A stretch of DNA of 29,278 nucleotides, taken from positions 1-29,278 of the IMG/VR virus record IMGVR_UViG_3300046171_000152; one strand, 5' to 3'. Each line of letters begins with the position of its first letter. Within the stretch, counting starts at the first letter, position 1. Of this stretch, positions 1 to 29,278 are shown piece by piece. Both the position numbers and the translations under genes were made by a program. The stretch is from a virus. Below the pieces are notes generated by a model. That model made no database searches, had not been told where the DNA came from, and worked only from the letters and a program-made list of their open reading frames with translations.

Positions 1-2
1 AT

Positions 3-149
3 ATTGACGAAAACAAATCTAGGTTTTCATATAATTTTGAAAAACGTTATAACGTAAACAAAGAAGAGGGAATGGGAAGCCAAGAAGAGTTAAAATGGGC
101 TTTAAGTCTTATTTTACGAACATTTAAAAAAGCATTAAAAAATAAATAA
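3..149 (+). CDS. Partial protein of unknown function (3' end only)
   Basis: The first 48 codons visible are open from the window edge to a TAA at 147-149, so the start lies upstream. The fragment is lysine/asparagine-rich and ends in a basic tail (KKALKNK). The stretch EELKWALSLILRTFKKALK could form an amphipathic helix. It is separated by one base from the next ATG, the tight spacing seen throughout the window, which supports it being a real gene end. I do not recognise the family and propose no function. Confidence 0.6.
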   Translation: MDENKSRFSYNFEKRYNVNKEEGMGSQEELKWALSLILRTFKKALKNK

Positions 150-150
150 T

Positions 151-324
151 ATGGGACAATACGAAGTAGTAAGAATATTTAAGAACGGCGCAAAGCAAAG
201 AATTGTTGAGGAACATTTGACCGAGGCCGACGCGCAAAAAATAGTTCAAGAGGACATAAAAACAAACCCAAAATGCGAATATTACATGTTGGTATATAGA
301 AAAATGAAATTTTACTTAAATTAA
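151..324 (+). CDS. Small unknown protein (57 aa)
   Basis: A 57-codon ORF starts ATGGGACAATAC one base after the preceding stop and ends TAA at 322-324. It is mixed-charge with a short beta-like N-terminus (YEVVRIFKNGAKQRIVEE) and an aromatic C-terminus (YYMLVYRKMKFYLN), which looks like a small alpha/beta fold. No motif is recognised. Position in a run of same-strand short early genes and the usual codon usage (gac, acg, gcg, gaa) support it being real. Small accessory early proteins of this kind in phages often target the host, but that is only inference. Confidence 0.6.
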   Translation: MGQYEVVRIFKNGAKQRIVEEHLTEADAQKIVQEDIKTNPKCEYYMLVYRKMKFYLN

Positions 325-334
325 AAAAACACAA

Positions 335-517
335 ATGACAAAAAGATTAAACGATATTGAAACCGCCATGGCGACCGAAGACAACGAAACAATTTTGGTA
401 GGCCAAGACGAAAACGGCGAAGAATTTACAATGGTATTTAATACCCTTGAATTGTTAGAATGGTTGGACATTGACCACATGAAGCAAATGTCGACAAAAT
501 ATATTAGTAACCTATAA
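335..517 (+). CDS. Small acidic unknown protein (60 aa)
   Basis: The ATG at 335 has the A-rich leader (AAAAACACAAATG) typical of starts here. The 60-residue product is acidic, with a beta-hairpin-like centre (ETILVGQDENGEEFTMVF) and a following helix (NTLELLEWLDIDHMKQ). No catalytic or metal-binding motif is visible and no family is recognised. It lies 10 bp after the previous gene and 9 bp before the next, so it is probably co-transcribed with the early cluster. Confidence 0.6.
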   Translation: MTKRLNDIETAMATEDNETILVGQDENGEEFTMVFNTLELLEWLDIDHMKQMSTKYISNL

Positions 518-526
518 AAAATACAA

Positions 527-901
527 ATGAGAATTAAAGAAACAATTAAAATTTCGGTTAAATTGGAAAACCAAAGAATTGAAAAAGTAGTAAACGTTGA
601 GCATGACGGAATAGAACCATTTAAAGAATGGCCAAACGAAAGTAAACAAACATTAAAAGAATGGGTACAAAGCGGAATTAATGAGGGCAAAAAAAACGAT
701 TGGTTGCCCTTTGCCAATTTTGAATCGAGCGTACAATATAATATTAATACAGAACGCGAAAAAAACATTGATTATTTAATAAATGACTATAATTTGTACC
801 AATTATGGAACGAAGACGAGTTTAAAAAAATACCATATTTAACGGACCAAGAATTGCAAGAATTAGTAAACGAACGAAAAGATTTTTACAATGGCAAATA
901 A
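527..901 (+). CDS. Unknown early protein (124 aa)
   Basis: The ATG at 527 follows AAAAAATACAA. The protein begins with a beta-strand-like segment (KETIKISVKLENQRIEKVV), continues with a tryptophan-containing charged middle (FKEWPNESKQTLKEWVQSG) and ends with acidic helices (DQELQELVNERKDFY). No membrane segment, signal peptide or metal ligand set is seen. The last 11 nt overlap the next start (ATGGCAAATAA), indicating translational coupling. Function unknown. Confidence 0.65.
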   Translation: MRIKETIKISVKLENQRIEKVVNVEHDGIEPFKEWPNESKQTLKEWVQSGINEGKKNDWLPFANFESSVQYNINTEREKNIDYLINDYNLYQLWNEDEFKKIPYLTDQELQELVNERKDFYNGK

Positions 902-1085
902 TCAATGGGAAAATGCAGTAAACCGAGAGTTTATAGAAACGTTAATAAAAAAAATTGACGTAATGAAAACAGAATTTGAAACAACCGAAATAACACAAAA
1001 CGAAATAAAGCAATATTACCAAAATGTTGGGCTTTTACTTTGTCATGAGTTGTATGAATGGTTTGATAAAGATTTTGAAATGTAA
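891..1085 (+). CDS. Unknown helical protein (64 aa)
   Basis: The start overlaps the preceding gene by 11 nt. The 64-residue product looks entirely helical (NREFIETLIKKIDVMKTEFE, then NVGLLLCHELYEWFDKDFE). It is the last gene before a clear rho-independent terminator at 1091-1116, so it closes the first early transcription unit visible here. No family is recognised. Confidence 0.65.
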   Translation: MANNQWENAVNREFIETLIKKIDVMKTEFETTEITQNEIKQYYQNVGLLLCHELYEWFDKDFEM

Positions 1086-1090
1086 AAACA

Positions 1091-1116
1091 AAAGGGACTT
1101 TTAACGGTCCCTTTTT
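1091..1116 (+). terminator. Rho-independent terminator
   Basis: A perfect 8-bp stem AAAGGGAC (1091-1098) pairs with GTCCCTTT (1107-1114) around an 8-nt loop. The 3' arm runs into a T tract (1112-1116). It sits 5 bp after the stop of the 64-aa gene and separates the small-gene cluster from the zinc-protein/replication cluster. Confidence 0.85.
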
Positions 1117-1177
1117 CAGATTAAAAAATACAAATGGTTTATGGATAACCAATTTAAACAAATATAACGAAAATAAT

Positions 1178-1591
1178 ATGGATTGTAAAACAATAGAATG
1201 CTTTGAGTGTGACGGTACCGGGGAAATGGACGGAACGTTGCCAGAATGTAGCAAACCGGCGAGCGCATGTTGTGGGGGTTGTTACGAGACGTACACATGT
1301 AATTTATGCGACGGTACCGGGAATTTATACGCGGACGAAGCCGAGGACCTTGAATTGTATGATTATTTTTTAATGCTTGAAGCATACGAAAAAATGACCA
1401 TAGGGTACCGAAAAACTTTAAAAGACTTTAACGAAATGATTAAGGGCGTTTCGGAAAACGGATTGTTAGAAATGGAGTTGTTATTGGACAATACCCACAA
1501 AGTGCAATTAGGGCTTATTAGGGACCAATTAGAACGCATTGAAAAACATACGGAAGTATTGCAAAACGAAATACGAAAAGAGTATGAGTAA
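1178..1591 (+). CDS. Cys-rich protein with two DnaJ-like CxxCxGTG motifs
   Basis: The 137-aa protein has two copies of the DnaJ zinc-finger signature near its N-terminus: C8-F-E-C11-D-G-T-G and C41-N-L-C44-D-G-T-G. Between them lie extra cysteines (C24, C31, C32, C35), enough for a bipartite zinc site. There is no J domain (no HPD) and no client-binding domain. The rest is an acidic helical tail (from about residue 52, rich in L, E, K), probably coiled coil. Known DnaJ-type zinc domains bind unfolded protein or mediate contacts; here the role is unknown, and a host- or replication-protein interaction module is inference. The last 8 nt overlap the next gene. Confidence 0.75.
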   Translation: MDCKTIECFECDGTGEMDGTLPECSKPASACCGGCYETYTCNLCDGTGNLYADEAEDLELYDYFLMLEAYEKMTIGYRKTLKDFNEMIKGVSENGLLEMELLLDNTHKVQLGLIRDQLERIEKHTEVLQNEIRKEYE

Positions 1592-1790
1592 AGAATATAA
1601 ACATTCAGAACAAAACGTGCCGGATCATTCGGGCCAAAAACGTTTTAAAATATGCTATATGGGTTATGTTAATTCAAAAAACAAAACAAGGGTTCGGGCA
1701 TACAAAATAATTTATGCCGAAAACGTAGAGGACGCAAAAGAACGCGCAGACCTTTACAAACCGATTATATACGACATAATCGAATTATAA
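1584..1790 (+). CDS. Small unknown protein (68 aa)
   Basis: I chose the ATG at 1584 (ATGAGTAA overlap of 8 nt with the preceding stop) rather than the in-frame ATG at 1539. The short overlap is the recurrent coupling arrangement in this genome, and the extra N-terminus would only read through the preceding gene. The 68-aa product contains a beta-alpha-beta-like segment (FKICYMGYVNSKNKTRVRAY then YAENVEDAKERADLY) resembling small phage proteins that follow a K-x-Y-AEN-x-E-x-A pattern. No catalytic residues are evident. Function unknown. Confidence 0.6.
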   Translation: MSKEYKHSEQNVPDHSGQKRFKICYMGYVNSKNKTRVRAYKIIYAENVEDAKERADLYKPIIYDIIEL

Positions 1791-1824
1791 AAATTTTATT
1801 AATTTTAAAATCAAAATACAAATT

Positions 1825-2445
1825 ATGGATAAATTACAATGGTTTAAATTTCGGCCGTCTGATTGGATAATGGGCCGAATCTCAAAAACAAACAAGACAA
1901 CCCAAGCGGAATTTTTAAATTTTTGTTGTACCTATTGGAACAAACAATGCGACGTTTCAGTAAAGCAATGTAAATTTGAGTTTACCCCAAACGTTTATAA
2001 AAAATTGGTTGACCTGGAAATACTAAAAATAGACGGCGAACGCGTTTATATTGAATTTTTAGATGAGCAAATGGACGGTATAAATGACATGCGCGAAAAG
2101 GCAAGTAAGGCCGGAAAAGCGAGCGCAAAGAAACGCAACGAAATTAAACAACCGTCAACGAGCGTTCAACGAAAAGCAACAGATAAGAGAAGAGAAGAGA
2201 AGAGGAAAAACATATACCGCGAGTTTGACCATTTAGCATTAACAAACGAAGAGTTTGAAAAGCTAAAAACCGAATACGACGCCGGAACGATTGATTTTGT
2301 ATTGGACCAAATACAGAATTACAAAAAGAATACGGCGTACAAAAATTTGTATTTGACATGTAAAAGTTGGTTAAAAAGAGAACCAAAAAAAGCCGAACAA
2401 AAAAATGATTTTTATACTAATGTAATGAACCAAGTAAAAAAATGA
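1825..2445 (+). CDS. Replication-initiation / helicase-loader-like protein
   Basis: This 206-aa protein has an N-terminal domain beginning LQWFKFRPSDWIMGRISK. The W-x-K-F/Y-x-P-x-D-W opening resembles the DUF1376/winged-helix domain of phage replisome organisers. A basic Ala/Lys/Arg linker spans about residues 90-130. The C-terminal helical domain (LTNEEFEKLKTEYDAGTID ... NYKKNTAYKNLYLTCKSWLK) has the pattern of the C-terminal domain of phage replication-initiator/DnaD-like proteins. It overlaps the downstream helicase gene by 4 nt (ATGA), the classic initiator-helicase pairing. The likely role is origin binding and helicase loading; the origin itself is not identified. A generic DNA-binding regulator is the alternative. 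Confidence 0.6.
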   Translation: MDKLQWFKFRPSDWIMGRISKTNKTTQAEFLNFCCTYWNKQCDVSVKQCKFEFTPNVYKKLVDLEILKIDGERVYIEFLDEQMDGINDMREKASKAGKASAKKRNEIKQPSTSVQRKATDKRREEKRKNIYREFDHLALTNEEFEKLKTEYDAGTIDFVLDQIQNYKKNTAYKNLYLTCKSWLKREPKKAEQKNDFYTNVMNQVKK

Positions 2446-3329
2446 TTTTAAGCAAAGGAACAACACTACCGTATTTATATGATTATAGAGACGGCAAAAT
2501 AAAAAAAGGTTTGACTATTGGTTGCGAATTGGATAATTGGTACCGGTACAAACAAGGAAGTTTCGATTGTTGGGTTGGCCATGACAATATCGGTAAAACA
2601 TTTTTCGCGACATGGTTTCAATTAGTGTTAAGCGTACAACATGGTATAAAATGGTGCGTTTGGTCCGGGGAAAACCAAGCCGGCCAATTGGTCCGGGACA
2701 TGGTGCAAATGTTAGCGGGTACGGACTTTTGCGATTTAAGCCATGAGGAAATACGCCGGCACCAAACAAGAATTGAACAATACTTTGAGTTTGTAGATAA
2801 CAGAAAACAATATAAGCCGGACGACATTTTAAAAGTTTTCCAGGATAGCGAGGCCGACGCTTGCGTAGTGGACCCAATAACCGGCCTTGACCGGTCCATG
2901 AATTATGCCGATAGTTACAAATTTTTAAATGATTGTAGGCATTTTTGCAATAGTACCGGCAAAAGTTTATTTATAAATACACACCCAATAAGCGAAACCG
3001 GGCGGGCCGGTAACGTTTACCCGCCGGGCCACAATTGGGCTGGAATGATTAAGGCCCCAAAAAAATCGGATATTGAGGGCGGAAAAATGACCGCGAATCG
3101 AGTGGACCAAATTTTGGTTATGCACCGTTTAGTTAGTAGTAAAGAAATGCAATTTTATACAATGGTAACGGTTGAAAAGATCCGGGACAAAGAAACCGGG
3201 GGAAAACCAACGTTCCATGAGGAACCAATATTGTTTGAATATAATTTCGGCAATGGTTTTAAATGTCAAAACGTGGATTGCTTAAAAGAATTTAGAAACG
3301 AAAAAACAAATAAATTATGGAAAAATTAG
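2442..3329 (+). CDS. RecA-fold replicative helicase-like ATPase (DnaB C-terminal type)
   Basis: The 295-aa protein carries a Walker A, GHDNIGKT (residues 46-53). A strand ending in an acidic residue follows (WCVWSGEN, E77), like the catalytic Glu of DnaB/RecA ATPases. A Walker B, ACVVDP, lies at 140-145, and FINTHP (about 177-182) matches the sensor-type histidine motif. The DnaB N-terminal domain and a primase are absent, so this is a helicase core only, shorter than the usual 400-450 aa DnaB. It starts inside the stop of the initiator-like gene (ATGA). The predicted role is ATP-driven DNA unwinding at the phage fork. A RepA-like or RadA-like ATPase is the alternative; the position next to an initiator favours a helicase. 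Confidence 0.75.
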   Translation: MILSKGTTLPYLYDYRDGKIKKGLTIGCELDNWYRYKQGSFDCWVGHDNIGKTFFATWFQLVLSVQHGIKWCVWSGENQAGQLVRDMVQMLAGTDFCDLSHEEIRRHQTRIEQYFEFVDNRKQYKPDDILKVFQDSEADACVVDPITGLDRSMNYADSYKFLNDCRHFCNSTGKSLFINTHPISETGRAGNVYPPGHNWAGMIKAPKKSDIEGGKMTANRVDQILVMHRLVSSKEMQFYTMVTVEKIRDKETGGKPTFHEEPILFEYNFGNGFKCQNVDCLKEFRNEKTNKLWKN

Positions 3330-3622
3330 AATTTAAAATAATCGAGGCCGGGGTTGCGCTTGAAACAACCAAATTAAAAGTAAAGGCAAGTTTGGAAGAC
3401 ATCGAAAAAAAACACCCCGGACGCGAGGACATTATAAAAAGCATGACCGAAACATTAAACGACCTTTGGAACGTACAAGCGGTTTTTAATTGGTTACGCG
3501 AAAAACGCGAAACAAACGAATTAGAAAAATATAAGATTGAAAGCGAAAACGCGGACTTAAAAGCCGAGGTTAAAAAACTAAAAAAAGAGTTACAAGACAT
3601 AAAAAACAATTTGACTTTGTAA
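3317..3622 (+). CDS. Coiled-coil protein of unknown function (101 aa)
   Basis: It starts 13 nt before the end of the helicase gene, behind a typical AAACAAATAAATT leader. The protein is nearly all helix and highly charged. The C-terminal third (about residues 60-97) is a strong heptad-like coiled coil (ENADLKAEVKKLKKELQDI). An N-terminal ALETTKLKVKASLEDIEKK segment is also helical. It lies between helicase and methyltransferase and is co-transcribed with them, so a DNA-metabolism accessory role is possible, but nothing in the sequence specifies one. Confidence 0.65.
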   Translation: MEKLEFKIIEAGVALETTKLKVKASLEDIEKKHPGREDIIKSMTETLNDLWNVQAVFNWLREKRETNELEKYKIESENADLKAEVKKLKKELQDIKNNLTL

Positions 3623-4282
3623 ATGAATGTTTTAGAATTGCATGCCGGGAGTCGCAGTTTAGGCAAAGTTGCCGAAAAATTGGGCCTAAATGTTTTTAGT
3701 GTAGATTGGACGGCATACGACAACATTAATTTAGTTAAAGACATTGAATTTTTAACCGAAAATGATATACCATTTATTCCAGATATTATATGGAGTTCCC
3801 CGGATTGCACAACGTTTTCAATTGCCGGTTGCCATAACCATAGGTATGAGGAAACGTTAAAACCAAAAACCGAATACGCGGAAAAATGCGACCGTTTAAA
3901 TAATAACATGATTGCATTAATAAAAAGGTATTTACAAGTAAACCCGGACTTAAAATATTTTATTGAAAACCCAAGGGGACTATATAGGAAAATGTCATTT
4001 ATAAAATTTAGCGACCGAGCCACAATATGGTTTTGTCGTTATGGAGACAAAAGGGCCAAACCAACCGATATTTTTACAAACCATTTATATAGTATTTTTA
4101 ATTTAAACGGTTGGGTACCGCGCCCGCGTTGTTATAATGGAAATAAAAATTGTCATCATGAAGAGGCCCCGAGGGGTTCCAGGACCGGAACCCAAGGAAT
4201 TTTTAACGCGCATGACAAATCAAAAATGCCGGAGTTATTATGTTTAGAAATATTGAAAAGTTGTATTAATGCCAAGGTGTAA
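3623..4282 (+). CDS. C5-cytosine DNA methyltransferase (phage type)
   Basis: The 219-aa protein matches the compact phage C5-cytosine methylase family. Motif I-like LELHAGSRSLGKVAEKLG (residues 4-21) would bind S-adenosylmethionine. Motif IV is SSPDC (58-62), with C62 as predicted nucleophile in place of the usual PPCQ. Motif VI is ENPRG (115-119). The C-terminus has a Cys/His cluster (C170, C177, H178, H179) followed by APRGSRTGTQG (about 182-192), which is characteristic of the phage family. It would methylate cytosine in a short target to protect phage DNA or mark it; the target is not readable from the sequence. It starts immediately after the coiled-coil gene stop and overlaps the ninG-like gene by 14 nt. 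No partner restriction enzyme is seen, so it is an orphan enzyme. Confidence 0.85.
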   Translation: MNVLELHAGSRSLGKVAEKLGLNVFSVDWTAYDNINLVKDIEFLTENDIPFIPDIIWSSPDCTTFSIAGCHNHRYEETLKPKTEYAEKCDRLNNNMIALIKRYLQVNPDLKYFIENPRGLYRKMSFIKFSDRATIWFCRYGDKRAKPTDIFTNHLYSIFNLNGWVPRPRCYNGNKNCHHEEAPRGSRTGTQGIFNAHDKSKMPELLCLEILKSCINAKV

Positions 4283-4787
4283 AAATTGTAAAGAAAAATT
4301 CGACGCAAAGCATTTTAACCAAAAGTTTTGTTTTCGTTCTGAATGCGTCAAAGTATGGGTTGAGACGGCCAAGGTTAAGAATTGGAAAAAAACGAAAAAA
4401 GAATGGAAACAAAAAAACGAGAGTATTAGTTCTTTAATGAAAAAAGCCCAAAAGGTTTTTAACGCATACATACGCAAAAGGGACCATGGCAAGGAGTGCG
4501 CGAGTTGCGACACAATTTTAACAACCGAATACGACGCCGGCCATTATTTTTCAAGTGGGGGGTTTAAAAGCGTTACATACAACGAAGCCAATTGTTGGGG
4601 GCAATGCCGAAAGTGCAACCATTTTTTAAGCGGAAATTTAATTGAGTACCAAATAAAAATACAACAAAGAATTGGCGCGGATCATTTGTTGGAATTATAC
4701 ACCGAGGCCCACAAAGAAAAAAAATATACAAGGGACGAATTAAACGAAATTGTTGAAAAGTACAAAAAGAAAATAAAAGAATTGTAA
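4269..4787 (+). CDS. ninG: NinG/Rap-like recombination nuclease
   Basis: The 172-aa protein has the NinG architecture. An N-terminal zinc knuckle (C4, C7, C21, C26) is followed by a basic helix. A core contains C77-x2-C80 and YDAGHYFSSGG (88-98), then NEANCWGQCRKCNHFLSGN (105-123) with C109, C113 and C116. Lambda Rap/NinG is a structure-specific endonuclease acting on Holliday junctions and D-loops. The DAGH motif and HNH-like Cys pairs are consistent with that role. It overlaps the methyltransferase gene by 14 nt and precedes the ERF/exonuclease recombination genes, which fits a recombination function. Its length is close to typical NinG proteins. Confidence 0.85.
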   Translation: MPRCKNCKEKFDAKHFNQKFCFRSECVKVWVETAKVKNWKKTKKEWKQKNESISSLMKKAQKVFNAYIRKRDHGKECASCDTILTTEYDAGHYFSSGGFKSVTYNEANCWGQCRKCNHFLSGNLIEYQIKIQQRIGADHLLELYTEAHKEKKYTRDELNEIVEKYKKKIKEL

Positions 4788-4797
4788 TATAAAATAG

Positions 4798-4814
4798 TTA
4801 TATTGCGGTATTAT
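4798..4814 (+). promoter_or_regulatory. 17-nt intergenic element shared with 29084-29100 (putative promoter or operator)
   Basis: TTATATTGCGGTATTAT lies in the 44-bp gap between ninG and the recombination operon, ending 17 nt before the ATG at 4832. The same element with two mismatches (TTATATTGCCGTATAAT) is in the noncoding gap before the gene at 29128. TATATTGC resembles the TAnnTTTG -7 element of Bacteroidota housekeeping promoters with one base shifted. A phage-specific promoter or operator is inferred. Confidence 0.4.
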
Positions 4815-4831
4815 AAACAAATACATAAATT

Positions 4832-5095
4832 ATGGACAATGTAAAAACAGACGTTTTGGCGTCTAAAAAACCAAAAACCGAAACCGTTGAATTAGTACAA
4901 ATCATTGAAAGCAACGGAACCAAAACCGAAACGTATTATAAAATAACCAAAGGCGGTTTATACGTTGACAAATCATTTACAACGGACGAAGACCAAGCGA
5001 ACGCCATGTACGAAATTGTATTGGCGCATGGTTCTTTAATAAACGAAACCGTTTTACGTTCGCATGAAGTACAAAAAGGGGGGCAAAATGGATAA
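4832..5095 (+). CDS. Unknown protein preceding ERF (87 aa)
   Basis: This is the first gene after the putative promoter element at 4798-4814, so it likely opens the recombination operon. The 87-aa product is beta-rich in the middle (ETVELVQIIESNGTKTETYY, KITKGGLYVDKSF) with a C-terminal helix (EDQANAMYEIVLAH). It ends in a Gly-rich tail overlapping the ERF start by 8 nt (ATGGATAA). No family is recognised. A role with ERF or the exonuclease is inferred from position only. Confidence 0.65.
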   Translation: MDNVKTDVLASKKPKTETVELVQIIESNGTKTETYYKITKGGLYVDKSFTTDEDQANAMYEIVLAHGSLINETVLRSHEVQKGGQNG

Positions 5096-5630
5096 GCCAA
5101 CACCGAAAAAACGAACCGCAGTAAAAAAGCAAAAAAGCATTTACGAAGCAATAGCAAATTTTCAATATGATTGCCCAATACTTTATAAAAAAAGTGAGGG
5201 TTACGGATATAAATATACAGACCTTGCCGAAATAATGCGCGTTATTACGCCGTTACTAAAAAAGCATGATTTATTTGTAATGCAACCATTGGCCGGAACC
5301 GGTTTAAAAACTATTGTTTGCCATTGGCCAACCAAAGAAACATTAGAAGAGTTTACAGAAATACCCCAAGACATAGCATTGGCAAAAATGAATCCATTCC
5401 AAGCCCAGGGGGCGGGTATTTCTTATTGGCGTCGTTATGCGTTGTCTTCATTTTTCGGACTTGTAAGCGACAAAGATATCGATATGGCCGGAAAAGCGGA
5501 ACCACAAAAACCAAGCTTAACAAATGAAAAATTTGAGCATGCGTTGGACGCAATAAGCAACGGTAAATACACCGTTGAAGAGTTAAAAGCAAATTTTAAA
5601 TTGAGTACGAACCAATTAAAAAAATTGTAA
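5088..5630 (+). CDS. erf: ERF-family single-strand annealing protein
   Basis: I chose the ATG at 5088 (8-nt overlap) over an upstream in-frame ATG at 5064; the product is 180 aa. The ERF signature is clear: SIYEAIANFQ near residue 17, GYKYTDLAEIMRVITPLL (40-57), and the conserved GAGISYWRRYALSSFFGL (108-125) followed by an acidic patch (SDKDIDM). A C-terminal helical segment (about 145-180) could contact partners. ERF proteins anneal complementary single strands during phage recombination and genome repair or circularisation. The gene is followed by an exonuclease with a 1-nt overlap and an SSB-like protein, the partners expected for a two-component recombinase. Confidence 0.9.
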   Translation: MDKPTPKKRTAVKKQKSIYEAIANFQYDCPILYKKSEGYGYKYTDLAEIMRVITPLLKKHDLFVMQPLAGTGLKTIVCHWPTKETLEEFTEIPQDIALAKMNPFQAQGAGISYWRRYALSSFFGLVSDKDIDMAGKAEPQKPSLTNEKFEHALDAISNGKYTVEELKANFKLSTNQLKKL

Positions 5631-6328
5631 TGAGCGAATTAAAAATACGTTGTTCGTCATTGGGTAAAATAATGACCAACCCAAGGACCAAAAAAGAGAC
5701 GTTGAGTAAAACTTGTAAAACATATATACAAGACATTTTTAAGGAAAACGAATATGGTATTTCGAGAACGTTTAGAAGTCGTTTTATTGACAAGGGCATT
5801 GAGTGCGAAACGCAAAGCATTGAATTAGCCAACGAGGTTTTGGAATGGGCGTTACCATTTGACGCAATACATGGAAAACAACATGCGTTTGAGAATGATT
5901 ATATAACCGGGCATACCGACGTTTGCACCAAAACGGTATTGGCCGACGTAAAGACGAGTTGGGACGGTACAACGTTTCCTATGTTTGACGAGGAAATACC
6001 AAACAAAGAATATTATTTTCAATGTATGGGTTACCTAGCTTTGACCGGGTACGATAAATGCGACCTTGCATATTGTCTAATTAACACCCCGGAAAATATG
6101 GTATTGGACGAAATACGACGCGAGCATTGGTTAAACGATAGCGTATGGGACGGAGACGAGAACCCGGAAATTGTGGCCATGGTCCGTTCGCGCCATGAGT
6201 TCGACCATATACCAAAAGAAAAACGAGTAAAAAACTTTGTAATTGAAAGAGACGAGGACGTAATAAAAAGCATATACGAACGCGTTGAGCAATGCCGAGA
6301 ATATTATAAACAATTAAAAACAAAATAA
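5630..6328 (+). CDS. PD-(D/E)XK exonuclease (YqaJ/RecE/Cas4-like)
   Basis: The 232-aa protein shows the nuclease core. G-I-E-C-E (E60) lies on an N-terminal helix. NDYITGHTDV provides D97, and ADVKTS provides D106 and K108, the D-x(n)-(D/E)xK triad. Q131 in YYFQCMGYLALTG is the usual helix following the core, like motif QxxxY. This is the fold of lambda exonuclease, YqaJ and Cas4-type enzymes, which resect double-strand ends to give 3' single strands. The start forms a TAATG overlap with the ERF stop, so the pair is translationally coupled. No Fe-S cysteine set is evident, which argues against Cas4. Polarity cannot be determined from sequence. Confidence 0.85.
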   Translation: MSELKIRCSSLGKIMTNPRTKKETLSKTCKTYIQDIFKENEYGISRTFRSRFIDKGIECETQSIELANEVLEWALPFDAIHGKQHAFENDYITGHTDVCTKTVLADVKTSWDGTTFPMFDEEIPNKEYYFQCMGYLALTGYDKCDLAYCLINTPENMVLDEIRREHWLNDSVWDGDENPEIVAMVRSRHEFDHIPKEKRVKNFVIERDEDVIKSIYERVEQCREYYKQLKTK

Positions 6329-6330
6329 AC

Positions 6331-6690
6331 ATGAACGTAAAAGGAAAACTACACGTTAAAGGGGAAACCCAAAAAATTAGTGAAAAATTTAGTAAGCGCG
6401 AATTTGTAATTGAAACCGCCGACAAATACCCGCAAAAAATACTATTGCAGTTGACGCAAGACAAATGCGGATTGTTGGACCTTTGGAACGTTGGCGAACA
6501 AATGAACGTTGATATAAATTTAAGGGGCCGAGAATGGACCGCGCCCGACGGCAAAGTAAAATATTTTAATACGGTTGAGGCCTGGAGATTAAACAGTACA
6601 AAAACCGAGCGCGACGGCATAGAACAAAATTTTGTTGAGGACAAGTTACAAGCCGAACAAAACGAATTGGAAGACGATTTACCCTTTTAA
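6331..6690 (+). CDS. DUF3127-type OB-fold, SSB-like protein
   Basis: The 119-aa protein matches DUF3127, a family common in Bacteroidota and their phages. Diagnostic stretches are GKLHVKGETQKISEKFSKRE (5-24), FVIETADKYPQKI (25-37), INLRGREW (62-69) and VKYFNTVEAWRL (76-87). It ends in an acidic tail closing with DDLPF (115-119), like the DDDIPF tip of bacterial SSB proteins that recruits partner enzymes. It follows the exonuclease by 2 bp. The likely role is coating single strands for ERF-mediated annealing and replication. The single-strand-binding role is inferred from fold, tail and neighbours. Confidence 0.8.
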   Translation: MNVKGKLHVKGETQKISEKFSKREFVIETADKYPQKILLQLTQDKCGLLDLWNVGEQMNVDINLRGREWTAPDGKVKYFNTVEAWRLNSTKTERDGIEQNFVEDKLQAEQNELEDDLPF

Positions 6691-6700
6691 CAAATACGAA

Positions 6701-6901
6701 ATGCCATATATAAAGGACCGGGAATTGCGTAACGCAATGTTGGAAATTCTCAAATACAAAACCCGAAACAAGGTTGTACGCGAAATTCAAGACAAAGGCG
6801 AAAAAATGCACCAATACCACATTGACCGGTTCATGGCCGGAGACGATGTTAAATTGAGTACGTTAAGAAAATTAAATGCGTATATTAAGGACCAAAAATA
6901 A
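6701..6901 (+). CDS. Small putative helix-turn-helix protein (66 aa)
   Basis: I chose the ATG at 6701 (leader ACAAATACGAA, 10 bp after the preceding stop). The upstream in-frame ATG at 6632 would overlap the SSB-like gene by 59 nt. Residues about 25-63 read like the recognition part of an XRE/Cro-type HTH: VVREIQDKGEKMHQYHIDRF then MAGDDVKLSTLRKLNAYI, similar to the SRFLxGkxxxxxxTLxKLxxxL pattern of Cro/C1 repressors. It is the last gene before the strong terminator at 6907-6928 and adjoins the sigma-factor gene. A role in transcription control is plausible, but operator and target are unknown. Confidence 0.6.
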   Translation: MPYIKDRELRNAMLEILKYKTRNKVVREIQDKGEKMHQYHIDRFMAGDDVKLSTLRKLNAYIKDQK

Positions 6902-6906
6902 AACAT

Positions 6907-6928
6907 GCCCCGACACCGGGGCTTTTTT
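6907..6928 (+). terminator. Strong rho-independent terminator before the sigma gene
   Basis: A GC-only 6-bp stem GCCCCG (6907-6912) pairs with CGGGGC (6917-6922) around loop ACAC, followed by six T (6923-6928). It starts 5 bp after the HTH gene stop and ends 7 bp before the chosen start of the sigma-factor gene, leaving no room for a promoter between them. Sigma expression would therefore depend on readthrough or antitermination, or on a promoter located further upstream. Confidence 0.9.
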
Positions 6929-6935
6929 ATATTCA

Positions 6936-7475
6936 ATGGGTAAACATTGGTTGGAAATATTGAATACAAAACATGACGAATGGGTTGACATGGTACGCAC
7001 ATTTGGCGAGTACACATATTGCGAGGATTTAGTACAAGAAACCTATTTAAGAATACATCAAGCCAACGCCCAAGACCGCGCAGTAATTAACGGAAAAGCA
7101 AATAAAGGTTTTATGTATATCGCATTAAGGAACAACCATATAAATTTTGCTAAACAAAAGGCCAAAGTAAAAAAATACCAAATTGAAGACTTTAAAATGA
7201 CAAGCCGGGACGAGGCCCCGACCGATTGGTATATTGCCAACGATATTTTAGAGGCAAAAATAAGATCCGTAATGGAAAATTGGCATTGGTACGACCGACA
7301 ATTGTTTATTTTGGTTGCAACCGGTCCAGATAGCATGCGCAAAATTTCGCGAGATAGCCGTATTTCTTTGTCGAGTATAAGCAATACCATTAAAAAATGT
7401 AGAAAACGCCTTAGAGACGAATTAAACGAGGAATTTGAGGATTATTTTAATAAAGATTATAACCAAATAAAGTAA
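6936..7475 (+). CDS. Phage sigma-70-like factor
   Basis: From the ATG at 6936 the product is 179 aa. Residues 15-42 (EWVDMVRTFG ... CEDLVQETYLRI) match sigma-70 region 2.1-2.2, including the EDLVQETYLR core-binding helix. Residues 58-78 (GFMYIALRNNHINFAKQK) resemble regions 2.3-2.4. A C-terminal region-4-like HTH follows at about 115-160 (YDRQLFILVATGPDSMRKIS, SRDSRISLSSISNTIKKC, then KRLRDELNEE). The usual ECF length fits. The upstream in-frame ATG at 6876 would put the terminator hairpin inside the coding region, so I reject it. It probably redirects host RNA polymerase to phage middle/late promoters. It lies at the junction of recombination and structural genes, and its stop forms a TAATG overlap with the next gene. 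Confidence 0.75.
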   Translation: MGKHWLEILNTKHDEWVDMVRTFGEYTYCEDLVQETYLRIHQANAQDRAVINGKANKGFMYIALRNNHINFAKQKAKVKKYQIEDFKMTSRDEAPTDWYIANDILEAKIRSVMENWHWYDRQLFILVATGPDSMRKISRDSRISLSSISNTIKKCRKRLRDELNEEFEDYFNKDYNQIK

Positions 7476-7687
7476 TGGTACCAACCAAAGGACAAATACA
7501 GACAATTAATGACATGCGGGAACGTACGTTAATTATGCCGGAAATGAAAATATACGAACGTTACGTAATGCCATGTTGTGGAAATGAAACAAAGGACACC
7601 CCGATAATTGAAAACGCCGGCGAAAAATTAACACAAATTCGGTGCCGTTATGGTTGCGGTTTTATTTACGTTGAACATTGGTTGTAA
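7475..7687 (+). CDS. Small zinc-ribbon-like protein (70 aa)
   Basis: The 70-aa product starts in a TAATG overlap with the sigma gene. It contains two cysteine pairs: PCCGNE at about residues 33-38 and RCRYGCGF at about 56-63. This is an arrangement compatible with a zinc ribbon. The N-terminal TKGQIQTINDMRERTLIMPE is helical. Coupling to the sigma gene suggests a transcription accessory role, but this is inference and no family is recognised. Confidence 0.65.
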   Translation: MVPTKGQIQTINDMRERTLIMPEMKIYERYVMPCCGNETKDTPIIENAGEKLTQIRCRYGCGFIYVEHWL

Positions 7688-7748
7688 TGTATAAAACAAT
7701 ATTTAGGTTAAACATTTTTAAATATAAAATAAGAATATACAAAAGAAC

Positions 7749-8201
7749 ATGAGCGAACAAAAAGACGAGGCATATTATAACGCCCTTGACAAAAGAACAA
7801 AAGAGTATAAAGAGTGGAAAGCTAAACAACCATTAAAAGGAGTTGGGGACGTTGTGGAAAAGGTATTGGAAAAAACCGGCGTTTCCAGGATAGCTAAATT
7901 TATAATGGGGGACGATTGCGGGTGCGACAAACGGCGCGATACCTTAAATAAATTGTTCCCATTTAAAAACCCAAAATGCTTAAACGAAGACGAATACAAT
8001 TTTTTGCATTTGTGGTTCCAAAAGACGAGGCGCCAAATTACCCATGAGGAACAAACAAAAATGTTATCTATTTACAATAGAGTATTTAACACCAAATATA
8101 CCGTTTCAAATTGCGGCGGTTGTATAAAATGGAAAGTACAAGATTTAAATAAATTGTATTTAGAATATAACCCAAAACAAAATGACAACGATATTATTTA
8201 G
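7749..8201 (+). CDS. Conserved phage protein of unknown function (150 aa)
   Basis: It starts 61 bp after the zinc-ribbon gene and is the first gene of the packaging cluster. Features seen: a basic N-terminal helix; KGVGDVVEKVLEKTGVSRI (about 30-48), an amphipathic helix; then DDCGCDKRRDTLNKLFPF (about 55-72) and NPKCLNEDEYNFLHLWF; and a C-terminal SNCGGCIKW motif (about 121-129). The paired Cys motifs suggest a metal site. I recall the combination of a GCDxR-x-LNxLFP motif and an adjacent terminase from other Bacteroidota phages, where the function is likewise undetermined. A packaging or early virion role is inferred from position. Confidence 0.65.
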   Translation: MSEQKDEAYYNALDKRTKEYKEWKAKQPLKGVGDVVEKVLEKTGVSRIAKFIMGDDCGCDKRRDTLNKLFPFKNPKCLNEDEYNFLHLWFQKTRRQITHEEQTKMLSIYNRVFNTKYTVSNCGGCIKWKVQDLNKLYLEYNPKQNDNDII

Positions 8202-8298
8202 TTACGGCGCAATACTTTTTATTCTGTTTTGTTGGTTATACATATTTTTAAATTACGGAAACAATGACAAAGAAAACGACGGACAAAACGAACACTAA
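8182..8298 (+). CDS. Small single-pass membrane peptide (38 aa)
   Basis: A 38-codon ORF starts ATGACAACG behind the typical leader CCCAAAACAA, 20 nt before the end of the preceding gene, and ends TAA at 8296-8298, overlapping the TerS start by 35 nt. Residues about 4-23 form one hydrophobic segment (ILFSYGAILFILFCWLYIFL), followed by a hydrophilic, acidic tail (NDKENDGQNEH). The canonical start context, transmembrane segment and placement in the only gap between two genes support it. The alternative is that it is noncoding spacer. Role unknown. Confidence 0.5.
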   Translation: MTTILFSYGAILFILFCWLYIFLNYGNNDKENDGQNEH

Positions 8299-8620
8299 AA
8301 AAAGGGACATGCTCAAAGCCCTAAATTTGACATGCGGTAACGTTTCGGAAGCATGCAAAAAAGCGAAGGCAAGCCGGACGCAACATTACGAATGGTTAAA
8401 GATTGATGAAGACTATAAACGCGCAGTCAAAGAAATTGAAGAGGCGAACAAGGATTGGGTTGAGGGTAAAATAAGACAACACATTGAAAACGACAACCCG
8501 ACGGTTACAATATTTTACGCCAAAACAAAAATGCGGGACCGGGGGTATATTGAAACAAATGACCACAACGTGAGCATATCAAAGGGAACGTTGCCCGAAT
8601 GGTTTACAAATGACGAATAA
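8264..8620 (+). CDS. terS: Terminase small subunit
   Basis: The 118-aa protein has a basic Thr/Lys-rich N-terminus and a helix-turn-helix segment (LNLTCGNVSEACKKAKASRT then QHYEWLKIDEDYKRAVKEI, about residues 20-60). That pattern is typical of phBC6A51-type small terminase subunits: CGNVSEAC then a SRTxxYxWL recognition helix. A coiled segment and a C-terminal tail ending LPEWFTNDE follow. It overlaps the large subunit by 11 nt. It would recognise phage DNA (pac or cos) and load TerL; the recognition site is not identified. Confidence 0.8.
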   Translation: MTKKTTDKTNTKKRDMLKALNLTCGNVSEACKKAKASRTQHYEWLKIDEDYKRAVKEIEEANKDWVEGKIRQHIENDNPTVTIFYAKTKMRDRGYIETNDHNVSISKGTLPEWFTNDE

Positions 8621-9758
8621 AGCCAACCCCAATTTTACATATTTAAAAGAGGCCGTACCGAAACAACGCGTAACTTTATTACAAGGGGGTACGCGGTCCG
8701 GTAAAACGTGGGCCGTTATTTATTACATAATTTGGTTGTGTAAAGAACACCCCAACGCCGGAATGGAAATTGACATTTGCCGAGACACATTTACGGCGTT
8801 AAAGAATACGGCCTGGAAAGACTTTAAAGACATTCTTATAAAACATGAATTGTACGACCGGTTAAGCCATAACATGACCAACGGTAAATACATTTTATTT
8901 GGCAATACTATAAACTATTATGGGGCGGACGATAGTAAAAAAATTCATGGGCGGTCCCGCGATATATTATGGTTGAATGAAGCAAACCATTTGCCCGAGG
9001 ACACCGTAAACCAATTATTTCCAAGGACGAGACATAAAGTAATTGCGGATTACAACCCGGCGTTACCGGTTGAACATTGGTTGGATCATTATATACCAAA
9101 GTACAAACCGTTTATTTCGACGTACCGGGACAACCCGCATTTGACACAAAGCCAAGTTGAGGACATTGAGGAAAAAATAAGTAACCCCTATTGGTGGACC
9201 GTTTACGGAACCGGCCAACGTTCACAACCAACCGGCGCGGTATTTTCCCATTGGTCAACCGGACCATTTGAGCAAACCGATTTAATGGGGTTCGGCCAAG
9301 ATTATGGATTTAGTCAAGACGCGACAACGTTAATTGAATGTAGTATAAACCGCAAACAAAAGACGATACATTTAAGGGAATGTTTTTATGAGGTGGGGTT
9401 AAGTACCGGGAGCATATACGAATTAAACATGCAACATGCCGGGCGCGAAAATTTGATTGTTGGCGATAGTGCCGAACCGCGTTTAATAAGTGAGTTAAAA
9501 GCCCGGGGCCTAAATATAGTTAGTGCGGTAAAAGGTCAAGGAAGTATTACAAGCGGTATTAGTTTAATGCTAGAATACAAAATAATCATCGAACCAAAAA
9601 GCGAGAATCTAATAAAGGAGTTTAATAATTACCAATGGATAAGCAAAACAAATAAGACGGTTCCAAAGGACGAATGGAACCATTGTATTGACGCTTGCCG
9701 GTATTTTATTTCCCAGGTTTTAGAGAACCCGCACCGGGGCAAATATTATCTTTACTAG
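8610..9758 (+). CDS. terL: Terminase large subunit (PBSX-type ATPase/nuclease)
   Basis: The 382-aa protein has all terminase landmarks. Walker A is GGTRSGKT (residues 26-33). Walker B is ILWLNEAN (119-126) with catalytic E124. The coupling region is VIADYNPALP (144-153). The RNase H-like nuclease acids are D231 (GQDYGFSQD), D286 (VGDSAEP) and D361 (HCIDACRY). It is the motor that translocates DNA into the prohead and cuts it. Length and motif order match the PBSX/Terminase_6-type large subunits. The start overlaps TerS by 11 nt. Confidence 0.95.
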   Translation: MTNKANPNFTYLKEAVPKQRVTLLQGGTRSGKTWAVIYYIIWLCKEHPNAGMEIDICRDTFTALKNTAWKDFKDILIKHELYDRLSHNMTNGKYILFGNTINYYGADDSKKIHGRSRDILWLNEANHLPEDTVNQLFPRTRHKVIADYNPALPVEHWLDHYIPKYKPFISTYRDNPHLTQSQVEDIEEKISNPYWWTVYGTGQRSQPTGAVFSHWSTGPFEQTDLMGFGQDYGFSQDATTLIECSINRKQKTIHLRECFYEVGLSTGSIYELNMQHAGRENLIVGDSAEPRLISELKARGLNIVSAVKGQGSITSGISLMLEYKIIIEPKSENLIKEFNNYQWISKTNKTVPKDEWNHCIDACRYFISQVLENPHRGKYYLY

Positions 9759-9799
9759 GTACAAAAAAACGAGATGTTGTTTTTATATAAACGGACATT

Positions 9800-10651
9800 A
9801 TGAGTAACACATGGGGACAAGGCGCAGTTAACAATACTATTGGTTGGGGCCAAGGGGCAAAAAACAATAGATTGAATTGGGGGAAATCTCAAAAAACAAG
9901 TTGGGCCGGACAAACAAATATTATTGGAGAACCAATTACGCCAAGCTTCACAAATGTAAATTCATTTTTGTTTGACGGAGTTGATGAAAAAATGTTTTCA
10001 ACTGCCAATTATACAGAAATAAATGGTTCTACAAATTTTAGCATTAGTTTTTGGATTAAACCAATAGGTACTAATACTAATGGAGTATGGGAAATAGAAA
10101 CACAAGGTAATAATCAAACATTAAGTTGTAGGTATATGGGTAGTCAACAACTAATAATTATTCATTTTCGTTCACAAAGTTATTATTATAGGTCAGCACC
10201 TAATTCAGTATTACTTAATCAATGGTCACATATAGTATATACTTATAATAGTGCATTAGGAAGATACGATAGACCAGAAATATATGTAAATGGTGCATTA
10301 TCTCAAGGCATAAATAGTGGTGTGCCTTATACTTCATCTAATTTTAATGGTACTTTAACTTTTGGTGATTCTACTCAATATGTATATGGGAACAATTACA
10401 TAGATGAATTTGCAGTATGGAATAGTACAACATTAACTCAAACACAAGCAAACGAATTATATAATGGAGGTACTCCTTCAGACCTTAACAATATTGCTAG
10501 TGGATTGTCATCACCTACGACATGGTTAAGAATGGGAGAAAATTCTGTATGGAATGGCTTTACTTGGACAATGACAGATGTCAATGGTGGTGCGGTTTTG
10601 AGAGGTGTAAATATGCAAGAATCAAGTAGAACAACAGACGTACCAACATAA
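9800..10651 (+). CDS. LamG/concanavalin-like virion protein (paralogue of 26822-27544)
   Basis: The 283-aa protein begins with tandem short repeats, WGQGAVNNTIG then WGQGAKNNRLN then WGKSQ (residues 5-31), probably a virion-anchoring segment. From about residue 56 a LamG-like jelly roll follows: FLFDGVDEKM, FSISFWIKP, LNQWSHIVYTY, IYVNGALS, YIDEFAVWN, ELYNGG. It ends with a C-terminal TTDVPT signature. These features are typical of glycan-binding phage adhesins. A second copy with the same motif order lies at 26822-27544. Base composition is abnormal: only 7 CG dinucleotides in 9961-10651, against about 38 in the paralogue, while the N-terminal repeats look native. The likely role is receptor binding or head/tail decoration. 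Confidence 0.8.
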   Translation: MSNTWGQGAVNNTIGWGQGAKNNRLNWGKSQKTSWAGQTNIIGEPITPSFTNVNSFLFDGVDEKMFSTANYTEINGSTNFSISFWIKPIGTNTNGVWEIETQGNNQTLSCRYMGSQQLIIIHFRSQSYYYRSAPNSVLLNQWSHIVYTYNSALGRYDRPEIYVNGALSQGINSGVPYTSSNFNGTLTFGDSTQYVYGNNYIDEFAVWNSTTLTQTQANELYNGGTPSDLNNIASGLSSPTTWLRMGENSVWNGFTWTMTDVNGGAVLRGVNMQESSRTTDVPT

Positions 10652-10665
10652 AAACGAATAAAAAA

Positions 10666-10935
10666 ATGAGTACAAGAATAGCAGACACTTACGCAATTAT
10701 AAACATTGCAGATTTACCAAACATTGATTTTAGTCAAGTGGGCGAAACAGACGAAAACACGATACGTAAAAGTTTAGACAAAACACAATTTGTTTTAAAG
10801 TGGAATACAGAACCAAGCTTTATTGCAGACGGTACGGTTGTACCTTTGCAAACTTTAACGCACGAAGAAGCTTTAGCGCTTATGGCTTCGGCAGAATGGA
10901 CGGAACCGTTTCCCGAAAACGAAATAAACGAATGA
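10666..10935 (+). CDS. Small protein following the LamG gene (89 aa)
   Basis: The 89-aa protein has two beta-like segments (YAIINIADLPNIDFSQVGET and KTQFVLKWNTEPSF) and a C-terminal helix with acidic end (THEEALALMASAEWTEPFPE). Small proteins of this look follow adhesin genes in Bacteroidota phages, possibly as chaperone or virion accessory, but the function is not established. The stop overlaps the tail-chaperone start (ATGA). Codon usage is intermediate between the foreign-looking LamG gene and the rest of the window. Confidence 0.6.
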   Translation: MSTRIADTYAIINIADLPNIDFSQVGETDENTIRKSLDKTQFVLKWNTEPSFIADGTVVPLQTLTHEEALALMASAEWTEPFPENEINE

Positions 10936-11705
10936 ATATAAATATTAAGTACCCGACGCATTTACAAGAAATACCTTTGAGCGCGTACCAAAAATGGTTA
11001 AAGGTTGAGGAAACGACAAACGATGAGGAAATATTGGCCTTTAAATTTGTATCTATTTTTTGCGGCCTGGAAATGAAAACGGTTTCACGAATGAGCGTTA
11101 AAGACGTTCATTTTATAATTAATAAAATTAAAGAAGTATTAAACCAAAAACCGGAATTTCATAAAAGGTGGAAATATAACGGAGTTGAATTTGGCTTAAT
11201 ACCGGACTTGGAAAATATGAGTTTCGGCGAGTATATAGACGTTGAAAGCCATTTGACAAAATGGGACGGTTTGCACAAAGCATTTGCGGTTTTATACCGT
11301 CCAATTACAAACACATTAAAAGACACTTATACAATCGCAGAGTATAAACCCAACGAAAAGTATATGGAAATTATGCAAAACCTACCGTTGAATATTGTAT
11401 TAGGAACGTCCCTTTTTTTTTTGAATTTAGAAAGCGAGTTGTTAAACAATTTGACACTTTATTTAAAGAAACAGACGAGGAAAACAAAAAAAACGAATAT
11501 AGTGAATGGGCGCAGTTTACCAAGTCGTGGAATTGGTACCATAGCATTTACAGACTTAGCGGCGGAAATTTCGAAAGAATTGATAGCGTCACCAATAGTT
11601 CCTTATTTAAAGCCCTTACCTTCCTTTCGTACATTACGCAAAAAGACAAAGTCGAAGCCAACGAGCGCAAAAGACAAATTAGAAAAGCAAAAAATTAAAG
11701 TATGA
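10932..11705 (+). CDS. Tail assembly chaperone-like protein, 0-frame product
   Basis: I chose the ATG at 10932 (ATGA overlap) rather than the upstream in-frame ATG at 10800. The N-terminal part resembles the conserved Bacteroidota-phage tail chaperone: LSAYQKWLKVEE, VEFGLIPDLENMSFGEYIDV, HKAFAVLYRPITNT, MQNLPLNIVLGTSLFF. The 0-frame remains open to TGA at 11703-11705 (257 aa). However, after LLNNLTLYLK (codon ending 11468) it becomes basic, Ser/Pro/Thr-rich and shadow-like. The credible protein continues in the -1 frame after a slippery T TTA AAG (11462-11468). Tail chaperones made in two lengths by -1 frameshifting (lambda G/GT type) recruit the tape measure during tail assembly. Confidence 0.7.
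   Translation: MNINIKYPTHLQEIPLSAYQKWLKVEETTNDEEILAFKFVSIFCGLEMKTVSRMSVKDVHFIINKIKEVLNQKPEFHKRWKYNGVEFGLIPDLENMSFGEYIDVESHLTKWDGLHKAFAVLYRPITNTLKDTYTIAEYKPNEKYMEIMQNLPLNIVLGTSLFFLNLESELLNNLTLYLKKQTRKTKKTNIVNGRSLPSRGIGTIAFTDLAAEISKELIASPIVPYLKPLPSFRTLRKKTKSKPTSAKDKLEKQKIKV
11462..11468 (+). promoter_or_regulatory. Probable programmed -1 ribosomal frameshift site
   Basis: T TTA AAG in the 0 frame (codons TTA 11463-11465 and AAG 11466-11468) is an X XXY YYZ heptamer. Slipping back by one gives TTT AAA, and the next codon, GAA at 11468, opens the -1 frame. Codon use switches from 0-frame-typical to -1-frame-typical at just this place. Other slip-prone tracts are the T10 run (11413-11422) and an A8 run (11486-11493). 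Confidence 0.65.
11468..11698 (+). CDS. -1 frame extension of the tail chaperone (frameshift product C-terminus)
   Basis: From GAA at 11468 the -1 frame is open for 76 codons to TAA at 11696-11698. It reads as a well-behaved protein: EYSEWAQFTKSWNWYHSIYR then LSGGNFERIDSVTN then LFKALTFLSYITQKDKVEAN. The pattern W-x-W-Y-x-S-I-Y-x-L-(A/S)-x-G-x-(I/F) followed by a leucine-rich helix is familiar from phage tail proteins of this group. There is no ATG in this frame, so it can only be made by frameshifting from 10932, giving a fusion of about 255 aa (179 + 76). It ends 3 bp before the next gene. A homopolymer indel in the assembly is the alternative explanation. Confidence 0.65.
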   Translation, partial: ETDEENKKNEYSEWAQFTKSWNWYHSIYRLSGGNFERIDSVTNSSLFKALTFLSYITQKDKVEANERKRQIRKAKN

Positions 11706-12139
11706 GCAACGAGGGGTATTCATTAGTTTACAATACTATTAAAGACACATTAGAGGCCAACCCATTAGTAAACCAATTTGGCGAAGGAATGGGGGACGAA
11801 ATAGATTTATCAAAACAAACCATTTACCCGCTATCATATATGGTAATGGAAACGGCAACGCCCGACGGAAACGCGGTACAATTTACGTTTACACTTTATG
11901 CAATGGACATAGTAGATATTTCAGAAGACGGCGTAAACAACAAACATTCGGTAATGCAAACGCAATATAATGTTTTGTTGAGGTTGTACGAAGACCTAAG
12001 ACGCGGGGATCTTTGGGACAACAAAGTACAATTAGTTGGTTTTAATATGCAAGCGTTCGAGCAAAGTTATTCTAACTTGTTGGCCGGTTGGTCCGCGAGC
12101 ATTTCACTTTATGTACCAAATCACATGACAATATGCTAA
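11702..12139 (+). CDS. Probable tail terminator / tail completion protein
   Basis: The 145-aa protein has a helical N-terminus (YSLVYNTIKDTLEANPLVNQ). Strands follow: QTIYPLSYMVMETATP, VQFTFTLYAMDIVDISED, the amphipathic YNVLLRLYEDLRRGDLW and the final SASISLYVPN. The pattern of N-terminal helix, iYPLsyM strand, MDIVD strand, long helix and final strand fits the alpha/beta fold of tail terminators (gpU-like) seen in Bacteroidota phages. It follows the chaperone (ATGA overlap with the 0-frame) and overlaps the next gene by 7 nt. The role is capping the tail tube at the head-proximal end. Confidence 0.55.
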   Translation: MSNEGYSLVYNTIKDTLEANPLVNQFGEGMGDEIDLSKQTIYPLSYMVMETATPDGNAVQFTFTLYAMDIVDISEDGVNNKHSVMQTQYNVLLRLYEDLRRGDLWDNKVQLVGFNMQAFEQSYSNLLAGWSASISLYVPNHMTIC

Positions 12140-12681
12140 ACGAGGTTTTAAAAGAAATAGAAACCTTTGGCGAAACCGTAGTAAGTGAAACGCGCAAAAA
12201 CTTAAAGAACGAAAAAATGATAAGTTCGGGGGTTTTATTTGATAGTATTGGGTACAACGTGGACCAAACAATGGACGGTTTTATTTTTGAGTTTATAATG
12301 GTTGAGTATGGTTTTTACCAAGACGAGGGGGTACAAGGTAAAAACCCCGGTGCGGTAAAAGTAAACGGCAAACCCGGAATACAAAAAGCACCCGGAAGTC
12401 GTTTTAAATTTGGTTCGGGTAAAAGCCAAGGAAGTTTGTTTAAAGGTTTGGACTCATGGGTTGTAAAAAAAAACATAGCGGGACGAAATGCAAAGGGCCA
12501 ATTTATAAGCCGGTCAAGCACAAAAAGCGCAATAGCAAAAAGTATATTTTACCAAGGTTTACCGCCGCGTCAATTTTTTACGCGAGCATGGGACAAAACA
12601 ACCAAAAATATTGATAACCAATTGGCCTTAGCGTACATTTCGGACGTCGAAGCTATATTTTTAGAATTAGTAAAACAATGA
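12133..12681 (+). CDS. HK97 gp10-like neck / tail-completion protein
   Basis: I chose the ATG at 12133 (7-nt overlap), giving 182 aa; the upstream in-frame ATG at 12088 lies deep within the previous gene. Features are an N-terminal helix (LNEVLKEIETFGETVVSETR) and a strand pair ending in VEYGFYQDEGVQGKNPGAV (about 57-75). A flexible Gly/Lys/Ser region follows, then a helix after LPPRQFFTRAWDK (about 145-157). The YGxyqDeGvqG loop and (L/I)PPRxFFxrAw motif are typical of HK97-gp10-type neck proteins joining the connector to the tail. The family call is from motif pattern only. Confidence 0.55.
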   Translation: MLNEVLKEIETFGETVVSETRKNLKNEKMISSGVLFDSIGYNVDQTMDGFIFEFIMVEYGFYQDEGVQGKNPGAVKVNGKPGIQKAPGSRFKFGSGKSQGSLFKGLDSWVVKKNIAGRNAKGQFISRSSTKSAIAKSIFYQGLPPRQFFTRAWDKTTKNIDNQLALAYISDVEAIFLELVKQ

Positions 12682-13793
12682 GCATAGTTAATTTACAAAA
12701 CGAACCAATATATGTTCGAAGCCCTTACATTATAGAAATAGACGAACCAAATACATTGGGTTCAAAAGTCGAATTGTATATTTGGAATAATGGTACAACG
12801 CCGCCAACGTCTCCGACATACACATTGGAAAAATTGATACCGTCCCCGAGTAGTACGGAAATGGTTTACAACGTTTCAAATTACGTTCGCGAGTATATCA
12901 ATTTTATTGAAAGCGACATAAACGAAACGGCAACGCCAACGGTACCGCCAAATAATGAATGGGCTTATATAAAAGTAGTACGTTCAAAATTAACAATAAC
13001 CGGTTATACTGAATTGGACACAAAAACGTATTATGCGTTCGACGGTTTCGGATATTATGAAGAGGGCTTTAACCCGGAATTGGGAACGATACATTTAACC
13101 CCTGGAAATTACGAATATTGGTACGACGCAAATAACCCCGGTTCGGTATTCCCGCAACCCTTTTTAAACCGTTACGGCGAAATACACGTTGTCCCAAAAT
13201 TAGATTACGAGGTTGTCTATACAAGTTTGGCCGACGGTACAACGCAAAGTTTCACATTTAACCCGGGCGTTATTGGACCGGTACAAAAATTTTATACGGT
13301 ATTTCCTACATATAGCGACGTTGGAAATATAGTTGAGTATAAAACAGACTTAGGGGTAGTATTGGCAACGTGGACTTTTACACCAAAAAGCGAGTGCAAA
13401 TATACCCCGGTTGTATGCGATTTTGTAAACAAATACGGTGTATGGCAACGGATCATATTTTACAAAGTAAGTAAAACGAGCATTTCAGTAACTAAAAAGA
13501 ATTATAATCCATTCAATAAAGACCTTATATACTATAACCCTGCCATTGAGCAAACTAAAGTGTTTAATTTAAACGCAACGCAAAGTATAAAAGTAAATAC
13601 CGATTGGGTAAAAGAAGAGTATAACGAGTTAATATTAAAACCATTAATGCTTACGGAAATTATAAGAATTAATGGCAAGCCGGCAACGTTAAAAACAAGC
13701 GCAACCGAATTATTTGAGCATATAAATAAAAAACAAATCAATTACGAATTAGAGTTTACATTTGCAAACGCAACAATTAACAACGTTGTTTAA
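12678..13793 (+). CDS. Tail/baseplate structural protein (371 aa)
   Basis: The 371-aa protein is beta-rich and rich in Y, T, P and N, as expected of distal-tail or tube-associated proteins. It begins with SIVNLQNEPIYVRSPYIIEI and ends in strands (INYELEFTFANATINNVV). There are no enzyme motifs, membrane segments or coiled coils. Two cysteines in SECKYTPVVCDF could be close in space. It overlaps both neighbours (ATGA, TAATG) and precedes the 831-aa protein. I recall the same pairing in Flavobacteriia phages, where both are virion components. Whether it is distal tail or baseplate is inference. Confidence 0.55.
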   Translation: MSIVNLQNEPIYVRSPYIIEIDEPNTLGSKVELYIWNNGTTPPTSPTYTLEKLIPSPSSTEMVYNVSNYVREYINFIESDINETATPTVPPNNEWAYIKVVRSKLTITGYTELDTKTYYAFDGFGYYEEGFNPELGTIHLTPGNYEYWYDANNPGSVFPQPFLNRYGEIHVVPKLDYEVVYTSLADGTTQSFTFNPGVIGPVQKFYTVFPTYSDVGNIVEYKTDLGVVLATWTFTPKSECKYTPVVCDFVNKYGVWQRIIFYKVSKTSISVTKKNYNPFNKDLIYYNPAIEQTKVFNLNATQSIKVNTDWVKEEYNELILKPLMLTEIIRINGKPATLKTSATELFEHINKKQINYELEFTFANATINNVV

Positions 13794-16288
13794 TGAAAAG
13801 ACAAGTACAATTATTTATTGAGGGCCAAAGAATAGACTTATTTGATGACGAACAAATTACTATTAATTCAACAATACAAAACATAAAGGATTTAAGTAAA
13901 ACGTTTACGGATTTTACACAAAGTTTTAGTTGCGCGGCAAGTCCAAAAAACAACCAAATATTTCAACACTTCTATAATAGCGACGTTTCATTTATTGAGG
14001 GTACATATATAAACCCAAATATTCGACGGTTTGCAGTCCTGGAAATAGACAATACACATTTTAGACGCGGCACAATAGCATTAGAAAAGGCGAACATACA
14101 AAATAACCAACCGTATAGTTATACCGTCACATTTTATGGGGACCTTGTAAGCTTAAAAGATACATTAGGCGAAATACGTTTAATAGATTTAAACTGGTCC
14201 GCATTAAGTTTTTCGTATAATTTTAATAGTGTAAAAGACCGAATAACAGACGGCGCGACAAATTACAATATTAGATTTCCATTAATTGCAAGTGAGCGTT
14301 ATTGGCAATACAACAACCCAACAACGCCAAACGAAAACATTGATACGGCATTAGGTGCCATTTTATATTCAACACTATTTCCGGCGGTTAAATTATCGTC
14401 AATTTTAGGAGTTATTGAAGACTTTTTTAACATAACTTTTCAAGGTGGTTTTTTACAAAATGACCGATTTAAAAAAGCGTTTATGTTGTTTAAAAATACG
14501 GTTGCCACAAATTATTCAACACCGCCCGAAGAAATAACATTTAATAGCATATACAAAGGTTTTAACGGACCTTTAATTGCTCCACCTTATCCTTTAAATT
14601 ATGATTTTGACGGATTGGCTATTAACAACGCAATAGTAAGTTTTGACGGTTCAAATACAACAACACCGCCGTTTAATCATAATATAGAATTAAGTTATGT
14701 TAATTATAATTTTAACGGAAACCCAACGGACGTTGGATTGCATGTTGTTAGTTGCGTAGTTAACAATTTAACGGCCAACGCAATTGTTTACATAGACGTA
14801 TATAGAGGCGTCGCCGGTACCGCCCAAGAAAGTTTATATACAACGATTGAATTAACAAACGCATTTAATTTTGGCGGCGAAGGTGCCAATTTATACGTTG
14901 AGGACAACGAAAACAACCCAAGTATTAATGCAAGATTGCGTTTTGAGATTAGAACGTCTATACCATGTAGTTTGACGTATGAAATAAGGTATAATTTTCA
15001 AGACATAAATAATACACCATTAGGCAATGAATTAATTATTTTAGGAAACCCAATTACAACCCAAGACGGTTTCGATTTAGCGCAGTTTGCACCGGAAATG
15101 ACCGTACAAAATTTTTTAAGTAATATTTTAAGTTTATTTAATTTAACATGTTATGGCGTAAAACAAAACGTTTACGAAATACAAACGGTTGAGGAATGGT
15201 ACAATGAAGGCGAAATTTATAATATTACACAATATACAGACACCGAAAATATAGACGTTTCCAGGTTGCCTTTATATAATACGATTAACTACAAATACGA
15301 ACAAAGTGAAAGTATTACAAACCGAAAGTTTGCAAGTTTATTCATGCGCGAATATGGCGACCTATCACAAAATTTCGATTTTGACGGCGGGCAATACGAA
15401 ATTTCTGTTGCCTTTGAAAACATACAATTTAGTAAATTTGAAAGCGTACCTTTACAAGTTGGTTATTGCCTTGACGAAAACTTAGAGGGTTACGTACCAA
15501 AACCAATTGTTCTTTATCAAAATGAGGAAAACGCGGTAAATTTTTATTTAACGGACGGCGCAAACCCCGCAGTTCAAGTCAATAGTTGCGTTAATTTTGG
15601 CCAAGACATGAGCGTATTAACGACGCCGTATAGTTTAAATTGGGGTACAGAAAATTCTACATTTAATTTACAACCAAATTCAAACGGATTATACAATACA
15701 TATTATTCGGGTTATATTGGGAATCTTTACAACCCAAAAAATAGGGAATACACCGTAAAGGCGATTTTACCTTTAGACATTTTAACAACGTTTAAATTAA
15801 ATGACCGTTTCCAAATTAGAGACAAACGATATATTCCAAACAACGTTAAAATTAATTTAACAACCGGCGAAACAACATTGGTTTTGGTTCAAGACTTTAG
15901 ACGAATGATTGCGGACAAAATACCGCCAATTGTACCGCCATTTGTACCAAGCCCCGACGCTCAATGTTTTAACGCGTTTATACCATTTATAAAAAATGCG
16001 GTGCAATGCGATTTATTGCAATGCGGTACAATAGTTCCAGGAGTAACAATAAACCCCACAACATTAAGCGAAGCCGGCAACGTTGAAATATGTTTACCCG
16101 AAAACGAAGCCGCGTTAAATTATATAGTTACTGAGGGCGGGTTTTCGGTTCAAATGATAAGTGAAAGCGGCCAAAATATTATTTTAGAAAGTAGCGAAGA
16201 GGCCGCCGAAATAATAACTATATGTTTAACTTATACTTTGTTAGACGGATCACAAGTTGCAAACCAAATATTTATACAAAGACCATGA
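13793..16288 (+). CDS. Large tail/baseplate protein (831 aa)
   Basis: The start is a TAATG overlap. The N-terminus carries a recognisable conserved block: QLFIEGQRIDLFDDEQITIN, then IQNIKDLSKTFTDFTQSFSC (residues about 28-47), and later PYSYTVTFYGDLVSLKDTLG. This matches a large structural protein found in many Bacteroidota siphophages. The long middle is beta-rich. A segment around residues 580-680 is Y/N/P-rich, and the last roughly 110 residues form a separate Cys-containing domain (several QC and CL pairs, then LSEAGNVEICLP). It probably forms the tail tip or baseplate hub, the role of Tal/Dit proteins in other phages. The C-terminal domain may contact the host. Confidence 0.6.
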   Translation: MKRQVQLFIEGQRIDLFDDEQITINSTIQNIKDLSKTFTDFTQSFSCAASPKNNQIFQHFYNSDVSFIEGTYINPNIRRFAVLEIDNTHFRRGTIALEKANIQNNQPYSYTVTFYGDLVSLKDTLGEIRLIDLNWSALSFSYNFNSVKDRITDGATNYNIRFPLIASERYWQYNNPTTPNENIDTALGAILYSTLFPAVKLSSILGVIEDFFNITFQGGFLQNDRFKKAFMLFKNTVATNYSTPPEEITFNSIYKGFNGPLIAPPYPLNYDFDGLAINNAIVSFDGSNTTTPPFNHNIELSYVNYNFNGNPTDVGLHVVSCVVNNLTANAIVYIDVYRGVAGTAQESLYTTIELTNAFNFGGEGANLYVEDNENNPSINARLRFEIRTSIPCSLTYEIRYNFQDINNTPLGNELIILGNPITTQDGFDLAQFAPEMTVQNFLSNILSLFNLTCYGVKQNVYEIQTVEEWYNEGEIYNITQYTDTENIDVSRLPLYNTINYKYEQSESITNRKFASLFMREYGDLSQNFDFDGGQYEISVAFENIQFSKFESVPLQVGYCLDENLEGYVPKPIVLYQNEENAVNFYLTDGANPAVQVNSCVNFGQDMSVLTTPYSLNWGTENSTFNLQPNSNGLYNTYYSGYIGNLYNPKNREYTVKAILPLDILTTFKLNDRFQIRDKRYIPNNVKINLTTGETTLVLVQDFRRMIADKIPPIVPPFVPSPDAQCFNAFIPFIKNAVQCDLLQCGTIVPGVTINPTTLSEAGNVEICLPENEAALNYIVTEGGFSVQMISESGQNIILESSEEAAEIITICLTYTLLDGSQVANQIFIQRP

Positions 16289-16461
16289 AAAATTTTAAAC
16301 GGTTATTGGCATTGCTAGAGGTACCAACGCAAAATGAAAAAAGCGAAAATATATCCATAGCAAAAGGAAAATACAAAACGCCCCGGTCAATACGAGGCAT
16401 TTATAAAGTACAAAAAAGACATTTAAAATATAGAAATAATGGCGGAAACGAAAACGGTTAA
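16285..16461 (+). CDS. Small basic protein between baseplate gene and tape measure (58 aa)
   Basis: I chose the ATG at 16285 (ATGA overlap with the 831-aa gene); the in-frame ATG at 16222 lies inside that gene. The 58-aa product starts MKNFKRLLALLEVPTQNEKS and continues basic (KYKTPRSIRGIYKVQKRHLK). It overlaps the tape-measure start by 23 nt. No family is recognised. Position suggests a tail-assembly accessory protein. The overlap arrangement and coding character make it likely real. Confidence 0.55.
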   Translation: MKNFKRLLALLEVPTQNEKSENISIAKGKYKTPRSIRGIYKVQKRHLKYRNNGGNENG

Positions 16462-18304
16462 ATTAGAGGTAAAAAGTAACGTTGACGAGGTTACGGCGGA
16501 ATTTAAAAAGACCGGCCAAGAAATAAATAAAACAACGACAGACGTAAATAATTTAAACAAGGCAACCATTAAAGGTTCTGAGGATATTGTAAAAAGTCAA
16601 AAAAAAGTACAAGACAGTTTAAAGAATACGTCAAGACAAGCTAAAAAAACTGAAAGCAATTTTAAAAAATTCGACAATGCCGCACAAAATATAAAAGGTG
16701 GTTTTGAAACGGCCGAGGGTGCAATGGAGTTATTAGGCCAACAAAGTGAAACTACCGGTGCAATTATAAGCGGGGTTGGCGAAGCAATGAATGTAAGCAA
16801 AGGCATTCAGAGTATTAAGGAATATTCAAAAAGCGTTGGTCTTGCCGGGAAAGTACAAAAGGCATTTAATCTAATTGTAAAAGCAAACCCCTTAGCACTA
16901 TTGGCAACCGCAATAGTTGGTATAATTGGCTATTTTGCAATATTTACGGACGCCATAGATTTTGCAATACAAAAATTAAAAGACCTTGGCGATTGGTTAG
17001 GAATAACAAATTTTGAAGAGGAAAAGTTGGCCGAAGAAAGAAAAAAAAGGCATGAGGAAAACATGGCCCGACATAAAGCCCAAGAATCGTTATTAGACGC
17101 CGAAATAAAACAATTAGAGGCATTAGGCAAAAGCACAATTGATTTAAGAAGACAACGCGCATTGGCGCACAAGGAAGCGTTACAACAATCATTGGAAATG
17201 GCCGGATTAATGAGCAAAGCGACAAATGCGATAAATTACATGATAAAAGGTCAAAAAACTCAAGGAAAACTTACGGCGCGACAAATTGAATTGCAGGCCG
17301 AATTACTTAATGTCGATACTGAATTAATAAATTTAGACAAAGAACAAGAGGCCGAAGAACAAAAAAACCATGACGCCTATATTAAAAGACAAAACGATAA
17401 AATAAAAAAACAACAAGATTTAGAGGCTATTGAAAATAAGCGTTTAGAAAATTTGAAAAAATTGGAAAATGATTTATTGGACGAATTGGCGGCCCTGGAA
17501 CAAGCCAATTTTAACGCTACACTAACGGACCAAGAATTAGAAGAACAAAAAGCGAGGGAAAAATATTTTAGATTAAAGACTTTAGCGGAAAACGAAATTG
17601 AAGACGAAACCGCAAAAAATGAAGCATTGGAAATTATAGAAATCAATCATTTAAACGCCATGAATGATATAAATGTAAAATACGGCGAAATTGACCAAGC
17701 AAACAAAGATAAACAAGCCGCAGACGACAAGGCAAGAGACGACAAAAAGAAACAAGACGCAATAGACGCCGAAGAGGCAAAAACGGAAGCATTAGCCGCA
17801 ATACGCCAAGCGGACATTTCTAACATTGAGGCGGGAATTAATCTTGTTAAAAGTTTAGGTAAAGACAACAAAAAAGTACAAGCGGCGGCAATTATTGCCG
17901 AAAATGCGGTGGGGGTTGCAAAAACCATAATATCAACCCAAGCGGCAAACGCGGCGGCATTAGCAACACCACAAGCCGTTGCGACAAGCGGTGCGGCGGC
18001 GGTTCCGGTTATTGCTCGAAATAATATTGCGGCCGGTTTAAGTATTGCAACGTCCGTAGCGGCTACCGCGCAAGGTTTAAGCGCATTAAATGAAAGCGGA
18101 AGTATCGAGCAAGGCCCCGAATTACCGGAAGCCCAAGGCGGCGGCGGGGTTATAAGTCCAGAATTTAATATTGTAGGCGACACCAATATAAACGATTTAG
18201 AAAATTTAGGAAGTCAACAACCTTTGCAAGCTTACGTTACAAGTCAAGACGTAACGACGGCCCAAGGTTTGGACCGGGCGCGCGTCGAAAATGCGACAAT
18301 TTAA
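16439..18304 (+). CDS. Tape measure protein
   Basis: The 621-aa protein is overwhelmingly helical. It has an N-terminal coiled coil (about 1-80), one hydrophobic segment at about 151-171 (PLALLATAIVGIIGYFAIFT) and a very long charged coiled coil (about 190-465). An Ala-rich hydrophobic region spans about 480-560 (AANAAALATPQAVATSGAAA), and the C-terminus is compact, ending GLDRARVENATI. This is the standard build of tape-measure proteins, which set tail length and may insert in the host membrane during DNA entry. At about 0.15 nm per helical residue, 621 residues would span roughly 90 nm. It is unusual that it lies downstream of the distal-tail genes rather than before them. Confidence 0.85.
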   Translation: MAETKTVKLEVKSNVDEVTAEFKKTGQEINKTTTDVNNLNKATIKGSEDIVKSQKKVQDSLKNTSRQAKKTESNFKKFDNAAQNIKGGFETAEGAMELLGQQSETTGAIISGVGEAMNVSKGIQSIKEYSKSVGLAGKVQKAFNLIVKANPLALLATAIVGIIGYFAIFTDAIDFAIQKLKDLGDWLGITNFEEEKLAEERKKRHEENMARHKAQESLLDAEIKQLEALGKSTIDLRRQRALAHKEALQQSLEMAGLMSKATNAINYMIKGQKTQGKLTARQIELQAELLNVDTELINLDKEQEAEEQKNHDAYIKRQNDKIKKQQDLEAIENKRLENLKKLENDLLDELAALEQANFNATLTDQELEEQKAREKYFRLKTLAENEIEDETAKNEALEIIEINHLNAMNDINVKYGEIDQANKDKQAADDKARDDKKKQDAIDAEEAKTEALAAIRQADISNIEAGINLVKSLGKDNKKVQAAAIIAENAVGVAKTIISTQAANAAALATPQAVATSGAAAVPVIARNNIAAGLSIATSVAATAQGLSALNESGSIEQGPELPEAQGGGGVISPEFNIVGDTNINDLENLGSQQPLQAYVTSQDVTTAQGLDRARVENATI

Positions 18305-18310
18305 CAAAAT

Positions 18311-18324
18311 TAGGTTTTTATAAT
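18311..18324 (+). repeat. 14-nt leader repeat, copy 1 (TAGGTTTTTATAAT)
   Basis: This sequence lies immediately before the protease start and is repeated with one mismatch before the 172-aa gene (19338-19351); each copy is directly followed by ATGAG. TAGGTTTT is close to the TAnnTTTG -7 element but no TTTG lies about 20 bp upstream. A translation leader is therefore as likely as a promoter. Confidence 0.4.
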
Positions 18325-18918
18325 ATGAGCATGAAAATTATTGAATTGGTCATCGATGAGGACGCGGAAAACGTGGCCGTTGACGCAGTAAGTTTAGTTC
18401 GCGAACCGGCCATTGAAACGGACTGGTACGCCCTTAATAAGCAAAAAAAATATGCTTTAAAATTAAACGAAGACAAGCGAATAATTACCGGTCCGGCCTT
18501 AATTCCCCAAAAACAAATCTTTCGTTCAGACCGCGAGAATGGAGACTATTATATATGGTTTTCCAAATCGACGGTTGCTAAATGCAACGAGTTGTTTTTT
18601 AAAAATTACAATCAAAAAAATGTAACGTTTGAACATGAGTACGCGGTTGACGGCAATTTTATTTTTGAAAGTTGGATAAAAGAGGATAACGAAAACGATA
18701 AGAGTAACCTATATAATTTTGACGCCCCGGTTGGTACATGGTTTATTTCCATGAAAATTGAAAACGATGAAGTATGGAACGCCGTTAAGGACGGTTCGGT
18801 ACGCGGTTATTCAATTGAGGGCCATTTTGCAGACGCCCTGGACTTAAGCAAAACAGAAACAACGGACCAAAAATTGCTCAATACGATTAAACAAATAATT
18901 TCGGAAAATGCCAAATAA
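18325..18918 (+). CDS. XkdF-like prohead (capsid maturation) protease
   Basis: The 197-aa protein matches the XkdF putative serine-protease family. Landmarks are KRIITGPALIPQKQIFR (51-67), VTFEHEYAVDG (100-110) with H104, and FESWIKEDNENDKSN (114-128). PVGTWFISMKIENDEVWNAV (135-154) and GSVRGYSIEGHF (157-168) with S163 complete the set. H104 and S163 are plausible catalytic residues. The enzyme would cleave scaffold and capsid N-termini during prohead maturation. It opens the head module, ahead of scaffold and capsid genes, and overlaps the next small gene by 11 nt. Usually this family adjoins the portal gene; here portal is 5 kb downstream. Confidence 0.8.
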   Translation: MSMKIIELVIDEDAENVAVDAVSLVREPAIETDWYALNKQKKYALKLNEDKRIITGPALIPQKQIFRSDRENGDYYIWFSKSTVAKCNELFFKNYNQKNVTFEHEYAVDGNFIFESWIKEDNENDKSNLYNFDAPVGTWFISMKIENDEVWNAVKDGSVRGYSIEGHFADALDLSKTETTDQKLLNTIKQIISENAK

Positions 18919-19051
18919 GGAAAAATTTGTAACACCAAGTAAGACAAGCCCAAAAGGCGGGAAACGCGGTTGTTTATGTAAAGACAAAAAAACGTACAAT
19001 TCAAAATGTTGCGACGGATCATTGCAAGCCCAAGGAATAGGACAAATTTAA
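18908..19051 (+). CDS. 47-aa Cys-motif protein
   Basis: A 47-codon ORF starts 11 nt before the protease stop and ends TAA at 19049-19051. Its core is GCLCKDKKTYNSKCCDGSL (residues 21-39) followed by QAQGIGQI. The CxC then KCCDGSL-x-AQGIG pattern is one I recognise as a recurrent short motif in virion genes of Bacteroidota phages, often near the head protease or portal. Its role is unknown; four close cysteines suggest metal binding or disulfides. Overlap coupling and motif conservation support the gene despite its size. Confidence 0.65.
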   Translation: MPNKEKFVTPSKTSPKGGKRGCLCKDKKTYNSKCCDGSLQAQGIGQI

Positions 19052-19055
19052 AAGC

Positions 19056-19340
19056 ATGTTAAATACAATAAGACAATACCAAGCCAAAACGCGTAAAGCA
19101 TTTTTAACGGCAAATCGAATTGAACAAATGGTTAAAGAAGTTGAGTTTTTTTTAAAAGACGAAAACGATGAATTGACGAGTTTAAAAAAAGACCTAAACA
19201 AGTCTATTAAAAACAAACCCAACGGAATACAAGCCGAGGGTTTAAGACTTTTAAACGAAATTGAAAAATTGAGAACCGGAAGTTTAGCCAAATATATTAA
19301 GGCCCCGGAAACCAAAAAGACGACAAAAAGTAAAAAATAG
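19056..19340 (+). CDS. Helical head-module protein (94 aa)
   Basis: The 94-aa protein lies 4 bp after the Cys-motif gene. It is helical and charged: MLNTIRQYQAKTRKAFLTAN, EQMVKEVEFFLKDENDELTS, LRLLNEIEKLR. It has a basic Thr/Lys-rich tail (KKTTKSKK). Its start (short basic helix) resembles those of the following coiled-coil proteins, so it may belong to the same scaffold-associated set. No family is recognised. A role in prohead assembly is inferred from the position between protease and scaffold. Confidence 0.6.
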   Translation: MLNTIRQYQAKTRKAFLTANRIEQMVKEVEFFLKDENDELTSLKKDLNKSIKNKPNGIQAEGLRLLNEIEKLRTGSLAKYIKAPETKKTTKSKK

Positions 19341-19351
19341 GTTTTTATATT
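19338..19351 (+). repeat. 14-nt leader repeat, copy 2 (TAGGTTTTTATATT)
   Basis: Second copy of the element at 18311-18324, with one mismatch, again directly followed by ATGAG. The first TAG is also the stop codon of the 94-aa gene. Confidence 0.4.
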
Positions 19352-19870
19352 ATGAGACGTACACAAAGTATATACGACAAGTTGGCCAAATTTTCCAGGA
19401 TTGCCGAGGAAAAAAAGGCTAATACTACATTATCAAAATGTAAATACGATTTTTCCAAAAAGCAAGTAAGGTTAAAAAACCATAACGTTAAGTTGTCATT
19501 AATTGATGACATAAATAAACAATACGAATACCTTGAAGATAGTTCAATGATTGCGTCCTATTATGGTTACGAACGTTTTGACGAATTAGAGGAAAAATTT
19601 TACGATTTTAAAATGGAAATTTCCGAAGAGGTTGACAACATGGCCGTAAATTCGGACGTTGGGTATGTTAAAGAATACGCAACGAATTTAACCGAAATGT
19701 TAGCAAAGTTAGAAAACACCGCCGAACAATTGGGCATGAGTCCAAGCGAATTATTACCCGATTATGACGAGGTGAAACAAAGGGTTGACGACGCACCCGC
19801 AATTTATGACGATTTTTTAAGTAAATATAAAGACTTTGCGCGTTTAGCCGGGTTGGGAGATTTTTTATAA
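19352..19870 (+). CDS. Coiled-coil head-module protein (172 aa)
   Basis: The 172-aa protein opens with a basic helix (RRTQSIYDKLAKFSRIAEEK) and continues with acidic helices (RFDELEEKFYDFKMEISEEV, YATNLTEMLAKLENTAEQLG, FLSKYKDFARLAGLGDFL). It is strongly acidic overall. Its build, a short basic N-terminal helix followed by acidic coiled coil, is shared with the next two genes at 19875 and 20271. It is probably an internal head or scaffold-associated protein, inferred from place and composition. No enzymatic motifs are visible. Confidence 0.6.
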   Translation: MRRTQSIYDKLAKFSRIAEEKKANTTLSKCKYDFSKKQVRLKNHNVKLSLIDDINKQYEYLEDSSMIASYYGYERFDELEEKFYDFKMEISEEVDNMAVNSDVGYVKEYATNLTEMLAKLENTAEQLGMSPSELLPDYDEVKQRVDDAPAIYDDFLSKYKDFARLAGLGDFL

Positions 19871-19874
19871 GAAC

Positions 19875-20261
19875 ATGAAAGCAATTTTAAATAAACTTTA
19901 CGGAAAAAAGAAAAGCGTAAAAACAGATTTACGCAAAGTAGAATTGAATAAAATTGACGAGGTTACGGAAGTTTTCGACATGGCCGGATATAATGTTGGC
20001 GAATATTTCGACGACCAATTTTATAGCGGACGCGAGCGCATTATACATGCCCGGGACATTATGCGAATGGAGTTAAACGATTTTTATACTAAACAAGCGG
20101 AATTACAAGACATTAAAGACCAATTGGACGAAATGGGTATACCATACCCGGACCAAATACAAAATTTGATAAATATTGAAGAAAGTATTGTTGATAAAAT
20201 AAACGAAAACCATGCGGAATTTGAAAATTTAGGTATTAACCCCATGTTTGATAGACGATAA
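19875..20261 (+). CDS. Coiled-coil head-module protein, duplicate A (128 aa)
   Basis: The protein begins MKAILNKLYGKKKSVKTDLR and contains VELNKIDEV, ELQDIKDQLDEMGIPYPDQI and EFENLGINP. Each has a counterpart in the next gene (MKAILQKLYG, VKLNKINDL, ELQNLVEQLNELGV, NFENLGFYS), so the two arose by tandem duplication and diverged. A shared N-terminal MKAIL-x-KLYG tag on acidic helical proteins next to scaffold and capsid suggests a common docking or processing signal. Function is inferred only; no database family is recognised. Confidence 0.65.
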   Translation: MKAILNKLYGKKKSVKTDLRKVELNKIDEVTEVFDMAGYNVGEYFDDQFYSGRERIIHARDIMRMELNDFYTKQAELQDIKDQLDEMGIPYPDQIQNLINIEESIVDKINENHAEFENLGINPMFDRR

Positions 20262-20270
20262 TAAAAAGAT

Positions 20271-20645
20271 ATGAAAGCAATTCTACAAAAACTTTACGGA
20301 AACAACAAGCGTTCAACGAGCGTTAAGGCCGAGTTAAAATCGGTTAAGTTAAATAAGATTAACGACCTATATACGGATATTGACGTATTTAGAGATAAAA
20401 TAAACGAAACCGAGCAATTATCGGACGAAGCATATAGTTATTATAATAGTGCATTTGATATATTAAAAAACGCATATTCAGAATTTGAAGACAAAAAAAC
20501 TGAATTACAAAATTTAGTTGAGCAATTAAACGAATTGGGTGTTGATAGCGCAGAAATTGACGATTTAGAAACTAAATTTTATGGTATTGAGCAAGAATTT
20601 AACGGACTATTTAGCAATTTTGAAAATTTAGGATTTTACTCGTAA
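20271..20645 (+). CDS. Coiled-coil head-module protein, duplicate B (124 aa)
   Basis: The tandem paralogue of 19875-20261 shares the N-terminal tag MKAILQKLYGNNKR, the block VKLNKINDLYTDIDVF, the coiled coil KKTELQNLVEQLNELGVDSA and the ending FENLGFYS. It is acidic and helical throughout. It lies 9 bp after its twin and 10 bp before the scaffold gene. As with its twin, an internal head or scaffold-associated role is inferred. Confidence 0.65.
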   Translation: MKAILQKLYGNNKRSTSVKAELKSVKLNKINDLYTDIDVFRDKINETEQLSDEAYSYYNSAFDILKNAYSEFEDKKTELQNLVEQLNELGVDSAEIDDLETKFYGIEQEFNGLFSNFENLGFYS

Positions 20646-20655
20646 AAATAGAAAC

Positions 20656-21660
20656 ATGAAAGCAACCGAAGTATTAAATAAAATAAAAACCGCATTGAGT
20701 ATGCAAGTTAATTTAGAAACCGCAAAATTGGCGGACGGCGTAACGGTAATTGAGGCCGAAACATTCGCACCGGAAAACGAAGTATTTATTGTTATGGACG
20801 AGGACCGCGTACCGTTGGCCCCTGGAGAATACGAAATGGAAGACGGCCGAAAATTGGTTGTCGAAGTTGAGGGTATTATCGCGCAAATTGGCGAACAAGC
20901 CGAGGACGTTGTGGCCGAAGAGGAAGAGGAAGTTGTGGAAGAGGATCTTAAAAAAGACGATAAACCAAAAACCATTGTTGAAACAAAAGTAAAAGAAACA
21001 TATTTTGAGGAAGAGACACCGGCGGAAGTAGTCGAAACGGTTGAGGCGGTTGAAGAGGAAGTATTGGGCGAAGTTAGCGCAATTATCGAAGACTTGACAC
21101 CGGAAGCCGTAACAGAGGCCGACGCGTCCGAAATGGCCGTTGCGGTTGTTGAGGCCGTAACCGAGACATTGGAAGCAATGCCGGAAGAGTTGAAAAACAA
21201 GTACATGACCAAGCGTAAAAAGTACGGTAAAAACAAATTGACCGAGGACGAGGCAAGCGTAATTCAAGACGCCGAAGCGGAAATTGTAACCGCAGTTGCG
21301 GACGTTGTAAACGCGGAAACACCCGAAGAGGTAACGCCGGAAATTGCGGAAACAATAGCCGAGGTTGTAACGGAAGCCGTACAAGAAATTGTAGCCGAGG
21401 CACCCGAGGAATTGAAAAAACAAGTTTTCAAGAAAACTAAACTTTCAAAAGTAAAAAGCAAAAACAAAAAGCGCATTGATTTAGCAAAAGAAAAAATAGA
21501 AAAATTGCACAAATTAAACGCAAAGAAAAAAGCACAAACAACGGCAAAGCCGTTAAGACATAACCCGGAAAAAAAGACCGCTAAAAAGGTTGATTTTAAA
21601 ATTGCGGGCAAAAGGCCACAAAACGCACTAGACCGAGTTATGAGTAAATTATATAAGTAG
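20656..21660 (+). CDS. Probable scaffolding protein
   Basis: The 334-aa protein sits directly before the major capsid gene. Residues about 20-75 (KLADGVTVIEAETFAPENEV, LAPGEYEMEDGRKLVVEVEG) form a small beta domain I recognise from head proteins of Bacteroidota phages. The middle is extremely acidic and Val/Glu/Ala-rich and holds an internal duplication: EAVTETLEAMPEELKNKY near 168-186 and EAVQEIVAEAPEELKKQV near 240-257, each followed by a basic patch. The C-terminal 80 residues are strongly basic and end RVMSKLYK. Acidic helical body plus basic capsid-binding tail is the usual scaffold design. It would guide capsid assembly and then be digested by the XkdF-like protease. Confidence 0.7.
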   Translation: MKATEVLNKIKTALSMQVNLETAKLADGVTVIEAETFAPENEVFIVMDEDRVPLAPGEYEMEDGRKLVVEVEGIIAQIGEQAEDVVAEEEEEVVEEDLKKDDKPKTIVETKVKETYFEEETPAEVVETVEAVEEEVLGEVSAIIEDLTPEAVTEADASEMAVAVVEAVTETLEAMPEELKNKYMTKRKKYGKNKLTEDEASVIQDAEAEIVTAVADVVNAETPEEVTPEIAETIAEVVTEAVQEIVAEAPEELKKQVFKKTKLSKVKSKNKKRIDLAKEKIEKLHKLNAKKKAQTTAKPLRHNPEKKTAKKVDFKIAGKRPQNALDRVMSKLYK

Positions 21661-21699
21661 AAAAAGAGCATTAATATTAACTAAAAAAAAACAGAAAAA

Positions 21700-22650
21700 A
21701 TGCCAAATCCTAATATTACTACAAGCTATGTAGGAGAATCAAGCGGGAAATATTTAGCCGCCGCGCTTTTAAGCGCAAACACAATTGAAAACGGAGGACT
21801 TACGGTTGTTCCAAATATCAAATTTCGTCAAACGATGAAGCTAGCCGATTTAGACGCGGGTATTCGAGACGCTTCATGCGGGTACGAAGACAACGGAACC
21901 GTTACTTTGACTGAGCGTATTTTACAACCCAAAGAACTACAAAGTTCGCAAACTTTGTGTATTAACGAGTTCCGGTCTGATTGGGACGCAGTATCAATGG
22001 GTTATTCAGTTCATGACAATTTGCCGCCAACATTCCAGGAGTGGTTAATTTCTTACGTTTTAGGTAAAATTGCCGCAAAAACAGAAGTTGACATTTGGCA
22101 AGGCGACGGAGCCAATAGCGGCGAGTTCGACGGATTGGAAAAACAATTAGCGGCGGCGGTTGTTGCGGGTGAAATTCCGGCAGCTCAAACGGTTGCGGCG
22201 GTTGCCGGTGGTTTAAATGCCGGAAATATTGTTGAAGAATTAGGAAAGTTAATTGACGCTTCAAGCGACGCGACGTACTCTCGTGAAAATACATTCATAT
22301 ATTTACCAATTTCCGCTTACAAGGCCTATACAAGAGCGCTTGGTGGTTTTGCGGCTAATGGTCTCGGTGCAAACGGTTATGAAGGACGCGGAAACAATCA
22401 AAGTTTTGATACCGGCTTAATGTTTGACGGTGTACGTTTATTTTGTGCGCATGGAATGAGTGCCAACAAAATGGTAATGTGTTCAACTGAGGATTTATTT
22501 GCGGGTACCGGTCTGATGAATGACATGAATGAAGTGAGTTTGATTGACATGAGACAGACAAGCGGAGCGCAAGAAATTAGATGTATCGTTAGATATACAA
22601 TGGGCGTAACTTACGGCCAAGGGGCGAATATCGCAACGTACGGAATATAA
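21700..22650 (+). CDS. Major capsid protein (HK97-fold, Bacteroidota-phage type)
   Basis: The 316-aa protein matches the capsid family of Bacteroidota phages. Landmarks are ITTSYVGESSGKYLAAALLS (5-24), NTIENGGLTVVPNIKFR (25-41), GTVTLTERILQPKEL (about 65-79), FRSDWDAVSMGYSVHDNLPP (about 88-107) and EVDIWQGDGANSGEFDG. The C-terminal region (SAYKAYTRALGGFAA ... GVRLFCAHGMSANKMV) fits a P-domain/A-domain arrangement. The HK97 fold is inferred from family resemblance. The gene has an unusually long A-rich leader (ACTAAAAAAAAACAG), suitable for high expression, and is followed by a stable hairpin at 22664-22688. Confidence 0.85.
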   Translation: MPNPNITTSYVGESSGKYLAAALLSANTIENGGLTVVPNIKFRQTMKLADLDAGIRDASCGYEDNGTVTLTERILQPKELQSSQTLCINEFRSDWDAVSMGYSVHDNLPPTFQEWLISYVLGKIAAKTEVDIWQGDGANSGEFDGLEKQLAAAVVAGEIPAAQTVAAVAGGLNAGNIVEELGKLIDASSDATYSRENTFIYLPISAYKAYTRALGGFAANGLGANGYEGRGNNQSFDTGLMFDGVRLFCAHGMSANKMVMCSTEDLFAGTGLMNDMNEVSLIDMRQTSGAQEIRCIVRYTMGVTYGQGANIATYGI

Positions 22651-22663
22651 AAAGAAACAAAAC

Positions 22664-22688
22664 AAACCCCTACTCAAAGTGGGGGTTT
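22664..22688 (+). terminator. Hairpin after the capsid gene (weak terminator or mRNA stabiliser)
   Basis: An 11-bp stem (AAACCCC-T-ACT with AGT-G-GGGGTTT, one T-G wobble) has a CAA loop, 13 bp after the capsid stop. No long T run follows (TTTAAGTAA). It therefore may end only part of the transcripts or protect the capsid mRNA 3' end. Confidence 0.6.
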
Positions 22689-22714
22689 AAGTAATAACAT
22701 TTAAAACACTGATA

Positions 22715-23305
22715 ATGAGTTGTTTAATAGCAAACGGACGTTTGGAAGCTTGCAAAGATAGCATAAGCGGAATTTACAATATTTTTTTCATAAATTTCGG
22801 CGAAATTGAAACCGTTACATATAGCGGAACCGCGCCCGATTTAGGAGACGATATACAAGGCATAACCGGAGTTAATAAGCTTTACAAATACGAGTTAAAG
22901 GGGGCTAATGGATTTGACCAAAATATACTTAGTTCCAGGGCTAACGGTACGACGGTTTTTGAGCAAATGTTGACGGTACAATTTAAACGTCAAGACATAA
23001 AAACCCACAAAAATATAAAATTCATAGCATACGGAAGACCACATTGCGTAGTTCAAACCCGAACAAATGAGTTCTTTTTAATGGGCTTAAATGAGGGTGC
23101 CGACGTAGAATCGGGGGCCGTAAATTCGGGCGTGGAGTACACAGATTTTTCTGGCTATAATTTGGTTCTAAAGGCCATAGAACCGAGGCCGGCCAATTTC
23201 TTGTCCGTAACCGACGCAGTATCCGGCGAAGACCGACCAATAAAAGACGAAACCGAATTGGTAGATGTTTTTGGGTTAACAATTTCAGACATAATTACGA
23301 CATAA
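22715..23305 (+). CDS. Probable major tail (tube) protein
   Basis: The 196-aa protein begins SCLIANGRLEACKDSISGIY and contains KYELKGANGFDQNILSSRAN, GTTVFEQMLTVQFKRQDIKT, HKNIKFIAYGRPHCVV, then FSGYNLVLKAIEPRPANFL. I recognise this set of motifs from a structural protein that follows the capsid gene in many Bacteroidota phages. The pattern of paired strands with NGTxxFEQxLxxxxK is compatible with a tail-tube beta-sandwich, and no other tube protein is found in the tail module, so I favour tail tube. A head auxiliary protein is the alternative. It is the last gene before the terminator at 23329-23366. Confidence 0.5.
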   Translation: MSCLIANGRLEACKDSISGIYNIFFINFGEIETVTYSGTAPDLGDDIQGITGVNKLYKYELKGANGFDQNILSSRANGTTVFEQMLTVQFKRQDIKTHKNIKFIAYGRPHCVVQTRTNEFFLMGLNEGADVESGAVNSGVEYTDFSGYNLVLKAIEPRPANFLSVTDAVSGEDRPIKDETELVDVFGLTISDIITT

Positions 23306-23328
23306 AAAACTTTGTTTATATATCGTTT

Positions 23329-23366
23329 AAAAGGCCTTTGACGTAATTTTTAAGGGCCTTTTTTTT
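23329..23366 (+). terminator. Rho-independent terminator after the tail-tube-like gene
   Basis: Stem AAAAGGCC (23329-23336) pairs with GGCCTTTT (23355-23362), with possible TT/AA extension around a bulged G, followed by a T run to 23366. It lies 24 bp after the stop at 23305. Confidence 0.85.
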
Positions 23367-23575
23367 GATTAGTTTTTAAACAAAGATCCTGGTTAAAAAC
23401 ATGACTTTTTAGTTTAATCGCACATCTCGAGTTTTTAATATGTAGATATACGAGAGTATAAATAAAGCCCTTAAACATGCCTTAAAATGCGTAATTGACC
23501 ATTTGGAAATGTAAAATATTTTTCGTATGTAAATAGCCATACATGCAAACGTTCTGTTATTTACTCGAAATTTAG

Positions 23576-23600
23576 CCCATTGTAAAAAATGGGTTTTTTT
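23576..23600 (+). terminator. Second rho-independent terminator in the noncoding block
   Basis: Stem CCCATT (23576-23581) pairs with AATGGG (23588-23593) around loop GTAAAA, followed by seven T (23594-23600). No gene precedes it within 270 bp, so it must end readthrough from upstream or an untranslated transcript. Confidence 0.8.
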
Positions 23601-23634
23601 ATGGTACAAAAAAGCGAATTATTGTTATATAAGT

Positions 23635-23991
23635 ATGACCGTATTATTGCCCGATACCGCAACCGAACAAACGTATAAATTTATTCCATTTATACAACCA
23701 ACCGAAAATCTAAACATAACGAAAATTGATTTTTTGGACGAGCAAACAAACACAAACGCCGAGGCGGTATTGGGTACCTTTTCAACGGTTTCATTTTACA
23801 ACGAAGTTAATTTAACAATACCATTAATTGAAGGCCGTTTTTATATGGCTATTTTTTACGACGGTACAACCGAAATTTTCCGAGACAAAGTTTTTGCGAC
23901 CGCGCAACCAATAGAAACATTTAGCGTAAACGCCGGGGTTTATGAATACGGACCAAGTACGCCAAACGAATATATTTTATATGAGCAATAA
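23635..23991 (+). CDS. Beta-rich structural protein preceding portal (118 aa)
   Basis: The 118-aa protein is strand-rich (YKFIPFIQPTENLNITKIDF, FSTVSFYNEVNLTIPLIEGR, FYMAIFYDGTTEIFRDKVFA) with no helices of note, metal ligands or membrane segments. It opens the portal transcription unit after the second terminator and its last 11 nt overlap the portal start. A small virion protein near the connector is likely, but this is from context. No family name is assigned. Confidence 0.6.
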   Translation: MTVLLPDTATEQTYKFIPFIQPTENLNITKIDFLDEQTNTNAEAVLGTFSTVSFYNEVNLTIPLIEGRFYMAIFYDGTTEIFRDKVFATAQPIETFSVNAGVYEYGPSTPNEYILYEQ

Positions 23992-25792
23992 AGAAAATAA
24001 CGTACACGTTATAAATTTAAATAGTTACGAACCGCCGGTAATTGTTGAAAGCAAAAAAGACGATTTCGTTTTTTTCGGCGAGGATAATTTATATTTTGAC
24101 TATCTCATTGAGCGTTACATACAAAGCCCAACAAACCATGCAGTTATAAACAATATTGTTAAACTAATATACGGCAAAGGTTTAATGGCTTCGGACGCGT
24201 CAAAACGTCCCGAGCAATACGCCCAAATGAAAATGTTGTTTTCAAAAGATTGTACGCGCCGGTTGACGTCCGATTTAAAAATGTTGGGACAATGCGCAAT
24301 ACAAGTTCTTTACAATAAGGACCGTTCAAAAATTGTTGAAACAAACCATGTACCAATACAATTGTTGAGGGCCGAAAAATGCAATATTGAAACCGGCGAA
24401 ATTGAAGCATATTATTTTAGCAATGATTGGTCCGATTTACGAAACCATGAACCGCAAAGAATTAGCGCGTTTGGCATGTCAAAAGACGATACCGAAATTT
24501 TATACATTCGGCCTTATAGCGTAAATATGCGTTATTATTCATATCCGGATTGGCAAGGCGTTGTAAGTTATTCGCAATTAGAAACCGAAATATCACATTT
24601 TTTAGTAAATGATACACAAAATGGGTTCTCCGGAACCAGAATAGTGAATCTAAATTCGGGGGTGCCGGACATTGAAAAACGCGAGGAAATAAAGCACGAA
24701 ATTTTACAAAAGTTAAGCGGGGCGCGGGGCCAAAAAACAATTGTAAGTTTTAACCATGATAGCACAAACCAAACGGACATACAAGACATAAGTTTAAATA
24801 ACGCGCCAAGCCATTACGAATACCTTTCGGACGAGTGCATGCACAAAATATTAACCGGCCATGGCGTCGTAAATTCGGCAATATTTGGTATAGCAACGGC
24901 AAGCGGTTTTAGTTCGGCAAGTGATGAATTAATGACATCGTTTCAATTGTATATGAACATGACGGTACGACCGTTCCAGGACCTATTAATTGACGGCTTA
25001 CAAAAAATATTAACTTACAACGAGGTTAATTTAAACTTGTATTTTGAGACTTTAAACCCTTTTGACAAATACGACGCCAACGGAAACGTAATTGTTGAAG
25101 AAGAGGAAAAACAAGAGTTAAAAAAAGAAACTCCCGAAATTGATTTAAGCATGTACGGCGAAAAGCCAAACAAGGAATGGATATTAATTGACGAGTTCGA
25201 CGCGGACATTGAAAAGGAAAACGAGTACGACCAAGAAATTGAATTGGCGCAAAAAAAAGCAAATGAGGACAAGCCCGAAAAATTGAGCATGTACCAAAGA
25301 TTGCGCAAAGCAATGTTAGTAAGTACCGGAAACCCACAACCGGCCGAAGTGAGTGAGCAAGACTGGATCATAAACGGCATGTATTTTATAACAAGGTACA
25401 AATACGTTGAAACGGACTATTTTAAAAAACCAAGTAAGGGGGGCGAAAGCCGGCCATTTTGCAAGGCAATGATGAGACAAAACGATAATGTTTACCGTAA
25501 AGAAGACCTTGACGCCATGAGTAAAAACCCGAGTATAAACCCCGGGTTTGGTCCAAACGGTTCAAATACATACGATATAATGGCTTATAAAGGCGGTCCC
25601 AATTGTAAACATTTGTTCCGCCGTCAAGTATGGGTTGGCGTCGATTTTGGCGTACCCCTGGACCCGACAAGTCAATTAGCAAACCAAATAAGCGTTTACC
25701 GAGCGCGGAAATACGGATATAGAGTAAAAGGCAACCCAAGCGAAACCGCAGTTGCCCCAATAAACCAACCAAACCAAGGTTATTTAAAATAA
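23981..25792 (+). CDS. Portal protein with C-terminal extension
   Basis: I chose the ATG at 23981 (11-nt overlap, leader ATATTTTAT); the in-frame ATG at 23942 would add an unlikely N-terminus. The product is 603 aa. The portal core is seen in DDFVFFGEDNLYFDYLIERY, SPTNHAVINNIVKLIYGKGL, LKMLGQCAIQVLYNKDRSKI, a DPI-like wing, GHGVVNSAIFGIATASGFSS and helices (FQLYMNMTVRPFQDLLIDGL). The last 120 residues form a separate domain with SRPFCKAMMRQND, YRKEDLDAMS, INPGFGPNGSNTYDI and YKGGPNCKHLFRRQVW. This Cys/His domain resembles head-morphogenesis domains fused to or following portals in Bacteroidota phages. The portal forms the packaging ring at the capsid vertex. Confidence 0.8.
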   Translation: MSNKENNVHVINLNSYEPPVIVESKKDDFVFFGEDNLYFDYLIERYIQSPTNHAVINNIVKLIYGKGLMASDASKRPEQYAQMKMLFSKDCTRRLTSDLKMLGQCAIQVLYNKDRSKIVETNHVPIQLLRAEKCNIETGEIEAYYFSNDWSDLRNHEPQRISAFGMSKDDTEILYIRPYSVNMRYYSYPDWQGVVSYSQLETEISHFLVNDTQNGFSGTRIVNLNSGVPDIEKREEIKHEILQKLSGARGQKTIVSFNHDSTNQTDIQDISLNNAPSHYEYLSDECMHKILTGHGVVNSAIFGIATASGFSSASDELMTSFQLYMNMTVRPFQDLLIDGLQKILTYNEVNLNLYFETLNPFDKYDANGNVIVEEEEKQELKKETPEIDLSMYGEKPNKEWILIDEFDADIEKENEYDQEIELAQKKANEDKPEKLSMYQRLRKAMLVSTGNPQPAEVSEQDWIINGMYFITRYKYVETDYFKKPSKGGESRPFCKAMMRQNDNVYRKEDLDAMSKNPSINPGFGPNGSNTYDIMAYKGGPNCKHLFRRQVWVGVDFGVPLDPTSQLANQISVYRARKYGYRVKGNPSETAVAPINQPNQGYLK

Positions 25793-25796
25793 GATT

Positions 25797-26300
25797 ATGG
25801 CGGAATATGTATTGTTTGTAACCCGAAAAGACATTGTAAGATTTACGGCAATGAACGGAAATGTTGACGTTGACCGATACCTACAATTTTGTAAGATTGC
25901 CCAAGACCGCCAATTGCAACCGTTATTGGGTACAAAGTTATTTGAAAAAATACAAGACGAAATTAAAAACGGTACGTTGACAACGCCTTATTTGGAGTTA
26001 TTAGAGGACAAAATAAAGGACGTTGTTTTATTTTATACAATGGTTGAATACTTGCCATGGGGCAATATTAGTGTTAGCAACAAAGGAATTTTTAAATTTA
26101 CCCAAGAAAACGGCCAAACCGTAGATAAAAGCGAAATTGACAATTTAACGGAAGAGACGCGAAGCACCGCCGAATTTTACGCCCAAAGACTTATTGACCA
26201 TTTATGCCAGTTTTCGAATTTATATCCCGAATACAACCAAAATACGAACGATGATATTAACCCGACAACGCAAAATTATTGGGGGGGTTGGGTATTGTGA
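25797..26300 (+). CDS. Head-tail connector/adaptor (DUF6712-like)
   Basis: The 167-aa protein lies 4 bp after the portal gene. It is helical with FVTRKDIVRFTAMNGNVDVD, LQFCKIAQDRQLQPLLGTKL, EKIQDEIKNGTLTTPYLELL and YTMVEYLPWGNISVSNKG. The pattern of AQDxxLQPLLGTKLFEKI followed by a helix and a Y..W...SVSNKG loop fits the DUF6712 family of head-tail adaptors found in crAss-like and other Bacteroidota phages. It would form the ring below the portal. The 60 bp that follow are noncoding, with a weak inverted repeat GGTTAA/TTAACC (26320-26344) without a terminator T run. Confidence 0.65.
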   Translation: MAEYVLFVTRKDIVRFTAMNGNVDVDRYLQFCKIAQDRQLQPLLGTKLFEKIQDEIKNGTLTTPYLELLEDKIKDVVLFYTMVEYLPWGNISVSNKGIFKFTQENGQTVDKSEIDNLTEETRSTAEFYAQRLIDHLCQFSNLYPEYNQNTNDDINPTTQNYWGGWVL

Positions 26301-26360
26301 AAAACTACAAACCAAAACCGGTTAATTTAAAAAAACTTTTAACCTATTTAAAAACAAAAA

Positions 26361-26822
26361 ATGGCATTAACGACAAAAATAAGTGAGTTACCCGCAAAGG
26401 GTGCCAATTTGGAAACCGGGGATTTAGTTCCTATTGCGTCCGTTGACGCCGGAAGCCCAACCGGATATACAACAAAATACGTTACCGGTTCGGAAGTTTT
26501 AAACGAAAACGCATTAATTGAATTTAATACACAAAGCGCAACATACACTTTAACATTAAGCGACGCAAATAAAATGGTTGAAATAAACAACGCCGCCGCA
26601 AATGAATTAATTATACCCCTTAATAGTGTTGTAGCTTTTCCAATAGGAACCCAAATTTTAGTTAGTCAATTAGGGACCGGCCAAACAAGTATAGGAAAAT
26701 CGTTCGGGGTAAATTTATATTCAGAAGGCAACAAACTTAAAATTGTCGGCCAATATGGTATTGTTTCTTTAATTAAAAAAAGTACGGATTTATGGTATGT
26801 AGCCGGAAACCTTGAAGCATAA
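26361..26822 (+). CDS. Virion surface/fibre-like protein (153 aa)
   Basis: The N-terminus (ALTTKISELPAKGANLETGD then LVPIASVDAGSPTGYTTKYV, residues 2-41) is the kind of attachment module placed at the start of tail or head fibre proteins. Residues about 60-140 (ATYTLTLSDANKMVEINNAA, NELIIPLNSVVAFPIGTQIL, VSQLGTGQTSIG) form a beta domain widely used in phage structural proteins. It ends with YVAGNLEA and forms a TAATG overlap with the LamG gene. It is likely a fibre or decoration subunit partnered with the LamG protein. Confidence 0.6.
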   Translation: MALTTKISELPAKGANLETGDLVPIASVDAGSPTGYTTKYVTGSEVLNENALIEFNTQSATYTLTLSDANKMVEINNAAANELIIPLNSVVAFPIGTQILVSQLGTGQTSIGKSFGVNLYSEGNKLKIVGQYGIVSLIKKSTDLWYVAGNLEA

Positions 26823-27544
26823 TGTTAGTAAGTACACCTGGAATTTTAGCAAGCGGAAGTAAAAGCGAATTTGATACAACGTCGTTTTTATACGACGGAA
26901 TAGATGATTTCATGGAAACAAATGCAAATTATACGACCTTAAATAATAGCGTAACTTTTACAATAAGCGTTTGGGTAAAAGTTAATAACCTTAACACCGC
27001 ACAAAGAATTTTGCTTATTTCGGGGGGAAGGCGAATTTTTATATATGTCTCGACAACCGGAAAAGTTGATTGTTCGGTACGTAGTAGTTCAAATTATATT
27101 CGAAGTAATGCGGGAGCAATAGTTCCCGGCACATGGGCCAATATTGTTTGGACTTGTGATACGTCGCAACCGTTGTTAGATAGGTATAAACTATACATAA
27201 ACGGACAAAGCAACGTTTCAGATAATACCGGTATAAATACTAGCTTACAAACGTTTACATTGTTAAACGTTGGTCTTGTTAGTAATAGATATTTAAACGG
27301 ACAAATAAACGAATTGGCTATATGGGACACAGTTTTAAGTTCTACACAAGCCATGGAAATATACAATAATGGCAAAGCGGATAATCTCAATAATTTAGCA
27401 ACCGCAGTATCTCCGAATAATTGGTGGAGAAGTGAAAACGCGACGTTTAACGGTACAAATTGGGCCGTACCAGACACAAACGGGCTTTTTCCAATAACAA
27501 CATCGAATATGGGAATTAATAGCGTTGTAAATGACGTACCATAA
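26822..27544 (+). CDS. LamG/concanavalin-like virion protein (second copy)
   Basis: The 240-aa protein has the LamG pattern: SFLYDGIDDFM, TFTISVWVKV, the strands around RIFIYVSTTGKVDC, GTWANIVWTC, KLYINGQSNV, YLNGQINELAIWD and EIYNNGK. It ends with SVVNDVP. It aligns motif for motif with the LamG part of 9800-10651 but lacks the WGQG repeats, and its base composition is like the rest of the window (about 38 CG in 26881-27540). LamG domains bind glycans, so a role in adsorption or capsid adhesion is likely. It closes the structural region just before the lysis genes. Confidence 0.75.
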   Translation: MLVSTPGILASGSKSEFDTTSFLYDGIDDFMETNANYTTLNNSVTFTISVWVKVNNLNTAQRILLISGGRRIFIYVSTTGKVDCSVRSSSNYIRSNAGAIVPGTWANIVWTCDTSQPLLDRYKLYINGQSNVSDNTGINTSLQTFTLLNVGLVSNRYLNGQINELAIWDTVLSSTQAMEIYNNGKADNLNNLATAVSPNNWWRSENATFNGTNWAVPDTNGLFPITTSNMGINSVVNDVP

Positions 27545-27553
27545 AATAATAAA

Positions 27554-27862
27554 ATGAAAGGACTTGAACAATTTACGGATCTTATAGCCGTATTGGTGGG
27601 AATGATTGGCGCAATGGCCAAGGGAATGAAAAAAAGAGCGAAGTTAAAAACTATAATTATAGGAATGACGGTTGCCGGTATTTTGTCATTTAGTTTAATT
27701 GGAGTATTAGAAATTTTTTATACTGAATTGACGCCCCGATTAATTATTTTAGTTTCGTTTATTGTTGGTTGGGTTGCAAACGAATTGACGGAAAAAATAG
27801 ATTTAGTCTTTGAGGACGTTTTTAACTACTTTGCGGACAAAATTAAAAAACTGATAAAATGA
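27554..27862 (+). CDS. Holin-like membrane protein
   Basis: The 102-aa protein has three hydrophobic segments, about residues 8-23 (TDLIAVLVGMIGAMAK), 31-55 (LKTIIIGMTVAGILSFSLIG) and 62-78 (RLIILVSFIVGWVANEL). A basic patch separates the first two (KKRAK), and the charged C-terminus ends KKLIK. Size, topology and position directly upstream of the amidase indicate a holin, which would permeabilise the inner membrane at the lysis time. It overlaps the next gene by 4 nt. No specific holin family is identified. Confidence 0.75.
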   Translation: MKGLEQFTDLIAVLVGMIGAMAKGMKKRAKLKTIIIGMTVAGILSFSLIGVLEIFYTELTPRLIILVSFIVGWVANELTEKIDLVFEDVFNYFADKIKKLIK

Positions 27863-28092
27863 GCGACACAATAGTACATACCGGACATTGCGATACGGTT
27901 ATTGCAAACAAACATATTGTAATTGATACGTTTGTAAAACAAGACACCGTTTATATTGAAACGCAAACATTTAATAAAGAAATAGAAATAATTGAAAAGC
28001 TAATAAACAAACCGGATTTTGGAAAATCGGTTGTTTCTGTTTTAGTCCTGGTTTTTGTTTGTTATACCTTGTTGAAAAAACGAAAAAAATGA
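27859..28092 (+). CDS. Tail-anchored membrane protein in the lysis cassette (77 aa)
   Basis: The N-terminal part is soluble and beta-like (TIVHTGHCDTVIANKHIVID, KQDTVYIETQTFNKEIEI) and is followed by a single C-terminal membrane segment at about 57-72 (SVVSVLVLVFVCYTLL) and KKRKK. This tail-anchored topology is unlike classical N-anchored Rz spanins. It lies between holin and endolysin with ATGA overlaps on both sides. It may be a lysis regulator, spanin analogue or second holin component; the sequence does not decide. Confidence 0.6.
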   Translation: MSDTIVHTGHCDTVIANKHIVIDTFVKQDTVYIETQTFNKEIEIIEKLINKPDFGKSVVSVLVLVFVCYTLLKKRKK

Positions 28093-28772
28093 GCGAACCA
28101 AAATTGGACCTATCAAAAATAAATTTTGTGGGCATGGACGACAACGAGTATTTGCGCGTTGACACCGAAAAGAAACAAATATATTTACACCATACCGCCG
28201 GCAATAGTTCCGGCGTACGTTGTATTCAACATTGGAACAATGATAAACGAGGCCGGGTTGCTACATGCGTTGTAATAAGCGGTAAAGACGCAAAGATGAG
28301 CGCAGACGGCGAAATATGCCAAGCTTATAGTTCCAAGTATTGGGCGTATCATTTAGGCGTTAAACGCGATATATTTAAGGCATACGGCGTCCCTTATAAA
28401 TTACTTGACAAAAATAGTATCGGTATTGAAATTTGCAATTGGGGGTACCTTACAGAACGCGACGGTAAATATTATAATTATGTAAACGGCGAAGTACCAA
28501 AAGACGAGGTTACAATATTAGACAAAGCGTATAAAGGTAAAACATATTGGCACCGATACACCGACGCGCAAATTGAAAGCGTACGCCAATTACTCGTTTT
28601 TTGGAATGAACGATACAACATTAGTATAACGTACAACGAATGCGATTTTTGGGAAGTTTCAAAACGCGCATTGCGGGGCGAAAACGGAACGTTTACCCAC
28701 AATTCAGTACGTCCGGATAAATTGGATATTTACCCATGCCCGAGAATGATTAAAATGTTTAAAAAGTTATGA
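28089..28772 (+). CDS. N-acetylmuramoyl-L-alanine amidase (endolysin)
   Basis: I chose the ATG at 28089 (ATGA overlap); the upstream in-frame ATG at 28059 is inside the previous gene. The 227-aa protein is an Amidase_2-type zinc enzyme: IYLHHTAG (31-38, H34/H35 metal ligand), WAYHLG (85-90), IGIEICNWGYL (111-121, with E114), and H204 followed by KLDIYPCP (211-218) for the final zinc/catalytic positions. It hydrolyses the amide bond between muramic acid and the stem peptide. No signal peptide or SAR segment is seen, so export depends on the holin. No separate cell-wall-binding domain is visible. Confidence 0.9.
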   Translation: MSEPKLDLSKINFVGMDDNEYLRVDTEKKQIYLHHTAGNSSGVRCIQHWNNDKRGRVATCVVISGKDAKMSADGEICQAYSSKYWAYHLGVKRDIFKAYGVPYKLLDKNSIGIEICNWGYLTERDGKYYNYVNGEVPKDEVTILDKAYKGKTYWHRYTDAQIESVRQLLVFWNERYNISITYNECDFWEVSKRALRGENGTFTHNSVRPDKLDIYPCPRMIKMFKKL

Positions 28773-29029
28773 GCGAAAAGAAAAAAAGAAAACCCAGGAA
28801 AAGCATAAAAGATAAAAAAGACCTTGACGTAAGTTTAGACGGTCAAAATTTAGACGTTGAAATAAACCGAAAAGACGGTAAATTTACGGCCGACATTGAC
28901 ACAAAAAATTTGGACGTACAAATTGAGCGTACGGACGAGGGAACCAAAGTTGACGTACAAAGTACAAACAAATTTTGGGGTTGGGTTGGTAACATCTTAA
29001 AAAAGATCCTACTAAAAAAGCGTAAATAA
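28769..29029 (+). CDS. Small basic protein with LDV repeats and amphipathic tail (86 aa)
   Basis: It follows the endolysin with an ATGA overlap. The N-terminus is strongly basic (SEKKKRKPRKSIKDKK). The middle has three LDV repeats (DLDVSLDGQ, NLDVEINRKDG, NLDVQIERTDEG) predicted as beta strands, then VDVQ. It ends in FWGWVGNILKKILLKKRK, a tryptophan-rich, hydrophobic and cationic segment resembling a membrane-active peptide. A role in host envelope disruption, such as outer-membrane lysis, is plausible but inferred from composition and position. Confidence 0.65.
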   Translation: MSEKKKRKPRKSIKDKKDLDVSLDGQNLDVEINRKDGKFTADIDTKNLDVQIERTDEGTKVDVQSTNKFWGWVGNILKKILLKKRK

Positions 29030-29064
29030 CCAACGTTTTTTAACGAATGTTCAACGTGCGTTTG

Positions 29065-29100
29065 TATTTTTGCAACCTTTTTATTATATTGCCGTATAAT
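29065..29100 (+). promoter_or_regulatory. Promoter-like region before the last gene
   Basis: TATTTTTG (29065-29072) matches the Bacteroidota -7 consensus TAnnTTTG, though no good -33 TTTG is seen upstream. Alternatively TTTG (29061-29064) with TATATTGC (29085-29092) has the right spacing of 20. TTATATTGCCGTATAAT (29084-29100) repeats the element at 4798-4814 with two mismatches. Confidence 0.45.
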
Positions 29101-29127
29101 CATTTGATAATAACCTAAAAAATACAC

Positions 29128-29278
29128 ATGAAAAAAGCAATTTTAAACAGAATTAACAAAATTAACGACATGATTTCGGACATTAAAAATTTGGACGAGA
29201 CACCTTCGACATACGACGGCGGAACATGGCCGTATTCAATTGATATTAATGGAATATCAATAAAAAACCAATTTGTAT
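29128..29278 (+). CDS. Partial unknown protein (5' end only)
   Basis: The ATG at 29128 follows AAAAAATACAC, a typical start context. Fifty codons are visible and the frame runs off the window edge. The N-terminus MKKAILNRINKINDMISDIK is a basic amphipathic helix similar in style to the MKAIL-x-KLYG starts at 19875 and 20271, followed by a polar segment (TYDGGTWPYSIDINGISI). Function cannot be assigned. It is the first gene after the lysis cassette and probably has its own promoter. Confidence 0.6.
   Translation, partial: MKKAILNRINKINDMISDIKNLDETPSTYDGGTWPYSIDINGISIKNQFV

Follow-up and report, generated by a model that had tools for sequence, protein, structure and literature searches.

A tail-module gene of Bacteroidota phages probably encodes two proteins with overlapping C-termini, read in different frames past a conserved T run

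Comparative analysis of a gene in the tail module of a virus genome points to two proteins with a common N-terminal domain and with C-termini that are read from the same DNA in different frames. The sequence analysed is a 29 kb virus record (29,278 nucleotides, 37% G+C), the whole of which is called the window here, and the gene (10932-11705) is referred to as the slip gene. We think it fairly probable that its two proteins arise by polymerase slippage, with dual-coded C-termini and a role in tail assembly. The frame relation, the position of the T run, its length of at least nine and the selection on both frames can be read from alignments of related loci; that slippage takes place at the polymerase and not at the ribosome, and that the products are tail chaperones, we infer.

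In the proposed mechanism, ribosomes translating a faithful transcript would keep frame 0 and make the N-domain followed by a 94-residue tail (257 aa). RNA polymerase would stutter on T10 (T9-T11 in relatives), and the mRNA would gain one U or lose two. Standard translation of the slipped mRNA would then continue in the -1 frame and yield the N-domain joined to a conserved 91-residue C-domain (255 aa). The same DNA would encode both C-terminal parts in different frames, each under purifying selection. If lambda gpG/gpGT is a guide, the two proteins probably function in tail assembly at a fixed ratio.

Reading frames of the slip gene

The slip gene is flanked by the TerL/LamG stretch on one side and by tail-module genes on the other (Table 1). 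Frame 0 is without stops up to 11702 and frame -1 is without stops from 11348 to 11695. The first-pass annotation had the 0 frame right (open from 10932, 257 aa) as well as the -1 stop at 11696, and its estimate of 255 aa for the shifted product agrees with the 164 + 91 codons predicted here. The N-domain matches phrog_32199 (E 2e-7, unknown function). The C-domain, which contains QFDTLFK, matches phrog_38404 in Nonlabens phage P12024S, and the 0-frame tail contains a NLESELLNNLTLYLK-type peptide. By its position, the next gene downstream would encode a tail completion or terminator-like protein. A homologue of the phrog_29822 neighbour is also found beside a distant slip-gene relative in genome G084.

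Table 1. Slip gene, its parts and neighbouring features in the window
Feature	Coordinates	Strand	Remarks
Slip gene ORF	10932-11705	+	257 aa; 0 frame open 10932-11702, stop 11703-11705
N-domain common to both predicted products	10932-11420	+	0 frame, 163 codons up to ...LFF
Putative slip site, T10	11413-11422	+	relatives: T9 in 129 clusters, T10 in 20, T11 in 1
C-domain, -1 frame	11423-11698	+	91 codons; stop 11696-11698
Alternative C-terminal tail, 0 frame	11421-11705	+	overlaps the -1 C-domain; stop 11703-11705
TTTAAAG heptamer	11462-11468	+	in phase; chance match, not the slip site
Next gene, phrog_30964	11702-12139	+	PHROGs match; ATG overlaps the 0-frame stop of the slip gene
Neighbour, phrog_29822	12133-12681	+	HK97 gp10-like by inspection
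Candidate tape-measure protein	16439-18304	+	phrog_3336, E 3.6e-7; four genes downstream of the slip gene

Conservation of the junction

A search with the N-part returned 79 IMG/VR relatives (34-88% identity), and all those that extend to the site have T9 or T10, with the conserved -1 reading right behind it. An alignment of fused proteins (A1) retrieved at least 595 relatives, 80 of which were read. The loci that contain the junction then numbered 162, with T9 or T10 in 162/162 and the C-part in -1 wherever testable. A divergent clade and a third scan contributed 103 more loci (T9 in 83, T10 in 19, T11 in one), all of them with the C-part in -1. Profile searches of cellular genomes found about 30 distant relatives with exactly T9 and a -1 shift, although their N-parts are only about 20% identical; in one Bacteroidota family, 28 of 101 genomes have such a relative. 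The total set comprises 293 loci, 260 of them distinct, in 150 clusters at 85%. Loci were retrieved by protein and not by the T run, and the run was measured without a length filter.

Throughout these 293 loci the conserved C-domain begins directly after a T9-T11 run in frame -1; two single-frame relatives (L292 and L286) also exist. As judged from the alignments, the slip gene family thus has the shared N-terminus and conserved frame change that are expected of tail chaperones. L292 (genome G491) has T10 where its relatives have T9 and reads N and C in one frame, with the alternative-tail frame also open. It is a single case, possibly a flipped default frame or a homopolymer assembly error. 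L286 (genome G063) is very distant (38 bits); its junction has only T7, and N and C are read in one frame. In BFVD, several proteins 226-267 aa long match the N model as well as the C model, so single-frame or pre-joined relatives may exist among them.

It is very improbable that the gene is really a single frame which sequencing or assembly errors, or phase variation in T-run length, switch between genomes. Homopolymers are error-prone, the window has T10 where its closest relative L002 has T9, and L292 with its T10 does read through in one frame. However, all other loci hold the frame relation whatever the length of the run, extra T's being compensated, and both frames remain under selection. 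A sequencing indel is excluded as a general cause because the 293 loci come from many independent data sets and have the same T9-T11 run and frame relation; the T10 count of the window itself is that of the record.

The only cultured phages that match are the Nonlabens phages P12024S and P12024L, in which the two halves are annotated as separate hypothetical proteins (P12024S_38 and P12024S_39 in P12024S). PHROGs likewise files the halves of the family separately, as phrog_32199 and phrog_38404, both of unknown function. The frame change is unrecognised in the existing annotation of these halves. Searches of Pfam and NCBIfam gave no name for the family. In the literature searched, which covered subscription papers in part, no description was found of the slip-gene family or of slippage in tail chaperones.

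Site and mechanism of slippage

A programmed -1 change in a tail-module gene, as put forward in the first-pass annotation, is strongly supported, but its placement at TTTAAAG and its reliance on a ribosomal heptamer are not what the relatives favour. A ribosomal -1 frameshift at this heptamer (11462-11468) is the least credible of the explanations weighed here. TTTAAAG is indeed canonical, in phase and within the stretch where both frames are open. However, the -1 frame is open from 11348, the -1 reading of the window between 11423 and 11462 (EFRKRVVKQFDTLF) is already protein-like, and the relatives keep these -1 residues from 11423 on (EFRKRVVKQFDTLF...), directly after the T run and 39 nt upstream of TTTAAAG. 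Conservation among homologues had been suggested as a check. TTTAAAG is in phase in only 2/293 loci, the window and L002 (TTTAAAA in seven others), and is therefore a chance match. Of the 42 representatives, 5 have an in-phase X XXY YYZ heptamer no more than 120 nt from the run.

The T run itself is nearly fixed in length. Among the 150 clusters it occupies codon phases 0, 1 and 2 in 32, 87 and 31 cases, and in the loci of the frame-change set it is never shorter than nine, in any of the three phases. All 42 representatives have such a run at the site, while only four other runs of T>=9 exist in 220 kb of representative loci. T8 in the arrangement xTT TTT TTT y (x and y not T), which leaves an in-phase T TTT TTT intact, was found in 0/119 clusters, whereas the frequencies of x and y predict 19.7. 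The Fisher p of 5e-22 for this deficit is indicative only, as the clusters are not independent; the sounder number is that of class changes on the tree, where the run class changes at least 12 times. The absence of T8 is therefore not one ancestral accident. Folding energy downstream of the run equals that of shuffled sequence (mean z -0.05, 42 loci).

Transcriptional slippage is expected at a homopolymer of A or T that keeps a length of roughly nine upwards, and the run of T>=9 is of this kind. Runs of nine A or T are sites of efficient slippage for bacterial RNA polymerase, and the Thermus dnaX site is a run of nine T (PMC5009743). The alternative is programmed -1 ribosomal frameshifting on U_UUU_UUU within the run, which would give otherwise identical products. 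An in-phase T_TTT_TTT is present inside the run in every locus and every phase, and -1 ribosomal shifting is an established device for tail chaperones (PMC5009743). However, T8 would suffice for a ribosome and is never seen, stimulatory downstream structure was not detected by folding energy in the 42 loci, and the Z position is never C, though TTC makes up 31% of Phe codons. Across great divergence, no other heptamer substitutes for the T run. A run of at least nine in any phase, the absence of T8 and the lack of detected downstream structure together favour the polymerase, and on this comparative evidence polymerase slippage is likely and ribosomal slippage rather unlikely.

Two further patterns were seen near the run. 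The Arg of the F-R pair that follows it is encoded by AGG in 29 of the 42 representatives, by AGA in five and by CGN in none; elsewhere in the C-part AGA outnumbers AGG by 116 to 13 and CGN is common. The AGG bias may reflect 0-frame Leu-Gly, or else a signal at the nucleotide level. In 154/162 loci the third (+1) frame reaches a stop two codons past the run. As a universal feature this was rejected, since in most of the distant clade the distance is 10-46 codons, and the immediate stop is clade-specific.

Selection on both C-termini

The 0 frame stays open much longer than the -1 protein would predict. In the stop-avoidance test, the -1 protein was kept while its codons were redrawn synonymously, and the first 0-frame stop was located. 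This stop was expected 10.7 codons after the run and was observed at a mean of 71 (42 representatives). The p value was at most 0.02 in 40/42, the exceptions being L082 (0.05) and P12024S (0.27). In the window 90 codons are open against 13.8 expected, 0/2000 recodings reach 90, and a longest-open-stretch test on the 0-frame tail gave p 0.0006. Comparably open shadows are absent from the corresponding frame of ordinary window genes. Among 34 shadows tested, a -1 shadow frame of the gene at 11702-12139 is open for 75 codons where 34 are expected (p 0.002).

Relatives of the L031 group supply an internal control, as their 0 frame ends 54 codons past the run. Their -1-frame changes are low at third positions inside the overlap and high past the 0-frame stop, and first positions show the reverse. 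In 23 non-overlapping pairs from several clades, whose counts are not fully independent owing to some shared ancestry, -1-frame third-position change per codon was 0.18 inside the overlap vs 0.37 after the 0-frame stop (22/23 pairs), and first-position change was 0.16 vs 0.07 (22/23). In the distant clade third-position change was 0.28 inside the overlap vs 0.55 outside, and stop avoidance was weaker (p < 0.05 in 7/32). RNA structure cannot explain the substitution signature, because the pattern is codon-phased and ends at the 0-frame stop.

The open 0 frame and the change in substitution pattern exactly at its stop indicate, at the level of sequence comparison, that selection acts on both C-termini along 50-90 codons. 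Dual coding entails purifying selection on each frame. The lack of an early 0-frame stop, which had been noted as odd, is real and is explained by dual coding; the description of the 0 frame beyond the switch as shadow-like does not hold, since selection keeps it open and constrained. Another reading is that the open 0 frame merely avoids premature termination and polarity on the downstream tail genes, its amino-acid sequence being irrelevant. Stops are avoided in the 0 frame, and in the window this frame ends on a stop that overlaps the start codon of the following gene, as this reading would have it. However, many relatives end the 0 frame 54 codons after the run, well short of the gene that follows. 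The substitution pattern, too, is phased to 0-frame codons and shifts at that very stop. Both points make the polarity reading improbable.

Predicted structures and the tail-chaperone role

In the AlphaFold model of the 0-frame product the N-domain is predicted with confidence, block pLDDT being mostly 86-95 up to about residue 160. A long helix (residues 153-191) crosses the junction and continues in the 0-frame tail, and the end of the model is of low confidence. The N and C parts of the shifted product were modelled separately; the C-domain is predicted to be small and all-helical (mean pLDDT 87.8), and its consensus over the 42 representatives is F..LF...QF..WGWY.SIY.LA.GD..RF..VT.L...CLTYLTFEKQK.EIE. 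A PDB fold search with the model of N plus 0-frame tail gave no significant match, and the VIA rows align mainly the long helices 141-228 with Z below 8. The BFVD relatives are uncharacterised, apart from one weak match named 'Tail assembly chaperone protein' (A0A8S5V8Z8, E 0.058). Kinship with T4 gp26/gp51, raised by a weak phrog_166 match, was rejected: profile comparison gave a probability of 0.2-0.3%, and T4 gp26/gp51 belong to phrog_150.

The N-part of lambda G/GT-type chaperones binds the tape measure and the C-part the tail tube, and both proteins are absent from the virion. A chaperone role for the slip gene is suggested by its place in the tail module, by the two predicted products from one N-domain and by a nearby tape-measure-like gene in genome G424, where both copies of the slip gene lie within about 0.7 kb of such a gene. 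In the window four genes separate the slip gene from the candidate at 16439. In P12024S the candidate tape measure (P12024S_49, by size and position only) is about 10 genes away. No tail-chaperone match was found in PDB, Pfam or NCBIfam. By analogy, a tail-assembly role like that of lambda G/GT is likely. The evidence suggests that the slip gene works like this family, but it is not filed as a member because it lacks tape-measure adjacency in the window and because no homology to known chaperones was found. Of the lambda-like device initially proposed, the role is plausible and the canonical ribosomal heptamer is not the best-supported mechanism.

Comparison with known systems

Frameshifting in tail chaperones is textbook knowledge, described as a shift of the ribosome close to where the first gene ends. 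The slip gene resembles lambda gpG/gpGT and other tail chaperones in being a tail-module gene with a common N-domain and an extra C-domain in the -1 frame. It differs from lambda in that the putative slip site is a T9-T11 run with a length constraint, and in that the unshifted product extends well beyond the site in a long selected tail overlapping the C-domain. Unlike lambda, it is also without an adjacent tape measure in the window and without a sequence match to known chaperone families. It shares a run of about nine T or A with Thermus thermophilus dnaX and Shigella spa13/mxiE, and its minimum length, as in those genes, lies in the range where bacterial RNA polymerase slips efficiently. 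Unlike in those genes, both frames past the run encode long selected C-termini, slippage is predicted from sequence, and the loci belong to phages and phage-derived regions of Bacteroidota. Potyvirus P3N-PIPO is similar in that polymerase slippage, here a prediction, opens an overlapping frame and yields a common N-part with a dual-coded overlap. However, it concerns an RNA virus replicase, a short slip motif and unrelated proteins, whereas the slip gene is found in a DNA phage.

According to the comparative evidence, the selected signal would be a run of polymerase length, followed by a long overlap with a function for each C-terminus. A known phage trick has probably been reached by a different route, a stuttering RNA polymerase. 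Whether the ribosome or the polymerase slips becomes a directly testable question. The family further yields an easy annotation rule, based on the T run, for tail genes of Bacteroidota phages, be they marine, freshwater or host-borne. It also adds a DNA-virus example of sustained dual coding with good sampling.

Host-borne loci and other features of the window

In several genomes of one Bacteroidota family (G424, G410, G425, G491 and others; loci L323-L330 and L331-L348), homologues of phage genes are scattered between ordinary host genes across tens of kb. They include TerL, portal, capsid, protease, tape-measure-like and tail genes as well as the slip gene. The host genes sucC-sucD lie among or near the dispersed set in G424, G410 and G409. 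The set looks like a host-borne, gene-transfer-agent-like system and not like a normal prophage; the papers searched yielded no gene transfer agent of Bacteroidota. We tentatively put forward, as a possibility somewhat short of even, that T9 polymerase slippage, giving two tail-assembly proteins with fully dual-coded C-termini (50-90 codons), is an ancient and near-fixed device of Bacteroidota tailed phages, which persisted once such phages had turned into dispersed, gene-transfer-agent-like loci of their hosts.

The gene order of the window between 8610 and 25792 is unusual: TerL, slip gene, tail genes, tape measure, protease, capsid, tail-tube-like gene and portal. Two similarly built LamG/concanavalin-like proteins are encoded at 9800-10651 (by domain match), directly after TerL, and at 26822-27544 (by inspection). 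Near the capsid genes, two adjacent small proteins (19875-20261 and 20271-20645) have the same start (MKAIL.KLYG..K) and are probable duplicates.
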